Shown here piece after piece: positions 1-64,000 of a stretch of 64,000 bases of DNA (its first letter is position 1; every line of letters starts with the position of its first letter). A model generated the notes under the pieces. That model worked only from the letters and a program-made list of their open reading frames with translations. It had not been told where the DNA came from and ran no database searches. The stretch is from Bacilli bacterium. GTDB lineage: Bacteria; Bacillota_I; Bacilli_A; RF39; UBA660. The stretch is from NCBI GenBank assembly GCA_017934595.1, contig JAGBJG010000009.1:64839-128838 (forward strand), read 5' to 3'. The translations under genes were made by a program, and so were the position numbers.

Positions 1-1
1 T

Positions 2-181
2 AATGTATTAGGACCATCTGTATCTAGTATACCTAAGATAAATAATATTTATTATATGCAGATACTAATTAAATATAAGAAAAGTGATATTTTATATGAG
101 CATTTAAAATATATAAAAAATATCTATATAAATAATAAAAATGTTAAAGTAGAAATTGATATAAATCCTTTGAGAATATAA
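2..181 (+). CDS. priA: PriA primosomal helicase, C-terminal end (partial)
   Basis: Only the last 59 codons are inside the window; the gene begins upstream. The readable tail contains VLGPSVSSIPKI followed by QILIKYKK, which matches the usual C-terminus of PriA (a VLGP-x-P-x-x-I-x-K-I segment, then a basic strand). PriA restarts collapsed replication forks by loading the replicative helicase. Its position directly upstream of fmt is the usual Bacillota order (priA-def-fmt or priA-fmt). The call rests on a short tail plus gene order, so it is good but not certain. Confidence 0.75.
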   Translation, partial: NVLGPSVSSIPKINNIYYMQILIKYKKSDILYEHLKYIKNIYINNKNVKVEIDINPLRI

Positions 182-213
182 GGAATATGTGATAAAATGA
201 TAATGGTGATAGT

Positions 214-1179
214 ATGAATATAGAAGACATAGAAATTAATAAAGAACTTAAGATAGTATTCATGGGTACTCCTGATTTTGCAGTACCTATCCTAGAAGCT
301 TTAATAGATAAATATGGTGTAAGAGCTATTGTTACTCAACCAGATAAAGAAGTAGGTAGAGAAAGAATATTAAAACCTACTCCTATTAAAGAAGTAGGTA
401 TCAAACATACTATATTAGTATTACAACCTAAAAAGATTAAAGAAGAATATGCTGAAATAGTTGCGTTAGAACCAGATTTAATTGTTACTTGTGCGTATGG
501 ACAAATTATTCCAAAAGAATTATTGGAATGTCCAAGACTTGGATGTATTAATGTACATGCATCATTACTTCCTAAATTAAGAGGTGGTGCACCAATCCAT
601 CGCGCGATTATAAATGGCTTTAGTAAAACAGGTATTACTATTATGTATATGAATGAAGGTATGGATAAAGGAGATATTATAACTCAAAGAGAAATACCTA
701 TTGAAGATACTGATACAGCAGAAACTCTACATGATAAATTAAGTATTTTAGGTAGAGACCTACTTATGGATACCCTACCTTCAATAATAGATGGTACAAA
801 TACTAGAACTAAGCAAGAAGAGGCTGAAGCAACATATGGATTTAATATATCAAGAGAAGATGAACATATAGATTTTAGTAAGACAACTAGACAAGTATTT
901 AATCAAATAAGAGGTTTAAATTCATGGCCAGGTGCTTATACAATATATGAAGGTAAAATATTAAAGGTATGGGCATCAAGAATAGGTAGTAATTATGATC
1001 CAATTAAAAATAATGGTGAAATAATAAATACTTATGATGATGGTTTTGGAGTTAAAACAAGTAATGGTGAAATTGTTATTACAATGGTCCAACCAGAAGG
1101 TAAAAAGAAAATGCCTGCTATTGATTTTATCAATGGTGAAAGAAATAAAGGCTCAATGATAGGAAAGATATTAAGATGA
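214..1179 (+). CDS. fmt: Methionyl-tRNA formyltransferase
   Basis: Fmt formylates Met-tRNAi using 10-formyl-tetrahydrofolate so that bacterial initiation can proceed. The N-terminal Rossmann strand KIVFMGTPDFAVP is at residues 13-25. The active-site segment N-x-H-A-SLLPKLRGGAPI spans about 113-128 (N113 and H115), and GMDKGDI at 149-155 supplies the catalytic Asp, probably D151. A C-terminal OB-like domain follows. The 321-residue length is normal. The ATG at 214 is preceded by GGTGAT, so the twelve residues before KIVFMGTP look real. Its stop overlaps the start of the next gene (ATGA), so the two are translationally coupled. Confidence 0.96.
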   Translation: MNIEDIEINKELKIVFMGTPDFAVPILEALIDKYGVRAIVTQPDKEVGRERILKPTPIKEVGIKHTILVLQPKKIKEEYAEIVALEPDLIVTCAYGQIIPKELLECPRLGCINVHASLLPKLRGGAPIHRAIINGFSKTGITIMYMNEGMDKGDIITQREIPIEDTDTAETLHDKLSILGRDLLMDTLPSIIDGTNTRTKQEEAEATYGFNISREDEHIDFSKTTRQVFNQIRGLNSWPGAYTIYEGKILKVWASRIGSNYDPIKNNGEIINTYDDGFGVKTSNGEIVITMVQPEGKKKMPAIDFINGERNKGSMIGKILR

Positions 1180-1775
1180 ATAAAGAGGATTTACTTAAAA
1201 CCCCAAGGGGAAGAGCTATAATAAAATTAGGTTTATATTTAGTATTCTTTGTTATAGTCGCGTTTTTATTTCACGCAGGATCTGATACATCAAATACTAA
1301 ACCAGATGTACCTAAGAAAAGTGCTTTAGAAGTATATAGTGATATGACTAATTATGAATATACATATTTATATAATGATACATTAATGAATGGAAAAGTT
1401 TATAGAGATTCATTATACTTTGAAATTAATGAAGATGCTTATTATGTAAATAAAAATGTATATAAAGTGAATAAAGAAACTAATGAAATTGAACCAATTG
1501 AATTAGATAAATTATATTATATAGACAATCATATGATTAGTAATTACATTAAAAAAGGTAATATAATCGGTAAAAATGAAGATTATATGAATAATGTTAT
1601 ATCAATTACTTATGGAATTGATACAGAAGATGAAAAATTAAACGTTACTACATATGAAAAAGATGAATTAATCTTTAAAGTAGTATTAAATATTGATACT
1701 AATACTATTGAAATAAATTATTCTAATGTTGGTAAAGTTAGTAATTTCATAAAAGATTTTAAAGTAAAGGAGTAG
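1176..1775 (+). CDS. Membrane-anchored protein of unknown function
   Basis: A 199-residue protein I do not recognise. The N-terminus is cytoplasmic and basic (KTPRGRAIIKLG), followed by one transmembrane helix at about residues 17-34. The rest is a hydrophilic extracytoplasmic domain rich in Asn, Tyr, Asp and Glu with no Cys. It starts inside the fmt stop codon (ATGA overlap) and is followed 3 bases later by another membrane protein, so it belongs to the fmt-ruvAB transcription unit. Codon use is like the core genes around it. It has no recognisable enzymatic motif. Confidence 0.8.
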   Translation: MNKEDLLKTPRGRAIIKLGLYLVFFVIVAFLFHAGSDTSNTKPDVPKKSALEVYSDMTNYEYTYLYNDTLMNGKVYRDSLYFEINEDAYYVNKNVYKVNKETNEIEPIELDKLYYIDNHMISNYIKKGNIIGKNEDYMNNVISITYGIDTEDEKLNVTTYEKDELIFKVVLNIDTNTIEINYSNVGKVSNFIKDFKVKE

Positions 1776-1778
1776 GCT

Positions 1779-2084
1779 ATGGAAGCAGTTATTATTATAT
1801 TAATTATATTAATTTTAGTTTTATTATTTAAAAGAACATTTAGTAGTGCTATTTATGCAATTGTAATTGTAGATATATTCTTAAGATTAGTAAATTTCTT
1901 GATGAGTTATATTAATATAAAAGGTGATGTTGGTAGTTTCTTAAATAGAATACCTGCTAGTTTGAATGCTGTTATTATCAATTCAACAAATGGCATCTTT
2001 GAAGATATTCTATTATGGGCTATATTTATCGTTTATGTAATATTCTTATATTATATAATTGGTAATTTTATTAAAAAACGTTAG
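1779..2084 (+). CDS. Small integral membrane protein
   Basis: A 101-residue protein that is mostly hydrophobic. It has helices at about 3-17, 23-43 and 77-97 and ends in KKR. In topology it resembles small CvpA/YggT-like membrane proteins, but there is no motif to name it. It sits 3 bases after the anchored protein and 9 bases before ruvA, within the same operon. Confidence 0.7.
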   Translation: MEAVIIILIILILVLLFKRTFSSAIYAIVIVDIFLRLVNFLMSYINIKGDVGSFLNRIPASLNAVIINSTNGIFEDILLWAIFIVYVIFLYYIIGNFIKKR

Positions 2085-2093
2085 GGTGGTTTT

Positions 2094-2639
2094 ATGAATT
2101 TTATAAAAGGCATAGTTGTAGAAATTGAAAGTAGTTATATTGTATTAGAGAATAATGGAATAGGATATGAAATATATACACCAAATCCTTATTCTTTTAC
2201 TTTAAATAAAGAATATATGGTATATGTATATGAAAAAATAGGTGAAGATGAACATACACTATATGGATTTATAAGTAAAGATGAAAAAGAATTATTCTTA
2301 AAACTAATTTCAGTTAAAGGATTAGGATGTAAGATGGCTCTACCTATGATAGCTTTAGGATCTATTGATGGAATAGAAGACGCTATTGAAAGAGAAAACA
2401 TCTTATATTTAAAGAAATTCCCTAAAATAGGTGATAAAGTAGCTAGACAAATTATCTTGGATTTAAAAGGTAAATTAGTTAATAATGTAGAAGTTAAAGT
2501 ATCTAATAATGAACTTACAGAAGCTTTAAAATCTTTAGGATATAAAGTAGCTGATATAAATAAAGTATTACCTAAAGTAGATAATACTAAGTCTATAGCT
2601 GATCAAATAAAGGATGCATTAAAATTAATGCTTAAATAA
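2094..2639 (+). CDS. ruvA: Holliday junction branch migration protein RuvA
   Basis: RuvA binds four-way junctions as a tetramer and recruits the RuvB motor. The N-terminal OB domain begins MNFIKGIVVEI. Two helix-hairpin-helix motifs follow (ISVKGLGCKMALPMI near 88-102 and FPKIGDKVARQIILDLKGK near 108-126). The small C-terminal RuvB-binding domain (about 138-181) begins TEALKSLGY. At 181 residues it is slightly short for the family (about 190-205), mainly in the flexible linker. The ribosome binding site is AGGGTGGTTTT. Confidence 0.95.
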   Translation: MNFIKGIVVEIESSYIVLENNGIGYEIYTPNPYSFTLNKEYMVYVYEKIGEDEHTLYGFISKDEKELFLKLISVKGLGCKMALPMIALGSIDGIEDAIERENILYLKKFPKIGDKVARQIILDLKGKLVNNVEVKVSNNELTEALKSLGYKVADINKVLPKVDNTKSIADQIKDALKLMLK

Positions 2640-2640
2640 T

Positions 2641-3189
2641 ATGAGAATAGGTATAGATATAGATGATACAATAACTAATACCCAAGATAAGATAGATGAA
2701 ATTGCCTTAGAAAAAGAAAATAAACAAGTATATGATAGAACTAAACATTGGTTTTATGATAGATTTAATTGTTCAGAAGAAGAAGATGAATTATTTTTTC
2801 ATAAATATGCCAGAGAAATAATGGGTTCAGCTGATATAAAAGAAAATGCATCATTATATATAAATAAATTACACGATTTAGGTCATGAAATATATATTAT
2901 TACAGCTAGAAGTAATAAATTTGCAGATAATATTATGGATATAACATTAGATTATCTAGCTAAGAATGAAATTAAATATGATAAAATTATATTTCAAAGT
3001 CATAATAAAGCAGATATATGTAGGGAAAATAATATTGATGTTATGGTAGATGATTCTATTGAACATATAGAAGAAATAACTAATGTTGGTATTAGAGTAA
3101 TTATTATGGATAATGAATATAATAGGAACTCAAATGGTGCGCGTGCCAAGAATTGGGAAGAGGTATATAACTTAATAGAAAGTAGGTGA
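2641..3189 (+). CDS. HAD-type 5'-nucleotidase (NT5C family)
   Basis: A 182-residue HAD phosphatase. Motif I is DIDDT at residues 6-10 (nucleophile D6, acid D8). Motif II Thr is in YIITARS, and the late acidic motif is MVDDSIEHI. It resembles the 5'(3')-deoxyribonucleotidase/NT5C family (YqfW-like), which dephosphorylates nucleoside monophosphates. The start lies one base after the ruvA stop and there is no clear ribosome binding site, so translation is probably coupled to ruvA termination. Its insertion between ruvA and ruvB is unusual and suggests a link to nucleotide salvage during repair, which is inference only. Confidence 0.82.
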
Positions 3190-3193
3190 AGCT

Positions 3194-4189
3194 ATGGATG
3201 AGAGAATAATCACTGATGATAAGTTAAAAGAAGATAGTTTTGAAGCGTCAATTAGACCTGATACATTAGAAGAATACGTAGGTCAATCTGAATTAAAAGA
3301 GAATTTAGCTATCTTTATAGAAGCAGCTAAAAAAAGAGGTGAAGCTTTAGATCATGTTTTATTATATGGTCCACCTGGTCTTGGTAAAACAACACTAGCT
3401 TATATTATCGCTAATGAATTAGGTAGTAATATAAGAGTAGCTTCAGGCCCTGCTATTGAAAAAACAGGAGATTTAGCTGCTATATTATCTACAATCGAAG
3501 AAGGAGATGTATTATTTATAGATGAGATACATAGAATTCCAAGATTTGTAGAAGAAACATTATATTCTGCTATGGAAGATTATGTATTAGATATCATAGT
3601 AGGAAATGATGCATCATCTAGAAGTATAAGAATAGATTTACCTAAATTTACCTTAGTAGGGGCAACTACAAGAGCAGGTGACTTAACAGCTCCTATGCGT
3701 GATAGATTTGGTATTGTATCTAAATTAAATTACTATACTGAAGAAGAATTAACTAAAATAGTAAAAAGAACTGCATCAGTACTTAATTCATCAATAGATG
3801 AAGATGCAGCTTTAGAAATAGCTAGAAGAAGTAGAGGTACACCAAGAATTGCGAATAGATTAGTTAAACGTGTAAGAGATTATGCAGAAGTAAAAGGTAA
3901 TGGAGTAATTACACTTCCTATTACAAGACTTGCTTTAGGTAAATTAAAAGTAGATGATATAGGTCTAGATGAAACAGACTATAACTTACTTAAATCTATT
4001 ATTGATAAATTTAATGGTGGACCTGTAGGTGTTGAAGCAATCGCATCATCTATAGGTGAAGAAGTAACAACTATAGAAGATGTATATGAACCATATCTAC
4101 TTCAAATAGGATTTTTAAAAAGAACAAATAGAGGTAGAGTAGTAACTGAAAAAGCTTATGAGCATTTAGGAATACCATTATTGAAGTAA
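3194..4189 (+). CDS. ruvB: Holliday junction branch migration ATPase RuvB
   Basis: The AAA+ motor of the RuvAB complex. Walker A GPPGLGKT is at 59-66, Walker B LFIDEIH at 107-113, and the sensor/arginine-finger segment [18 protein letters not shown] follows near 155-172. The C-terminal winged helix ends in [15 protein letters not shown]. Its 331 residues are full length. It begins 4 bases after the nucleotidase and ends just before a strong bidirectional hairpin, so it closes the fmt-ruvB operon. Confidence 0.97.
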
Positions 4190-4321
4190 TAAAAAATAGG
4201 ACTTAATGTCCTATTTTAATTTCAAACCCAGGAGGCACCCCCTGAGGGACCTCCTTATAAAAGAATAAAAAGGGGTTGGCTAGTGTGATACTAGCACCAA
4301 TTCGCCTAATCCGAATTGGTA
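4190..4321 (-). ncRNA. Candidate structured small RNA, minus strand
   Basis: This gene-free stretch is packed with paired segments: a 9-bp hairpin (4296-4304/4312-4320), a 6-bp hairpin (4279-4284/4290-4295), a 6-bp G/C-rich stem with an inner CCC/GGG pairing (4230-4235/4250-4255), and a possible long-range AACCC/GGGTT pairing. Reading leftwards it has a consensus-like promoter just upstream and ends at the bidirectional terminator, giving a transcript of about 130 nt. It does not show the SRP, 6S, tmRNA or RNase P signatures I know. The promoter and terminator support the minus orientation; function is unknown. Confidence 0.5.
4191..4217. terminator. Bidirectional terminator after ruvB
   Basis: A 9-bp stem (4194-4202 with 4208-4216) is flanked by an A-run on the left and a T-run on the right, so it can terminate ruvB on the + strand and the candidate small RNA arriving on the - strand. 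Confidence 0.75.
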
Positions 4322-4327
4322 GTTACT

Positions 4328-4356
4328 ATATTAACTTGTAAAACATCTTTTGTCAA
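4328..4356 (-). promoter_or_regulatory. Promoter for the minus-strand small RNA
   Basis: On the minus strand, TTGACA (4351-4356) and TAATAT (4328-4333) are separated by exactly 17 bases. No minus-strand gene follows, only the hairpin cluster, which is why a small RNA is proposed. Confidence 0.55.
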
Positions 4357-4436
4357 TCTTTTTTTGCAAAAAAATATCAAAAAAATAAATTAATTTTTAA
4401 AAGTAAAATTATTTTAATAAATTTATCAAAAATGCT

Positions 4437-4464
4437 TTGAAATAGTAAAAAAATAATGTACAAT
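4437..4464 (+). promoter_or_regulatory. Promoter upstream of a short hairpin transcript
   Basis: TTGAAA (4437-4442) and TACAAT (4459-4464) are separated by 16 bases. The transcript would run straight into the hairpin at 4509-4530. Confidence 0.4.
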
Positions 4465-4470
4465 AAAGTT

Positions 4471-4534
4471 ATGAATTTTGTTCCCTATAGTATTTAGTAT
4501 GTTTTATGAAGTGTAGTAAGAGCTACACTTTTAT
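4471..4534 (+). ncRNA. Candidate short RNA or attenuator before recG
   Basis: About 60 bases after the upstream promoter there is an 8-bp stem (4509-4516/4523-4530) followed by TTTTATT, an intrinsic-terminator shape. The recG promoter begins immediately after it. It could be a tiny RNA or an attenuator of read-through into recG. There is no convincing open frame apart from an eight-codon start-stop. Confidence 0.35.
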
Positions 4535-4562
4535 TGACCTTAAAACATATGTTTGATATAAT
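4534..4562 (+). promoter_or_regulatory. recG promoter
   Basis: TTGACC (4534-4539), 17-base spacer, TATAAT (4557-4562). The predicted start is about 18 bases before the recG ATG. Confidence 0.75.
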
Positions 4563-4585
4563 TAATTATAGAAAGGTAGTGAGCT

Positions 4586-6571
4586 ATGGATCTTATAAAT
4601 TTAAAAGGTATTGGACCTAAAACATTAAAAATATTAAATAAGATTGGTATTAATAGTGATGAAGATTTAATTACTCACTATCCTTTTAGATACAATATTT
4701 TAAAGAAAACAGATTTAGATAGTTTAGAATCTGATAGTTATATTGTAACAGATGGTGTAGTAGAAAGTATGCCTTACTTAGTACATATAGGTAGACGTAT
4801 GGATAAAATGACTTTTAGACTTAATGTAGGAACTAGAATTATTAATGTTACTATTTTTAATAGAGGTTTTTATAAATCAAAATTAACTATTGGTACAACT
4901 ATTACTATCATGGGTAAATATGATATTAAACATAATAATTGTGTAGCAGCTGATATAAGATTTAGTAAGCTACCAGAAGTACCAACTATAGAACCTATAT
5001 ATCATGCAACATATGGATTATCTTCTAGGGAATTATCTAAAGTAATTGATTTAAGATTAAAAAGTGATATAGATGTTATAGATTATGTACCTGATTATTT
5101 AAATTATAAATATGGATTTATGGAAAAGGAAAAAGCTATTAGAATCGCGCATCATCCAATGAATATAAATGATTTAAAAAAAGCTAGACAAAAACTTAAA
5201 TATGAAGAATTATTTATCTTTATGTTAAAGATGAATTATTTAAAGAATTATAAGAGTAAAGAAATAGGTTTAAAAAGAGATGTTGATTATAATGAAGTAT
5301 TAAAATTTATAGATAGTCTACCTTTTAGGTTAACAGAAGACCAGTTATCATCAGTAGAAGATATTTATAAAGATTTAACTGGACCTAATAGAATGAATCG
5401 ATTATTACAAGGTGATGTAGGTTCAGGTAAGACTATTGTATCTATTATATCTATGTATATTAATTATTTAGCTGGTTATCAATCTGCTTTAATGGCACCT
5501 ACTGAAATATTAGCTAGTCAACATTATAATAATATATCTAAGTTATTTAAAGATTTAGATATTAAAGTAGAATTATTAACTGGCAAATTAAAAGTTAAAG
5601 AAAAAAAGATTATTGTGGAAAAGTTAAAAAATAATGAAATAGATATTATTATAGGTACACATGCATTATTTAGTGATGATGTAGCTTATAATAATTTAGG
5701 CTTAGTTATAACAGATGAACAACATCGATTTGGAGTTAATCAAAGAGCTTCACTAAAAAATAAAGGTATAACTCCTGATATACTTTATATGTCTGCTACT
5801 CCTATACCTAGAACTTATGCTTTAACTATCTATGGTGATATGGATATATCTAGTATTAAAACTATGCCAAGTGGTAGAAAAGAAATAATTACTACACTTA
5901 AAAAACCTAGTGAGATTAAAGATGTACTAACTAGCATGGATAATGAATTAAGTTTAGGTCATCAAATATATGTAGTGGCTCCATTAATAGAAGAATCAGA
6001 TAAAATAGATTTAGAAAACGTATATGAAATAGAAGCTAATATGAATAAGGCTTTTGGTAAAAAGTATAATATAGGTGTCCTACATGGCAAATTAAGCGAG
6101 ACAGAAAAAGATGAAATAATGGATAAGTTTAAGAATAATGATATTCAAATACTTATATCTACTACAGTAGTAGAAGTAGGCGTAGATGTACCAAATGCCA
6201 CCATGATGGTTATATATGACGCCTTTAGATTTGGTTTATCTGCTTTACATCAACTTCGTGGTAGAGTAGGTAGAAATAGTCTTCAATCTTACTGCATATT
6301 ATTAAGTAATAGAGAAACTGAAAGATTAGATATATTAACTAAAACTACAGATGGATTTAAAGTAGCTGAAGAAGATTTCAAACTAAGAGGTAGTGGAGAT
6401 TTATTTGGTTCAAGACAAAGTGGAGATATGCAATTTAATTTGGCTGATTTAAAGAAAGATTTTGATATTTTAATGAAAGCTAAAGAAGATAGTGAAGAAT
6501 TCTTATTAAACGAAGATGATAGATATACTTATATTAAAAGTTTAGTTATTAATGCAAATAATTTAGACTAA
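4586..6571 (+). CDS. recG: ATP-dependent DNA helicase RecG
   Basis: RecG reverses stalled forks and resolves R-loops and D-loops. The N-terminal wedge/OB domain includes LKGIGPKTLKIL near the start and the PFRY segment. The SF2 motor follows, with Walker A GDVGSGKT near 276-283, DEQH near 376-379, SATPIPRT, and the terminal motifs TTVVEVGVDVPNA and QLRGRVGR. The TRG-type C-terminus is present. At 661 residues it is a little shorter than the usual 680-690. It has its own consensus promoter and the ribosome binding site GAAAGG. Confidence 0.96.
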   Translation: MDLINLKGIGPKTLKILNKIGINSDEDLITHYPFRYNILKKTDLDSLESDSYIVTDGVVESMPYLVHIGRRMDKMTFRLNVGTRIINVTIFNRGFYKSKLTIGTTITIMGKYDIKHNNCVAADIRFSKLPEVPTIEPIYHATYGLSSRELSKVIDLRLKSDIDVIDYVPDYLNYKYGFMEKEKAIRIAHHPMNINDLKKARQKLKYEELFIFMLKMNYLKNYKSKEIGLKRDVDYNEVLKFIDSLPFRLTEDQLSSVEDIYKDLTGPNRMNRLLQGDVGSGKTIVSIISMYINYLAGYQSALMAPTEILASQHYNNISKLFKDLDIKVELLTGKLKVKEKKIIVEKLKNNEIDIIIGTHALFSDDVAYNNLGLVITDEQHRFGVNQRASLKNKGITPDILYMSATPIPRTYALTIYGDMDISSIKTMPSGRKEIITTLKKPSEIKDVLTSMDNELSLGHQIYVVAPLIEESDKIDLENVYEIEANMNKAFGKKYNIGVLHGKLSETEKDEIMDKFKNNDIQILISTTVVEVGVDVPNATMMVIYDAFRFGLSALHQLRGRVGRNSLQSYCILLSNRETERLDILTKTTDGFKVAEEDFKLRGSGDLFGSRQSGDMQFNLADLKKDFDILMKAKEDSEEFLLNEDDRYTYIKSLVINANNLD

Positions 6572-6603
6572 ATATGATATAATGTAATTGTAGGGTGGTT
6601 TAA

Positions 6604-7509
6604 ATGAGAAATTTTATAGTAAGTGATTTACATGGCAACGGTGCCATCTATGATAGTATAATTAATTATTTAGAAAATTTATATAACGAAGGTGAAGATA
6701 TCACTTTATATATTAATGGTGATTTAATTGATAAAGGTCCAGATACAGTTAGAATTTTTATGGATGTTAAGGATAGAATAGAAAATAAAAAGTCATTTAA
6801 TATTGTATACTTAGGTGGTAATCACGAATTAATGATGTATCAAATTGGTATTTTAAAAGATCCAATTTATATGAAAACAACAAAATGGTATAAAGAAAAT
6901 GGTGGCGAAGAAACTGTAAAAGGTTTTAATGACGCTGTATCACATGAGCAAATGGATGATATATTAAATTTTATATCAAATCTAAAAATATATCATAAAT
7001 TTGAAGAAAAGATTAATGGCAAGAATATTGTTTTAGTACACGCTAAGTGTCCTGAAGAAGTACATGATATATGTGATCTAAGAATTAAAGATGATAGTGA
7101 TTTAGTATGTGATTCAGTATGGACTAGAAGAGAAAATTATAACGATAGAATAGGTAATGATGATTATTTTACTATCATAGGTCATGATCCGTTAATTAAT
7201 AGATATGGTTATTTGTATTTCAAAGATCAAAACTATATGGATATAGATGGTGGATGTGCGAATTATGCATGTGGTGATGATAGATATGACCATGTTGCAT
7301 TAGTAGAAATAATGGATAATTCACTTAGAATATTAACATTCAATAATAACAATGAAATAACATTTGGACATAGTTTTGAAATAACAACATTTAATAATGA
7401 AGCTGAAGGTAGAAGTACTTCTATTGAACAATCAGCCTTAGCTGAAGATAGAAACCGTCTAGTGAAACCTAAAACAAAAAAGATGCCTAATATAAGAATA
7501 GTAAGTTGA
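6604..7509 (+). CDS. Calcineurin-like serine/threonine protein phosphatase
   Basis: A 301-residue metallophosphoesterase. The di-metal motifs are in order: D8-x-H10 (SDLHGNG), GDLIDKG at 39-45, GGNHE at 71-75, a later VHAK, and IIGHDPL. This is the PPP/lambda-phosphatase pattern, acting on phosphoproteins or nucleotides such as Ap4A. The usual GDxxDRG Arg is replaced by Lys. It has its own extended -10 (TGATATAAT at 6575-6583). The last codons overlap the -35 of a candidate small RNA. Confidence 0.85.
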   Translation: MRNFIVSDLHGNGAIYDSIINYLENLYNEGEDITLYINGDLIDKGPDTVRIFMDVKDRIENKKSFNIVYLGGNHELMMYQIGILKDPIYMKTTKWYKENGGEETVKGFNDAVSHEQMDDILNFISNLKIYHKFEEKINGKNIVLVHAKCPEEVHDICDLRIKDDSDLVCDSVWTRRENYNDRIGNDDYFTIIGHDPLINRYGYLYFKDQNYMDIDGGCANYACGDDRYDHVALVEIMDNSLRILTFNNNNEITFGHSFEITTFNNEAEGRSTSIEQSALAEDRNRLVKPKTKKMPNIRIVS

Positions 7510-7534
7510 CTTTTGCTATTCTTTCTTTTATAAT
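7506..7534 (+). promoter_or_regulatory. Promoter for intergenic small RNA
   Basis: TTGACT (7506-7511), 17-base spacer, TATAAT (7529-7534), with a second overlapping TATAAT at 7535-7540. It begins inside the stop codon of the phosphatase gene and faces a hairpin cluster, not a gene. Confidence 0.55.
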
Positions 7535-7540
7535 TATAAT

Positions 7541-7630
7541 AGCGTGATGATATCACGCTGGTGTTACCGCTGGTAATTGTAGTAACACCATAAAAACCCC
7601 CTGAGCCCTCTTCGGAGGGCATTTTTTTTG
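7541..7630 (+). ncRNA. Candidate small RNA with C-rich loop and terminator
   Basis: A unit of about 90 nt made of hairpin 1 (8 bp, 7541-7548/7552-7559), hairpin 2 (8 bp, 7560-7567/7582-7589), an unpaired C-rich stretch AACCCCCTGA, and a GCCCTC-ttcg-GAGGGC terminator (7605-7620) with eight T. It follows a consensus promoter directly and no protein frame fits. Exposed C-runs in Bacillota small RNAs often pair with G-rich ribosome binding sites. That role is inference here. Confidence 0.55.
7605..7629 (+). terminator. Intrinsic terminator with TTCG tetraloop
   Basis: A 6-bp G/C stem closed by TTCG and followed by T8. This is the strongest terminator in the window. Confidence 0.85.
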
Positions 7631-7689
7631 TAAATAAAAACTACTAAATTATAAATACATGGTATAATTTAAATAAGGAATGATTTAAT

Positions 7690-8706
7690 ATGATTGAACA
7701 AACAATTTTTGAAAATAATGAAGAATTAATTATTTATGTGAAAAATAATTATGATTTAGATGTTACTAAAGTAACAAAAATTGATAGGGGTAGTGCAAAT
7801 ATATATTCTTTAAATAACGAATATATATTAAAGGAATTTCAATCAAAATATTCTAAGGAAGAAATTGAAAAAGAAATAGCTGTAATAAATCATTTGATTA
7901 GTTTTGGGATAAAAGTTCCAGAATATATTAAGACAAAAAGAAATACATTTGATGACGTATATAAAGATAAAACTATAATTATTCAAAAATATATTGCTGG
8001 TGATACATTAGAAAATAACAAAGGTACATATGAACAGACTATTGAATGTGCTGAATATTATGGAAGAATAGTCGATGCTTTGAAAACGTTACCAATTGAA
8101 TTGCCGGATTCTGACTTATCAAGTTGGTATAGTAAAGAAAGTTTTGAGGGAAGTATAAAGAAACATGAAGATTTATTATCTATGCTAGATGAGAATAATG
8201 AGATAGATAAAAGAATTAGGGAAGATATTTTAGAAAAAATTGAAATGATAAAAGAAGTTGAATCATATGATTTTAGTCAAATGAAGAATCTAACAGTTTT
8301 AAATACTCATGGAGATTATAACGTATCACAATTTATATATAAAGATGGTAAAATAAATGCGGTAATAGATTTTGTTAGTGCATGTAAAATGCCGGTTGTA
8401 TGGGAACTTATTAGATCATATAGTTATATTGATAAGGATGCTATAAATGGTAACTTTAATTTAGACACATTTGTAGAATATGTAAAAACATTTAATAAGT
8501 ATATAAAATTAAATGAATATGATATCAAGTATATGCCGTATATCTATTTAGTACAAATATTAAATAGTAATTTTGGATATAAACAGTATTTATATAATAG
8601 AGATAATAGGAAATTATTAGATTTTGGTTTCTTTAGAACAAACTTGTGTAGATATTTATTTAAAAACGCTAATATAATATTTGAAAGATTAAATAAAGAA
8701 TTATAA
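7690..8706 (+). CDS. Aminoglycoside-phosphotransferase/CotS-like kinase fold protein
   Basis: A 338-residue protein of the APH/choline-kinase superfamily. The N-lobe shows VTKIDRGSANIYSL and the conserved Lys in YILKEFQ. The catalytic loop is HGDYNVSQF near 207-215 and the metal Asp is in VIDFVSA. In the Brenner motif H-x-D-x4-N the Asn is replaced by Gln, a variant seen in CotS/YutH-like members. The substrate cannot be read. It has its own TGGTATAAT promoter (7661-7669) and terminator, so it is a single-gene unit. Confidence 0.75.
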   Translation: MIEQTIFENNEELIIYVKNNYDLDVTKVTKIDRGSANIYSLNNEYILKEFQSKYSKEEIEKEIAVINHLISFGIKVPEYIKTKRNTFDDVYKDKTIIIQKYIAGDTLENNKGTYEQTIECAEYYGRIVDALKTLPIELPDSDLSSWYSKESFEGSIKKHEDLLSMLDENNEIDKRIREDILEKIEMIKEVESYDFSQMKNLTVLNTHGDYNVSQFIYKDGKINAVIDFVSACKMPVVWELIRSYSYIDKDAINGNFNLDTFVEYVKTFNKYIKLNEYDIKYMPYIYLVQILNSNFGYKQYLYNRDNRKLLDFGFFRTNLCRYLFKNANIIFERLNKEL

Positions 8707-8731
8707 AATGTCCTCTTTGGAGGGCATTTTT
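8707..8731 (+). terminator. Intrinsic terminator
   Basis: A CCTC-TTTG-GAGG stem extended by four outer pairs and followed by T4-A-TT closes the phosphotransferase gene. Confidence 0.75.
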
Positions 8732-8793
8732 ATTGTAGATACTTATTATGATTACTTTTTTATATCACCATATAATATATTGGAGTGATAATT

Positions 8794-9135
8794 ATGAAGG
8801 AAGTAAAATTAAAACTTTATGGATTGGGTATCAATAATAACTATCAAGCTAAAGTATTTATATATGATTCATATAATAATTTAATATATGAAGGATATAC
8901 ATATAATGGTTATTTAATTATATCTTTAAATATTAATCAAAGATATAAATTAGTAGCTAGTTCATTAAATGAATATATTAATGCATATTTTTATATTAAT
9001 GATAATTATGAATATATATTTTTCTTTAAAAGAAGTTTACTTAATACAAATAATAATATCACTCTTATATTAACAGATTACTATTATGATAATCTGCCAA
9101 TAAGTAAGGGGGAATTAATCTTATGGAAAAGATAG
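8794..9135 (+). CDS. Small beta-rich protein, paralogue of the next gene
   Basis: A 113-residue protein with no signal peptide, no Cys, many Tyr/Asn residues and alternating strands. The ATG at 8794 is chosen over an in-frame GTG at 8785 because GGAG (8782-8785) lies 8 bases upstream of the ATG and forms part of that GTG. The C-terminus reads LTDYYYDNLPISKGELIL and aligns with the C-terminus of the next gene (LTDANYTNLPIESGTLTL), so the two share an ending module. It overlaps the next start by 13 bases in another frame. Function is unknown. Confidence 0.65.
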   Translation: MKEVKLKLYGLGINNNYQAKVFIYDSYNNLIYEGYTYNGYLIISLNINQRYKLVASSLNEYINAYFYINDNYEYIFFFKRSLLNTNNNITLILTDYYYDNLPISKGELILWKR

Positions 9136-9659
9136 TAACTATTACTAATGGTACTGGTACATCTGATTTAATTAATGGAACTTATACCGTAGAAGCTAGT
9201 GTAGTGGGTTATGATAATACCAGTATTGATCCATCTACTTTAACTATTCAAGCTGGTACAAATAATTACGCATTTACTATAGCTTCGACTGGTACATTAA
9301 CACTTCATGTAACAGAAGATGGTACATCAACTGGTACACCTATAGTAGGTGCGACATTTATCCGTACTGATAGTACTGGTAATGAATATGGCTCAGTTAT
9401 AACAACTGATTCGAATGGTGATGCCGTATTTGATAATGTACCATACGCGGCTACAGGTGCACCTATAATATACTATAAGCAAACTGCATCAGATGGTGAC
9501 CATGAATTTGATAATACTGTTCAAAATACTACTATGACAACAGAAACATCTACAATAGAAATACAAAATCAACCAGGTGCCACTAGAACTATTGCGTTAA
9601 CTGATGCAAATTATACTAATCTACCTATTGAATCTGGAACATTAACACTTACAAATTAA
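9123..9659 (+). CDS. SpaA/carboxypeptidase-regulatory-like beta-domain protein
   Basis: A 178-residue Thr/Gly/Asn-rich protein made of beta-sandwich-like repeats. Residues about 55-113 (TLTLHVTEDGTSTGTPIVGA ... GDAVFDNVPY) have the prealbumin/Cna-B rhythm of ligand- or adhesin-type domains. There is no signal peptide, membrane helix or sorting signal, which is odd for such domains and suggests a cytoplasmic scaffold or assembly subunit. The C-terminal LTD-x-x-Y-x-NLPI-x-x-G module matches the preceding gene. The ATG overlaps that gene by 13 bases and follows GGGGGAATTAATCTT. Confidence 0.6.
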   Translation: MEKIVTITNGTGTSDLINGTYTVEASVVGYDNTSIDPSTLTIQAGTNNYAFTIASTGTLTLHVTEDGTSTGTPIVGATFIRTDSTGNEYGSVITTDSNGDAVFDNVPYAATGAPIIYYKQTASDGDHEFDNTVQNTTMTTETSTIEIQNQPGATRTIALTDANYTNLPIESGTLTLTN

Positions 9660-9661
9660 TG

Positions 9662-9681
9662 AAAAGGCCTAAGGCCTTTTT
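9662..9681 (+). terminator. Intrinsic terminator
   Basis: An AAAAGGCCT/AGGCCTTTT stem followed by T-rich sequence ends the 8794-9659 pair. Confidence 0.75.
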
Positions 9682-9734
9682 ATTGCTTTATAATATTAAA
9701 ATATGTTATAATTAATATGCAAAGTAGGTGGGTT

Positions 9735-10073
9735 ATGTCAGATGAATTAAATAAAAAAGGATTAGCTGTTATAAAAGAGATTGATGAAGATTTAAATAAT
9801 GGTAATGGTATGGATCTAAATACTTTGTTATCAGAATCATTTAATCTATTAAGTAAAGATAAATCAATATCTAAAGATAAATTAGTTGATAAAGTTATAG
9901 AAGAAGCAGAAAAAGTATTAAGAAAATATTCAATAACATATTATCAAATATCTGATGAGATTAATTCTTTTGAATATGCTGAAGTATACAAATATATATA
10001 CAAATATATGCAAAAAATAATAAATGAATATTGTGATGAATATATTAATGAAACAGGTAAAGGGAGTAAATAA
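9735..10073 (+). CDS. Small acidic cytoplasmic protein, unknown
   Basis: A 112-residue, mainly helical, charged protein without recognised motifs. The ATG at 9735 is preferred over 9717, because AGGTGGG (9726-9732) sits just before it and the extended -10 (TGTTATAAT, ending 9712) puts the predicted transcription start at about 9719. It may pair functionally with the membrane-anchored protein that follows, but there is no direct evidence. Confidence 0.6.
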   Translation: MSDELNKKGLAVIKEIDEDLNNGNGMDLNTLLSESFNLLSKDKSISKDKLVDKVIEEAEKVLRKYSITYYQISDEINSFEYAEVYKYIYKYMQKIINEYCDEYINETGKGSK

Positions 10074-10129
10074 CTCTCTTTTATTTGATTATTTTTCCAT
10101 TTTATATTATGATATTTTTGGTGATGAAA

Positions 10130-10948
10130 ATGAAAAAGACGACATATGCATTAATAACTTTAGGAATAGTTATTGTATTAGGTATAGGTGTATTAATAGG
10201 AATGACTATTAATAATAACATTAAAAAGATGAATGGTGAAAATATTAATAATGCTAGTTCAAATAATGTAGATACTAATCAAGATAGTAAAACTCCAATA
10301 TTAGATCATGTATCTGATATGCAAGATACTATAAATGCAGCTAAAGATAAAGTATCTGATATTAATAATACTATTAAAGAAAGTAATAATAATGTTAATG
10401 ATGTAATTAATGAATTAAATACTACTAATACTGATACAACCTATAGTACTAAAGATAATGATGTTATAAATACTCTTAAAGATACATTAAATAATATTAA
10501 GAATAGTGAAGTAACAGAAAACTTTACTAAAAATGCCAAAAAAACATTTATAGATGTAGTAGATTTTATCTTTTATGGTGGAACTATTAAAGGTCATACT
10601 TTTGAAGAATTAACTAGTAATGGTAAATCTAAAGTATTAGAAATAGCGTCTAATATAGATGACGCTATTGAAGCTAAAGTACCTGGATATAAAGAATCAA
10701 TATCTAGTGGTGCATCTAAAGCATTTAAAGAAGCATCTAGATTAATTAAAAAAGGCAGTTCTAATTTAAATAGTTTTTTACAAGAAAAATTAAGTGAAGA
10801 AAACTATAATGCTATTATTGACGCTAAAGATGATTTAGTATATTATAGTAAAAATGCAGTATCATTTATTAAAGATAATGCTCCTAAACTATTTAATACT
10901 GTAAAAGAAAAGTTAAGTAGCTGGTATCAAAAATATAAGAATAGTTAA
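10130..10948 (+). CDS. Membrane-anchored helical repeat protein, unknown
   Basis: A 272-residue protein. Start 10130 is chosen because GGTGAT lies four bases before this ATG, the local ribosome-binding pattern; upstream in-frame starts lack one. It has one transmembrane helix at about 5-27, then a long Asn/Asp/Lys-rich extracytoplasmic region with helical heptad-like stretches (SDMQDTINAAKDKVSDINNT) resembling apolipophorin/YtxH-like repeats, and ends in amphipathic helices. Its function is unknown. It lies between a small acidic protein and a membrane-anchored carboxypeptidase, suggesting an envelope role. Confidence 0.65.
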   Translation: MKKTTYALITLGIVIVLGIGVLIGMTINNNIKKMNGENINNASSNNVDTNQDSKTPILDHVSDMQDTINAAKDKVSDINNTIKESNNNVNDVINELNTTNTDTTYSTKDNDVINTLKDTLNNIKNSEVTENFTKNAKKTFIDVVDFIFYGGTIKGHTFEELTSNGKSKVLEIASNIDDAIEAKVPGYKESISSGASKAFKEASRLIKKGSSNLNSFLQEKLSEENYNAIIDAKDDLVYYSKNAVSFIKDNAPKLFNTVKEKLSSWYQKYKNS

Positions 10949-10989
10949 TTCTTATGTTTTTTTGTGTTATAATTAAGCTGGGTGATAGT

Positions 10990-12012
10990 ATGAAGATATT
11001 TAAAAGAATACTTTTATTTATTTTATTTGCTTCAATTGTTGCTGCAGGAATATATGTTTATTTAAATAAAGATAGATGGATGAATGAAAAGAAACTTAGT
11101 GAAGTATTAAGTGAAGATAAAGTTAAATCTATTAAAGAAAATGATGATACTGAACTTGCTTTATCTTTAGTATCAAGTGACTCATTTGAATCATCTAATA
11201 TAGATAGATATATTAAGTATTCAAAAGATACTAATTTAGATAATGATAAAGTTATTAAATTAGTAAATAATAATATAGATAAATTAGATGATTTTATCTA
11301 TGATGATATTATTTTATCATTATTAGATGAAGAATATTATTTATATAAAAATACTAATAGATATATGAATTATTATAAAGAACATAAAGATTTAAAAGCA
11401 TCTGCTATTATAACTAATGTTAATAGTAATATAGATTATGCTTTCTATACTCATACTCATAAAACAGATTTATCTAAAGGTAATTTAATATTAGTAAATA
11501 AATTTAATTATTTAGATGAAGATTATGTACCAGATTTAGTAGATATAGATTCAGAATATGGTGATTGGGGTAGTTTAACACCTGATGCATATGAAGCATT
11601 TAAAGTGATGGTAGCAGGGGCTAAAGAAGATGGTATTAAATTATTCTCTTGTTCACCATATAGAAGTTATGAATTACAATCTAGTTTATATCATAGATAT
11701 GGTGCTCGTGATGGCTATGATAAAGCTGATACATATTCAGCTAGACCAGGTTCATCTGAACATCAAACAGGCTTAGCGATAGATATTAATGCTGCTGATG
11801 ATTGGTTTAATGATACTGTAGAAGCTAAGTGGTTAGCAGATAATGCTTATAAATATGGATTTATCTTAAGATATCCTAAAGGCAAAGAATATTTAACTGG
11901 ATATCAATATGAATCATGGCATTATAGATATGTAGGTAAAGAAGTAGCTAAATATATATTTGATCATGATATTACTTTTGAAGAATATTATGCATTCTTT
12001 ATAGATAAATAG
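10990..12012 (+). CDS. Membrane-anchored D-alanyl-D-alanine carboxypeptidase (VanY/M15B)
   Basis: A 340-residue protein with an N-terminal anchor (about 5-23) and an extracytoplasmic M15B peptidase domain. The zinc-binding S-x-H-x-x-G-x-A-x-D motif is SSEHQTGLAIDI, and the second metal/catalytic motif is the WH of ESWHYRYVG. It trims the terminal D-Ala from peptidoglycan stem peptides. The region between anchor and catalytic domain (about 30-170) is a helical spacer. ATG 10990 follows GGGTGAT, with TGTTATAAT exactly 16 bases upstream of the ATG. Confidence 0.88.
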   Translation: MKIFKRILLFILFASIVAAGIYVYLNKDRWMNEKKLSEVLSEDKVKSIKENDDTELALSLVSSDSFESSNIDRYIKYSKDTNLDNDKVIKLVNNNIDKLDDFIYDDIILSLLDEEYYLYKNTNRYMNYYKEHKDLKASAIITNVNSNIDYAFYTHTHKTDLSKGNLILVNKFNYLDEDYVPDLVDIDSEYGDWGSLTPDAYEAFKVMVAGAKEDGIKLFSCSPYRSYELQSSLYHRYGARDGYDKADTYSARPGSSEHQTGLAIDINAADDWFNDTVEAKWLADNAYKYGFILRYPKGKEYLTGYQYESWHYRYVGKEVAKYIFDHDITFEEYYAFFIDK

Positions 12013-12035
12013 TTTCCTTAGGGGAACTTTTTTTG
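12013..12035 (+). terminator. Intrinsic terminator
   Basis: A GTTTCC-tta-GGGGAAC hairpin with T7 ends the carboxypeptidase gene; the next -10 begins only four bases after the T-tract. Confidence 0.7.
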
Positions 12036-12060
12036 TGATATAATTTATATAGGTGATAAT

Positions 12061-13524
12061 ATGAATTTATCTAAATCAAGATATACTAGAGGTATACAAT
12101 GTAAAAAGATGTTATGGTTAGAAAAATATAAACCTGAAGAGATGGATAATATTAATAATGAATCTGTCTTTGAAACAGGTAATATGGTACATGAAGTAGC
12201 TAGATATTTATTTGGTGAACATATTAATATTGATTTTAATTCTAACTTAGAAGAAATGATTAAAAATACATATTTAACTATAGATAGTTATAAAGATGTA
12301 GTAATAACAGAAGCGTCATTTAAGTATCTTAATAACTTTTGTAGTGTAGATATATTAGTTAAAAAAAATAATAAATATGAATTATATGAAGTTAAGTCAT
12401 CTACTGAACTTAAAGATATTTATATTAAAGATATATCATATCAATATTATGTATTAAATAGTTTGGGTATGAATGTTACTAAAACAAGTTTAATACATTT
12501 AAATAGTAATTATGTAAGACATGGTAATTTAGAGTTAGATAAATTATTTACTTTTGAAGATGTAACACCTGATATATTAAAATTACAAGATGAAGTTAAA
12601 ACTAATATAGAAGATATAGATAAGTATATGGATAGTGAAATAGAAGAAGATAAAAAGATAACAGAAAATTGTTTTAAACCTTATCCTTGTCCATTCTTTA
12701 AATATTGTACAAGAAATTTACCTATTAATAATATCTTTGATATAGCTAGTATGAGAACATCATCTAAACTAAAATATTATGATCAAGGTATATGTGATTT
12801 TAAAGATTTATTAAATACTGATATTAAAGATGATTATAAGATGCAGATAGAGTATGAATTATATGATAAAGAAGATTATATTGATAAAGAATATATTAAA
12901 GGTTTCTTAAAAGAATTAACAAAACCTTTATACTTTTTAGATTTTGAAACATTTCAAATGCCTATACCTTTATATGATGATGTATCACCATATGAACAAA
13001 TACCATTTCAATATTCACTTCATTATATAGAAGATAAATTATATCATAAGGAATATTTAGCTAAACCTAATATAGATCCTAGAAGAGATTTAGCAGAACA
13101 TTTAGTTAATGATATACCTTTAAATGTATGTACATTAGCTTATAATATGTCATTTGAAAAAACAGTTATAAAAAAATTAGCTAGTTTATATCCTGATTTA
13201 CATGATCATTTAATGAATATTCATGATAATATTAAAGATTTAATGATACCTTTTAAATATAAAAAATACTATAATAAATTAATGAAAGGTTCATATTCTA
13301 TTAAGTATGTCCTACCAGCATTATTTCCTGATGATGAAAGTCTAAACTATCATAACCTAGATTTAATACATAATGGATCTGAAGCTATGAATAGTTATGC
13401 CAATATGGGTAATTTAAGTGAAGAAGATATGGAATATACTAGGGAAAGATTATTAAGATATTGTGAACTAGATACATATGCCATGGTAAAGATATATGAA
13501 AAATTATTAGAAGTAATAAAATAA
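12061..13524 (+). CDS. DUF2779 protein: Cas4-like nuclease fused to DnaQ-like exonuclease
   Basis: A 487-residue two-part nuclease. The N-terminal half begins with SKSRYTRGIQCKKMLWLEK, carries the PD-(D/E)XK signature VDILVKK ... YEVKSST (about 97-116), and has a Cys cluster (C14 plus C-x5-C-x5-C near 203-215) typical of Cas4/RecB-family [4Fe-4S] nucleases. The C-terminal half (from about 290) is RNase-H-fold DEDD-like: FLDFETF, AYNMSFEKTVI and YCELDTYAM. This matches the DUF2779 family, whose role is DNA end processing of unknown biology. It has its own promoter with 16 bases from TATAAT to ATG. Confidence 0.85.
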   Translation: MNLSKSRYTRGIQCKKMLWLEKYKPEEMDNINNESVFETGNMVHEVARYLFGEHINIDFNSNLEEMIKNTYLTIDSYKDVVITEASFKYLNNFCSVDILVKKNNKYELYEVKSSTELKDIYIKDISYQYYVLNSLGMNVTKTSLIHLNSNYVRHGNLELDKLFTFEDVTPDILKLQDEVKTNIEDIDKYMDSEIEEDKKITENCFKPYPCPFFKYCTRNLPINNIFDIASMRTSSKLKYYDQGICDFKDLLNTDIKDDYKMQIEYELYDKEDYIDKEYIKGFLKELTKPLYFLDFETFQMPIPLYDDVSPYEQIPFQYSLHYIEDKLYHKEYLAKPNIDPRRDLAEHLVNDIPLNVCTLAYNMSFEKTVIKKLASLYPDLHDHLMNIHDNIKDLMIPFKYKKYYNKLMKGSYSIKYVLPALFPDDESLNYHNLDLIHNGSEAMNSYANMGNLSEEDMEYTRERLLRYCELDTYAMVKIYEKLLEVIK

Positions 13525-13545
13525 GAAGCTAAGCTTCTTTTTTTC
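13524..13545 (+). terminator. Intrinsic terminator
   Basis: An AGAAGCT/AGCTTCT stem followed by T7, directly after the DUF2779 stop. Confidence 0.8.
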
Positions 13546-13575
13546 ATTACAGAAAATGGACTTTTGGTGCAATTT

Positions 13576-13602
13576 TTATCCAAAAAGTAGTATTTTGGAT
13601 AA
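13576..13602. promoter_or_regulatory. 10-bp inverted repeat, possible operator
   Basis: TTATCCAAAA and TTTTGGATAA form a perfect inverted repeat around a 7-base spacer. It lies just upstream of two possible promoter elements (TACAAT at 13612-13617; TTGACA at 13619-13624) for the following gene. Lack of a following T-run makes an operator more likely than a terminator. Confidence 0.45.
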
Positions 13603-13677
13603 CCCATATGATACAATATTGACAATTAGAAGATGTGGAACTTTTAACTAATAATATAGAAAGGATGAAATTAAAAT

Positions 13678-14331
13678 ATGCATAGAGTGAGTTCTAAAAA
13701 TAAATATAGAATAACAATTGTGATGATAAATATAGCCGGTCCGGGGTATCATAAACCTATGAATGATTTTTTCAAATCCTATCATACATATTGGTATAAT
13801 GATTCAACTATAATGAATGATTTGTATGAGTGGATTATGAAGGGTATGAGATATAAGACAAAACATTTTTTGAGTAATATATTTAGGATTAAAGTTGGTG
13901 ATAAAGAAATACATGCACAATCCAATTTTAATTTACGAAAATTTATTAAATTGAATCAATTGAAAAAATTGGAAGTAAATTTTCTCTATGGTATGGGTGG
14001 AGGATGTGATTTAAATGTTGGAGTTGTAGCTAATATAAGAATTAATCCAAATGAGAAGCGACATAGATATATTCCACATGTACATATTTATCGTGGTAAA
14101 AGTCGTTCATATGACAATGAAACAAGAATAAATTTGGCCGATATGAGCACGATGAAGAACACTCAAAAGGAATTGAATGATTTGTTTAATAGGAATGAAT
14201 CAGAATTAATACTTTCATTTTTATGGAAATATCGTGATGATTTAATTGAATACTATAATTCGATTCAAAGAGGCGAAAAGCCTGATACTATATATATTGA
14301 TTACGAAGGAAATAGAACTTATTTCTGTTAG
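13678..14331 (+). CDS. Uncharacterised protein with a His-rich HVHIYRG segment
   Basis: A 217-residue soluble protein, not recognised with confidence. It contains GMGGGCDLNVGV, then RHRYIPHVHIYRGKS and ETRINLADM, a pattern loosely like the short DUF4160 family (P-x-H-x-H/V followed by a strand-helix). Codon choice (CGT, GCC, CGA and runs of AAA) differs from the core genes nearby, suggesting recent acquisition. The ribosome binding site AAAGGATG precedes ATG 13678. Confidence 0.6.
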   Translation: MHRVSSKNKYRITIVMINIAGPGYHKPMNDFFKSYHTYWYNDSTIMNDLYEWIMKGMRYKTKHFLSNIFRIKVGDKEIHAQSNFNLRKFIKLNQLKKLEVNFLYGMGGGCDLNVGVVANIRINPNEKRHRYIPHVHIYRGKSRSYDNETRINLADMSTMKNTQKELNDLFNRNESELILSFLWKYRDDLIEYYNSIQRGEKPDTIYIDYEGNRTYFC

Positions 14332-14360
14332 TATTTAGATTTTAAGATGGAGATGTATTT

Positions 14361-14807
14361 ATGAAAAAGTATTTAATAATAGTTTTAATTTGTTTATTAT
14401 GTTTTATGCCGCGTGTTAGCGCAAATGTTGTTTGCAATGATGGAACAGTAAGCCCCTCATGTGGTTCATGCGGTAGAGGATGTTGTTCACATCATGGCGG
14501 ATGTTCTGGAAGGACAACTAACAGTTCATCAACTAGTACTTCTAGGTCTACAAGCTCTAGTTCAACTTCAAGTAATACTTCATCCAGTAGTAGGACGTCT
14601 GGAAGCAGTAGTTCAATCAGTAACAGTAACTCATCATCAAAATCTATTACATCTAGTTCCAGCAAATCAATTGCACCAACTTCTTCGGCTATTAATAAAA
14701 GTGATGATACAACTGATTCGGATGATATACTTGCAGGGCTTGGTGGATTAGGAGTTATTGGTGCAGCCGGATATGTTGTTAGCAAAGCTACGAAAAAGAA
14801 AAAATAA
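14361..14807 (+). CDS. Exported Cys/His-cluster, Ser-rich protein with C-terminal membrane segment
   Basis: A 148-residue protein with a signal peptide at 1-21 (KKYLIIVLICLLCFMPRVSA), then a dense cluster CNDGTVSPSC-GSCGRGCCSHHGG that resembles the C-x-DGT ... C-S-x-HGG motif of DUF3761-type exported domains. A low-complexity Ser/Thr/Asn stalk (about 50-115) follows, and the protein ends with a Gly-rich hydrophobic helix (about 122-140) and KKKK. It looks like a small surface protein held by its C-terminus. The Ser-rich DNA produces long shadow frames on both strands that are not genes. Confidence 0.65.
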   Translation: MKKYLIIVLICLLCFMPRVSANVVCNDGTVSPSCGSCGRGCCSHHGGCSGRTTNSSSTSTSRSTSSSSTSSNTSSSSRTSGSSSSISNSNSSSKSITSSSSKSIAPTSSAINKSDDTTDSDDILAGLGGLGVIGAAGYVVSKATKKKK

Positions 14808-14830
14808 AACTAGACTAACCTAGTTTTTTA
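14807..14830 (+). terminator. Intrinsic terminator
   Basis: An AAACTAG/CTAGTTT hairpin with a T-run; the next -10 starts at 14838. Confidence 0.75.
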
Positions 14831-14834
14831 TTTA

Positions 14835-14859
14835 TGTTATAATAAATATAGGTGATAAT
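14835..14859 (+). promoter_or_regulatory. Extended -10 promoter with ultra-short leader
   Basis: TGTTATAAT (14835-14843), then exactly 16 bases including AGGTGAT before ATG 14860. The same arrangement precedes 10990, 12061, 17305, 54088 and 61889 (and, without the TG, 46121). A start about 7 bases after the -10 would place the 5' end at the ribosome binding site. Confidence 0.65.
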
Positions 14860-16284
14860 ATGAATTTGGATAAAGCTATGATCAAATTTTTTATAATTAT
14901 AATGATAATAACGTTTATTGTTTTATTCGCATCAGAAAATAATTCTGAAGCATTAATAAGTATTCTTATTATATTTGCTATACTGTATTGGATTAGATAT
15001 GTATATGCAAAAAATAAGAAGAATGAAGGAATTTATGAAGATACTACCAAAACTTTAAATAATGAAAATGACGGGCGTATAATAATTAAAAAAATAGATG
15101 ATATAGAAAAATTGAATAGTAAATCGGTGGATAATATTAAAAATGAAGAAGTAGCTCAAGAAGTTAAAATGTATGAATTACCTAAAATATCTAGTTATGT
15201 TACTGATAAAAATTTAGTTAATCTAATTTCAAAGCAGAAATATAAAGCTGGCCTTCCGGTAACGTATAATGATGAATATGAACTTATAGATTTAACTGAT
15301 AATTATAGTATGTTAATTAACGGGTCTATTGCGTCAGGTAAATCATCACTTATCCACAGCATAATTGATGATGTATTATTACGCAATAAGCCTGAAGAAG
15401 TAAAAATGATAATAATCGATAGTAAAAGATTAGAGTATATGGAGTATAATGGAATCCCGCATTTATTAACACCTATTATAACTAGTCCTAAAAAAGCAGT
15501 TGAAGTTTTAAATAAATTGGTCTCAGAGATGCAAAATAGATATGATGAATTAGACCGTGTAGGGGCAAAAAATATTTCTGATTATAATAAAATAATTGAA
15601 ACTAAAAATAAAAATGGTAATTCAAATTTTATAAAGATGCCATATATATATTTATTTATTGATGAGCTAGATGATTTAATAGGATATGATAAATCTATAT
15701 CATATATAATAAAAAGAATGCTTGCGTATGCCAGAGCAGTAGGAATAAATATATTATGTACTACAACTACTGTTGCTTATAATATGTTCGATATTGAACT
15801 TATCAATTCATTTAATTCAATAATATCATTTAAAATTTTCTCACATCGTGATGCAAGATTATTATTTGAAAATAAAGATTCAATGAAATTGCAAGAATAT
15901 GAATTTGTATATAAAATTCAAGGACGAACTAGTCCTAAAACTTATAAACCTGTTATTTCTGAAAAAAGGAAGGAATTAATTGATTATATATTTGGACAAC
16001 AAAAGGCTCAATATGATGTAAGATTTGAACTCGATGAATATGTCCAAAATGTGGTAGAGGATGATGTTAACGCATCTAATCCTATGTATAAACAAATAGT
16101 TGAATTTGTTGTTGCTAAAGGTCAAGCATCTGCCTCATTATTACAAAGAAGATTCCATATCGGATATAATAGGGCAGCTACATATATTGATCTATTAGAA
16201 GAAAGAGGTATAATTGGTCCACAAAACGGATCTAAACCTCGTGAAGTAATTTATAAATTAGAAAATAATAATGAAGACGAGTAG
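14860..16284 (+). CDS. Short FtsK/SpoIIIE-family DNA translocase
   Basis: A 474-residue protein with two N-terminal transmembrane helices (about 8-24 and 28-47), then the RecA-like motor. Walker A is GSIASGKSS (near 155-163), Walker B is YLFIDELDD, and a C-terminal winged-helix gamma domain (about 405-465: QIVEFVVAKGQASASLLQRR, then GYNRAATYIDLLEERG) normally reads polar DNA motifs. It is much shorter than chromosomal FtsK/SpoIIIE (about 750-880), having two rather than four membrane helices and a short linker. It may be an accessory pump acting on a specific element. Confidence 0.82.
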   Translation: MNLDKAMIKFFIIIMIITFIVLFASENNSEALISILIIFAILYWIRYVYAKNKKNEGIYEDTTKTLNNENDGRIIIKKIDDIEKLNSKSVDNIKNEEVAQEVKMYELPKISSYVTDKNLVNLISKQKYKAGLPVTYNDEYELIDLTDNYSMLINGSIASGKSSLIHSIIDDVLLRNKPEEVKMIIIDSKRLEYMEYNGIPHLLTPIITSPKKAVEVLNKLVSEMQNRYDELDRVGAKNISDYNKIIETKNKNGNSNFIKMPYIYLFIDELDDLIGYDKSISYIIKRMLAYARAVGINILCTTTTVAYNMFDIELINSFNSIISFKIFSHRDARLLFENKDSMKLQEYEFVYKIQGRTSPKTYKPVISEKRKELIDYIFGQQKAQYDVRFELDEYVQNVVEDDVNASNPMYKQIVEFVVAKGQASASLLQRRFHIGYNRAATYIDLLEERGIIGPQNGSKPREVIYKLENNNEDE

Positions 16285-16292
16285 GTGATAAT

Positions 16293-16739
16293 ATGACAGA
16301 ATATAAAGTATATAATCCAGATATAGATAACTATGGTATATATGATTATTTTAATTTAAAAGGATATCATAAATCATTAGGTATTATATTAGATGATAAA
16401 TATGTATTTAAAGTAGGTATAGGTGATCATTATGTATCACATGTATCATTTGAAGATGAATATGGTCCATATAATTTATGGTTATGTGCGGATAATGATT
16501 ATTTAGGTATACAATATAATTATGATGATAGTGATATAAATGAATTCCAATATAAATGTATTTTAAAAATATTAGATGAATGTAAAAGATATATTAATGA
16601 AACAAATAAAAAAATAAATGTTGATGTATCAGATGTTATATTTAACAATAAAGATTTAGTAAATGATCCATATAATATAGATGCAATAATAGAAGATATA
16701 GAAACTAAATATAATACATTATTTGGTAAAAAAATGTAG
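16293..16739 (+). CDS. Unknown protein, copy 1 of a duplicated gene
   Basis: A 148-residue acidic, Tyr/Asp-rich cytoplasmic protein beginning EYKVYNPDIDNYGIYDYF. No family is recognised. A second copy lies at 17305-17754. The middle (bases 16381-16511) matches the second copy at 130 of 131 positions, while the C-terminal thirds diverge strongly. It starts 8 bases after the FtsK-like gene with AGGTGAT, so it is in the same transcription unit, together with the ASCH gene. Confidence 0.65.
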   Translation: MTEYKVYNPDIDNYGIYDYFNLKGYHKSLGIILDDKYVFKVGIGDHYVSHVSFEDEYGPYNLWLCADNDYLGIQYNYDDSDINEFQYKCILKILDECKRYINETNKKINVDVSDVIFNNKDLVNDPYNIDAIIEDIETKYNTLFGKKM

Positions 16740-16747
16740 GTGATTAT

Positions 16748-17125
16748 ATGAAAGTATTAACTATAAAACAACCTTGGGCTACTTTAATAGCACAAGGTTT
16801 AAAAGAATATGAATTTAGATCTTGGAAGACTAATTATCGTGGTGATATATTAATTCATGCAGGAGCAGGAATAGATAAAGAAGCTATGAAAAGATTTAAA
16901 GATTTAAATTTAGAATATCCAACTAAAAAGATATTAGCTAAAGTAACTATAACTGATTGTATCCTTTTAGATAAAGATATAAATAAAAAAATATGTAATA
17001 AAAATCCGTTAGTATATGGTACTAAAGATAGAGATGGATATGCATGGAAGTTATCTAATTTAGAAAAATTAGATATACCTGATACTATAAATGGCAAATT
17101 AGGTTTATGGAATTATGAAAAATGA
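16748..17125 (+). CDS. ASCH-domain protein
   Basis: A 125-residue protein. It opens with KVLTIKQPWATLIAQGLKEY and has the ASCH hallmark E-x-R-S-W-K-T-x-Y-R-G-D at about 22-33, then ILIHAGAG. ASCH domains have a PUA-like fold and bind RNA or modified nucleosides; some act as N4-acetylcytidine amidohydrolases. It is flanked on both sides by copies of the same unknown gene, so it may have been trapped by that duplication. Confidence 0.85.
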   Translation: MKVLTIKQPWATLIAQGLKEYEFRSWKTNYRGDILIHAGAGIDKEAMKRFKDLNLEYPTKKILAKVTITDCILLDKDINKKICNKNPLVYGTKDRDGYAWKLSNLEKLDIPDTINGKLGLWNYEK

Positions 17126-17145
17126 GTAGGAATACTCATTTTTTT
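17121..17145 (+). terminator. Intrinsic terminator
   Basis: An AATGAGTA/TACTCATT stem followed by T7, overlapping the stop of the ASCH gene. Confidence 0.8.
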
Positions 17146-17175
17146 GATAAAAATTCACTTTTTGGGGAAATCGTG

Positions 17176-17272
17176 TGATATAATTGATTTGTGAATGGAG
17201 GGTTTAATCTTCTTTCATCCATTCGCTTCTTTTTATAACTATTTTTTTATAAAGAAACTACTATTGTAGTTT
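17176..17272 (+). ncRNA. Candidate two-hairpin small RNA
   Basis: TGATATAAT (17176-17184) has a weak -35. It is followed almost at once by a 9-bp hairpin (17191-17199/17218-17226, one wobble) with a T-rich tail, then a second hairpin (about 17249-17265) with T7. No coding frame or ribosome binding site lies between the promoter and the second terminator, so the product would be an RNA of at most about 80 nt. Confidence 0.4.
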
Positions 17273-17304
17273 TTTTATATGGTATAATGAATATAGGTGA
17301 TAAT

Positions 17305-17754
17305 ATGGCAGTATATAAAGTATATAATCCTGAAACAGATAATTATGGTATATATGATTATTTTAAATTAGAAGGATATAATAAATCATTGGGTATTATA
17401 TTAGATGATAAATATGTATTTAAAGTAGGTATAGGTGATCATTATGTATCACACGTATCATTTGAAGATGAATATGGTCCATATAATTTATGGTTATGTG
17501 CGGATAATGATTATTTAGGTATATCATATATACGTGATGTAGGTGGTGAAATAACAGATTTTCAATATAGATGCGTTATAGGATTATTAAAAGATTGTCA
17601 AAAATATATTAATGAAACAAATAAAAAGATTCTTTTTGATATATCAGAACGTTTATTTACTAATGAAAGTATGTTAGATGAAAAACATGATATAAATAAA
17701 ATAATAGAAGATATAGAAATTAAATATAATATGATGTTTGGAAAGAAAAAATAA
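17305..17754 (+). CDS. Unknown protein, copy 2 of a duplicated gene
   Basis: A 149-residue paralogue of the protein at 16293. Residues about 1-75 are nearly identical and the C-terminal half diverges, including a three-residue-scale indel (RDVGGEITDF versus NYDDSDINEF). ATG 17305 is chosen over an in-frame ATG at 17287 because it follows AGGTGATAAT and sits exactly 16 bases after TATAAT (17283-17288). Function is unknown. A retained pair with a conserved core and variable tail suggests a target- or partner-binding C-terminus. Confidence 0.65.
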   Translation: MAVYKVYNPETDNYGIYDYFKLEGYNKSLGIILDDKYVFKVGIGDHYVSHVSFEDEYGPYNLWLCADNDYLGISYIRDVGGEITDFQYRCVIGLLKDCQKYINETNKKILFDISERLFTNESMLDEKHDINKIIEDIEIKYNMMFGKKK

Positions 17755-17838
17755 GAAATTAATAAAATCATAATTTTTATCTGTGAGATAATCGATAAGG
17801 TGTATTTTTAAAATTAAAAATATTCATTAATATAAAAT

Positions 17839-17860
17839 AGAACTACGAATAGTTCTTTTA
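17839..17860 (+). terminator. Intrinsic terminator before the restriction-like operon
   Basis: An AGAACTA-cgaa-TAGTTCT stem with a T-rich tail. Confidence 0.65.
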
Positions 17861-17902
17861 TTTTCCTCTAAAATATTGTATAATTAATATAATGGTGGTA
17901 GT

Positions 17903-19075
17903 ATGAAGAAGAAGTTTAAGTTTATAGATTTATTTGCAGGAATAGGTGGCTTCCATCAAGCTATGGTACAATTAGGTGGTGAATGCGTATTTGCATCTGA
18001 AATAGACAAATATGCAGTAAATACATATTATAAAAACTATGGGATTAATCCTAATTGTAATATTAGAGATATAGATGAAAAAGATATACCTAAACACGAT
18101 GTGTTGTGTGCAGGATTCCCTTGTCAAACATTTTCTAAAGCTGGTAAGCGTTTAGGCTTTAATGATGAGACAAAGGGTACATTATTTTTTGAAATAGAGC
18201 GAATTTTAAAATATCATAAGACTAAATATATTATATTAGAAAATGTAAGGAACTTAGTTTCACATGATAATGGACAAACATGGGAGACAATTTATGTGCA
18301 TTTAAAGAAAATCGGATATAGGTTAACTAAAGATCCTATAATCGTTAGTCCGCATCAATTAGGAATTCCACAATTACGAGAAAGAGTTGTTATATTAGGA
18401 ATATATGATCCCGAAAATGCAGATAAAGACTTAAATATTAATTTTGAACATTTAAGAACAAAAGATGATAATAGTATATTTGATATATTAGAATCAAAGA
18501 AAGTAGCGAGTAAATATTATATTTCGGACTACGAGGAAGAGGTTCTTAATGCGTGGGATGAATTTTATAAAGGCCTTAAAGAAACTGTTATTGGATTTCC
18601 AATCTGGGTATTATATTTCAATGGCTATTATAAGGATGAAAAGATGCCTAAGTGGAAAAAGGATTTTATTGATAAAAATATAAATCTTTATCATAATAAT
18701 AAAGAATTTATTGATAAGTGGTTGAAAAAGTATAATTATTTGCGTGATTATCCTAAGACATATTGGAAATTCGAATGGCAGGCTGGGGGTAGCATAAAGT
18801 CACTATGGGACGGAATAATACAAGTGCGACCATCAGGTATTAGAGTAAAAAAACCGACTTGCTTTCCAGCGTTAGTCGCGATGGTTCAGATTCCAATAAT
18901 AGGCAAATACAAAAGAAGATTAACTGTAAGAGAGGCTGCTCGATTACAAAGTTTCCCAGATACTTTTATCCCTGATTCAAGTGATCAACAAGCATATAAG
19001 CAATTTGGGAATGCTGTTAATGTTGATGTTATTAAAATGGCTGCAGAAGCATTATTTAAGTATAAGGACAACTAA
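17903..19075 (+). CDS. DNA (cytosine-5)-methyltransferase
   Basis: A 390-residue C5-methylase. Motif I is DLFAGIGGFHQA (9-20), motif IV GFPCQTFSKAG has catalytic C74, motif VI is ENV at 113-115, motif VIII is QLGIPQLRERVVILG, and motifs IX/X are RLTVREAARLQSFPDTF and QFGNAVN. The variable target-recognition region (about 175-320) is 150 residues, so specificity cannot be read. It heads an apparent four-gene operon with a MORC-type ATPase, a Z1 protein and a DUF4420 nuclease, where methylation would mark self DNA. Codon use (CGA, GCG, GGG) is unlike the core genes. Confidence 0.95.
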   Translation: MKKKFKFIDLFAGIGGFHQAMVQLGGECVFASEIDKYAVNTYYKNYGINPNCNIRDIDEKDIPKHDVLCAGFPCQTFSKAGKRLGFNDETKGTLFFEIERILKYHKTKYIILENVRNLVSHDNGQTWETIYVHLKKIGYRLTKDPIIVSPHQLGIPQLRERVVILGIYDPENADKDLNINFEHLRTKDDNSIFDILESKKVASKYYISDYEEEVLNAWDEFYKGLKETVIGFPIWVLYFNGYYKDEKMPKWKKDFIDKNINLYHNNKEFIDKWLKKYNYLRDYPKTYWKFEWQAGGSIKSLWDGIIQVRPSGIRVKKPTCFPALVAMVQIPIIGKYKRRLTVREAARLQSFPDTFIPDSSDQQAYKQFGNAVNVDVIKMAAEALFKYKDN

Positions 19076-19096
19076 TTGTTATTAGTTGCTTTTGTT
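19069..19096 (+). terminator. Weak intrinsic terminator or attenuator inside the operon
   Basis: CAACTAAT-tgtt-ATTAGTTG hairpin followed by CTTTTG, between the methylase and the ATPase gene. The short T-run suggests partial termination, which would keep methylase levels above those of the downstream genes. Confidence 0.45.
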
Positions 19097-19117
19097 GTAT
19101 AGAAAGAGTGTGATGTT

Positions 19118-20686
19118 ATGAACGAAAATTCGAGTAATTTAATTAATATAAGGCCAGCTTCAAGTGTGTATGGTACATATCGTAGATTGAGTTATACGCC
19201 TTGGTTTGCTATAGCTGAATTTATAGATAATTCAACCCAAAGTTATTACAATCATAAGGAAGAACTGCTGGCTACTGATGGTTTTAAAAAATTGATTATC
19301 AATATTAAATATGATTCAAACGAAGATATTCTTGAAATTACTGATAATGCATATGGCATGGATTTTAATGATTTCCAAAGAGCCATAATTCTTGATAAAC
19401 CTCCCGTAGATAGAACTGGAAGAAATGAATTTGGTATGGGATTGAAAACGGCTGCGTGTTGGTTTGGAGATTTATGGAAGGTAGAGACATCTAGATTAGG
19501 ATTGGACAAAATTTATAGTGCAACAATGGACATTAAAGAGTTTGAGAGGACTCATCAAGAAGAAGTACTATCAATTTGTAAAAATACAAATCCAGAGATG
19601 CATTTTACAAAAATAGTTATTAGTAATTTAAATCAAAAACCACAACGTCGATCTGTTGCAAAAATCAAAAGTACATTAGAAAAAATTTACAGAAGCGATT
19701 TAAGGACTGGTGAAATAGATATCATATGGAATGGGGAACATTTAGAATATAGCGAGCCAGAAATAAGAACCGTTAATGGCGAAAAGGAAATCAAAAATGT
19801 AGATTTTGAAGTAGAGGGACCATTTGGTGATAAATATAGAGTATATGGATGGATTGGTATATTGCAGAGCGGCTCATATAATAATTCTGGCTTTTCTTTG
19901 TTGAGACGAGGTCGTGTTATCGTTGGCTCTCAAGAGAATTATAAGCCTGATGCCATATTTGGAAGTTCGGGAGGAGATTATCGGAGATTATATTTATGCG
20001 GAGAGTTAAATTTAAATGATTTTCCTGCAACACAAGCTAAAGATAATTTTGTGTGGGATAATGGTTTAGAAGATAATTTTATTGAAAAATTAGATGAAAT
20101 ATCTATTGATTATCAGAAAAAAGCACAGGCAATGCGACAGATTAATCAAGCAAAAAAAGTTTCTGAAATTTCCGATCAAAAAATTAATGAAATTAAAGAT
20201 GAAATAAAATTTGCGTTTGAAGACTTTAGCATAGATGCACAAGAAAGCAAAAGCGGTAATGATGAATTGTTATCTGATTTAATTGTTGCAGAACCGGTAG
20301 TGATAAACGATCATATGCATGATGCTGCTATTGCAGAGCGTGCAATTGATATTCAAACGATAGAGATTGATCAATACAAATTTAGAGTTAAATGGAGCGA
20401 TGAAAATGAATTAGCTCCATGGCTAACTATAAAAGAATATCACGATGAATTCGGAGGGCTAACTAATGAAATAGATGTAATAATTAATATATGTCATAAA
20501 TTTTTTGTTCCATATATTAATAAGACGGATTTTTTGCCATTAATTAACAAATTTGCTTTAGCTCTAATTGTTGCTGAAAAGAGGGCAAAAAGTATTTCAA
20601 CAGATGGTGATTTGAAAATTGACCCTGAAAGTATTAGAAATCAAATGAATAGATGCTTATACGATATTGCATCAAAGGAGAATTAG
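19118..20686 (+). CDS. MORC-like GHKL ATPase of a restriction-type system
   Basis: A 522-residue GHKL ATPase. The N-box is AEFIDNSTQS (E34, N38), the G1 box is DNAYGM at 76-81, and the lid/G2 segment is GRNEFGMGLKTA at 101-112. An S5-like domain follows, including FSLLRRGRVIVGSQ and the lysine-containing PATQAKDNF. This is the bacterial MutL/MORC-like type that Iyer, Abhiman and Aravind (2008) predicted to work with Z1 and nuclease proteins in restriction-like systems. ATP-driven dimer clamping on DNA is the likely role. The stop abuts the next start with no gap. Confidence 0.88.
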   Translation: MNENSSNLINIRPASSVYGTYRRLSYTPWFAIAEFIDNSTQSYYNHKEELLATDGFKKLIINIKYDSNEDILEITDNAYGMDFNDFQRAIILDKPPVDRTGRNEFGMGLKTAACWFGDLWKVETSRLGLDKIYSATMDIKEFERTHQEEVLSICKNTNPEMHFTKIVISNLNQKPQRRSVAKIKSTLEKIYRSDLRTGEIDIIWNGEHLEYSEPEIRTVNGEKEIKNVDFEVEGPFGDKYRVYGWIGILQSGSYNNSGFSLLRRGRVIVGSQENYKPDAIFGSSGGDYRRLYLCGELNLNDFPATQAKDNFVWDNGLEDNFIEKLDEISIDYQKKAQAMRQINQAKKVSEISDQKINEIKDEIKFAFEDFSIDAQESKSGNDELLSDLIVAEPVVINDHMHDAAIAERAIDIQTIEIDQYKFRVKWSDENELAPWLTIKEYHDEFGGLTNEIDVIINICHKFFVPYINKTDFLPLINKFALALIVAEKRAKSISTDGDLKIDPESIRNQMNRCLYDIASKEN

Positions 20687-22816
20687 ATGGAAGGAATATT
20701 AAGACATAGTAGCCCTGCTAGTGATAATTGGGTAATTGATTTAGACGGTGAGGAATTGGCAATTGTGAAGAACCATCTTAGTATGTCTGAATCTGAAAAA
20801 ATGCAAACTGTTTTATCTGCAGCCAAGATATTAGGACAATGTCCTAATCCAAATGGTAGAAAAATTCAGAAAACAGGCTTAGCTATTGGTAAAGTGCAAA
20901 GTGGTAAGACTTCTAATTTTATTTCGCTTGCGGCTTTGGCATTTGATAATGGATATAGAATCGTAGTTATTTTTGGCGGTAATACCAAAGTATTGTTATC
21001 ACAAACAGAAAAAAGAATAAATGAATCATTTGATTTAGATAGTAGAGAAGATTATAAATTTTCAACTTTTTCTAGTAGTGGAGATTTGAATAGTGATGCA
21101 TTAAAAAACAATTACGCGTCACGAAAAAATATTATTATTACAGGGTTAAAGGAATATACACATATTCGAAATATAAAACGATTTATTAAGGATGCTGGTC
21201 TATCTGATGTTCCAATTCTAATTATAGATGATGAAGGAGATCAGATGTCACTAAATGGATCTGTTAATAAAGACGAAGAGACAACAACATATCGTAATTT
21301 TAAAGAATTATTGATTGATCTTAATTTTTCAACTTTTATTTCTGTCACTGCAACTCCACAAGCTAATTTATTAATTGACATATGTAATATATTATCGCCA
21401 GATTTTATAGAATTGATTCAACCAGGTGAAAAATATTGTGGATTCAGTACATATCATTATAAGCCAGTTACTGAATATATATCTATAATTCCTGATTATG
21501 AAAACGTAATATTAGATGAGGAATCTGGTATTCCAGCTTCATTTGAAGAAGCCGTTAGTACTTTTTATGTTGGAAGTATTATAAGAAAAAGAAGGGGAGA
21601 CAATACTACTCATTCAATGCTGATTCATCCAAGCCAGAAAATTAAGGATCATTCGATAGTGGTTCGAAAACTAGAAATTCTTCTTAATCAGTTAAAAGAT
21701 TATATTGAAAGTGGTGAGGAGTCAGCGATTTCGAAAGTTGAAAAATTCCTTTCAAGGGGATTAAATAATTTAAAAGAAACTGTTCCAGAATCGTATAATT
21801 CATCAGACCTTATAGGGGATTTTAAGGCGGAGTTATATAATACTTCAACAATTGTATTAAACGGTACAAACGCAAATAATGAAGTTGATTATAAATCTAA
21901 TAGAAATGTGATTGTACTTGGTGGAACAATGGTTGAAAGAGGATTGACAATTAAAAACTTAGCTGTAACTTATATCGTTCGTTCTAACAAAGGTAAGGAA
22001 AATGCAGATACTGTTGAACAACGAACTAGATGGTTTGGTTATAGGACTAATAAGTATGGTAGTTATTTAGATTTGTGTAGAGTATTTTTAACTGATAGTA
22101 TGGCCAATAACTTTTATAATTTGGGTCAACATGAAAAGAGTATTTGGGATAATATTATTTATTCAAAGAAACAAGGTATAGTTGCCAAAAAAATGCAATT
22201 ACTTTTTGAACTAGATGGTCATTTTAATCCTACTAGATTAAATGTTATTCCTGAGATGAGCAAATTTGAGTTTGGAAAGTGGAAACAACAAAAATCAGTA
22301 GGAGATTTAGTTGATACCGGATATTATAAAATCTTAAATAAAGAATTATACGATTATTTGAGAAAGTATAACTTTGAGAGAATCTATATGGGAAATTTTG
22401 TCCATAAATGTTATCTTGATGTTGATTTTGAAGATTTTTATCATACCATTTTATCTAAGTTTTATTCTAACAAAGATTTAAAATTTGATATTGATTATAT
22501 TAGAGCGTCAATATCTAGGATGAAAATGGAAGGTATGCCATTAAAGATTAACATTATTAAAATGCGTGATGGTATTGACGAATATCGTGAGATTTATGAT
22601 GATAAGACAGTTCATCAATTGATGGCTGGTCGTTCAGTAAATAAAACAGAGGATGACAGTGGATATTATAAAGGCGATCAATTTGTTTTAGAAAATGAAC
22701 TGCAAATTCAAATCCATAATGTAAAAATAAATAAAAATTCATCCGAGACTATTCCTATGTTGTGTTTTTATTGCCCGTATTTAGGTAGTGCTAAGAGATT
22801 GGTAGGTAGAATATAA
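20687..22816 (+). CDS. Z1-domain ATPase (SF2 helicase-like)
   Basis: A 709-residue protein. Walker A is GKVQSGKT at 68-75, the Walker B-like motif is IIDDEGDQ (about 180-187), and the motif III-like SVTATPQAN follows. The Z1 hallmarks GGTMVERGLTIKNL and EQRTRWFGYR (arginine-finger/motif VI) lie near 420-455. Z1 proteins pair with MORC ATPases and restriction-fold nucleases. The start codon follows the previous TAG directly with AAGGAG upstream, and the stop overlaps the next ATG (TAATG), indicating tight coupling. Confidence 0.88.
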   Translation: MEGILRHSSPASDNWVIDLDGEELAIVKNHLSMSESEKMQTVLSAAKILGQCPNPNGRKIQKTGLAIGKVQSGKTSNFISLAALAFDNGYRIVVIFGGNTKVLLSQTEKRINESFDLDSREDYKFSTFSSSGDLNSDALKNNYASRKNIIITGLKEYTHIRNIKRFIKDAGLSDVPILIIDDEGDQMSLNGSVNKDEETTTYRNFKELLIDLNFSTFISVTATPQANLLIDICNILSPDFIELIQPGEKYCGFSTYHYKPVTEYISIIPDYENVILDEESGIPASFEEAVSTFYVGSIIRKRRGDNTTHSMLIHPSQKIKDHSIVVRKLEILLNQLKDYIESGEESAISKVEKFLSRGLNNLKETVPESYNSSDLIGDFKAELYNTSTIVLNGTNANNEVDYKSNRNVIVLGGTMVERGLTIKNLAVTYIVRSNKGKENADTVEQRTRWFGYRTNKYGSYLDLCRVFLTDSMANNFYNLGQHEKSIWDNIIYSKKQGIVAKKMQLLFELDGHFNPTRLNVIPEMSKFEFGKWKQQKSVGDLVDTGYYKILNKELYDYLRKYNFERIYMGNFVHKCYLDVDFEDFYHTILSKFYSNKDLKFDIDYIRASISRMKMEGMPLKINIIKMRDGIDEYREIYDDKTVHQLMAGRSVNKTEDDSGYYKGDQFVLENELQIQIHNVKINKNSSETIPMLCFYCPYLGSAKRLVGRI

Positions 22817-23739
22817 TGGTTAATGAGATTATTGAATTTTTAAAATCTATTTCAACTGATGAAGGATATTATATAAAAGATTTTTCTAGCAATATATATT
22901 TCGGTGTTGATTCCGGCAATAATTACATTTTTGCCAGAATTAATAATTCTAATGATAGCAAATTTTCTATGAAGACTAAAACTATTACTGTTTATCAAAA
23001 TTATGATTTTGAGTTTAAAACTGAGAATGATTTAATTAAAGATAAGTTTGATGTTCTTATTCTTAATTATAATTATCATTCAACTCTTGAAACATTTATT
23101 AATTTATGCTTAAACTTTTATGATAAGGATGACGGTAGAACTATACTTGAATTAACAGAGGATTTAATTCAATTATATAAAGTTATTGGCTCAGGTGATT
23201 ATATTTCACAACAAGGTTTTTGGTCAGAACTATTTACTATAGATTATTTATATGAAAAGTTTGATATAAATATAGCAAAATATTGGCATACTGATCCATT
23301 TAATAAATATGATTTTTCTATTAAATCAGATTTTAAGATAGAAGTTAAATCCACGATAAAAGAATATAGAGAACATGAATTTAGCCATGAACAGATATTT
23401 ACTAATAATAATGTTATAGTTTCATCTGTAATGATGAAAAAGGATGATTCAGGTGTTACAATTAAAGATTTATTCGCACGTATAGAACGTTTGTTTAAAG
23501 ATAATTATGAGATATTTAAAATGTTAGAAGTTGAAATGTCAAAATTTTTAGAAGATAATTTGTTAAAGTTCAATTATGATTATGCAGAGGAAAATATAAA
23601 ATTTTATAGCAATAAAGATATTCCGAAATTTGAAATTCCAGAGCCTAATGGTGTCCATGGGACAAGATATTTAGCTCAATTAGAAATGATTGAGCCGTTA
23701 TCTGAGGAAAATATCTATTCATTAAATAGTGTTGTGTGA
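22816..23739 (+). CDS. DUF4420-type PD-(D/E)XK nuclease
   Basis: A 307-residue predicted endonuclease. The core reads E138 (QQGFWSELF), D166 (KYDFSI), and E176-V-K178 (FKIEVKST), spaced as in PD-(D/E)XK enzymes and matching the DUF4420 family, which recurs downstream of Z1 genes. It is the likely cutting subunit of the methylase-MORC-Z1 operon. It overlaps the Z1 stop by one base and is followed by a terminator, ending the operon. Confidence 0.85.
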   Translation: MVNEIIEFLKSISTDEGYYIKDFSSNIYFGVDSGNNYIFARINNSNDSKFSMKTKTITVYQNYDFEFKTENDLIKDKFDVLILNYNYHSTLETFINLCLNFYDKDDGRTILELTEDLIQLYKVIGSGDYISQQGFWSELFTIDYLYEKFDINIAKYWHTDPFNKYDFSIKSDFKIEVKSTIKEYREHEFSHEQIFTNNNVIVSSVMMKKDDSGVTIKDLFARIERLFKDNYEIFKMLEVEMSKFLEDNLLKFNYDYAEENIKFYSNKDIPKFEIPEPNGVHGTRYLAQLEMIEPLSEENIYSLNSVV

Positions 23740-23768
23740 GGAACTTTTTATAAAGTTTCTTTTTTTAT
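23740..23768 (+). terminator. Intrinsic terminator closing the MORC/Z1 operon
   Basis: A GGAACTTT ... AAAGTTTC hairpin followed by T7. Confidence 0.75.
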
Positions 23769-23814
23769 TATTTATTTTAACTTTACTGTGATATAATTAG
23801 GTCAGGTGATACTT

Positions 23815-24129
23815 ATGAAAGAATTAACCGAAAAAGTTGTTGAATTCACTCGTATAAGAGATTGGGATCAATTTCATTCTCCTGAGAATCTAGCTAAGAG
23901 TATTTCTATTGAAGCAGGTGAACTATTAGAATGTTTTCAATGGAATAATGAATATGATCTAGATGAAGTCAAGGAAGAACTAGCTGATGTTATAAATTAT
24001 TGTTTATTAATGGCTGATAAGCTAGGTGTAGATCCTAAACAAATTGTTTTAGATAAAATGGAGAAAACAGCTAAGAAATATCCTGTTGAAAAAGCTAAGG
24101 GTGTAAGTACGAAATATAATAAATTGTAG
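23815..24129 (+). CDS. MazG-like nucleotide pyrophosphohydrolase
   Basis: A 104-residue all-alpha NTP pyrophosphatase. It has the E-x-x-E ... E-x-x-D metal signature (SIEAGELLECFQW and EELADVINYCLLMADKLG), as in the dCTP pyrophosphatase/RS21-C6 branch of the MazG superfamily. It hydrolyses (d)NTPs to monophosphates. ATG 23815 is chosen because AGGTGAT lies upstream and TGATATAAT ends 17 bases before it. It is the first of four closely spaced genes with an HNH nuclease, a DUF2075 protein and a DpnII-like nuclease. Confidence 0.88.
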   Translation: MKELTEKVVEFTRIRDWDQFHSPENLAKSISIEAGELLECFQWNNEYDLDEVKEELADVINYCLLMADKLGVDPKQIVLDKMEKTAKKYPVEKAKGVSTKYNKL

Positions 24130-24137
24130 GAGTTAAT

Positions 24138-24926
24138 ATGAGAAATAAATGGGAACACGATGAAATGGTCTTAACTTTATATATATATCTGACACATAAT
24201 CCAGAAGAACTTCACAAATATTCATCTTTTATGATCGATTTTTGTAATAGATTGAATATCTATACAGGAAAGAATTTTACGACGTCATCAATTGAAATGA
24301 GGATTTCAAACTATAAATCAGTTGATCCAAACTATCATAAAATTGGATTAGCAAATGGTGGTAAAAGTGTTAAGGAGTTTTGGGATAAATATAATGATAG
24401 AATTGATTATATGTGTGAATTATATGAAAAATTCGTTAATTCAACATATAAACAAATTAATGAAGAATCTGTAAAAGAATTAGATGAAATAGAGAAAGAA
24501 TATACATTACTGAATATAGGTGATAAAGACGGGTATATTGAATCAGTAATAAATATAAGAAATGGCGCTATTCAAAAAGTTTTTAGAGATAATCTAATAA
24601 TTGAATTTAACCAAAAATGTGCTATTTGTGGAATTAATAATAGGGGTTTATTAATTAGTAGTCACATATTACCTTATAGTAAGTGTATTAACAAGGAAGA
24701 TATGATAAATCATAATAATGGTTTGTTATTATGTCCAAATCATGACGCTTTATTTGATAAGAAATTAATTTCATTTGACGATGACGGGAAAATAATAATT
24801 AATCCTCTGATTGATAAACAATTATATAAAGACTTAAATATTAGTGATAATATATATTTGAAAAAGTGTTACTTAAATGTTGAAAGATTGGCTTTTCTGA
24901 GATTACACAGAAGTATGATGAAATAG
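24138..24926 (+). CDS. HNH endonuclease
   Basis: A 262-residue protein. The C-terminal HNH domain has C161-x-x-C164, S-SHILP (H176), NHNNGLLLCPNHDALFD (N194, C199, H202) and a following beta segment. The N-terminal half is a helical specificity module with WEHDEMVLTLYIYL and the later LANGGKSVKEFWDKY, typical of HNH restriction-like proteins. It starts 8 bases after the MazG-like gene and ends 10 bases before the DUF2075 gene. Confidence 0.88.
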   Translation: MRNKWEHDEMVLTLYIYLTHNPEELHKYSSFMIDFCNRLNIYTGKNFTTSSIEMRISNYKSVDPNYHKIGLANGGKSVKEFWDKYNDRIDYMCELYEKFVNSTYKQINEESVKELDEIEKEYTLLNIGDKDGYIESVINIRNGAIQKVFRDNLIIEFNQKCAICGINNRGLLISSHILPYSKCINKEDMINHNNGLLLCPNHDALFDKKLISFDDDGKIIINPLIDKQLYKDLNISDNIYLKKCYLNVERLAFLRLHRSMMK

Positions 24927-24936
24927 GAGAAATATT

Positions 24937-26817
24937 ATGTTAGTATATGAAGGAATTAAATCAGGATTTATTAATGATGTAGATTTAGGAATAATTGCTG
25001 ATAAGATAAGAAATAAATATATAGAAAAGATCAAAAGAAGACCAAGTGCACCAGAATTTAACTCTTGGAAAAATTCTATGCAATATATGAGAGGTGTATT
25101 AAGTGATAATGAAATACCAAATAATACTGGCATAGCTATTGAATATAATATTCCTCCAACCGGATGTAGAATAGATTTTATGATGTCAGGATTTAGTAAG
25201 AATAAATCTAATGTTTTAATAATTGAATTAAAACAATGGGATAAGGCAACTCAAGTAGGTAAACTTGATGGTGTATATAAAGTTAGTACATATACTGGTG
25301 GAGGATTAAGAGATGTTAATCATCCATCATATCAAGCTATGACTTATGCTAATTTAATTAAAGATTATAATGAATCTGTCCAATTAAAAGATATTAATGT
25401 AGTACCATGTGCATACTTACATAATTATTATTTTGAAAATGATGATACTTTATTATCTGATAATTATAAAGAATATATAGATAAGGCACCGTTGTTTGGT
25501 CATAATGATGTAATTAAATTAAGAGACTTTATTAAAAGATATATTGAAAGTGGTGATGATGGAAGTATTCTTTATGAAATTGATCATGGAAGAATTAGAC
25601 CATCTAAAATGTTACAAGATTCTTTAACACAAATGTTACAAGGTAATAAAGAATTTTATATGATTGATAAACAAAAAATTATATATGAATATGCCTTAAG
25701 CAATGCTATTGATACTGTGTCCAGCAACAAAAAGAATGTAATGATTGTTAGAGGTGGACCAGGTACTGGTAAATCTGTACTTGCTATTAATCTACTAGTA
25801 GAATTTAATAACCGAAATATGACTTGTTTCTATGTAACCAAGAATGCAGCACCTAGAAGTGTGTTTTCAGCTAAATTAAGAGGTAATTTTACTCAAACAT
25901 ATATTAATCATTTATTCCAAGGTTCTGGAAATTTTGTCGATGAAGAGAGTAATAAATTAGATGTATTGGTAGTTGATGAAGCACATAGATTAAATGCAAA
26001 ATCTGGAATGTTTCAAAATAAAGGCGAAAATCAAATTAAAGAAATTATTAATGCTTCTAAATTTTCAATATTCTTTATAGATGAAAATCAAAAAGTAACT
26101 CTTAAAGATATTGGTAGTGAAGATTTAATCAAAAAATATGCTAATGAATTAAGTGCTGGTATATATACTTATGAACTAGATAGTCAATTTAGATGTAATG
26201 GTTCCGATGGATATATAGCATGGTTAAATAATTTATTAGAAATTAAAGAAACAGCTAACTTTGATATTGATGGATTTGATTATGACTTTAAAGTATTTGA
26301 TGATCCAAATGAAATGAGAAAAGCTATTGAAGAAAGAAATAAGATAAATAATAAATCTAGAATAGTAGCAGGTTATTGTTGGGATTGGATTAGTGAAGGT
26401 AATGCCAAGAATAACTCTAAAGTTCATGATATAACTATTCCTGAATATAACTTTGGAATGAGTTGGAACTTAGGTAATTCTCAAACTTGGGCTATAGATC
26501 CTGAATCAGTTAATGAAGCTGGATGTATTCATACATGTCAAGGATTAGAATTTGATTATGTTGGTGTTATTATCGGCGACGATATGAGATACGAAAATGG
26601 ACATATAGTAACTGATTATTCAAAAAGAGCTAAAACTGATCAGTCTTTAAAAGGAATAAATAAAATAGCTAAAGAGCAAGGACAAGAAGAAGCTAAAAAC
26701 ATAGCTGATTCTATTATTAAAAATACATATAGAACATTAATGACTAGAGGTATGAAAGGTTGTTATGTTTATTGTACAGATATAAAATTAAAAGAATATT
26801 TAAAAGAATATCTATAG
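24937..26817 (+). CDS. DUF2075 helicase-like protein with N-terminal nuclease-type domain
   Basis: A 626-residue protein. Residues about 60-110 carry a PD-(D/E)XK-like strand pair (RIDFMM, then VLIIELKQW). The ATPase part has Walker A RGGPGTGKS (about 272-280), Walker B VLVVDEAHRL, and the DUF2075/Schlafen-type motifs FIDENQKVT and TLMTRGMKGCYVY at the end. This architecture matches DUF2075 proteins found as single-gene nuclease-helicase phage defences or in restriction operons. Its codon use is closer to the core genes than that of the MORC operon. Confidence 0.85.
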   Translation: MLVYEGIKSGFINDVDLGIIADKIRNKYIEKIKRRPSAPEFNSWKNSMQYMRGVLSDNEIPNNTGIAIEYNIPPTGCRIDFMMSGFSKNKSNVLIIELKQWDKATQVGKLDGVYKVSTYTGGGLRDVNHPSYQAMTYANLIKDYNESVQLKDINVVPCAYLHNYYFENDDTLLSDNYKEYIDKAPLFGHNDVIKLRDFIKRYIESGDDGSILYEIDHGRIRPSKMLQDSLTQMLQGNKEFYMIDKQKIIYEYALSNAIDTVSSNKKNVMIVRGGPGTGKSVLAINLLVEFNNRNMTCFYVTKNAAPRSVFSAKLRGNFTQTYINHLFQGSGNFVDEESNKLDVLVVDEAHRLNAKSGMFQNKGENQIKEIINASKFSIFFIDENQKVTLKDIGSEDLIKKYANELSAGIYTYELDSQFRCNGSDGYIAWLNNLLEIKETANFDIDGFDYDFKVFDDPNEMRKAIEERNKINNKSRIVAGYCWDWISEGNAKNNSKVHDITIPEYNFGMSWNLGNSQTWAIDPESVNEAGCIHTCQGLEFDYVGVIIGDDMRYENGHIVTDYSKRAKTDQSLKGINKIAKEQGQEEAKNIADSIIKNTYRTLMTRGMKGCYVYCTDIKLKEYLKEYL

Positions 26818-26849
26818 TATTGATTTTATCAAAATAGTGAGGCGAAGAT

Positions 26850-27632
26850 ATGGAATATCAAATATTGAAAATAAAATTATTACAAATTATTGAGTGTATA
26901 GATCATTATACGTCGGAAGCTTCTATTAATGTTTTATTACGTAATGGAAAAGAAGCGCTTGAAAAAGACAATATATGTATAATCAAGTATACGATAGAAG
27001 AATTGACAAAATGGTATGATAAAAATATAGGCCATATATTATGCAATCAGTATGTTTACAATAAAAATGTACATAAAGATAATATAGAAATTTTGAAAGA
27101 ATTGACAAAATGTGTGGAAAATGATAATTTTGATGTTCCTAGAAGCATTAATAATTCTAATGCTCAAGTTGGTGAAAATAAATTGGATGACTTAATTAGA
27201 ATAATTACTAGATTTCATTTAATTGTAAGACAATTAAGATATAGATATAATTCTAGGGAAACAATAGATGTATCTGATGAATATGATGTGCAAGATTTAT
27301 TGCATTCATTACTTTATCTTTATTTCGATGATGTAAGAAAAGAAGAATGGACACCTTCTTATGCTGGCAAATGTTCAAGACAAGATTTTTTGTTGAAGAA
27401 TGAAGATATAGTTATAGAAGTGAAAAAAACTCGTCCTGGTCTTGCGGAAAAGGAGTTAAGTGATCAATTAATAGTTGATATTGCTCGATATAGATCACAT
27501 CCAAATTGTAAAACATTAGTATGTTTTGTTTATGACCCGGAAGAGAGAATTAAAAACCCTATTGGTATTGAAAATGACTTGACAGATGATAATAAAGAAC
27601 TTAAGGTTATTGTTAAAATAATTCAAAAATAA
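26850..27632 (+). CDS. DpnII/MboI-like PD-(D/E)XK restriction-fold protein
   Basis: A 260-residue protein. The C-terminal half has EYDVQDLLHSLL, FDDVRKEEW, then DFLLKNEDIVIEVKKTR with the E-V-K catalytic strand, then a conserved VCFVYDPEERIKNP. This fits the DpnII-MboI-like restriction endonuclease domain family (a strand of hydrophobic residues with D ... EVK). The N-terminal half is helical and may bind the target. It lies 32 bases after the DUF2075 gene with GTGAGGCG upstream, and no methylase is adjacent, so it may not be a classical type II enzyme. Confidence 0.8.
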   Translation: MEYQILKIKLLQIIECIDHYTSEASINVLLRNGKEALEKDNICIIKYTIEELTKWYDKNIGHILCNQYVYNKNVHKDNIEILKELTKCVENDNFDVPRSINNSNAQVGENKLDDLIRIITRFHLIVRQLRYRYNSRETIDVSDEYDVQDLLHSLLYLYFDDVRKEEWTPSYAGKCSRQDFLLKNEDIVIEVKKTRPGLAEKELSDQLIVDIARYRSHPNCKTLVCFVYDPEERIKNPIGIENDLTDDNKELKVIVKIIQK

Positions 27633-27680
27633 TAGATTTACGTAGAATAAAAATATAGATATTATATATACATTGCTTAT

Positions 27681-27716
27681 AAAGTATATTTCATCACGTG
27701 TGGAATATACTTTTTC
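27681..27716 (+). terminator. Intrinsic terminator before the Fic operon
   Basis: AAAGTATATT pairs with AATATACTTT around a loop, followed by T5. Confidence 0.65.
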
Positions 27717-27760
27717 TAAATAAATTGTATCATAATTTTAAAATGTAATATTATAATAAT

Positions 27761-27776
27761 ATACCGATAACGGTAT
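27761..27776. promoter_or_regulatory. Operator 1 of the Fic operon
   Basis: ATACCG-ATAA-CGGTAT, a perfect 6-bp dyad. Its reverse complement is identical to operator 2, and the centres of the two sites are 34 bp apart, about three helical turns. Confidence 0.75.
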
Positions 27777-27784
27777 AAAAAGTA

Positions 27785-27813
27785 TTGACATATTATACCG
27801 TTATCGGTATAAT
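27785..27813 (+). promoter_or_regulatory. Consensus promoter with embedded operator 2
   Basis: TTGACA (27785-27790), a 17-base spacer and TATAAT (27808-27813), matching the sigma-A consensus exactly. The spacer is filled by the dyad ATACCG-TTAT-CGGTAT (27795-27810), extendable to a 22-bp palindrome (27792-27813) that covers the -10. A bound repressor would block polymerase completely. Confidence 0.8.
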
Positions 27814-27832
27814 ATAATCAGAGGTGAAAATT

Positions 27833-28156
27833 ATGGAATTAATAGAAACAAAGGAAATTAAAGAATTAATTGATAATATTAAAGATTTAAATAGCTTGAT
27901 AGTTAATTTTGATAGAAAAAAGTTAGAAGATTTACTATTAAAATTACAAACAAAATATTTAGATAAATCTTTAGTGTTCGAATTATCTTATTTAACAAAT
28001 CCAAATGGTTCTTTTTCAAGTATTGACAATGTTTCAGATGATGATTTAAAAAACAAAATACCATATTATAAATCACTTTGCATAGATGATCTAATAAAGA
28101 AATGTGGATGCGAAAAATATAATGAAATAGTAGAAAAATATGAATTGGAGGTGTAA
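27833..28156 (+). CDS. Small acidic protein upstream of Fic, possible antitoxin partner
   Basis: A 107-residue helical acidic protein without a recognised family. ATG 27833 follows GAGGTGAAAATT; an in-frame GTG at 27824 is part of the ribosome binding site. It is the first gene after the operator-bearing promoter and ends 2 bases before the Fic gene, so the two are co-expressed. It may modulate Fic, be the repressor's partner, or be a substrate. It lacks an obvious helix-turn-helix, so the Fic protein's own N-terminus is the better repressor candidate. Confidence 0.6.
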   Translation: MELIETKEIKELIDNIKDLNSLIVNFDRKKLEDLLLKLQTKYLDKSLVFELSYLTNPNGSFSSIDNVSDDDLKNKIPYYKSLCIDDLIKKCGCEKYNEIVEKYELEV

Positions 28157-28158
28157 CT

Positions 28159-29085
28159 ATGGAATTTATGACTACAAATGATGCTGTAAAAAAGTGGGGT
28201 ATTAGTGAAAGAAGAATAAGACAATTATTACAGGATGGAAGAATTGAAGGTGCTGTTAAAGTAGGTAATAATTGGAATATTCCTATTAATGCTAATAAAC
28301 CAGCTGATAAAAGAAGTGTTAAACTAGATAATACTGAATTTAAATTTGATTTACCTGATAATTATTTTGATAAAGTTGATAAATTAAATAAAGAATTAAA
28401 TTCAAAAAGACCTATATCAAAAGAAACTTTAAAATCTTTAAAAGAATCTATAAATTTAGAGTGGACTTATAATAGTAACGGTATAGAAGGTAATACATTA
28501 ACTTTAAGAGAAACACAAGTTGTTTTAGAAGGTATTACAGTTGGTGGTAAATCATTAAAAGAACATTTGGAAGTAATTAATCATGAACAGGCAATATTAT
28601 TCTTAGATGATCTTATTAAAGATAAAGAACCAATCACAGAATGGAATATTAAAAACATTCATCAGTTAGTACTAAAAGAAATTGATGATGATAATGCTGG
28701 TAAATATAGAGACGAAAATGTAAAAATAAAAGGTGCTACACATATTCCACCAGATTATTTAATAGTTCCAGAATTAATGGAAAAATTAATTATTAATTAT
28801 GAAGATTGGAAAAAATATCATCCAATTATTAGAGCAGCATTATTACATGGAGAATTAGTTAAAATACATCCATTTGTTGATGGAAATGGAAGAACTTCAA
28901 GATTAGTTATGAATTTATCTTTAATGAATAGCGGATATCTTCCAGTAATTGTAAAAAAAGAAAAAAGATTAGAGTATTATAATGCTTTAGATAAAGCACA
29001 TATTACTGGAGATTATACAGATTTTGTTAAATTAGTTAATGAATTAGAAATTGAAATGTTAAATAAATATTTAGAATTGTTGTAG
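28159..29085 (+). CDS. Fic-family AMP-transferase with N-terminal helix-turn-helix
   Basis: A 308-residue protein. Residues 1-45 (TTNDAVKKWGISERRIRQLL, then GRIEGAVKVGNNWNIP) form an excisionase/MerR-like DNA-binding domain. The Fic motif HPFVDGNGRTSR is at 237-248, complete with catalytic His. An inhibitory-helix motif SNGIEG (S/T-x-x-x-E-G/N) at 106-111 lies N-terminal to the Fic core, as in self-inhibited class II Fic proteins. It probably transfers AMP (or another NMP) to a target protein and may also bind the two palindromes upstream. Confidence 0.9.
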   Translation: MEFMTTNDAVKKWGISERRIRQLLQDGRIEGAVKVGNNWNIPINANKPADKRSVKLDNTEFKFDLPDNYFDKVDKLNKELNSKRPISKETLKSLKESINLEWTYNSNGIEGNTLTLRETQVVLEGITVGGKSLKEHLEVINHEQAILFLDDLIKDKEPITEWNIKNIHQLVLKEIDDDNAGKYRDENVKIKGATHIPPDYLIVPELMEKLIINYEDWKKYHPIIRAALLHGELVKIHPFVDGNGRTSRLVMNLSLMNSGYLPVIVKKEKRLEYYNALDKAHITGDYTDFVKLVNELEIEMLNKYLELL

Positions 29086-29096
29086 GTGATAATAAG

Positions 29097-29996
29097 ATGA
29101 ATGTTAGTGATAGTTATGATTATAATGAATTAGAATTTAAGAGAGTAAACCGTATCATAATACCAGATATGAATAATAAGTTTATTAACGAGGAAATGTT
29201 GCTTAGTCCTTTATATAAAAAAATAGAAATCGATAAAACAATAGAACCTTATGAATTTTTCCCAATGAGTGATTTAAAAGTGGAGTGTTATTGTAAAGAA
29301 TGTAATAGGCGAAGAATTTATACGTTTGCTGATAGTCAGATTGCTTTAAATAGCGCTATGCGTGGAATGGAGCTTGCGAACTCAATTTCTTCTAGTGATA
29401 TATCTGAATTACAATATGAATTAGAGAAGATTGATTATTTTACTTTTTGTGCTCAAGCTGATTGCGGACATAACATGATTATTTTGTTTAAAGTTATAGA
29501 TAATGAAAATATAATGAAAGTAGGGCAATATCCTTCAATATATGATTTAAATGAGAAAATAAATAATAAGGAATTTATAAAAACTTTAGGAAAAGAGTAC
29601 GCTGATTATTATAAAAAAGCATGCGCATTATATAACTTTGATACCTATATTGGTGGATTGGCTTATCTAAGGCGAATATATGAAAAATTATTGTTAGATA
29701 CTTTTAATGATAATAAGAATAGTTTTGATATTACAGTTGATCAATTTAAGAAAATGCGAATGGATGAAAAGATACCATTTTTAAAAAAATACTTACCTAA
29801 TATAATGTTTGCTCAGGGTTTCAATGAAATATATACGAAAATTAGTGACGGGATTCATAATTTATCAGAAGATGAGTGTTACAAAATGTTTTTAACATTA
29901 AAAATGGGAATCGAAGAAATCTTGATAGAAAAAATGGAAAACGTAGAAAGAAATAAAAGAATTTGCGATTTATCAAAAGAGTTACAAAAAACATAA
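29097..29996 (+). CDS. Zinc-ribbon plus helical (HEPN/DUF4145-like) protein
   Basis: A 299-residue protein. Residues 62-145 contain C64-x-C66-x2-C69 and a second FCAQADCGH cluster, a likely metal-binding ribbon. The C-terminal helical half begins YIGGLAYLRRIYEKLLLD and includes KISDGIHNLSEDEC, a pattern like DUF4145/HEPN-fold proteins found in defence islands. It starts 11 bases after the Fic gene with AGGTGAT and may be the operon's third gene, but its codon use (CGA, GCG) differs from the Fic gene. Function unknown. Confidence 0.6.
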   Translation: MNVSDSYDYNELEFKRVNRIIIPDMNNKFINEEMLLSPLYKKIEIDKTIEPYEFFPMSDLKVECYCKECNRRRIYTFADSQIALNSAMRGMELANSISSSDISELQYELEKIDYFTFCAQADCGHNMIILFKVIDNENIMKVGQYPSIYDLNEKINNKEFIKTLGKEYADYYKKACALYNFDTYIGGLAYLRRIYEKLLLDTFNDNKNSFDITVDQFKKMRMDEKIPFLKKYLPNIMFAQGFNEIYTKISDGIHNLSEDECYKMFLTLKMGIEEILIEKMENVERNKRICDLSKELQKT

Positions 29997-30033
29997 AAAG
30001 CACATATAGATATCTATTCTATATATGCTTTTT
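29996..30033. terminator. Bidirectional terminator between convergent genes
   Basis: AAAAGC ... ATATAGA/TCTATAT ... GCTTTT hairpin with A- and T-runs on its two sides, between the + strand gene at 29097 and the - strand gene at 30104. Confidence 0.7.
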
Positions 30034-30103
30034 TATTAACTAAATAATATCGCATAAAATCTAACTAAATTTTGTTGCATATGCTTGAACATTTTTTATA
30101 TTT

Positions 30104-31354
30104 TTATTTTAAGTTTTGGAAACTAATTTTAATTGGTAACAGTGCAGACATAATTGAATAAGTTTCATATTTTTTTAGATTCTTGAGAATCCTTTGTGCA
30201 TCATCCTCGGTATTAAGGTTTTTAGTATCAATTAAATAATATTTTTCGTTTAAGTCTTTATCTATCATCGAAAATGATAAATATTCTACATTCGAATATT
30301 TAATTCTTTTTTCATAAGGTAATTTCATTGTATCTATATTTCTGTATCCATACATCTCGTTTACTAAAAATACTGCTATAATTTTATCACTTTCGATAGA
30401 TTTCGCAATTAGCGATATTTCTTTATATATACTTGCTTTATTATTAAACATAAATGGTTTTATCGTGAATGTTCCGTTGTCATAAAAAATATAAAATGTC
30501 GGTATTATGTGTTTTTCTTGTAAAACGTATAATAATACGTGCTGTATTATGAATGATAGAAAATAATCATTTATGTTATCTCCGTGGAGTAGTATATTTC
30601 CATTTACTTTAGTGCGAGGCATATTTATTACTTTACCATTTGAATCGGCAAAAAAGATTGTTGCATATGAGCCATATTCAATTTTTTTGGTTTTAGTATT
30701 AAATACGCCATCTAATTGTAGTTCTAATTTTTTTGCTATAATATTGTTTAATTTTTCAGTGGTTTTTTCTTTTAACAGTGTACAATTTTTACAGTTTATT
30801 TCTAATGTTTCGCAGAATTCTTCTAAAAATTTATACATATTTTCTAAAATTTCATTTATATTTTCAAATATATTTATATTTTCTTTTTTATCATAGAAGT
30901 TATAATTAATAGTAAAGTATATTTCTGGAGCTGTGGTATTAATTTCCGTAAATTTCTTTGTTATTTCTTTTTCTATTTCTTTTTGTGGTGTATCATCAAT
31001 AGCGATATCAAAATCATAATGTATTGCAGAAGATGTTTTATCAATATAATATATATCTACATCAATGACTTTATTCAATTGGATAGGCCTTTTATGTGTG
31101 ACATCTACTCTAGTATTGTTACACCATTTCATAATTTTATTCATGAGATATTTTTCTTTTAATGTCTGATATTTATTTAAAAGATTTTTGTCATTATCAA
31201 TTTCTGCTTGTAGTGTAAATGTAATGCTTCTAAATTCATTGAAGAAGTTGTCAAAAAATGATACATTATCAAAAAAATTATTTTCTATAGATATTGAATC
31301 TAAATTTTTAAGTGCGCTATAGAATTTTTGGTAAACATTACACATACATTTCAT
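30104..31354 (-). CDS. Large uncharacterised protein in the defence island
   Basis: A 416-residue protein, not recognised. ATG 31354 (MKCMCNVYQKF) is chosen because AGGAGTG lies just upstream, with TGGTATAAT 18 bases before the ATG; longer in-frame extensions cross that promoter. The N-terminal half is helical with a C-x-x-C (NCKNCTLL near 212-216). The C-terminal half is beta-rich (VNGNILLHGD, TFYIFYDNGTFTIKPF). It lacks membrane helices and NTP-binding motifs. It forms a single-gene unit transcribed opposite to its left neighbours. Confidence 0.55.
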   Translation of the reverse strand: MKCMCNVYQKFYSALKNLDSISIENNFFDNVSFFDNFFNEFRSITFTLQAEIDNDKNLLNKYQTLKEKYLMNKIMKWCNNTRVDVTHKRPIQLNKVIDVDIYYIDKTSSAIHYDFDIAIDDTPQKEIEKEITKKFTEINTTAPEIYFTINYNFYDKKENINIFENINEILENMYKFLEEFCETLEINCKNCTLLKEKTTEKLNNIIAKKLELQLDGVFNTKTKKIEYGSYATIFFADSNGKVINMPRTKVNGNILLHGDNINDYFLSFIIQHVLLYVLQEKHIIPTFYIFYDNGTFTIKPFMFNNKASIYKEISLIAKSIESDKIIAVFLVNEMYGYRNIDTMKLPYEKRIKYSNVEYLSFSMIDKDLNEKYYLIDTKNLNTEDDAQRILKNLKKYETYSIMSALLPIKISFQNLK

Positions 31355-31372
31355 AAAATCACTCCTATTTAC

Positions 31373-31381
31373 ATTATACCA
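31373..31381 (-). promoter_or_regulatory. Extended -10 of the 30104-31354 gene
   Basis: On the minus strand TGGTATAAT lies 18 bases upstream of the ATG at 31354, and it fixes the start by ruling out the longer frame. Confidence 0.65.
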
Positions 31382-31401
31382 TACTATATTTATTAAGTAA
31401 T

Positions 31402-31434
31402 AAAAACCACATTTACTTGGTAAATGTGGTTTTA
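31402..31434 (-). terminator. Terminator of the darT-NADAR operon
   Basis: AAACCACATTTAC pairs with GTAAATGTGGTTT; on the minus strand it is followed by T-rich sequence. The stem includes the last codons and stop of the antitoxin gene. Confidence 0.75.
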
Positions 31435-32000
31435 TAATACCTTTTAAATTCATCTCTAGATTCAATAATATCTGTCATGTTATTTTTATATAATGTATTC
31501 CATATGGCAGCTGCTCTAGCTTGTGTATTAGACATTTTATTAGGATTAAATTCTATATCAGTGAATATGCTATATTTAGTTAATTCTTCATGATATTCTT
31601 TATGGCAATATAATCCTAACATATAAATATAATCATAATACATACTATAAGGATCTTTTTCAAATGCGGTGTTACCATATTTGAATCCTATAATGTTATG
31701 ATTATCATCAAATATTTTTGATGATTGATATATATTTTCTACAGTTTCCTCTTTTCCACTAAGAAACTTGACTGTTAAGTTAAGTGCGCTTAATTTAACA
31801 CCTAATTCAATATTAGATTTAGTAGATACTTCTAATACTTTATTTATATCATATTTTTTTGATATAGATAGATGTAATGAATCTCTTCTTTTACATTTTT
31901 GTTGTTTAGACATACCTTTAACCCATACAAATTCAATGTCTTTTTTTATAAATGGTTTTTCAGGTATATTAGTTGATATATAAATAGGTCTAATTGCCAT
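31413..32000 (-). CDS. NADAR-family antitoxin of DarT
   Basis: A 195-residue protein of the type found directly after DarT1 toxins (DUF6977/NADAR fold), which removes ADP-ribose from modified nucleobases. Visible signatures are AIRPIYIST at the N-terminus, LHLSISKKY, IGFKYGNTAFEKDPYSMYYD and SNTQARAAAIWNTLY. ATG 32000 is chosen because GAGGTGG, formed by the last toxin codons, lies just upstream; a longer frame overlaps the toxin and would read its codons out of frame. Its start lies one base beyond the toxin stop, so expression is coupled to the toxin. Confidence 0.8.
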   Translation of the reverse strand: MAIRPIYISTNIPEKPFIKKDIEFVWVKGMSKQQKCKRRDSLHLSISKKYDINKVLEVSTKSNIELGVKLSALNLTVKFLSGKEETVENIYQSSKIFDDNHNIIGFKYGNTAFEKDPYSMYYDYIYMLGLYCHKEYHEELTKYSIFTDIEFNPNKMSNTQARAAAIWNTLYKNNMTDIIESRDEFKRYYKTTFTK

Positions 32001-32001
32001 A

Positions 32002-32793
32002 TTACCACCTCGCATAATCGCATCTACCCATGTAGATGCTATAATTAGGATGATAATTATATTCTTTTTCAAGACATAATCTTTTTATATTATCATCGTT
32101 ATATTTAGTATGTACATCTTCTATGAAACGTTTAGGTATTTCTGTATCTACTAATACTTCTGCTTGTGGATCTGTTGTATAACTTATATTTAAATTAGGT
32201 TCTCTATATTCTTCATCAAACATATTTAAGAATGCTTCATTTGTAGTAAGTGTTCTTCTGTTTATATTGTTAAATATACCACATGCTGCATTAGTATGAT
32301 AGAATTGTATATCTAATTTGGATAAAAGTAATCTAGGATTTATATCATATATTACAAAATTATATCCTTCATTTACTTCTAAACTATATCTCATTTTATA
32401 GTTAGGATATGAAATAGATGCTGATATTTTATTTAATTCACCATCTAATCTATTAGGATCAGTAATAACATTAGTTATACCTAATACATTACAATAATCT
32501 CTTGATAATATTCCATGTTCTAATATACTTGCAGTATTTTCTATAGGTGAGAAATGATATATATGATTAATATTTCTATTTATAATAATATCATATCTAT
32601 CTGATTTTAATTTAGCATAAGAAGAATATCTATTGAATTCTTCTGACTGCATATCTATAGTCTTATAACTACCATCTTCTTGTTTAAAATGAATTATATA
32701 TTTTTGTCTATTTGGATTGTAGAAATTTCTTTCTATAATACCATGACAATATCCTTCGGTATTTATAAGATGTAATCCTTGTAATTCATCCAT
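32002..32793 (-). CDS. darT: DarT-family DNA ADP-ribosyltransferase toxin
   Basis: A 263-residue protein. DarT signatures are HIYHFSPIENTASILEHGIL (NAD-binding H80 region) and the catalytic Glu E212 in DPQAEVLVDTEIP, with the ARTT-like loop just before it. DarT enzymes add ADP-ribose to bases in DNA and act in phage defence. The N-terminal about 70 residues before the HIYHF segment are an extension of unknown role. The promoter TTGCTA-17-TATAAT lies upstream and the ribosome binding site is AAGGGGGC. The antitoxin follows directly. Confidence 0.87.
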   Translation of the reverse strand: MDELQGLHLINTEGYCHGIIERNFYNPNRQKYIIHFKQEDGSYKTIDMQSEEFNRYSSYAKLKSDRYDIIINRNINHIYHFSPIENTASILEHGILSRDYCNVLGITNVITDPNRLDGELNKISASISYPNYKMRYSLEVNEGYNFVIYDINPRLLLSKLDIQFYHTNAACGIFNNINRRTLTTNEAFLNMFDEEYREPNLNISYTTDPQAEVLVDTEIPKRFIEDVHTKYNDDNIKRLCLEKEYNYHPNYSIYMGRCDYARW

Positions 32794-32818
32794 AATTAAG
32801 CCCCCTTAATTGATGCAT

Positions 32819-32847
32819 ATTATAATACAAAAGATATTTATTAGCAA
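32819..32847 (-). promoter_or_regulatory. darT promoter
   Basis: Minus strand: TTGCTA (32842-32847), 17-base spacer, TATAAT (32819-32824). The leader (plus-strand 32801-32814) shares a 14-base identical segment, ATCAATTAAGGGGG, with the leader of the DUF3883 gene. Confidence 0.65.
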
Positions 32848-32982
32848 GAAGGATATGCTTTTTAATGATTAATGTAATATATTGCGCTAAAACGCCTAAT
32901 ATTGTTACGAAAATTTGTTCTGTTTTTTGTAAAATGTGTTATAATAGAAGGAAATTAAAAAATTTTGTAGTAGGAGGTATAT

Positions 32983-34431
32983 ATGGTAAAAAAGAAAAAG
33001 AGGATAAGCGAGAGATTTAATCTTAATAAATCTCAGTTTGAGCTTGATTTTGTAGATATTACATTGGGGAAGGATACCCCACTTTTTATAGATTCGACAC
33101 TAATCAATAAATGTAATTCAGAGTTTTCGAGACGAGCTCATAAAACTCTTGATGATTACTTTAAGTATTTGATTGGTTTATTGAAACGTGGTTATGAAAC
33201 TGATGCAAAAAATATTGCGAGTAATTTAGGCGAAGTCAATGAAACTTTCCTTGGCTTATCAAAAAATAAACCATGTGGGCGAGGAATAGGTCTAATAGGA
33301 GCGATTGCAATATTTGATCGAATAAGAGAAAGCAAAGCTATAAAAACTGGCTATTTAACAAATATCGAGGATTTAAGAATTTTTGTTGAAGGAATTGATC
33401 GAGATAAGATATCAGATATGATAACTAATATAATTCGTTTCCACTTGCTTAAATATACTGAGGAACAATGTGAATTACATAATATCCCTATGGTTGAAGG
33501 TGTTGCGTCTGGATATTATTGGAATGATACTTTGCATAAATGGGAAAATAAATTTGTTAAAAGGTTAGTGGTGGATGGTAAACCTGTGCTACTGGTGCCT
33601 AAAAATATTGTGAGTTTCTGCATGGCTTATACGCCAGCAAAATATAAACAATTTTATATATTGAATTACTTGCAAAAAGAAAATATTGAACAAAAAACTG
33701 AATTAGTTAAGTATAGAAAAAATGAGGAACCATATGTAACAAAAAAATCAATTTTAGATGAATCTCCGTTTATGGATAAGGAATATTTTCTTGCATTCAC
33801 TATTAAGCATCCTGAAATATTTGAAAATTTCAAAAGACATAGTGGTAATGTTAAACCGCTTGACGGTAATTTGAATTCGGAAATTGATTCACAAGTTGTT
33901 TGTGAGTTCTTGATTGAAGAATTGAAGAATATACCAGAAGGTAGAGAAAACGCTAGTAGATATCATCAAATTATGATAGGAATTTATGAGCTGTTATTAT
34001 ATCCTGATTTAGTTAATCCAAGAAAAGAAGCGGAAATTAACGATGGTAGAAAACGAATTGATATTATTTTTTCTAACATAGCTGAACAAGGATATTTTAA
34101 TTATATACCTGAAAGAATTAATATGTCTTGCCCGCAATTAATAATCGAATGCAAAAATTATAAAGATGACTTAAATAATCCGGAACTAGACCAATTGGCA
34201 GGAAGATTTTCTATTAGTAGAGGCCAAATAGGTATAGCGTCATGCAGACATCTTGATAATCCTGAGTTGTTTTTTAAACGTTGCGCGGATATATACAGAG
34301 ATCGTCATGGATTTGTAATACCTATTACTGATAATGATATTATACGATGCCTTAAAAAGTACGATGACGCACATACTGAGTTTCTTGTATTGCTACAAGA
34401 GATTACTGACAAAATTATTCAACTTTCTTAA
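32983..34431 (+). CDS. PD-(D/E)XK restriction-like endonuclease, stand-alone
   Basis: A 482-residue protein. Residues 1-35 (RISERFNLNKSQFELDFVDI) are a distinctive N-terminus, and the middle is helical with a basic GRGIGLIGAI segment. The C-terminal nuclease core has E335 (GIYELL), D360 (GRKRIDIIF) and E389-C-K391 (QLIIECKNY), followed by QLAGRFS and GIASCR, as in Mrr/restriction-fold enzymes. No methylase is adjacent. I expect a modification-dependent or abortive defence nuclease, but the specificity is unreadable. A strong AGGAGG site precedes ATG 32983. Confidence 0.75.
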   Translation: MVKKKKRISERFNLNKSQFELDFVDITLGKDTPLFIDSTLINKCNSEFSRRAHKTLDDYFKYLIGLLKRGYETDAKNIASNLGEVNETFLGLSKNKPCGRGIGLIGAIAIFDRIRESKAIKTGYLTNIEDLRIFVEGIDRDKISDMITNIIRFHLLKYTEEQCELHNIPMVEGVASGYYWNDTLHKWENKFVKRLVVDGKPVLLVPKNIVSFCMAYTPAKYKQFYILNYLQKENIEQKTELVKYRKNEEPYVTKKSILDESPFMDKEYFLAFTIKHPEIFENFKRHSGNVKPLDGNLNSEIDSQVVCEFLIEELKNIPEGRENASRYHQIMIGIYELLLYPDLVNPRKEAEINDGRKRIDIIFSNIAEQGYFNYIPERINMSCPQLIIECKNYKDDLNNPELDQLAGRFSISRGQIGIASCRHLDNPELFFKRCADIYRDRHGFVIPITDNDIIRCLKKYDDAHTEFLVLLQEITDKIIQLS

Positions 34432-34460
34432 TATTTAATTATAATGAAATTTATGTTAAT

Positions 34461-34499
34461 AAAAACAAAATAAGTTCCATTGGAACTTATTTTGTTTTT
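34461..34499. terminator. Long perfect bidirectional terminator
   Basis: Two 19-base arms (AAAAACAAAATAAGTTCCA and its exact complement) meet at a single central T. It serves both the + strand nuclease gene and the - strand DUF3883 gene, and overlaps the latter's stop. Confidence 0.85.
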
Positions 34500-35521
34500 A
34501 TATTCTTTTTATTTTCAAATACTAAATTACAATTATTATCAAATTCAGTAAATACGTATTCTTCATCAGTACCATATTTAATAAATGTTTTTTCATCTTT
34601 AGCTATGAAGTAATCTGAATTATAAATATTTTTTTCTACATCTATATGTGATAATATTACCATATATAAGGCATTGATATTATCTATAGTATCTTTCATA
34701 ACATTTTGTTCACCTGTAGTTATACTAAACGTATCTTTATTTAAGTCACTAGTTGATTTAACTTCGATTAATACTTCTTTAACTCTAGATTCAATAGTAG
34801 CTTGAGTATAAATATCATAACCTAATCCGTTACCTAAGTCGCGAGCTACTAATGAAGCATTAAAACCAAGTCCTTTAAGTTCATCTAATAAATGCATTTC
34901 ACCAATGTTACCTAACTTTTTATTAATGTAATCTATAACTGGATTCCCTTCATAATAATGGTTGTATGCAGCTGAACTAGCTTCTTTATCTTTTACGAAT
35001 TCATTATAGTCATCGGTCATAATGTTTTTCTTCATTTGCAGATATCTAAATTTATCTTGTTCTAAAGTGCCATATGTATTATCTTTAGATGGGAATTTAT
35101 TTTTAGTACCAAATTCTTTTAATATGGATAAAGTATCAGGAACTTTATAACCCATATCTTCTAAGAACCAACTGATATTATCTTCCTTATAACTACCTTC
35201 AGGAATAAATATAGTTTGATTAAAGAAATCTATTAATTCAGGATATTTTCTTACTGGATCTTCATTAAATATATGTAATTTTCTTAAATATCTATATGAA
35301 TCTGACGTATTTAAGGCATTTACTAATTCTTTAGATGTATATATGTTATAAAGATAATCTGCTAAAAATGTTTTGGCTTTAATTACTTCTTTATTATCTT
35401 TATGATCATGCAAATAATATTTTATTTTTTTTAATGTCTCAAAATCATTAATATATTCTTTTTCAAATATTACTTTTCTTAAATATAATACAAATTTTTC
35501 TATATGCGTATTCGTAATCAT
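34487..35521 (-). CDS. DUF3883-domain protein (PD-(D/E)XK-like)
   Basis: A 344-residue protein. The C-terminal third (about 200-330) is DUF3883: GNIGEMHLLDELKGLGF, then GLGYDIYTQ and VLIEVKSTSD, giving the E ... D ... E-x-K layout of the restriction fold, then TGEQNVMKD. The N-terminal part is helical and unassigned. DUF3883 proteins are common in defence operons as DNA-binding or cleaving modules. ATG 35521 follows AAGGGGGATATTATC. A 20-bp palindrome lies upstream, suggesting dedicated control. Confidence 0.8.
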   Translation of the reverse strand: MITNTHIEKFVLYLRKVIFEKEYINDFETLKKIKYYLHDHKDNKEVIKAKTFLADYLYNIYTSKELVNALNTSDSYRYLRKLHIFNEDPVRKYPELIDFFNQTIFIPEGSYKEDNISWFLEDMGYKVPDTLSILKEFGTKNKFPSKDNTYGTLEQDKFRYLQMKKNIMTDDYNEFVKDKEASSAAYNHYYEGNPVIDYINKKLGNIGEMHLLDELKGLGFNASLVARDLGNGLGYDIYTQATIESRVKEVLIEVKSTSDLNKDTFSITTGEQNVMKDTIDNINALYMVILSHIDVEKNIYNSDYFIAKDEKTFIKYGTDEEYVFTEFDNNCNLVFENKKNIKTK

Positions 35522-35550
35522 GATAATATCCCCCTTAATTGATTTTATAT

Positions 35551-35570
35551 ATTATCACAAATGTGATAAT
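35551..35570. promoter_or_regulatory. 20-bp palindrome upstream of the DUF3883 gene
   Basis: ATTATCACA-AA-TGTGATAAT, a perfect 9-bp dyad 30 bases upstream of the start, overlapping the only AT-rich -10 candidates on the minus strand. There is no T-tract for termination. Confidence 0.6.
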
Positions 35571-35646
35571 TAGTAAAATTATATATAATGTTTTATGTAT
35601 GGATATGGTATAATAGATATTAATTTGTTCAGTAGGAGGGATATTT

Positions 35647-36225
35647 ATGAAAGAAACTAGAAATATTATGTTTGTTACACTAGCTTGTTCAATTTTACTT
35701 GGGATATTATATGAATTTGAATTTATCAAAAATTCAGAATTGCTATTTTCTTTGGTCACTAATTTGTGGTGTGGTTTTATTGTATCTTTTATTACTTCTT
35801 CATGTCAGTTTTATTCACAAAGAAGTAAAATTGTTAATGATATTTACAAAAACTATTTTGATTTTTATCGTACATATTATTTTGCCATTAGAAATAAAAC
35901 TTTCGGACATGTAAATTTTAAAGCAGTGCAAAATAAATTCGCTGAAATTGGTGGAAAAAATTCAGATTTAGTTGGCGAATATTGTGGTATTTTTCGCAAA
36001 AATGATTGTACATACAAAAAAATTGATCCTGATGCCAATTTTACTTGGACATGTAAAGAATATAGTAAAAATTATCTAATTTTTAACGCTAAAGCTTTCG
36101 AAGAAACATATGGAGCATTGATAAATGATGTAAAAATGATATTAAAAGGTATAAATGCAAAACGATTTAAAGATGATTGTGAATATATAGAAAAATTTTA
36201 TAATAAATTTATGAGTAAAAAGTAG
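35647..36225 (+). CDS. Two-helix membrane protein, unknown
   Basis: A 192-residue protein with transmembrane helices at about 7-24 and 33-53, then a 135-residue cytoplasmic domain that is basic, aromatic and contains three Cys (VGEYCG, NDCTYKK, TWTCKEY). The start ATG 35647 follows AGTAGGAGGG and an extended -10 TGGTATAAT upstream. In defence islands such two-helix-plus-domain proteins are often effectors, but nothing here identifies it. Confidence 0.6.
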   Translation: MKETRNIMFVTLACSILLGILYEFEFIKNSELLFSLVTNLWCGFIVSFITSSCQFYSQRSKIVNDIYKNYFDFYRTYYFAIRNKTFGHVNFKAVQNKFAEIGGKNSDLVGEYCGIFRKNDCTYKKIDPDANFTWTCKEYSKNYLIFNAKAFEETYGALINDVKMILKGINAKRFKDDCEYIEKFYNKFMSKK

Positions 36226-36299
36226 TAATACTCTTTTTATTTTGTATTTTTTGATATCCGTGTTATAATATGACATCAGAAATTGATTGAGGGGTTAAT

Positions 36300-36914
36300 A
36301 TGGAAGATTATATATATAATTTTGACACAGTAGAAGATTTAAGAGAATATATTAACACTATATATATAAAAAAACTTGGTTCAGGTGCTGATGGAGTTGT
36401 ATATCAAACTGTGTTTGATGAAGCTATAAAGATGTATAAACCTGAATTAGTAGAAGAATACAAACCTGGTCTATATGTAATGGAAAGTGATATAAATCTA
36501 GATTCATTCATATTTCCAAGAGAGTTACTTACTTGTAATGGTAAAGTATATGGATATAGAATGGAACTTTTTAGGAATAATGTATTTAATCAATATGATA
36601 AAACAAAAAAGATTGATTTAACTAATGTAGAAAAAGCAAGAAAAATATTTATTAATGATGCTTTAATTCTAACTGATAAAGGATATAAATTAGTTGATTT
36701 ACCTGATAATTTACTTTTTGATAATGAAGTATTTAAAGCTATTGATACACCTAGTTATATTAAATCTAATGAATCTGATTTAAAAGAAAAAAATTTAAAA
36801 TTAATTGACCGAGCTATATTATGTGGATTAGATCCATTTACAGATTATAGAAATATTGTTGATATTGATTTTGAAGAATCTTTTGAAAAAATAAAAAATA
36901 TGCAAAGAAGGTGA
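36300..36914 (+). CDS. Compact protein-kinase-like protein
   Basis: A 204-residue protein with an unusually small kinase-like core. The glycine-rich loop GSGADGVVY is at 27-35 and the VAIK-type Lys is K44 in EAIKMYK. A Glu (E75) could be the helix-C partner. A catalytic-loop-like LVDLPDNLLFD has D133 and N137 one residue closer than the usual D-x4-N, and the DFG-equivalent is D149 in AIDT. It ends only 4 bases before the ART-like gene, so the two are co-expressed. Whether it phosphorylates or only binds nucleotide is open. Confidence 0.6.
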   Translation: MEDYIYNFDTVEDLREYINTIYIKKLGSGADGVVYQTVFDEAIKMYKPELVEEYKPGLYVMESDINLDSFIFPRELLTCNGKVYGYRMELFRNNVFNQYDKTKKIDLTNVEKARKIFINDALILTDKGYKLVDLPDNLLFDNEVFKAIDTPSYIKSNESDLKEKNLKLIDRAILCGLDPFTDYRNIVDIDFEESFEKIKNMQRR

Positions 36915-36918
36915 TACC

Positions 36919-37959
36919 ATGATTGTTTATAGGGCATTAAATAGTACTGATTTTGATATTAATGCTAATGAGAATGGATTATATTCTAAAAAGGATGTAT
37001 CTGATTCTTTAAGGGATTATATTGATTTTATGATATACGCTAAAGATATTCGCATGACTAATGAAGAATATGAAGCTTTATATGAATATTATAGAAAAGA
37101 AAATCCTAAAATAATTAGTACTAATACTATGAAAATAATAGAAGACGCTAATGATAAGAATGCTATGTTATATGACATTATTAGAAATGAATTAAAGTAT
37201 TATTATGAAAATAATACTGAAGAATTTTTACCTTATCATATTAAATTTTTAGAAATATCATCTACCTTAATTGCCTATTTACAAAATGGTAGTAGAGGAG
37301 ATTATGATTGGATAAGTTTTAGTAAGGATATAAACACTTTTTTTAAATACTATATGAGTCAAGAAAAGAAACATATGGGTGTATGTATTGAAAGTAATAT
37401 TGATATTATATCTGATAACGGATTACTTGCTTTTGATGTTAGTTCAGTAGATGCGATTAGATCTAATCCATTTATATATAAGAAAAGTAAGAAATATGGT
37501 ATATATGAAAGACCTTTGATGAATTCTAGGGCTATTAAGAATGCTTTATCTGATTGTGAAGTTGCTTATTATAATCATATACCTAAAGAAAGATTATTTT
37601 TCTTAGAACCGTTACAGGTTGATATGTTATATAATGGTATGTTAAATTATGATTACTTTAATCATAGTGAAGTTACTAGAAAATTCGCATATCAAATAAT
37701 AATAGATTGGTTATGGGAAATATTAGAAAACTATCCTACAATGTATAAATCTGTTTTTAATGCTTTATATATTAAGAGAATGACAGTTAATCAATTAGTT
37801 AATGAAGCATCTGTTTCTTTAGATGATGTATTAACCGTTAAAGAAGGACTATTAGAATTACTAAATAATTTTAATGGTGAAAAATATTTTAAATTGAAAT
37901 GTGAAAAAGTTAAAGTAATGGAAAGAAATCCATATTTAATCAATAAAAAAGTAGTATAA
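36919..37959 (+). CDS. Putative ADP-ribosyltransferase-like effector
   Basis: A 346-residue protein, not in a family I can name. The beginning IVYRAL (R5), the later WISFSKD (S133-x-S135 strand) and EVAYYNHIPKERLFFL (E214) are spaced like the R-S-E triad of ART-fold toxins. The region about 235-346 is helical, ending in a putative winged-helix-like segment (MTVNQLVNEASVSLDDVLTVKEGLLELL). Pairing with the kinase-like gene 4 bases upstream suggests a toxin with a phosphorylation-based partner. This is inference from motifs and order. Confidence 0.5.
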   Translation: MIVYRALNSTDFDINANENGLYSKKDVSDSLRDYIDFMIYAKDIRMTNEEYEALYEYYRKENPKIISTNTMKIIEDANDKNAMLYDIIRNELKYYYENNTEEFLPYHIKFLEISSTLIAYLQNGSRGDYDWISFSKDINTFFKYYMSQEKKHMGVCIESNIDIISDNGLLAFDVSSVDAIRSNPFIYKKSKKYGIYERPLMNSRAIKNALSDCEVAYYNHIPKERLFFLEPLQVDMLYNGMLNYDYFNHSEVTRKFAYQIIIDWLWEILENYPTMYKSVFNALYIKRMTVNQLVNEASVSLDDVLTVKEGLLELLNNFNGEKYFKLKCEKVKVMERNPYLINKKVV

Positions 37960-37973
37960 AATACTATTTTTTT
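37947..37973 (+). terminator. Intrinsic terminator
   Basis: AGTAGTAT-aa-ATACTATT hairpin with T7, overlapping the stop of the ART-like gene. Confidence 0.7.
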
Positions 37974-37974
37974 G

Positions 37975-38003
37975 TTGCGTTTAATATAATAATATTGTAT
38001 AAT
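37975..38003 (+). promoter_or_regulatory. higBA promoter
   Basis: TTGCGT (37975-37980), 17-base spacer, TATAAT (37998-38003), immediately after the previous T-tract. Confidence 0.65.
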
Positions 38004-38005
38004 AT

Positions 38006-38024
38006 AGTTACCTGATAGGTAACT
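38006..38024. promoter_or_regulatory. higBA operator palindrome
   Basis: AGTTACCT-gat-AGGTAACT, a perfect 8-bp dyad placed on the expected transcription start, suited to autorepression by the HigA-type antitoxin. Confidence 0.7.
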
Positions 38025-38043
38025 AAGAAAGGAGGCAGGTGGA

Positions 38044-38391
38044 TTGAAAGTATCAGTTCCAGATAAGAAAGTAAGCAAAATAATTGATGATAATAAAGAA
38101 TTAATAAGAACTATTGGGGACAAACTTGCCAGAATGGTTAAACGAAGACGCAATGAACTCGAGGCATCTAATAATTTCAAAGAATATCTTGATATGGGTA
38201 TTGGAGATCCACATCCTCTACAAGGTAATTTAGATAACTATTATGGCATAAGATTAGATAAGGATAAAAGGTTAATTGTTGAACCTGTATCTGTTAAGCT
38301 CGATGATGAATCACTTAGAAAGTGTGAAGAGGTAAATTTGAAAGGAGTTGTGCATTATCATGATGGGAAATGCGAAAATCTTATCCCCTGA
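38044..38391 (+). CDS. HigB/RelE-type mRNA interferase toxin
   Basis: A 115-residue protein of the plasmid-maintenance killer (HigB) family. It has RRRNELEASNNFKEYLDMG, then DPHPLQGNLDNYYGIRLDKDKRLIVEP, the usual H-P-L-x-G-D ... Y-x-I ... RLI-x-EP pattern. HigB toxins cleave mRNA on the ribosome. The start is TTG at 38044, supported by AAAGGAGG at 38027-38034 and the lack of an in-frame ATG; a rare start codon would keep toxin levels low. It overlaps the antitoxin gene. Confidence 0.85.
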   Translation: MKVSVPDKKVSKIIDDNKELIRTIGDKLARMVKRRRNELEASNNFKEYLDMGIGDPHPLQGNLDNYYGIRLDKDKRLIVEPVSVKLDDESLRKCEEVNLKGVVHYHDGKCENLIP

Positions 38392-39445
38392 TTTAATCAT
38401 ACATCCTGGAGAAACATTAAAAGAAGTTATAGAAGATAGGGGTATTTCACAAGAAGAATTGGCAATTAAAACAGGTTTTTCTGCAAAACATGTTAGCGAA
38501 GTAGTAAACTGTAAAAAAGATATTTCATCTAAGTTTGCATCTGCATTAGAAATAGCGTTAAATATACCAACAAGTTTTTGGATTAATTTGCAAGGAATAT
38601 ATGATAGAGAGGTATATGAACTAGAAAGTATAAATAATATAAGTGATGAAGAATTTAAAATATGTGATTCTTTAAAGGAAATACTATCGTATTGCGAAAA
38701 AAACAATATTATTATTTCAACAAGTAATAAATCATTAAAAGTATTAACTGCACGTAAGTTTTTAGGAATAACTGATTTATCAAATATAGATAAAATCAGT
38801 GTCCCTAATGTAGCTTATAGAGGCTCTAATAAATATAATTTAAATGTTTATGTTTTATATGCATGGCAAAGATTGTGTGAATATTATACAAACAAGATTG
38901 TAGTAAAGAATAATTTTAATAGAGATAAATTGATTGATAATTTAGGCAATATAAAAGAAGCAATGTTTTTAGATATAAATAAAGCAATAAAAAAATTGAC
39001 TAATATTTTTGAAGAATGTGGGATTGCTTTTGCAGTCGTTAAAAATTTTACTGGTGCACCAGTACAAGGTTATATTCAAAAAAGAAATGATAAAGTAACA
39101 TTATGTATGACTATTAGAGGATCATATGCAGATATATTTTGGTTTACTCTATTCCATGAAATAGGGCATTTATTAAATGATGATTTTGAAACTAAATTAT
39201 TAGATTATGTGTTTTTAGATAATCGTGTTGAAGAACGCGCGAATGCTTTTGCTAGAAATGTTTTAATTGATGAAAATGAATATAAAAAGTTTATAAAAGA
39301 AGGCAATTATACAATAACTAATATAAGAAAATTTTCTACTAATCAAGGAGTTATACCTAGTATAGTAATTGGTAGAATGGAAAAAGAATTTGATAACTAT
39401 TCTTTTATGTCGGATTATAGAGTTAGATATAAGTGGGATAATTAA
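38360..39445 (+). CDS. HigA-type antitoxin fused to ImmA/IrrE metallopeptidase
   Basis: A 361-residue protein. Residues 15-75 are an XRE helix-turn-helix of HigA type (IIHPGETLKEVIEDRGISQEEL). The C-terminal domain has the zinc-protease motif HEIGH (in WFTLFHEIGHLLN) and a downstream E-E-R-A-N-A-F-A helix of the ImmA/IrrE family. This long form could silence HigB by binding and could itself respond to stress by proteolysis. ATG 38360 is chosen, with AAAGGAG at 38341-38347; a TTG at 38348 is less likely. It overlaps the toxin end by about 32 bases. Confidence 0.85.
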   Translation: MMGNAKILSPDLIIHPGETLKEVIEDRGISQEELAIKTGFSAKHVSEVVNCKKDISSKFASALEIALNIPTSFWINLQGIYDREVYELESINNISDEEFKICDSLKEILSYCEKNNIIISTSNKSLKVLTARKFLGITDLSNIDKISVPNVAYRGSNKYNLNVYVLYAWQRLCEYYTNKIVVKNNFNRDKLIDNLGNIKEAMFLDINKAIKKLTNIFEECGIAFAVVKNFTGAPVQGYIQKRNDKVTLCMTIRGSYADIFWFTLFHEIGHLLNDDFETKLLDYVFLDNRVEERANAFARNVLIDENEYKKFIKEGNYTITNIRKFSTNQGVIPSIVIGRMEKEFDNYSFMSDYRVRYKWDN

Positions 39446-39470
39446 GTAGTATAAAAGTACTGCTTTTTTT
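39443..39470 (+). terminator. Intrinsic terminator
   Basis: AAGTAGTA ... TACTGCTT hairpin followed by T7; marks the right edge of the defence island. Confidence 0.65.
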
Positions 39471-39523
39471 ATTGATAAAAAATTCTATCTTTGATAAAAT
39501 ATATTAAGATAGAAGGTGTCTTG

Positions 39524-42121
39524 ATGGAATACTACAATATGGATATTGAAACATTATATGAAGACTTTGAAAGTAGTAGTAATGGTATTACTAATGAAGA
39601 AGCACATAAAAGAATAAGTAAATATGGACACAATAAGATAGAGGAAACAAAAAAGACTTCTAGATTTATAAAATTCGTAAGTGAATTTAAAGATATAATG
39701 ATTATTATATTAATAATCGCGTCAATATTTTCATTTATTTTAGCTATGGTAGAAGGTAATTCACCTATAGATAGTATTGTTATAATAGTAGTTGTAGTTT
39801 TAAATGCAATATTAGGTTTCTTTGAAGAAATAAAAGCGGATAAAGCTATAGATGCTTTAAAGAAGATGCAAGTAACTAAAACAAAAGTAAAAAGAGACGG
39901 TAAATTAAGAATAATTGATAGTGAAAACATTGTACCTGGAGATATTATTGTTTTAGAGGCAGGAGATACAGTTCCTGCAGACGCTAGAGTAATATGGCAA
40001 AACTCATTAAAGGTAAATGAATCAAGCCTAACAGGTGAATCATTACCAGTAAAAAAACATATTGAAGCTATTAATGGTGAAGTACCAATATCATCTAGAA
40101 CTAATATGATATATACAGGTACAGATATAGTATATGGTAAATGTGAAGCATTAGTATTAACTACAGGTATGGATACAGAATTTGGTAATATAGCTAAGAC
40201 CATAGATGCTGAATTAAAAGAAATTACACCACTTCAAAAAAGAGTTACAAATATATCTAAAGTATTATCTTTAATTATATTAATAGTTATCTTTGTTATG
40301 TTTATAATAGGTGTAGTTAAAGGTATGGAATTATTTGAAATAATAATGCTTTCTATATCTTTAGCAGTAGCAGCTATACCAGAAGGATTACCTGCTGTTA
40401 TAACAATAGTATTATCAATAGGTATGAATGATTTAGCAAAAGAAAAAGCTATTGTAAGAAAAATGGCATCAGTTGAAACATTAGGTTCCACTGAAATAAT
40501 ATGTTCAGATAAAACAGGAACTATCACACAAAATAAAATGACTGTTATGGAAGTATTCTATGATGGTGATATTAAGTCAATTAAAGATTTAGATAAAAAT
40601 AATATCTTATTTGAAATAATGGCATTAGATAATGATGCAGCCAGAAGTGAAGAAGGATATATTGGAGATCCTACAGAAATCGCTTTATATGAATGCTTAG
40701 AAGATATAATCGATATTGACAAAATAAGAAAAGATAAAGTAAGAATAGATGAGATACCTTTTGATTCAGAAAGAAAAATGATGTCAACTATTAATAAATT
40801 TAATGATGATATAATTTTATATACAAAAGGTAGTTTTGATTCGGTTATTAGTCATTGTAATTATTATATAAAAGGTAATAAAGTCGTAAAAATGACTGAA
40901 GCAAAGAAAAAAGAATTTATCAAAATAGAAAAAGAAGAATCTAGTAAAGCATATAGAATACTTGCTTATGCATATAAAAAGTTAGATAAATGTTATGATA
41001 AAGAAAAAATAGAAGAAGATTTAGTATTCGCGGGTTTAACAGCTATGATAGATCCACCTAGAATAGATGTTAAAGAATCAATTGAGTTATGCAAGAAAGC
41101 TCATATAAGACCAATAATGATTACAGGCGATAGCCTAGCTACAGCTGTATCAATCGCTAAAGATATTGGTATTATAGAAACAGAAGAAGAAGCTTTAACA
41201 GGACTAGAACTTGATAATATGACTAAAAAACAACTAAATGAAGCTGTTAAAAAATATAGTGTATTCGCAAGAGTTAGTCCAATGAATAAACTAGATATAG
41301 TTAATGCCTTAAAAGAACAAGATAAAATAGTTGCTATGACAGGTGATGGTGTTAATGATGCTCCTGCTTTAAAAACAGCTAATATTGGTGTAGGTATGGG
41401 TATTACTGGTACTGAAGTATCTAAAGGTGTATCTGATATAATCTTAGCTGATGATAGTTTTTCTACTATTGTAAAAGCTGTTAGAGAAGGTAGAAGGATA
41501 TTCGATAATATAAGAGATGTATTAGTATATTTACTTGCTGGTAATATAGCTGAAATACTAATTGTATTTATAGGTATGTTATTTGGTTTTGAAATATTTG
41601 TACCAATTCAATTATTATATTTAAATTTAGTTACAGATTCACTTCCAGCTATATCATTAGCCTTTGAAGAAGCAGAAGATGATGTTATGGATAGAAATTC
41701 AACTAACCATTTAACATTCTTTACACCATTCTTAGTAGCCAAATTAAGTTTATCAGCTATACTTAAAACTATAGCTGTACTAACTATATATTTTGTAGGT
41801 ATAAAAGTATATGGTATGGGAATAGGTTCTACTATGACATTCTTAACTTTAATCTTACTTGAAACATATTATGCTTATTCATGTAAGAATTTAAAACAAG
41901 ATATTTTTGAAGGTAAAGTATTTAGTAATAAAGTATTGAATAGAGTAACTATATTCTTAATGATTATGCAGATAATAGTATTTAATACTCCTATTAGAAA
42001 TTTATTTGGTATAGTACCTTTAAATATTATTCAAATAATTTATCCATGTATAATGGTGTTATTAGTAGTTATTATAGATGAAGTAACTAAACCATTTATG
42101 GTTAAAATGTTTAAAGATTAA
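39524..42121 (+). CDS. P-type Ca2+-transporting ATPase
   Basis: An 865-residue P2-type ATPase. The cation-transporter N-domain begins MEYYNMDIETLYEDF. The actuator TGES is in SLTGESLPV, and the phosphorylated Asp is D329 in CSDKTGT. The hinge is TGDGVNDAPAL. The fourth membrane helix carries AIPEGLPAV, typical of SERCA/PMR1-like Ca2+ pumps. It exports cations at the cost of ATP. ATG 39524 is preferred over 39491 because AGAAGGTG lies just upstream of it. It is a single-gene unit. Confidence 0.92.
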   Translation: MEYYNMDIETLYEDFESSSNGITNEEAHKRISKYGHNKIEETKKTSRFIKFVSEFKDIMIIILIIASIFSFILAMVEGNSPIDSIVIIVVVVLNAILGFFEEIKADKAIDALKKMQVTKTKVKRDGKLRIIDSENIVPGDIIVLEAGDTVPADARVIWQNSLKVNESSLTGESLPVKKHIEAINGEVPISSRTNMIYTGTDIVYGKCEALVLTTGMDTEFGNIAKTIDAELKEITPLQKRVTNISKVLSLIILIVIFVMFIIGVVKGMELFEIIMLSISLAVAAIPEGLPAVITIVLSIGMNDLAKEKAIVRKMASVETLGSTEIICSDKTGTITQNKMTVMEVFYDGDIKSIKDLDKNNILFEIMALDNDAARSEEGYIGDPTEIALYECLEDIIDIDKIRKDKVRIDEIPFDSERKMMSTINKFNDDIILYTKGSFDSVISHCNYYIKGNKVVKMTEAKKKEFIKIEKEESSKAYRILAYAYKKLDKCYDKEKIEEDLVFAGLTAMIDPPRIDVKESIELCKKAHIRPIMITGDSLATAVSIAKDIGIIETEEEALTGLELDNMTKKQLNEAVKKYSVFARVSPMNKLDIVNALKEQDKIVAMTGDGVNDAPALKTANIGVGMGITGTEVSKGVSDIILADDSFSTIVKAVREGRRIFDNIRDVLVYLLAGNIAEILIVFIGMLFGFEIFVPIQLLYLNLVTDSLPAISLAFEEAEDDVMDRNSTNHLTFFTPFLVAKLSLSAILKTIAVLTIYFVGIKVYGMGIGSTMTFLTLILLETYYAYSCKNLKQDIFEGKVFSNKVLNRVTIFLMIMQIIVFNTPIRNLFGIVPLNIIQIIYPCIMVLLVVIIDEVTKPFMVKMFKD

Positions 42122-42146
42122 AACACATTTTATATATGTGTTTTTT
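42120..42146 (+). terminator. Intrinsic terminator
   Basis: AACACAT/ATGTGTT hairpin with T6 after the ATPase gene. Confidence 0.75.
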
Positions 42147-42237
42147 CTTTTTTAAAAGATTATTCTATTGACTAAACCTAAAATAAAAAGTACAATATAA
42201 TTGTAGTGAAAACTATGTATAGGAAGATGGTGTGTAT

Positions 42238-43791
42238 ATGTTTAATGATATGCCTCCATACTTGCTAATCATGATAGGACTTTTTGTTGGAATTATCGTA
42301 ATGATTATTTTTAATTATATTAAGAATATATTATCGGCTAAAAACGTAGAAAACTTAATAGAAAAAGCTAAAAAAGAAGCTGATCAAATTAAAAAAGATT
42401 ATATATCTGAAGCAAAAGAAGAAGCATCTAGATATAAAGCAGATATTGAAAATGAAATAAAAGATAAAAAAGCTGAAGTAAAAGAAACTGAAGAAAGATT
42501 ACTTCAAAGAGAAAATAATATGGATAAAAGAGAAGAATTAATCCATAAAAGAGAAATTACTCTTGATGAAAGAGAAAGCAATATAGTTGATAAACAAAAA
42601 GAACTTCAAGATGAGAAGGCAAGCATAGAGGAAATTAAAAAAGAACAAGTTGAATTACTAGAAAAAATAGCTGGTTATTCAAAGAAAGAAGCTAGAGATT
42701 TAGTTTTAAAGAAAGTTGAAGAAATGATGAATCTAGAAATAGCTAGTTACATCAAAGATAGAGAAACTGAAGCTAAATTAGAAGCTGACAAAAAAGCAAA
42801 AAATTTATTAGTAGAAAGTATGCAAAAATATGCATCTGATGTTGCTAATGAACAAACAGTAACTGTAGTAGAATTACCTAACGATGAAATGAAAGGTCGT
42901 ATCATCGGTAGAGAAGGTAGAAATATTAGAAGTATCGAAGCTGTTACAGGAGTAGATTTAATTATTGATGATACTCCAGAAGCTATCGTATTATCTAGTT
43001 TCGATCCATATAGAAGAGAAATGGCTAGAGTTACATTAGAAACATTAATTAAAGATGGAAGAATTCATCCATCAAGAATTGAAGAAGTTTATGATAAAGT
43101 ATCTAAAGATATGAAAGCTAAAATACTAGAATATGGTAATAATGCTTTATTTGAATTAGGTATTACTAAAGTAGAACCTGAATTAGTTGAATTATTAGGT
43201 AAATTACATTTTAGAACAAGTTATGGTCAAAATGTATTACAACATTCAATTGAGGTAGCTAACTTAACTGGATTAATGGCAAGTGAAATAGGTGAAAATG
43301 TAGCCTTAGCTAAAAGAGCTGGTTTATTCCATGATATTGGAAAAGCTATTGACCATGAAGTTGAAGGTAGCCATGTTGACTTAGGTGTTAACTTAGCTAC
43401 TAAGTATCATGAAAATGATGTAGTAATTAATACAATTGCTTCACATCATGGTGATACAGCTCCAACTTCAGTAATTGCAAGTTTAGTTGCTATAGCTGAT
43501 GCAGTAAGTGCTTCACGTCCAGGAGCTCGTAATGATTCATTAGAAAACTATGTTCAAAGATTACAAGAATTAGAAGCTATTGGTAATAATATTGAAGGTG
43601 TAGAAAAGACATACGCAATGCAAGCAGGTAGAGAACTTCGTGTTATTGTTAAACCAGAAGAAATTGATGATTTAGGTAGTGTTAAAGTAGCTCGTGATAT
43701 TAAGACTCAAATCGAAGATACAATGCAATATCCAGGTACTATTAAAGTTATCGTAATCAGAGAAACAAGAAGTATAGAAGAAGCTAAATAG
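42238..43791 (+). CDS. rny: Ribonuclease Y
   Basis: A 517-residue membrane endoribonuclease that starts mRNA decay in Bacillota. The N-terminal helix (about 5-25) anchors it, and a charged coiled coil (about 30-165) follows. The KH domain includes [19 protein letters not shown], and the HD domain includes HSIEVANL and [11 protein letters not shown]. The C-terminus ends [20 protein letters not shown] 42238 is used because the in-frame GTG at 42232 lies in the ribosome binding site AGGAAGATGGTG. Confidence 0.96.
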
Positions 43792-43810
43792 CTTCTTTTA
43801 TTTTTTTTAC
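43777..43810 (+). terminator. Intrinsic terminator of rny
   Basis: AGAAGCTA-aat-AGCTTCT hairpin overlapping the stop codon, followed by a long T-tract. Confidence 0.75.
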
Positions 43811-43815
43811 TTTTT

Positions 43816-43842
43816 TTCGACAAGATTCGACATTATTCGACA
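43816..43842 (+). repeat. Three direct repeats TTCGACA with 10-bp period
   Basis: TTCGACA occurs at 43816, 43826 and 43836, each 10 bases apart, ending 37 bases before the dinD start. One-turn phasing puts all three on the same face of the helix. The repeats do not match the palindromic Bacillus LexA box. Confidence 0.8.
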
Positions 43843-43879
43843 AAATAATTTGCTAGTATCTAATTAGATAGGAGGATTT

Positions 43880-44698
43880 ATGAAAAATCTAGAATTAGAA
43901 GGTAGTAAGATATTTGATAGTATTAAACATATCGATGAAGATGGTAATGAATTTTGGTATGCTAGAGAATTACAAAAGATATTAGAGTATAAAGAATGGA
44001 GAAATTTTGAAAAGGTAATAGATAAAGCAGATTTATCTGCAAAAAATAGTGATAAAAATAGTAATTATTGGGTTGTTGGGGTCAACACCCCAATAATAAC
44101 TGGAAAAGGTAAGAAAGAATATATAATCGATTATAAATTATCTAGATATGCATGCTATCTCATTGTAATGAATGGTGATCCAAGGAAAGAAGTAATTGCT
44201 TTAGGTCAAACTTATTTTGCTATTCAAACAAGAAAGATGGAATTATTAGAAGATGATTATAATTTACTTACGGAAGATGAAAAAAGATTATATCAAAGAA
44301 ATTTGACTAAAAAGGGTAATAGGGAATTAAATAAAACGGCGGTTATGGCAGGAGTTAAAAACTTAGATAAATTTCATAATGCTGGATATAAGGGACTCTA
44401 TAATGGTGAGACAGCTAACGATATAGCTAAAAGAAAAAAACTAAGATATAGAGAGGATATATTAGATAATATGGGTAGTAGTGAATTAGTAGCCAATTTA
44501 TTTAGAATAGATCAGACTAATCAAAAACTTATTAATGATAGCATAAAAGGAGAAAAAGCATCATGTGATACACATTATATGGTTGGTAAGAAAGTAAGAG
44601 ATACAATTAAAGAATTAAATGGTACTATGCCAGAAGATATGGAAACACCATCTAAGAGTTTACAAGACATAAAAAAAGATAGTATTAACTATCTATAG
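43880..44698 (+). CDS. dinD: DinD-like DNA-damage-inducible protein
   Basis: A 272-residue protein with the whole DinD pattern: DGNEFWYARELQKILEYKEW (Bro-N-like start), DYKLSRYACYLIVMNGDPRKEVIALGQTYF, AGVKNLDKFHNAGYKGLY, MGSSELVANLFR and the ending KVRDTIKELNGTMPEDM. In E. coli DinD inhibits RecA filaments and is SOS-induced. Upstream lie three phased TTCGACA repeats that may mediate control. AGGAGG is 8 bases before the ATG. Its end overlaps a convergent small gene by 10 bases. Confidence 0.88.
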   Translation: MKNLELEGSKIFDSIKHIDEDGNEFWYARELQKILEYKEWRNFEKVIDKADLSAKNSDKNSNYWVVGVNTPIITGKGKKEYIIDYKLSRYACYLIVMNGDPRKEVIALGQTYFAIQTRKMELLEDDYNLLTEDEKRLYQRNLTKKGNRELNKTAVMAGVKNLDKFHNAGYKGLYNGETANDIAKRKKLRYREDILDNMGSSELVANLFRIDQTNQKLINDSIKGEKASCDTHYMVGKKVRDTIKELNGTMPEDMETPSKSLQDIKKDSINYL

Positions 44699-44862
44699 TA
44701 ATAAGGATAATAATATGGTTGTGGATAATATGGATAATAATATCTTCTTCCTCCACCCCAGAAGTTAGGCGCTAAAGCTGCTCCAGTAACTCCTCCTAAT
44801 AAAAACGGAAATACAAATCCTCCTACAAATCTATCATTGCCTCTATAATATCTATTATACAT
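44689..44862 (-). CDS. 57-residue Tyr/Pro/Gly-rich small protein
   Basis: A small minus-strand gene: ATG at 44860-44862, stop at 44689-44691, strong site AGGAGG 6 bases before the ATG. The protein begins MYNRYYRGNDRF, has a hydrophobic Gly-rich middle (GGFVFPFLLGGVTGAALAP, about 14-32), and ends in a Tyr/Pro run (YYYPYYPQPYYYPYYYR). The layout, a short hydrophobic span plus YYPYY tail, recalls small coat or envelope proteins such as CotF/GerPA-region peptides. The actual family is unknown. It is convergent with dinD. Confidence 0.7.
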   Translation of the reverse strand: MYNRYYRGNDRFVGGFVFPFLLGGVTGAALAPNFWGGGRRYYYPYYPQPYYYPYYYR

Positions 44863-44936
44863 AAATACCTCCTACATTATTTTATACATTTCATTTATTT
44901 TTGTTAATTTATTTCATATAATTTAGTGGTGGTTAT

Positions 44937-45743
44937 ATGAAAAAATATTTTGAGGTAATAGGCTTTGTTACTCTTGCTATATTTAGCTTTTATTTTACTT
45001 CTAAAACTTCTACAGTAATTAAAAATACGGATGATATTATGATCAAGATAAAAGAGGATATGAATAATATGAAAACTAATCCAGTAGATGCCATAATAGA
45101 TGATGATACTATAATACCAGGTATATCTGGTAGGGAAGTAGATATATCTAAAAGTTATGACGCAATGAAAAAGATAGGTACATATAAAGATAACTTATTA
45201 GTATATAAAAAAATAAAACCTAACATATCTATAAATAATATTTATAATAAATATATAATATCTGGTAATCCAAATAGAAATCAAGTTTCATTAATATTTA
45301 AAGTAGATGAAAGTAATTTAAATCTACTTATGAGTATATTAAAAGAAAATAGAGTAAGGGCTAATATTTTTACTGTGGATAAAATGGATGATTCAATATT
45401 ATCTTTAGTTAGAGAAGGGCATAATATCGGTACTATATCTAATTCTACTTGGGCATCTACTTTAGTAGATAAGATAGCTAATCAAAAATATAATTACTGT
45501 TATTTAGAAGAGAAAGAAAAAGAAGTCTTAGATATATGCTCAATGAATAAAAGTTATACAGTTATCCCCAGTATAATTACTAAAAATACTCCTACATTAA
45601 CAATAAAAAAAGATATTAAATCAGGTTCTATTATTAGTATGGATGTCAATAAAACTTTATTAAAAGAATTAGAATATATAATTAAATACATTAAATCTAA
45701 AGGTTATGACATAGTAACCTTAGAAGATTTACTTTCAGAATAG
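44937..45743 (+). CDS. Membrane-anchored NodB-like protein without catalytic residues
   Basis: A 268-residue protein. It has one N-terminal helix (about 5-22) and a C-terminal domain folded like polysaccharide deacetylases: VSLIFKVDESNLNLLMSIL stands where active enzymes have TFDDGP, and EGHNIGTISNST where they have EGHEIGNHT. Both metal-binding His and the catalytic Asp pair are missing. It probably lost activity but kept ligand binding, or regulates a wall enzyme. A TATAAT box lies 14 bases before the ATG (no TG extension). Confidence 0.6.
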   Translation: MKKYFEVIGFVTLAIFSFYFTSKTSTVIKNTDDIMIKIKEDMNNMKTNPVDAIIDDDTIIPGISGREVDISKSYDAMKKIGTYKDNLLVYKKIKPNISINNIYNKYIISGNPNRNQVSLIFKVDESNLNLLMSILKENRVRANIFTVDKMDDSILSLVREGHNIGTISNSTWASTLVDKIANQKYNYCYLEEKEKEVLDICSMNKSYTVIPSIITKNTPTLTIKKDIKSGSIISMDVNKTLLKELEYIIKYIKSKGYDIVTLEDLLSE

Positions 45744-45756
45744 AGTATGCTATAAT
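45728..45756 (+). promoter_or_regulatory. Promoter of the antisense RNA
   Basis: TTTACT (45728-45733), 17-base spacer, TGC-extended TATAAT (45751-45756). It starts inside the end of the NodB-like gene and faces the toxin gene's 3' end. Confidence 0.6.
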
Positions 45757-45789
45757 GTATGTAGATGCAGATACTGCATACAATAAAAA

Positions 45790-45817
45790 GGAACACTTAA
45801 TACGCTATGTTGAGTGT
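45790..45817 (-). terminator. Terminator of the toxin mRNA
   Basis: On the minus strand a hairpin of ACACT/AGTGT extended by two pairs (45793-45799/45811-45817) is followed by TCCTTTTTATT. Confidence 0.6.
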
Positions 45818-45832
45818 GCCCTACATTGTAGG

Positions 45833-45870
45833 ATCGCCTGTCTAAGCTTTAGTCAGGCGATGTTTTCTTA
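45833..45870 (+). terminator. Terminator of the antisense RNA
   Basis: Stem 45833-45840/45854-45861 with an inner 4-bp stem, followed by a T-run reading rightwards. Confidence 0.8.
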
Positions 45871-45951
45871 TATAATTGTTATAAATAACAAAGATATGAG
45901 AAGAATGATGATAATGATTAAAGCAAAGATTAAAAAATCTTTTTTATTCAT
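45868..45951 (-). CDS. 27-residue single-helix peptide, candidate type I toxin
   Basis: ATG at 45949-45951, stop at 45868-45870. The peptide begins MNKKDFLIFAL and continues as one hydrophobic helix of Ile/Leu/Phe to the C-terminus. The ribosome binding site AAAGGAGGTGG is perfect, but GGAGG can pair with CCTCC 12 bases upstream in the leader (45977-45981 with 45960-45964), hiding it. A minus-strand promoter TTGATA-17-TATAAT is upstream. Size, composition and sequestered site match Fst/TxpA/BsrG-type toxins. No paralogue is known from this window. Confidence 0.65.
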   Translation of the reverse strand: MNKKDFLIFALIIIIILLISLLFITII

Positions 45952-45959
45952 TACTACCA

Positions 45960-45981
45960 CCTCCTTTCATACGATTGGAGG
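45960..45981 (-). promoter_or_regulatory. Anti-Shine-Dalgarno hairpin in the toxin leader
   Basis: In the mRNA, CCTCC (45977-45981, plus-strand GGAGG) pairs with the GGAGG binding site (45960-45964, plus-strand CCTCC) around a 12-base loop, blocking initiation until opened. Confidence 0.55.
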
Positions 45982-46012
45982 CATCACCCAACTATTAAGT
46001 ATTCCTAAATTA

Positions 46013-46041
46013 ATTATACCAAAAATACGTTCGTATATCAA
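46013..46041 (-). promoter_or_regulatory. Toxin promoter with a palindrome in the spacer
   Basis: Minus strand: TTGATA (46036-46041), 17-base spacer, TATAAT (46013-46018). The spacer contains ATACG-TT-CGTAT (46025-46036), a 5-bp dyad that could be an operator. Confidence 0.65.
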
Positions 46042-46120
46042 TGAAGAATTAACTATTTGTTAATTCTTTTTATATTTGAAAAATAATAGTTTTTAATTTA
46101 TAATAACATTGGTGATTTAT

Positions 46121-48298
46121 ATGAGGTGTGAATTATTATCTCCAGCTGGATCAATAGATTCATTTTATGCAGCTATAGAGGCTGGTGCAGATGCAATATA
46201 TGTCGGTGGAAAAAGATTTGGTGCTCGTGCCTTTTCTTCTAACTTCACAAATGAAGAATTAGAATATATCGTTAGATATGCTCATATGTATGATGTAAAA
46301 CTATATGTAACAGTAAATACATTAATATATGATAATGAAGTAGATGAATTATTAGATTATTTAAAATATCTACATAAGATAGGTGTAGATGCAGTTATAA
46401 TGCAAGATTTAGGTATGATAGATTTAGCAAGAAAAGTATTACCTAATTTAGAAATACACTTTTCAACACAAGCTCATATAGATAATTTAGACGCAGTAAA
46501 AGTATTAGAAAAATTAAATATTAAAAGAACAGTTCTACCTAGAGAAACTAGTATAGAAGAAATTAAATATATAAAAGATAATAGTAATGTAGATTTAGAA
46601 ATCTTTATAGCTGGTGCCTTATGTATAAGTTATTCTGGTAACTGCCTTATGAGTAGTTTAATAGGTGGTAGAAGTGGTAATAGAGGTATGTGTGCAGGAT
46701 CATGTAGATTACCTTATGACCTAATAGATGAATCTGGTAATAAAGTAAATAAAGATTCATATATCCTAAGTACAAAAGATTTAAACAGTTTAGATAATAT
46801 TGGTAAATTAATAGATTTAGGTGTGGCTTCATTCAAAATAGAAGGTAGAATGAAAAGTCCTGAATACGTATATATAATTACTAGTCTATATAGAAAAGCT
46901 ATAGATAGTTATATAAAAAATGGTAAGGTATCTATAGATGATAAAGATATCTTAAATCTTAAAAAAGTATTTAATAGAGGATTTACTAAAGGATTCTTAT
47001 TTAATGAAGATAATAATAACTTTATCAATTCTAAAAGACCTAATCATATGGGAGTTAAGATAGGTAAAGTTATATCTTATAATAAAGGATATGTTAATAT
47101 TAAATTAGATGATTCATTATCTATTAATGATGGTATTAGAATAACTGGTAAAAATGATATAGGTTTTATTCTTACTATGATGAAGAAGAATAAAGAAACA
47201 GTGAAAGAAGCTTATAAAGGTGATATTATTACTATTAAAGTTGATGATACTGTATCTATAGGTGATGATGTATTAAAGACTAAAGATTATAAATTAATAA
47301 ATGATATTAATAATATGATTAATAGTAAAAAAAGAAAAGTAAAAATAGATATGGAATTTATAGCTAATAAAAATGAAATGTCTTTAAAAATTAAACATAA
47401 TGATATAGAAGTTATTAATACTTCTAACAATGTAGATATAGCTAAAAAGATAAGTATTACTAAAGAAGATATAGAAAAACAACTATCTAAATTAGGTAAT
47501 ACACCATATACTATAAATAAATTAAATATATCTATAGAAGATAACTTATTCATTAATATCAAAGATTTAAATGAACTTAGAAGAAATACTATAGATGATT
47601 TAACCAATAAAAGATTAGAATTACCTGAATATATTGAAGGTGAATATACTATAGATATACCTGATTTTAACTTTGAATCTAACATAAACTATAAAGTATC
47701 TAGTATGGATATATATAATAAATTAAAAGATTATAACGATATATACGTAGATAATATAGATTTATATAATAAAATACCTAATTCATATTACATATTACCT
47801 AGAGTTAATATGAATTATCAAGATTATGATAGAGTAGTTATATCTGAATTAGGTGGATTAAATAAATATAAAGATATTTATACATCTCCTTATATGAATG
47901 TAGTTAATTCATATACTGTTGCCTTTTTACATAGTATGGGAGTTAAAAAAATATGCCTATCTTATGAAATGGATTATGATAAAGTAAAATATTTAATTGA
48001 TAATTATCATGAAAGATATAAAAAGCATCCTAATCTAGAAGTAGTAGTATATGGTAATATAGAAGCTATGATATCTAAATTTAATATCTTAAAATATCAT
48101 GATTTAGAGGATGGTAATTATTATTTACTTTCTAAATTTAAAAATAAATATCCTATTAAAATTAGAGATAATAAAATGGTTATTTATTATGATGAAAAAA
48201 GAATAGATGATAATAATTATTTTGATATAGGTATTAATAATATAAGAATAGATATAGATGATATATCTGATATGAATAAAATAGAAAAACTTATCTAA
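46121..48298 (+). CDS. U32-family peptidase/RNA hydroxylase (RlhA type)
   Basis: A 725-residue protein. The N-terminal U32 domain begins CELLSPAGSIDSFYAAIEAGADAIYVG and holds the Cys set CISYSGNCLMSSLIGGRSGNRGMC-x-x-x-C. The long C-terminal part (about 320-725) matches the DUF3656-containing form. Relatives (RlhA/YrrO) hydroxylate 23S rRNA C2501 or take part in prephenate-dependent hydroxylation. ATG 46121 follows GGTGATTTAT, with TATAAT 16 bases upstream. Confidence 0.85.
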   Translation: MRCELLSPAGSIDSFYAAIEAGADAIYVGGKRFGARAFSSNFTNEELEYIVRYAHMYDVKLYVTVNTLIYDNEVDELLDYLKYLHKIGVDAVIMQDLGMIDLARKVLPNLEIHFSTQAHIDNLDAVKVLEKLNIKRTVLPRETSIEEIKYIKDNSNVDLEIFIAGALCISYSGNCLMSSLIGGRSGNRGMCAGSCRLPYDLIDESGNKVNKDSYILSTKDLNSLDNIGKLIDLGVASFKIEGRMKSPEYVYIITSLYRKAIDSYIKNGKVSIDDKDILNLKKVFNRGFTKGFLFNEDNNNFINSKRPNHMGVKIGKVISYNKGYVNIKLDDSLSINDGIRITGKNDIGFILTMMKKNKETVKEAYKGDIITIKVDDTVSIGDDVLKTKDYKLINDINNMINSKKRKVKIDMEFIANKNEMSLKIKHNDIEVINTSNNVDIAKKISITKEDIEKQLSKLGNTPYTINKLNISIEDNLFINIKDLNELRRNTIDDLTNKRLELPEYIEGEYTIDIPDFNFESNINYKVSSMDIYNKLKDYNDIYVDNIDLYNKIPNSYYILPRVNMNYQDYDRVVISELGGLNKYKDIYTSPYMNVVNSYTVAFLHSMGVKKICLSYEMDYDKVKYLIDNYHERYKKHPNLEVVVYGNIEAMISKFNILKYHDLEDGNYYLLSKFKNKYPIKIRDNKMVIYYDEKRIDDNNYFDIGINNIRIDIDDISDMNKIEKLI

Positions 48299-48317
48299 AA
48301 AAAAGATAAGTTTTTTT
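48293..48317 (+). terminator. Intrinsic terminator
   Basis: AACTTATCT/AGATAAGTT hairpin with T7, overlapping the stop codon. Confidence 0.75.
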
Positions 48318-48385
48318 CATATTTTACTAGACTTTTAATATTATAGGCTTTATAATAGAAATCAGTTTTTTGAAGGAGGCATGCT

Positions 48386-50686
48386 ATGATACACAACTTA
48401 CCTGTAATCGTACTTCGTGGATTAGTATTACTGCCTTCAAATGAGCTTAAACTTGAATTTGAAGACAAGGATAGTATTAGATTACTTGATATGTCTTATA
48501 TGTTCCATGATGGTAAATTATTAGTAGTTTCTAGTGAAGATCCATATGACGTTAATCCGGATATTAATAGTCTACCTAAAATAGGTGTAGAATGTAAAAT
48601 TACAAATAAGATAACTTTACCTAATGGAAGAACTAGAATCTCTTTAAGAGGAATTAAAAGAACGGGGATTAAAACTTATATAAGCTTAGAATCTGATAAT
48701 ACGTTAGAGGCTTTAACTTTTGATATTGAAAAAGAAAAGATGGAACCTCTAGAAGAAAAAGCTATTATAAGAAAATTAAATAAAGAGTTAGAATACTATA
48801 TTAATAATGTACCAAATATGGGTAATAGTATTTTAGCTAAATTAAGTAATGTAACTATATTAAGTGATTTAACTGATTTAATCGTACCTAATCTACCATT
48901 GACTAATGATAGGATGCATGAATACTTAAAAGAGACTAAAGCATCTGAAAGAGCTAGAATGTTACTTTTAGATATTTATAAAGAAGAAGAATTATCTAAT
49001 ATTGAAAGAGATTTAGATTTTAAAGTAACAAAAGAATTCGATAAAAATCAAAGAGACTTCTTACTTAAAGAAAAACTTCGTATGATCAAAGAAGAATTAG
49101 GCGAAGTATCTACTAAAGATGAAGAAATATCTAAATTAAAAGAAAAACTAGATAGTTTAAATTTAAATGATGATATAAGAAATAAAATATCTACTTTAAT
49201 AGATAGATATGAAACATTACCTATAATGTCACCTGAGCTTAATATGGAAAGAGGATACATAGACACATTATTATCATTACCTTGGAATATTAATACATTA
49301 GATAACGAGGATTTAACATCTGTTAAAAAATCATTAGATGATACACATAATGGATTAGATGAAGTTAAAAAACGTATTATAGAATATTTAGCTGTTAAGA
49401 AAAATACAAATAGTTTAAAAGGACCTATTATATGTTTAGTAGGACCTCCTGGAGTAGGTAAAACTAGTTTAGCTTTTTCTATAGCTAAAGCTATGAATAG
49501 GAATTTTACTAAAATGTCTGTAGGTGGACTTGATGATGAAGCTGAAATTATGGGTCATAGAAAAACTTATATAGGGGCGAGACCAGGTAAGATTATAAAT
49601 GGTTTAATCAAAGCTAAAAGTTCTAATCCATTATTCTTAATAGATGAAATAGATAAAATGACATCTAATATTAATGGAGATCCTATAAGTGCCATGTTGT
49701 CAGTATTAGACCCTGAACAAAATAAATATTTTGAAGATAATTATTTAGACTTAGAATATGATTTATCTAATGTCATGTTTATCGCGACTGCTAATGACAT
49801 ATCTAGAATACCAGCCCCTCTAAAAGATAGATTAGAAATAATTAAATTAGATGGTTATACGGAATATGAAAAATTAGATATTGCTAAAAAACATATTATT
49901 CCTAAATTATCTAAAGAAATGGGCATAGATAATATTACTTTTAGAAATGATGCCATATTATCTATTATAAGAAGATATACTAAAGAAGCTGGTGTTCGTG
50001 AATTAGAAAGACAAATATCTAAAATAATAAGAAAAGTAGTTACTAAAAAAGTATCTAATGAAATCAAAAATATACCTATGATAACATTAAAGAATATTGA
50101 AAGTTATTTAGGATTGCCTATATATGATGATTATAAAGTAGAAGATAAAGTAGGTTTAGTAAATGGTTTAGCCTATACTGAATTTGGTGGCGAGGTACTT
50201 CCTATTGAAGCTAATTATTATAAAGGTAAAGGTAATTTAATATTAACAGGTTCATTAGGAGATATTATGAAAGAAAGTGCATCAATTGCATATTCTTATA
50301 TTAAAGCTAATGCCAAAGAATTTAAAATATCATTTGATAAATTTGAAGAAAATGATATTCATGTTCATGCATTAGAAGGCGCTATTCCAAAAGAAGGACC
50401 TTCTGCTGGTATTGCTTTAGCTACATCTATTATAAGTAGTTTAACTAATTTAAAAGTTAAATCAGATATAGCTATGACAGGTGAGATTTCTTTACATGGT
50501 GATGTCTTAAAAATAGGTGGATTAAAAGAAAAAAGCTTAGGTGCTTTAAGAAATGGAATTAAAAAAATAATTATTCCTTATGATAATTTTAGTGAAGTAG
50601 AAAAATTACCTAATGAAGTAAAAAAAGAAATAGAATTCATTCCTGTTAAAAACTATAAAGAAGTATATAAAATAATTAAAGACTAG
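48386..50686 (+). CDS. lon: ATP-dependent protease Lon
   Basis: A 766-residue soluble LonA protease. The N-terminal substrate domain begins LPVIVLRGLVLLP. The AAA+ module has Walker A GPPGVGKTS (near 353-361) and Walker B LFLIDEIDKM. The C-terminal Ser-Lys dyad is S673 (EGPSAGIAL) and K716 (GGLKEKSLGAL). It degrades misfolded proteins and, relevant here, labile antitoxins. The ribosome binding site AAGGAGG precedes ATG 48386. It is followed 9 bases later by a small membrane protein. Confidence 0.97.
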   Translation: MIHNLPVIVLRGLVLLPSNELKLEFEDKDSIRLLDMSYMFHDGKLLVVSSEDPYDVNPDINSLPKIGVECKITNKITLPNGRTRISLRGIKRTGIKTYISLESDNTLEALTFDIEKEKMEPLEEKAIIRKLNKELEYYINNVPNMGNSILAKLSNVTILSDLTDLIVPNLPLTNDRMHEYLKETKASERARMLLLDIYKEEELSNIERDLDFKVTKEFDKNQRDFLLKEKLRMIKEELGEVSTKDEEISKLKEKLDSLNLNDDIRNKISTLIDRYETLPIMSPELNMERGYIDTLLSLPWNINTLDNEDLTSVKKSLDDTHNGLDEVKKRIIEYLAVKKNTNSLKGPIICLVGPPGVGKTSLAFSIAKAMNRNFTKMSVGGLDDEAEIMGHRKTYIGARPGKIINGLIKAKSSNPLFLIDEIDKMTSNINGDPISAMLSVLDPEQNKYFEDNYLDLEYDLSNVMFIATANDISRIPAPLKDRLEIIKLDGYTEYEKLDIAKKHIIPKLSKEMGIDNITFRNDAILSIIRRYTKEAGVRELERQISKIIRKVVTKKVSNEIKNIPMITLKNIESYLGLPIYDDYKVEDKVGLVNGLAYTEFGGEVLPIEANYYKGKGNLILTGSLGDIMKESASIAYSYIKANAKEFKISFDKFEENDIHVHALEGAIPKEGPSAGIALATSIISSLTNLKVKSDIAMTGEISLHGDVLKIGGLKEKSLGALRNGIKKIIIPYDNFSEVEKLPNEVKKEIEFIPVKNYKEVYKIIKD

Positions 50687-50695
50687 GAGGATGTT

Positions 50696-51163
50696 ATGGA
50701 ATTTAAAGAAGGATCACCGAATGAGAAAACGTTAAAGTCATTAGAGGTGTATCAAGCTGCTAAAGATAAAACATTAGCAGAAGAAAATCTTAAATTAGTT
50801 ACAAAAAATATTAAAAATACAAAGTTTAAAATTGTTGGTTGTGTAGGAATGGGAATTGCTGGAATTGGAACTTCAGTTTTAACTACTTTATTAATATATG
50901 AAGAAGCATTACCTGCTTTAACAGGTAGTTTGGTTTTATGTTCATCAGCCTTGTTATATGGTAGTTATGCAAAAACAACTGATTCAATTCGTGATTTAAA
51001 GAAATTATTTAAAACAAAAAGAATAGTTGAAAAAGATATAGAAGAAACAGAAGCAACTTATGAATCAAAAGTGAGAGAATTGAAAAATATAGAAGATTCT
51101 CAAAATGAAAACTTTAATACTCCAGATGGATTATTTAAAGAAGAAATACAAAAAACACGTTAG
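50696..51163 (+). CDS. Small membrane protein with paired helices, unknown
   Basis: A 155-residue protein with an N-terminal amphipathic region, a two-helix hairpin at about 50-71 and 76-93, then a C-terminal coiled coil (LKKLFKTKRIVEKDIEETEA). It lies 9 bases after lon with AGGAGG and shares its transcript. Not recognised. The topology would allow membrane tethering of a coiled coil near Lon. Confidence 0.6.
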   Translation: MEFKEGSPNEKTLKSLEVYQAAKDKTLAEENLKLVTKNIKNTKFKIVGCVGMGIAGIGTSVLTTLLIYEEALPALTGSLVLCSSALLYGSYAKTTDSIRDLKKLFKTKRIVEKDIEETEATYESKVRELKNIEDSQNENFNTPDGLFKEEIQKTR

Positions 51164-51164
51164 A

Positions 51165-51186
51165 AGAAGCATCTGCTTCTTTTTTA
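51165..51186 (+). terminator. Intrinsic terminator
   Basis: AGAAGC-atct-GCTTCT hairpin with T7. Confidence 0.75.
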
Positions 51187-51231
51187 TTATAATAAATTTA
51201 ATATATGGTATAATATTAAAAGGGTGATAAC

Positions 51232-52503
51232 ATGAATTATAAAAAAATTAAAAATGAAGCATATAATCTTCATATTATTAATACTGATAAATATAAAAAG
51301 ACAGTAATTAAAATTAATTTTAAAAATAAAAATATAAAAGAAAATATTGTTCCAAGAAGATTAATTCCTACAATATTATCTGAATCAAATAATTTATATA
51401 AGACTAAAAGATTATTAAGTATCAAAACAGAAGAATTATATAATTTATCTGGTGGAACTGATGTAACTAATTCAGGAGAAAGTATTATTACATCTTTTAA
51501 TGCTAGTTTCTTAAATGAAAAATATGCACCTGGATTATTTGAAGATGCATTTGCCTTTGTAACTAATATTATCTTTAATCCTAAAGTAATTAATGATTCA
51601 TTTGATGATAAAGCATTTAAATATTCATGTGAATGTCTGAAAGAAGAAATAGATGTATTTAATGAATCACCAAGGGCATACGCGATTACTAAGATGTTAG
51701 AAAAATTATCTCCAGATACACCTTTATCATATCCACCATATGGTACTAAGAAAGAAATAGATAAAGTTAAAAATAAAGATGTATATAAAAGTTATGTAGA
51801 TATGTTAAATAATGATGTAGTTGATATATTTATAATAGGTAATATTCCTTCTAATGTAGAATCTATAGTTAAAAAACACTTTAAATTAAAAGGAAAAAGA
51901 AATAATACTAAACATTATATTTATCATGATAAATTTACTGATAAATATAATGAATACAGTGATACTAAAGATTATAATCAAAGTACATTATTAATAGGTT
52001 ATAAAGTAGATAATTTAACAACTTATGAAAGAGATTATGTCATGCCTATTTATACATATATTTTAGGTGGAGGTCCAGATTCTAGATTATTTAAAAATGT
52101 AAGAGAAAAAAATTCCTTATGTTATTCTATATCATGTAGTTTTAAACCACTATCTAATTTAATGATAATATCTTCTGGTATAAATGCATCATCTTACAAA
52201 AAAGCTTTAAAATTAATTAAAGAAGAAGTATCTAAGATGAATAAAGGAGAATTTGATAAGAAAGATATTGATAATGGTAAAATAACATATTTATCAGCTT
52301 TTGAAGAAGTAAATGATTCAATATATTCAACATTAAATACTTATGTAACTCGTGAATATTTAGGTACAGATTTAATTAATACAAAGAAAAGAAAAATTAA
52401 AAAAGTTACTAAAAAAGATATCTTAAATGTTATACCTAAGATTCATCCTGAAATAGTATATTTATTAGAAGGGGGCAAGGAAAATGAAAAAAAGAACATA
52501 TAA
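51232..52503 (+). CDS. M16 peptidase-like protein, inactive partner (YmfF type)
   Basis: A 423-residue pitrilysin-fold protein lacking the HxxEH zinc motif. Recognisable M16 features are YGTKKEIDKVKNKDVYKSYVDML and ILGGGPDSRLFKNVREKNSLCYSIS. It is the non-catalytic half of a paired M16 locus that in Bacillus is ymfF/ymfH, linked to EF-P 5-aminopentanol modification. Its end overlaps the start of the catalytic partner by 20 bases, so subunits are made in balance. It has a TGGTATAAT promoter 17 bases before the ATG. Confidence 0.85.
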   Translation: MNYKKIKNEAYNLHIINTDKYKKTVIKINFKNKNIKENIVPRRLIPTILSESNNLYKTKRLLSIKTEELYNLSGGTDVTNSGESIITSFNASFLNEKYAPGLFEDAFAFVTNIIFNPKVINDSFDDKAFKYSCECLKEEIDVFNESPRAYAITKMLEKLSPDTPLSYPPYGTKKEIDKVKNKDVYKSYVDMLNNDVVDIFIIGNIPSNVESIVKKHFKLKGKRNNTKHYIYHDKFTDKYNEYSDTKDYNQSTLLIGYKVDNLTTYERDYVMPIYTYILGGGPDSRLFKNVREKNSLCYSISCSFKPLSNLMIISSGINASSYKKALKLIKEEVSKMNKGEFDKKDIDNGKITYLSAFEEVNDSIYSTLNTYVTREYLGTDLINTKKRKIKKVTKKDILNVIPKIHPEIVYLLEGGKENEKKNI

Positions 52504-53758
52504 TAATTTAGATTTAAATTTATATGAAGAGACTTTAGAAAATGGTCTTAGAATATATGTAATTCCTATGCCTAACGTTAATAATTTTTATGTAACATTA
52601 TCAACTAATTATGGTTCTATCCAAAGAGAATTTGTACCTATTGGAGAAAAAGATATGGTATGCGTGCCAGATGGAATTGCCCATTTCCTAGAACATAAAA
52701 TGTTTGAACAAAAAGATGGTGTAGATCCATTTACTTTCTTTGGAGAACGTGGAGCTGATGCAAACGCTAATACTTCTAATTTTAAAACAACATATTTATT
52801 TTCAGGTTCAAAATACTTAAATGAAAACTTAAATTTCTTATTAGATTATGTATATTCTCCATATTTTACTGATGAGAATGTAGAAAAAGAAAAAGGTATA
52901 ATTGAACAAGAAATGAAGATGTATGAAGATGATCCATATTCAGCATTAATGGAAAATATGGTATATAATACATTTATAAATCATCCTATAAAGATTAAAG
53001 TAATAGGTGATCATGATAGTATTTATAGTATTACTAAAGAAGATTTATATACATGCTATAATACTTTCTATCATCCATCTAATATGTTTGTAGTTGCTTC
53101 TGGTAATGTTAAACCAAAAGAAATAATTAGTATTATTAAGAAAAATATGTCTAAAAAGAAATTTAATAAAAAAGAAGAAATTATATTAAAAAAATATAAT
53201 GAACCAGATAAAGTAGCTAAGAAAACTGATACTATTAAAATGGATGTTAATATACCTAAGGTAGGTATAGGTTATAAATTAAATATTAAAAATATAAAAA
53301 TGGATAAAATAAAGATATATAATTATGTTAGTTTATTCTTTGATTTAAAGGTAGATGGTACATCTTTATTAAATGAAGAATTAAAAAATGATGGTATTAT
53401 TAATGAAGGATTATACGTAACATATACTAATGTAGATAACTTTGTGTGTCCATATATCTTAGCTGAGACTAAAAATACAAAGAAATTATTAGATAGAATT
53501 AAAGAATCTATAAGTGATATAAAAGTATCTAAAAAAGATTTTGAAAGAAAATTAAAAGCTATGAAAGCATCACTAATTACCACAACTGATAATATTTATT
53601 CTATGAATAATAAGGCTATGAATAATATTGTTAGATATGGTGATATCATAACTGATGGTTATGGTATTACAGAAAGTCTAAACTATGAAGAATTTAAAAA
53701 AGTAATTAAATCATTAGATTTTAGTAACTATTTAACTTATATTATAAAGAGTAAATAG
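52484..53758 (+). CDS. M16 zinc peptidase, catalytic partner (YmfH type)
   Basis: A 424-residue protein. The zinc motif is H67-F-L-E70-H71 (HFLEHKMFE) and the downstream metal Glu lies in GIIEQEMKMYEDDPY. It pairs with the gene upstream, with which it overlaps by 20 bases. The closest named role is the ymfH-type processing protease/EF-P modification-associated protein. Substrate not readable. Confidence 0.9.
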   Translation: MKKRTYNNLDLNLYEETLENGLRIYVIPMPNVNNFYVTLSTNYGSIQREFVPIGEKDMVCVPDGIAHFLEHKMFEQKDGVDPFTFFGERGADANANTSNFKTTYLFSGSKYLNENLNFLLDYVYSPYFTDENVEKEKGIIEQEMKMYEDDPYSALMENMVYNTFINHPIKIKVIGDHDSIYSITKEDLYTCYNTFYHPSNMFVVASGNVKPKEIISIIKKNMSKKKFNKKEEIILKKYNEPDKVAKKTDTIKMDVNIPKVGIGYKLNIKNIKMDKIKIYNYVSLFFDLKVDGTSLLNEELKNDGIINEGLYVTYTNVDNFVCPYILAETKNTKKLLDRIKESISDIKVSKKDFERKLKAMKASLITTTDNIYSMNNKAMNNIVRYGDIITDGYGITESLNYEEFKKVIKSLDFSNYLTYIIKSK

Positions 53759-53812
53759 TGTTGCAAATTCTATAAAATATGGTAAAATATTATGTAGTTA
53801 GGAGGAACATCT

Positions 53813-54022
53813 ATGAAGATTTTACTTATAATTGTATCAATTTTATTAATCGCGATTGTATTATTACAAAGTGGTAAAGCAGAATCAGCATCTAATATTA
53901 TTACTGGTGGAGCTGAATTATTTGCGAATAGAAAAGAAAGAGGAATCGAAGTAGTAATTACTAGAACTACTTTAGTACTTACTGTAGCATTTATGGTTAT
54001 ATGTGCTATTATGGGATTTTAA
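53813..54022 (+). CDS. secG: Preprotein translocase subunit SecG
   Basis: A 69-residue protein with two membrane helices (about 2-18 and 49-67) joined by a loop with SGKAESASNIITGGAELFANR, the conserved SecG turn. SecG stimulates SecYEG-dependent export. The promoter is TTGCAA-16-TAAAAT and the site AGGAGG precedes the ATG. Confidence 0.92.
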   Translation: MKILLIIVSILLIAIVLLQSGKAESASNIITGGAELFANRKERGIEVVITRTTLVLTVAFMVICAIMGF

Positions 54023-54026
54023 TAAG

Positions 54027-54051
54027 AAAATAGGCTAAAACCTATTTTTTT
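54027..54051 (+). terminator. Intrinsic terminator
   Basis: AAATAGG/CCTATTT hairpin with a T-run. Confidence 0.75.
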
Positions 54052-54087
54052 ATTTCTAAAAATGATATAATTATAATAGGTGTTATT

Positions 54088-55113
54088 ATGGAAAATATTT
54101 ATGGATATACAATGGATATGTTAGAAGATTATTTTACCTCTATTGGAGAAAAGAAATTCAAGGCTAGCCAAGTATATGATTGGTTATATAAAAAAAGAGT
54201 TAATAGCTTTGATGAAATGACTAATATAGGTAAAGATATAAGGGAAAAGTTAAAACAAGATTTTACTATGGATAAAATTAAGATTTTAACTAAGCAAAAA
54301 GGTATAGACGTATCTAAATATTTATTTGGTTTATTCGATAATAACAAAATAGAAGCTGTATTAATGTATCATGATTATGGTACTAGCTTATGCGTATCAA
54401 GCCAAGTTGGATGTAATATGAGTTGTGCTTTCTGTGAATCAGGTAGACTTAAAAAAGTAAGAAACCTAGAAGCATATGAAATAGTGGAACAAGTATTATT
54501 AATAGAAGAAGCTGAAGGTGTTAGAATTTCTCATATCGTCATGATGGGAATAGGTGAACCTTTTGATAATTATGATAATGTCATTAGATTTATAAATATT
54601 GTTAATAATGATAAAGGTATAGCTATAGGTTCAAGACATATAACTGTATCAACTTGTGGTATAGTTCCTAAAATTAAAGAATTTAGTAAATTAGATAAAC
54701 AAGTTAATTTAGCTATATCACTTCATGCATCTAATGATGAGTTAAGAAGAAAATTGATGCCTATTGATAAAGCTTATCCACTTGAATTACTTATGGATAC
54801 AATAAAAGAATATTTAAGAAACGATGGTAGAAGAGTAACATTTGAATATATTATGCTTAAAGATGTTAATGATAAAGAAGAAAATGCTAAAGAATTAGCT
54901 AAATTAATTAAAGGTATGAATGCATATGTTAATTTAATACCTTATAATGAAACAAGTCATATAGAGTTTAAAAAGAGCAGTAAAGATACAATCTTAAAGT
55001 TCTATGATATTTTAAAGAAAAATGGTATCAACGTAACAATAAGACGTGAATTTGGTAGTACAGTATCTGCTGCTTGTGGACAACTAAGAAGCAACTATGA
55101 GGAGGGATTATAA
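54088..55113 (+). CDS. rlmN: 23S rRNA/tRNA adenine-C2 methyltransferase RlmN
   Basis: A 341-residue radical-SAM enzyme methylating A2503 of 23S rRNA and A37 of tRNAs. The cluster motif is C109-x3-C113-x2-C116 (GCNMSCAFCESG), and the methyl-carrying Cys is C330 (TVSAACGQLR). TATAAT (TGA-extended) is 16 bases before the ATG. Its stop overlaps the next start. It opens the usual Bacillota rlmN-prpC-prkC-rsgA-rpe operon. Confidence 0.96.
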   Translation: MENIYGYTMDMLEDYFTSIGEKKFKASQVYDWLYKKRVNSFDEMTNIGKDIREKLKQDFTMDKIKILTKQKGIDVSKYLFGLFDNNKIEAVLMYHDYGTSLCVSSQVGCNMSCAFCESGRLKKVRNLEAYEIVEQVLLIEEAEGVRISHIVMMGIGEPFDNYDNVIRFINIVNNDKGIAIGSRHITVSTCGIVPKIKEFSKLDKQVNLAISLHASNDELRRKLMPIDKAYPLELLMDTIKEYLRNDGRRVTFEYIMLKDVNDKEENAKELAKLIKGMNAYVNLIPYNETSHIEFKKSSKDTILKFYDILKKNGINVTIRREFGSTVSAACGQLRSNYEEGL

Positions 55114-55859
55114 TGGAATTTGCATATATAACTGACCCTGGTAAAGTAAGGGATCATAATGAAGATAGTGTTATAGTAGTTAAAAATGCGGCTGGAGAAT
55201 ATTTAATGGCTGTAGCTGATGGAATGGGTGGTCACAATGGTGGAGAAATCGCATCAAGTATCGCTATATCACATATTGGTAAAAGATTTACAGAAATTTC
55301 ATCTGTAGGTAATAAAGAAGATGCCATTAACTTTATTAAAGATATGGTATCAGAATGTAACCTACTTATAAATAAACATACAGAAGAACATCCAGAAAGT
55401 GTAGGTATGGGTACAACTATTGTACTCGCACTTATAACACCTGCATTCTTACTATTTGGTAATTTAGGTGATTCATCTGGATTTGTAATTAAAAATGGTA
55501 GATTAGAAAAAATAACTTCTGATCATACATTAGTGAATTTATTAGTTAAGTCTGGTGAACTTACTGAAGAAGAAGCTAAGGACCATCCTAATCGTAATGT
55601 CCTTATGAAAGCTTTAGGTTCACTTACTACAGTAGAGATGGATATCTTTGATGTTGAAACAGATGTAGATGGCATATTATTATGTAGTGATGGACTTACA
55701 AATATGTTAGAGTTTGATCAAATAGCTAGAGTTTTAAATGAAGATCTAACTCCAGAAGAAAAGGTTAAAAAGTTAGTTGTTAAAAGTAATAACAGGGGTG
55801 GCACAGATAATATATCTATTGCTTATTTAATTAAGGCTGGTGATGAAAGTGATAGTTAA
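55113..55859 (+). CDS. prpC: PP2C-type protein phosphatase PrpC
   Basis: A 248-residue PPM phosphatase. Metal motifs are VRDHNEDS (residues 10-17), VADGMGGHNGGEIAS and LLCSDGLTNM, then GGTDNISIA. It dephosphorylates PrkC and its substrates. It overlaps rlmN by one base and prkC by 17 bases, in keeping with a balanced kinase/phosphatase pair. Confidence 0.95.
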   Translation: MEFAYITDPGKVRDHNEDSVIVVKNAAGEYLMAVADGMGGHNGGEIASSIAISHIGKRFTEISSVGNKEDAINFIKDMVSECNLLINKHTEEHPESVGMGTTIVLALITPAFLLFGNLGDSSGFVIKNGRLEKITSDHTLVNLLVKSGELTEEEAKDHPNRNVLMKALGSLTTVEMDIFDVETDVDGILLCSDGLTNMLEFDQIARVLNEDLTPEEKVKKLVVKSNNRGGTDNISIAYLIKAGDESDS

Positions 55860-57534
55860 GGGACAAAGAATTAATGGAAGATATGAAATAGTTCGTACTA
55901 TTGGTGAAGGTGGTATGGCTAATGTTTATTTAGCCTACGATGTTATATTAAATAGAAATGTAGCAGTTAAAATATTAAGAGGAGATTTAGCTAATGATGA
56001 AAAATTCGTAAGGAGATTTCAAAGAGAAGCTATAGCGGCTTCTAGTTTAACTCATCCTAATATCGTTGAAATGTATGATGTAGGTGTTGATGATGGTAAC
56101 TATTTTATCGTTATGGAATACATTGATGGTATAACTTTAAAAAGTTTAATCAAAAAAAGAGGCGCGATGAGTCTAACAGAAACAATAGATATTATGTTAC
56201 AAATAACAAGCGCTATTGCATGTGCTCATGACTCATATATAATACATCGTGATATTAAACCACAAAATGTTATGATATTAGATGATGGTGTAGCTAAAAT
56301 AACAGACTTTGGTATAGCTATGGCAATGAAGAGTGCTGAACTTACTCAAACTAATACAGTTATGGGTTCAGTTCATTATCTTCCACCAGAACAAGCTAAT
56401 GGCAAAGGTTCAACTGTTAAAAGTGATATTTATTCATTAGGTATCATGATGTATGAAATGTTAATTGGTAAAGTTCCATTTAAAGGTGAAAACGCTGTTG
56501 AAATAGCTATGAAACAAATTAATGAACCAATACCAAGTGTATGTAAGATTAATCCTGAAATACCACAAAGTGTTGAAAATATTATTTTAAAAGCTACAGC
56601 TAAGAATCCTAAAAATAGATATGATTCAGTTAATGAGATGCATGAAGATTTAGTACACGCATTAGAATTGACAGGAACATCTAGATTAACTTATGAATAT
56701 CCAGAACACGAAATAGAACATACAAAAGAAATACCAAATATCAAAAATATTAAAGTTGAGGATGAAACAAAAGAGGAAAAAACATTAAATAAATCTTTAA
56801 TTATTGTAAGTATAGTATTTGTAGTACTCGCACTTATATTACTTATTACTGTATTAGTACTACCTAAATTAACAGCAGTACCAGATGTAAGAATACCAAA
56901 TGTAACTAATTTATCAGTTGCAGAAGCAGAAAAAACATTAACTGATATGGGATTTGTTATTAGTACAAATATTGAATATCGTACTGATAATAATGTAGAA
57001 CAAGAAAAAGTAGTTGGTATTAAAAACTATAATACAGATGATATTGTTAAAAAAGGTAAAATGTTAACTTTAGTTGTATCATCTGGTGGAGATGAAGTAT
57101 TAATTGAAAACTATGTAGGTCAAAAATATCCAGAAGTAGAAGCTAAATTAAAAAGACAAGAATTACAAGTTATAATTGAAACTGTATCTACACAAAATAA
57201 AGATAAATATAAAGAAGATGTAATTGTTAAACAAAGTGTTGAAGAAGGTACTAAACTTACTAAAGGTGATATTATAAGATTATATGTTGAAACATTAGAA
57301 GTTTTATATCCAGATTTTAAGACATATTCATTATCTGGTGTACAAAATTTCTGTGATGAAAATAATGTAGAATTAGAAATTGAATATAAAGAGACTACAA
57401 CAGTTGATCCTAATACTATTTTAAGTCAATCAAGACCAGCTGGTAATGTAGTAAGACCAAATACATCAGTAAAAATAGTTGTATCAAAGGTTCCGGCATC
57501 TGCTTTAGATCCAGAATCATCTTCAGGGGAGTAA
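55843..57534 (+). CDS. prkC: PASTA-domain serine/threonine kinase PrkC
   Basis: A 563-residue membrane kinase that senses muropeptides/lipid II. The cytoplasmic kinase domain has GEGGMANVYLA, VAVKIL, HRDIKPQN and DFG. A juxtamembrane linker follows, then one helix (about 318-340) and three PASTA repeats (from IPNVTNLSVAEAEKTLTDMG). ATG 55843 is chosen; a GTG at 55849 preceded by GGTGAT is possible and changes only two residues. It lies inside the prpC end. Confidence 0.95.
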   Translation: MKVIVKGQRINGRYEIVRTIGEGGMANVYLAYDVILNRNVAVKILRGDLANDEKFVRRFQREAIAASSLTHPNIVEMYDVGVDDGNYFIVMEYIDGITLKSLIKKRGAMSLTETIDIMLQITSAIACAHDSYIIHRDIKPQNVMILDDGVAKITDFGIAMAMKSAELTQTNTVMGSVHYLPPEQANGKGSTVKSDIYSLGIMMYEMLIGKVPFKGENAVEIAMKQINEPIPSVCKINPEIPQSVENIILKATAKNPKNRYDSVNEMHEDLVHALELTGTSRLTYEYPEHEIEHTKEIPNIKNIKVEDETKEEKTLNKSLIIVSIVFVVLALILLITVLVLPKLTAVPDVRIPNVTNLSVAEAEKTLTDMGFVISTNIEYRTDNNVEQEKVVGIKNYNTDDIVKKGKMLTLVVSSGGDEVLIENYVGQKYPEVEAKLKRQELQVIIETVSTQNKDKYKEDVIVKQSVEEGTKLTKGDIIRLYVETLEVLYPDFKTYSLSGVQNFCDENNVELEIEYKETTTVDPNTILSQSRPAGNVVRPNTSVKIVVSKVPASALDPESSSGE

Positions 57535-57535
57535 T

Positions 57536-58372
57536 ATGGAAGGTAAAATCGTAAAAATAGTTAGTAATGACTTTACTGTATTATGTGATGGTAAATATCA
57601 CGTATGTAAAGCTAGAGGTAAATTTAGGAATATAGGGGTTACACCAATAGTAGGGGATAATGTAACTATAAATGTCCAAGATAAGATTATAGAAGATGTT
57701 CATGAAAGAAAAAATAGTCTTATAAGGCCTTATGTATCTAATGTTGATCAAGTATTTGTAGTAACATCTACTAAGCATCCTGATATTGATTTAAATTTAT
57801 TAGATAAACTATTAGTTATGATAGAATTTAATAATATTAAACCTATTATATGTTTAACTAAAATGGATTTATTAAATAGTGAAGAAGCTGATTATATTGA
57901 TGATATAAAAACTTACTATGAATCTATTGGTTATACAGTTTTATATAATACTAAATTAGATATGATTAAATCTTTATTTAAAGATAAAGTTACTGTTTTT
58001 GCGGGCCAAAGTGGAGTAGGTAAATCAACATTACTAAATAAGTTAAACGTTGATTTAGATTTAGAAACTAATGAGATAAGTGAAGCATTAGGTAGAGGTA
58101 AACATACTACTAGACATGTTGAATTAATTGATATGTTAGGTGGCTTAGTAGCTGATACACCAGGCTTCTCATCATTAGATTTAAAAGATATGACAGCTGC
58201 CGATATAAGAGATAATTTCATTGAATTTAATTTATATCGTGATAACTGTAAGTATGCAGATTGTATGCATAATAAAGAAGATATTAATTCATGCATGGTT
58301 AAACAAGAAGTAGGTAAAAAAATATTAAAATCTAGATATGAAAATTATCTTAAGTTTATAGAAAAGAAGTGA
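57536..58372 (+). CDS. rsgA: Ribosome small-subunit GTPase RsgA
   Basis: A 278-residue circularly permuted GTPase for 30S maturation. The OB domain is first. G4 is LTKMD and G1 is GQSGVGKST, with G3 DTPGF after them. The C-terminal zinc module is C-x-x-x-x-C-x-H-x-x-x-x-x-x-x-C (NCKYADCMHNKEDINSC). It starts one base after the prkC stop, with GGGGAGTAAT as binding site. Confidence 0.96.
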   Translation: MEGKIVKIVSNDFTVLCDGKYHVCKARGKFRNIGVTPIVGDNVTINVQDKIIEDVHERKNSLIRPYVSNVDQVFVVTSTKHPDIDLNLLDKLLVMIEFNNIKPIICLTKMDLLNSEEADYIDDIKTYYESIGYTVLYNTKLDMIKSLFKDKVTVFAGQSGVGKSTLLNKLNVDLDLETNEISEALGRGKHTTRHVELIDMLGGLVADTPGFSSLDLKDMTAADIRDNFIEFNLYRDNCKYADCMHNKEDINSCMVKQEVGKKILKSRYENYLKFIEKK

Positions 58373-58376
58373 TTAT

Positions 58377-59006
58377 ATGAAGGTATCAACATCAATATTA
58401 TCAGCAAAAGATAATCTAAAAGAAACTATTGATAAACTTAATAATACCAGTACAGATTATATACATTTAGATATCATGGATGGTAGATTTGTAGAAAATA
58501 CTACGTGGACATCTGATGAATTGAGAGGTGTATTAATCAATAATACTAAACCATTAGACGTACATTTAATGGTAAGAGATGTAAAAAGTTATGTAGATAG
58601 TTTTGCTAGATTAAATCCTGAATATATAACATTTCACTATGAAGCTATAGATGATATAGACGAAATGATTAACTATATTAAAAGCTTAGGTATAAAAGTA
58701 GGTATATCAATTAAGCCTAATACTAAAATAGAAGAAATATATAGATATTTACCTAAAGTAGATTTAGTATTAGTTATGAGTGTTAATCCAGGTATGGGTG
58801 GTCAAGAATTTATCTTAGGTACCCAAATAAAAGTAAATGGATTAAAAGAATATAAATTAAATAATAATTTAGATTATTTAATCAGTGTTGATGGTGGTAT
58901 TAACAGTGACACTATTAAACTAATTAGAAGTGCTGATATAGCTGTATCAGGTAGTTTTATAATCAAAAATAATTATGAAGAAAGTATAAATACATTAAGG
59001 GGTTAA
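58377..59006 (+). CDS. rpe: Ribulose-phosphate 3-epimerase
   Basis: A 209-residue TIM barrel interconverting ribulose-5-P and xylulose-5-P. Motifs are STSILSA, HLDIMDGRFV, DVHLMV, VMSVNPGMGGQEF and SVDGGINSDTI. It lies 4 bases after rsgA and closes the operon. Its last codons and terminator are repeated 576 bases downstream. Confidence 0.95.
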   Translation: MKVSTSILSAKDNLKETIDKLNNTSTDYIHLDIMDGRFVENTTWTSDELRGVLINNTKPLDVHLMVRDVKSYVDSFARLNPEYITFHYEAIDDIDEMINYIKSLGIKVGISIKPNTKIEEIYRYLPKVDLVLVMSVNPGMGGQEFILGTQIKVNGLKEYKLNNNLDYLISVDGGINSDTIKLIRSADIAVSGSFIIKNNYEESINTLRG

Positions 59007-59047
59007 AAAAAACCTCTTTTTATGTTATAATCTTTTATAAGAATAGG
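58985..59047 (+). repeat. Direct repeat, copy 1 (rpe end + terminator + promoter)
   Basis: 63 bases covering the last rpe codons, its stop, a GGGGTT/AACCTC terminator, TGTTATAAT and the start of the leader. A copy differing by an indel and few bases is at 59561-59622. Confidence 0.85.
58998..59021 (+). terminator. rpe terminator
   Basis: AGGGGTT with AACCTCT (one wobble), followed by T5. Confidence 0.7.
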
Positions 59048-59054
59048 TGATTAT

Positions 59055-59555
59055 ATGAAAAATAATATAAAGATAGTATTAAGTTTTATTTTAGGCGCGA
59101 TTATATTTGGTAGTATTGGTGTTTATGCATCGACGTTAATGGCTAAAGATGTAGAATTTAGTTCTAGTAAAGAAAATTGGCAAGCCGGTAATGTAGGTGA
59201 AGCACTAGATGATTTATATTGTATGGCAAAGGAAAAACAAGAAGTAGTCAAATTTACAGCTTCAAATGTATCTGCTGCATCTAATAAATCTAATGTAGTT
59301 GGAAAAGTAACTTTAGAAAAAGGTATATATGTTGTTTCTGCTTATGCTTCGTATGCAGGTTTTGATTTAAGATATCATATTAGTTTAGATGATTATAATT
59401 CATCAGCATACGATAATACTGGTTATGTTAGAATGAATATTACCAATATTATTGAAGTCAAAGAAGATTCTAAAGAAATTTCATTTATCGTTTGGCCGAC
59501 TGATAAATCAATAACTTTAGATACAGTTATCATAAAAGCTATAAGAATATACTAA
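59055..59555 (+). CDS. Exported surface protein, unknown
   Basis: A 166-residue protein. A signal/anchor helix is at about 7-26. It is followed by AKDVEFSSSKENWQAGNVGEALDDLY, an A-x-x-V-x-F ... W-x-A-x-N-V-x-E-A-LDDLY block common at the N-terminus of surface proteins in gut Bacillota, and a C-terminal beta-sandwich-like region (about 65-166). It lacks a sorting motif. It is enclosed by the two direct-repeat copies, so it looks like an inserted or duplicated cassette. Confidence 0.65.
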   Translation: MKNNIKIVLSFILGAIIFGSIGVYASTLMAKDVEFSSSKENWQAGNVGEALDDLYCMAKEKQEVVKFTASNVSAASNKSNVVGKVTLEKGIYVVSAYASYAGFDLRYHISLDDYNSSAYDNTGYVRMNITNIIEVKEDSKEISFIVWPTDKSITLDTVIIKAIRIY

Positions 59556-59560
59556 GAATA

Positions 59561-59622
59561 TATAAATACATTAAGGGGTTAAAAAAAACCTCTTTTTATG
59601 TTATAATCTATATAAGAATAGG
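59561..59622 (+). repeat. Direct repeat, copy 2
   Basis: Copy of 58985-59047 outside rpe: the former rpe codons are now non-coding sequence just after the surface protein's stop, and the terminator and promoter are both preserved. Confidence 0.85.
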
Positions 59623-59631
59623 AGCTTGTAT

Positions 59632-61803
59632 ATGAATAAAAAAGGAATTACTTTAATTGAATTGTTGGCTGTCATAGTGATAGTATCTGTTGTAGCATTA
59701 ATAATTGTTCCAACAGTTAATAAAGTTGTAGAATCATCTAAAGAAACAGCTTTTCGTGCATCTGTAAGTGGAATTTTAGATTCGGCAACCACTTATCTAC
59801 AAAAATATTTAAGTCATCATGAAGAATTACCGGCTGTTTTTCTTTGCAATGGGGAAAGATGCGGTAATGGTGATGATTTGTTAACAATTAAAGGTAAAGT
59901 ACCTATATCAGGTAAGGCAGTATTATCTGAAGATGGTGCTTTAGCAGAATATATCACAGATGGTAAATTATGTGCCTATGGATATAAATGGAATCTAATA
60001 ATAGGAGCATGTAAATCAATAGATCAAAGTGCTCCAATAATAGATGAAGATAAAGCAAGCTTAGTTACAGTAACAAGTACTACAAATAGTATAACAGTAG
60101 TAATGCCAGAAGATTTGATGACAGATGAAGAAACATTAATAGAATATACTGTAACTTTATATTTAGATGATGGTAAAGTGGCAACTAAAAAATATAGTGG
60201 AGAAGATATAGTATTTACTAATTTAATAAATAACACAGAATATAAAGTAGTAATAACAGGAACCAATGAAAGTAAATTAAAAACAACAATTGAAAAAACT
60301 ATATCAACATCAGATATAGTAAAACCAACAATTGCATATACAAATGATCCTACAAGTGATGTAAATGGATATTTTAGAAGTCAAACTCTAAATGTAAGTT
60401 ATACAAAAGGTAATATAGAAAATCCAGAATATTATATAAGAAGTGGAAGGGAAACATCTACAAATATAGATGCCATAGCTATCTGTGGAACTTCTACTAA
60501 TCCGGGTAATTGTACTGAGATAACAGGAACAACTATAGAAGCAGATACTTGGTATAAAGTATCAGGTAGTATTAGTGTGATTTATAATTTAGATGCCGAT
60601 ACAGAATCATCTTTAACTGCATTAATACATGATGGTACAAACTATGTAGGTTCAGGTAGTAAAGCTGTAGGTAAGATAGATAATATAGCACCAACAACTC
60701 CAACAGGAGGAGCTATAGGTAATGTATCAGGTTCTAATGCAACAGGAACAATAGCTACAGTAGCATCTGGATCAACAGATACTGGAGTAGGTGGAATAAC
60801 ATATAAATATTTAGTAACTAATAGTAATACAGCTCCTGATAAAAACAATGTAAACTTTACAACATCAAGAAACTTTGCAAGAAGCTGTGGAGCAAGTTAT
60901 TATGGATGGGCCATAGCTGAAGATGCACTAGGAAATAGAAGTGAAGTTAAAGCATTAGGCTCAACATCAGATGGCGCTAACTCATATAGTGGATGGACAG
61001 GATGTAATAAGACATGTGGAGGAGGGACACAAACAAGAACCAACACATGTGCATTAGTAACAACAGGACTTTCTCAATCATGTAATACACATTCATGTTG
61101 TTCATTTACTTCACAGGATTTTGCTTATACAGGTGGAATGCAAGCATGGGCTGTACCAGCAGGATGTTCTGGAACTTACACTTTAGAAGTATGGGGAGCA
61201 CAAGGTGGTTCGCCTGGCGGTGATTCAAATGCTCCTGGTGGATATGGCGGCTACGCAGCTGGTTATGCATCGTTAGTTGAAGGCCAAATTCTATACATAG
61301 GCGTAGGTGGAGCTGGTTCTGGTAAAGCTGGTGGTTTTAATGGCGGCGGAACTTCACATGTTAATAGTGGCGGCGGCGGTGGAGCTACACATATAGGAAC
61401 AATTAATGCAACACTTGCCGGTACTCCTCCAGCAAACGTTTACATAGTTGCCGGTGGCGGCGGTGGCGGCGGATATTTCTCTTATGTATCTAATGATCAT
61501 TGGGTAGATGCTGCTTTACCGGGTGGATCTGGTGGAGGAACTAATGGTAGTGCTGGTACAGGAAGAACTACTGCTGCTGGTGGTGGTACACAATCTGGTG
61601 GATATGCATATGGTCAAGGTGGACCTGGTACTGATGCTGGTGGAGCTGCTGCTGGCGGAGGCGGCTGGTACGGTGGATATGGTGCTTCTTCATACGACTC
61701 AGGTGGCGGTGGCGGTTCTGGATATATCGGTGGTGTATCAGGAGTTTCAATGTTAAATGGACAACGTGCAGGACATGGATATGCTAGAATAACAAGACGA
61801 TAA
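59632..61803 (+). CDS. Type IV pilin-like adhesin with TSP1-like and Gly-rich domains
   Basis: A 723-residue protein. The prepilin motif is KKG|ITLIELLAVIVIVSVVALI with Glu at the fifth mature position, followed by a pilin-like region. FN3-like repeats (about 145-340) follow. Next is a thrombospondin type-1-like segment near 455-485 (WTGCNKTCGGGTQTRTNTC). The C-terminal Gly-rich domain (about 510-720) begins TLEVWGAQGGSPGG, a known bacterial glycine-rich fold. Cys pairs (FLCNGERCGNG, CAYGYKW, CGTSTNPGNC) suggest disulphides. It would be cleaved by a prepilin peptidase and displayed on a pilus or pseudopilus. Confidence 0.75.
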   Translation: MNKKGITLIELLAVIVIVSVVALIIVPTVNKVVESSKETAFRASVSGILDSATTYLQKYLSHHEELPAVFLCNGERCGNGDDLLTIKGKVPISGKAVLSEDGALAEYITDGKLCAYGYKWNLIIGACKSIDQSAPIIDEDKASLVTVTSTTNSITVVMPEDLMTDEETLIEYTVTLYLDDGKVATKKYSGEDIVFTNLINNTEYKVVITGTNESKLKTTIEKTISTSDIVKPTIAYTNDPTSDVNGYFRSQTLNVSYTKGNIENPEYYIRSGRETSTNIDAIAICGTSTNPGNCTEITGTTIEADTWYKVSGSISVIYNLDADTESSLTALIHDGTNYVGSGSKAVGKIDNIAPTTPTGGAIGNVSGSNATGTIATVASGSTDTGVGGITYKYLVTNSNTAPDKNNVNFTTSRNFARSCGASYYGWAIAEDALGNRSEVKALGSTSDGANSYSGWTGCNKTCGGGTQTRTNTCALVTTGLSQSCNTHSCCSFTSQDFAYTGGMQAWAVPAGCSGTYTLEVWGAQGGSPGGDSNAPGGYGGYAAGYASLVEGQILYIGVGGAGSGKAGGFNGGGTSHVNSGGGGGATHIGTINATLAGTPPANVYIVAGGGGGGGYFSYVSNDHWVDAALPGGSGGGTNGSAGTGRTTAAGGGTQSGGYAYGQGGPGTDAGGAAAGGGGWYGGYGASSYDSGGGGGSGYIGGVSGVSMLNGQRAGHGYARITRR

Positions 61804-61807
61804 TATA

Positions 61808-61837
61808 AAAACATTAAGTTATCTTAATGTTTTTTTC
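61808..61837 (+). terminator. Intrinsic terminator
   Basis: AACATTAAG-ttat-CTTAATGTT hairpin with T7. Confidence 0.8.
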
Positions 61838-61863
61838 TTTTAATTCATCTTTTTTTTATATTA

Positions 61864-61888
61864 TGCTATAATTAATATAGGTGATTTT
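61864..61888 (+). promoter_or_regulatory. Extended -10 promoter of nifJ
   Basis: TGCTATAAT (61864-61872) followed by exactly 16 bases with AGGTGAT before ATG 61889. Confidence 0.65.
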
Positions 61889-64000
61889 ATGAAAAAAGTA
61901 ACAGTTGATGGTAATGAAGCCGTAGCTAAAATATCATATTTATTTACAGAAGTTGCAGGAATATATCCGATAACTCCATCTAGTCCTATGGCAGCTCATA
62001 TAGACGAATGGTCAAATGCGGGAGAATTAAATTTATTCAATGACCAAGTTAAAGTAGTTGAAATGCAAAGTGAAGCAGGTGCAGCAGGGTTAGTACATGG
62101 TTCACTTAATGCAGGATTATTAACTAGTACATATACAGCTAGTCAAGGATTATTACTTATGATACCTAATATGTATAAAATAGCAGGTGAGATGCTTCCT
62201 TGTGTCATGAATGTTGCTGCACGTAGTTTGTCTACACATGCATTATCTATATTTGGTGATCATCAAGATGTATATGCATGTAGATCTACTGGATTTTGTA
62301 TGTTAGCTTCTTCTTCAGTAGCTGATGCACCTAATATGGCCGCAGTAGCCCATCTATCAGCTATTAAAGCTAGTCTACCTTTTATGCATTTCTTTGATGG
62401 TTTTAGAACTTCTCATGAGATAGATAAAATAAATCTATTAGAAGCTTCTGATTTAAAACCACTATTAGATAAAGATGCTTTAAAGAAATTTAGGGATAGA
62501 GCTTTAAATCCAGCTAAACCTTATACTATTGGTACAGCTCAAAATGATGATGTATATTTCCAAAATACTGAAGCTAGAAATAAATATTATGATGAAGCAG
62601 TTAATATAGTAGAAGACTATATGAATAAAATAAATAAAATAACGGGTATGAATTATAAGCCATTTAATTATTATGGTTCAGAAAAAGCTACAAAAGTTAT
62701 AGTAGCTATGGGATCAGTTTGTGAAACAATTAAAGAAGTAATAGATTATTTAAATGAAGATATTGGTTTAGTAGAAGTACATTTATATAGACCATTCTCA
62801 GCTAAACATTTACTTAATGTATTACCTAAAACAGTTAAAAAAGTTGCGGTATTAGATAGAACTAAAGAAGCTGGTTCTAATGGTGAACCATTATACTTAG
62901 ATGTTAAAAATGTATTATCTGATATAGAAGTAGTAGGTGGAAGATATGGACTATCTTCTAAAGATACTACTCCTGGTGATATCTATGCTGTATATAAAAT
63001 GTTAGATAAACCAGTTAATGATTTCACTATTGGTATAAAAGATGATATAACTAATAAGAGCTTAGATAGAGTAGAATTAAATACATCTACATCAGATGAG
63101 ATATTAATTTATGGATATGGTTCAGATGGTATGGTATCCGCATCTAAATCATTTATCAAGTTAGTAGGTAATTTAACAGATAAATATGTACAAGGATATT
63201 TCCAATATGATTCTAAAAAATCAGGTGGAGTTACTAAATGTCATTTAAGATTTAATGATAATATAATTAGATCTACATATTATGTTAATTCACCTAGTTT
63301 AATAGTTATTACTAAAGATGTATATTTATCTAAATTTGAAACATTATCAAATATAAAAGAAAATGGTACAGTAATAATTAATACTACATTAGATAAAGAT
63401 GAAATATTAAGTTATATACCATCTAATGATTTAAAAATATTAAAAGATAAGAAAGTTAAATTATATATAATTGACGCGAATAAAGTATCTAATGAAATCG
63501 GATTAGGTAATAAGATTAGTACTATTATGGAAAGTGTTATTGTTAAAATATCTAACTTAGTTCCTTATGAAAAAGCCAAAGAAGAAATGAAAGAATACGC
63601 CCATAAAAGATACTTTAAGAAAGGTGAAGAAGTAGTTAAAGCTAACTATAAAGCTATTGATGATGGCGCTAATTACTTAGAAGAAGTTAATTATGATGAC
63701 GCGATTGAAATAATTTATGATGATAATACTGAATATAATACTATTGAAAAGATTAACAAGAGATTAGGTGATACACTTCCTACATCTGCTTTTAATCCAA
63801 ATGGTATAACAGAATCAGCTTTAGCGTTAAAAGAAAAAAGAAATATAAGTGATGTAATTCCTAGATATACTAATATTAATTGTATAACTTGTGGAATGTG
63901 TTCACTATATTGCCCACATGGTGTTATAAGAAGTTATGAATTAACAGAAGAAGAATATAATAAAGCACCTGAAAATGTAAAAGCTAGATGTGTTAAAATG
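61889..64000 (+). CDS. nifJ: Pyruvate:ferredoxin (flavodoxin) oxidoreductase, N-terminal part
   Basis: The gene runs off the right edge; 704 codons are visible. The N-terminus KKVTVDGNEAVAKISYLFTE and YPITPSSPMA is the PFOR domain I start. FFDGFRTSHEID and the domain II/III order follow, and the visible end enters the 2[4Fe-4S] ferredoxin domain (NCITCGMCSLYCPHG). The enzyme oxidises pyruvate to acetyl-CoA and reduces ferredoxin, typical of anaerobes. It is a monocistronic promoter unit as far as visible. Confidence 0.95.
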   Translation, partial: MKKVTVDGNEAVAKISYLFTEVAGIYPITPSSPMAAHIDEWSNAGELNLFNDQVKVVEMQSEAGAAGLVHGSLNAGLLTSTYTASQGLLLMIPNMYKIAGEMLPCVMNVAARSLSTHALSIFGDHQDVYACRSTGFCMLASSSVADAPNMAAVAHLSAIKASLPFMHFFDGFRTSHEIDKINLLEASDLKPLLDKDALKKFRDRALNPAKPYTIGTAQNDDVYFQNTEARNKYYDEAVNIVEDYMNKINKITGMNYKPFNYYGSEKATKVIVAMGSVCETIKEVIDYLNEDIGLVEVHLYRPFSAKHLLNVLPKTVKKVAVLDRTKEAGSNGEPLYLDVKNVLSDIEVVGGRYGLSSKDTTPGDIYAVYKMLDKPVNDFTIGIKDDITNKSLDRVELNTSTSDEILIYGYGSDGMVSASKSFIKLVGNLTDKYVQGYFQYDSKKSGGVTKCHLRFNDNIIRSTYYVNSPSLIVITKDVYLSKFETLSNIKENGTVIINTTLDKDEILSYIPSNDLKILKDKKVKLYIIDANKVSNEIGLGNKISTIMESVIVKISNLVPYEKAKEEMKEYAHKRYFKKGEEVVKANYKAIDDGANYLEEVNYDDAIEIIYDDNTEYNTIEKINKRLGDTLPTSAFNPNGITESALALKEKRNISDVIPRYTNINCITCGMCSLYCPHGVIRSYELTEEEYNKAPENVKARCVKM

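Follow-up and report, generated by a model that had tools for sequence, protein, structure and literature searches.

The window analyzed here, a stretch of 64,000 nucleotides from a Bacilli bacterium, carries an operon for a class II Fic AMP-transferase that is likely to be self-regulated, with operators bound by the N-terminal helix-turn-helix (HTH) of the Fic protein repressing the operon's own promoter. Autorepression of the gene by the HTH-Fic enzyme is very probable, because the predicted sites are kept wherever this HTH is present, in many bacteria. A sequence-only reading of the region had suggested that the Fic protein acts as an autorepressor through its N-terminal HTH, and the comparison of loci strongly supports this proposal; the predicted operator accompanied 39 of 39 genes of the closer HTH-Fic subfamily and none of the 27 rows for Fic proteins that lack the HTH.

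The promoter TTGACA-17-TATAAT described in that reading was found at 27785-27813 and was the sole 12/12 match in a promoter scan of 27600-30200. The -35 hexamer, TTGACA (27785-27790, plus strand), recurred exactly or as a near-match in all 31 aligned promoters, the -10 hexamer, TATAAT (27808-27813, plus strand), was assigned from the promoter match and the ortholog alignment, and the 17-bp spacer occupied 27791-27807. The candidate promoter operator, O1 (ATACCG-TTAT-CGGTAT, 27795-27810, no strand), overlapped both the spacer and the -10 hexamer. The earlier description of the spacer as the palindrome was nearly right, in that 13 of the 17 spacer bases belong to O1, but O1 also runs into the -10 hexamer and takes up its first three bases. 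With its flanking bases O1 reads TATACCG-TTAT-CGGTATA. The candidate upstream operator, O2 (ATACCG-ATAA-CGGTAT, 27761-27776, no strand), is a mirror copy of O1 and confirmed the reverse-complement site that had been placed 34 bp upstream, the distance being measured from start to start; jointly, O1 and O2 form a 31-nt inverted repeat with a 4-nt gap. Exact copies of ATACCG-N4-CGGTAT in the 1.0-Mb genome were limited to O1, O2 and one more palindrome (C15:56751), which was set aside as an operator since it falls within a coding sequence. With the arms confined to O1, O2 and one coding site, the regulator of the site would have no other obvious target in the genome.

The 17-bp spacer was kept in 30 of the 31 aligned promoters, and the hexamers mostly matched the consensus at 10-12 of 12 bases. 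The operator started 5 bp past the -35 hexamer in 22 promoters and 3 bp past it in the other 9, and 18 different sequences were found at the N4 centre. Because the spacer is fixed while the register and the N4 centre vary, the operator and the promoter are separable elements. A sigma-A promoter has no need of CCG and CGG in its spacer, so the conservation of these triplets requires a separate reader. A second palindrome 32-34 bp upstream was present in the window and in many family loci (L007-L011, L013, L017, L019, L022, L024, L036, L037 and a G069 fragment), some of the copies being degenerate, while in the group with TGCCG arms the two palindromes were 54-55 bp apart. Between these two arrangements the spacing shifts by 21 bp, equal to two helical turns.

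The HTH-Fic gene (28159-29085, plus strand) encodes a protein of 308 amino acids with an N-terminal winged HTH at residues 1-48, the sequence SNGIEG at 106-111 and HPFVDGNGRTSR at 237-248. The protein matched the Pfam Fic family (PF02661) with E=6e-24 and 85 bits, against a cut-off of 24. Fic/Doc AMP-transferases are recognized by a Fic domain with the motif HxFx(D/E)GNGRxxR, which is represented here by HPFVDGNGRTSR, and the catalytic residues were invariant in an alignment of 21 orthologs with 64 to 99% identity. Class II Fic proteins are self-inhibited and carry an inhibitory (S/T)xxxE(G/N) motif on the N-terminal side of the Fic core, within one polypeptide. SNGIEG occupies this position, and Ser106, Glu110 and Gly111 were invariant in the same 21 orthologs, in line with the self-inhibitory motif noted in the earlier reading. 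Among solved structures searched by sequence, the nearest to the Fic part were those of animal FICD (residues 63-295, E 1e-38), while the HTH was covered by none. The likeness to FICD/HYPE takes in the inhibitory segment, although FICD is a membrane-anchored protein of the endoplasmic reticulum without an HTH. A search of viral contigs with the Fic query found no relatives. Three C-terminal Fic fragments (G185, G203 and G076) were considered as cases of gene decay, but all stop at contig ends and are consequently assembly breaks.

The proposed operator-binding domain is encoded at 28159-28302 (plus strand), with helices at residues 6-13 and 17-25 and a wing at 33-42. Its match to HTH_17 of Pfam at residues 3-40 was weak (20 bits, the cut-off being 27), and the TIGR01764 score was likewise below the curated cut-off (15.6 against 28.8). 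In an AlphaFold model built from the 21 orthologs, residues 1-48 were predicted to form a helix-helix-strand-strand arrangement (pLDDT 71-88), an order that matches the excisionase-MerR HTH fold; outside the HTH the model was poor and the mean pLDDT overall was 58. Each of the 52 distinct HTH-Fic sequences readable with the regular expression had arginine at the position of Arg21 in the recognition helix, four residues after a conserved acidic residue, whereas valine or isoleucine was found there in all six proteins in which the same HTH is fused to a different domain (see below). The difference is a lead on a base contact made by the recognition helix but not proof, because those six fusions form one clade.

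A search of 193 family genomes gave 20 full-length Fic orthologs. The DNA upstream of these genes contained TTGACA-N5-TACCG-N4-CGGTATAAT, in most cases immediately before fic and with the small first gene of the window absent. A locus table was assembled from a search across the class in which only the HTH served as query, together with further loci, and comprised 59 rows with HTH and Fic, 14 with HTH but no Fic and 27 with Fic but no HTH, two of the latter being duplicates of the same genes. When an operator was called from at least 8 of 10 matching arm bases within 150 bp upstream, 35 of the 59 HTH-Fic rows and none of the 27 HTH-less Fic rows had one (Fisher 1.4e-8, an optimistic P since the 59 are related). 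The closer HTH-Fic subfamily, defined by a Fic score of at least 290 bits, consisted of 39 sampled full-length genes. All 39 had the operator, in 31 within 150 bp of fic and in seven farther upstream, past an inserted gene, ORF or intron. The insertion between operator and fic was the small gene at L006 (the window), L009, L036 and L037, a 364-aa gene at L017, ORF remnants at L019 and a group II intron at L013. At L021 an IS110-like element had inserted and the operator, cut by the IS, was found on a contig end of that genome. Absence of the palindromes upstream of orthologs, which the earlier reading had named as refuting its proposal, was thus checked, and the sites proved to be retained throughout the sampled subfamily. 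At L044/L180 (G210:C21), a group II intron with its reverse transcriptase separates the twin-operator promoter and ribosome-binding site from fic.

In the reverse direction, the 193 genomes were scanned for TTGACA-N5-TACCG-N4-CGGTATAAT with at most two mismatches. There were 21 matches, one per genome, and 17 of them were HTH-Fic promoters, including the intron-split and IS-split ones; every match with at most one mismatch was an HTH-Fic locus. A control scan of the same genomes with the pattern read backwards gave one match. Five of the matches lay away from fic. One of these, in G069, was at a contig edge beside an IS and was counted as an HTH-Fic promoter, while the remaining four had two mismatches, with broken arms or a missing -35, and look like chance.

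In the loci compared, the operator went strictly with the HTH; neither the Fic domain nor the small gene predicted its presence. The operator was not found at the HTH-less Fic genes of Cetobacterium, Lysinibacillus and Priestia plasmids, whose Fic domains are 54-59% identical, nor at the two other Fic genes of the window's own genome (L133 and L134), both of which lack the HTH. Conversely, in six genomes (L058-L063) the same HTH was fused to an SDR-like protein of about 461 residues, and in all six the promoter had a degenerate operator copy, ATTCTTAATTCGGTAT or a near variant, in the same register but with the left half decayed. Because the operator tracks the HTH across loci, the N-terminal HTH almost certainly reads the predicted operators and would thereby occlude its own promoter.

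Among the most distant HTH-Fic genes (Fic score below 140 bits) the sites were weak or absent. In a more distant group (L108, L112, L114 and L115) a palindrome of the TTGCCGATA-CGGCAA type was seen about 90 bp upstream, and the recognition helix was SERSVRNY, compared to SERRIRQL; the joint change of helix and palindrome possibly represents a natural change of specificity.

A second HTH-Fic subfamily, with more distant Fic domains, had the same half-site arranged differently, as (A/G)TTCCG direct repeats at spacings of 22-23 and 20 bp that extend up to the promoter. These loci include Leptotrichia shahii, Mycoplasmopsis cynos and Streptococcus phage Javan422, and the subfamily also occurs in Bacilli. 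At the newly sampled loci L156, L159, L161 and L167 the repeat spacings were equal within 1-2 bp. The TTCCG repeat spacings were not found at L164 and L165, which lack the HTH, and the repeats were not found at L168, which has a diverged HTH. In phage Javan422 (L138) the HTH-Fic gene (1498-2391) is flanked by genes for the terminase large subunit and the portal protein, and multiple TTCCG repeats lie in its upstream DNA.

The small first gene (27833-28156, plus strand; best start ATG 27833) encodes a 107-aa protein and lies in the gap between operator and fic. It had been described as belonging to no known family, and none was found in Pfam, PADLOC or NCBIfam; the one match, to a PHROG of unknown function, was weak. 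The gene was present in 4 of 22 family loci, with relatives at L036 and L037 (94%) and L009 (39%), each between operator and fic. No match was found in the plasmids and phages searched, and 60 related genomes gave a single further match, a weak one. An AlphaFold model of the protein was mostly helical (pLDDT 77), and a PDB fold search with the model gave no match at E<=0.001. On inspection its sequence lacked [S/T]xxxE[G/N], the motif of the small antitoxin that defines class I pairs of the VbhT/VbhA type. The suggestion that the 107-aa protein is a general partner or antitoxin was not supported, as the gene is one insertion among several, occurs at few of the loci and lacks this motif, and the inhibitory motif within Fic itself further disfavors an antitoxin role. 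From its distribution, the gene is best described as an optional passenger and not a general antitoxin.

In the proposed mechanism, a dimer of Fic would bind TACCG-N4-CGGTA through the N-terminal winged HTH. With 9 bp, close to one helical turn, between them, the half-sites would be presented on the same face of the DNA. As the operator sits inside a consensus sigma-A promoter, bound Fic would block RNA polymerase and repress its own operon, and the second operator, 34 bp upstream here and about 55 bp in another group, would take a second dimer that strengthens the repression. As cargo of the operon, the small gene ahead of fic and the 299-aa gene after it would come under the same repression. 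More speculatively, an oligomeric or catalytic change of the self-inhibited Fic domain may lift the repression, so that sensing and switching on would reside in a single protein.

The palindromes by themselves do not separate repression from activation. HTH-Fic might bind the site and activate the promoter in the manner of MerR, by reshaping a poor spacer, as would suit an HTH of the MerR/excisionase type and an operator that, like MerR sites, lies between -35 and -10. We consider activation quite improbable, since a spacer that is nearly always 17 bp between near-consensus hexamers leaves a MerR-type twist nothing to correct. A palindrome can also be a structural element, a terminator, hairpin RNA or recombination site, and O2 on the minus strand did score as terminator-like. 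This reading has almost no likelihood, given that the arms are kept while the centres vary and that the position relative to the promoter is fixed in dozens of unrelated contexts. An RNA role for O1 was rejected because O1 stops inside the -10 hexamer, upstream of any transcript start.

Another possibility is that a different DNA-binding protein, encoded elsewhere, reads the palindromes and that the HTH of Fic serves otherwise, for example in targeting the enzyme to DNA. There is a parallel in Coxiella CbFic2, whose HTH shows little sequence preference in DNA binding and modulates enzyme activity (PMC10628234). The existence of such a reader appears unlikely, however, because the operator is private to the fic promoter within the genome, the promoter-operator pattern marks HTH-Fic genes across 193 genomes, HTH-less Fic genes are missing the operator and the SDR-like protein with the same HTH retains a version of it. 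That the 107-aa protein instead regulates the operon or is an antitoxin that Fic requires, the two proteins being a toxin-antitoxin pair, would agree with a small-fic gene order kept in four loci at identities down to 39%, and with the small anti-SoFic protein encoded adjacent to SoFic of E. coli (PMC12249575). Such a pair is very improbable because most loci have the operator and Fic without the 107-aa gene, the small protein shows neither an inhibitory motif nor a match to a DNA-binding family nor a PDB fold at the above threshold, and Fic already contains the inhibitory motif.

Repression by Fic itself has a precedent in CccR of Yersinia pseudotuberculosis, an autorepressing Fic protein that binds inverted repeats in front of its own gene as a dimer (PMC9755527). 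As in the window protein, Fic domain and HTH are fused in one chain, and the conserved inverted repeats in the promoters of the window's subfamily are candidate binding sites of the corresponding kind. The HTH of CccR is C-terminal whereas that of the window protein is N-terminal (residues 1-48) and excisionase/MerR-like. The CccR half-sites are arranged as AGATAATCAT-N26-ATGATAATCT, compared to TACCG-N4-CGGTA inside the promoter here, and CccR is an effector secreted by a type VI system (T6SS), while no link to secretion was seen for the window protein. CbFic2, also a class II Fic with an HTH, is a monomeric AMPylase that becomes a deAMPylating dimer on binding DNA (PMC10628234), which indicates that DNA binding can alter the oligomeric state and activity of a Fic protein; its winged HTH is C-terminal, no specific site is known for it and its N-terminus is a DUF4172 domain. 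SoFic, likewise of class II, acts in phage defence and has a small protein, AS1, encoded beside it (PMC12249575). The PADLOC SoFic profile matched the window Fic at E 9e-34, although the NCBIfam SoFic equivalog (NF046030) scored it at 35 bits against a cut-off of 550; AS1 has 47 residues and is encoded downstream, while the small gene of the window encodes 107 residues, is upstream and is optional. Precedents for both operator layouts are provided by BldC, a small MerR-like HTH protein that binds direct repeats head to tail (PMC5859096), and CvkR, a MerR-type protein that represses at a palindrome in target promoters and does not bind its own core promoter (PMC9938897). Both have a small winged HTH of the window's kind and no Fic domain, BldC being a stand-alone HTH. 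Class-wide Fic autoregulation through an N-terminal HTH, and the operator that would mediate it, appear to be undescribed in the open-access literature searched.

It is conceivable, if rather doubtful, that the HTH-Fic proteins of Bacillota, mycoplasmas, Fusobacteriota and phage are a widespread class of switches made of a single protein. The N-terminal HTH would then tie the state of Fic, whether dimer or monomer and whether AMPylating or deAMPylating, to how far its own operator is occupied, and contact with a target or ligand would derepress the enzyme and its changeable accessory genes. The triggers and targets of most bacterial Fic proteins are not known. Conservation of the half-site, which reaches from rumen Bacilli to Leptotrichia and a Streptococcus phage, offers a specific and cheap handle, in that whatever frees HTH-Fic from the operator would give a readout of the state of the enzyme. 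The operator signature also locates HTH-Fic operons in raw sequence and sets them apart from many other Fic proteins with which they are now grouped.

The 299-aa protein of no known family encoded behind fic (29097-29996, plus strand) starts 11 bp past the fic stop and its gene is a probable member of the operon, as variable cargo. About 9 of the 22 family loci had a same-strand gene 7-34 bp past fic, and these genes varied, being PIN-like, HNH-like, P-loop NTPase, PHP-like or receiver-like as judged by eye. Since both the small and the post-fic genes vary, fic appears often to be alone and sometimes to share its operator with passengers. The neighbourhood of the operon in the window includes restriction and toxin-antitoxin type genes, a tie to phage defence that is by association only. 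Upstream, on the same strand (23806-27632), are MazG-like, HNH, Schlafen group 3 helicase and DpnII/MboI-type restriction endonuclease genes. On the minus strand, a DarT-like ADP-ribosyltransferase adjoins a NADAR antitoxin (31413-32793, a DarT1-type pair), beside a 453-aa ORF (30104-31465) with no Pfam or PADLOC family. Elsewhere in the family, L036 and L043 had a common two-gene cargo at +944 to +2636 from the fic start, consisting of a receiver-like protein (by eye) of 228/229 residues and a 333-aa protein of unknown kind.
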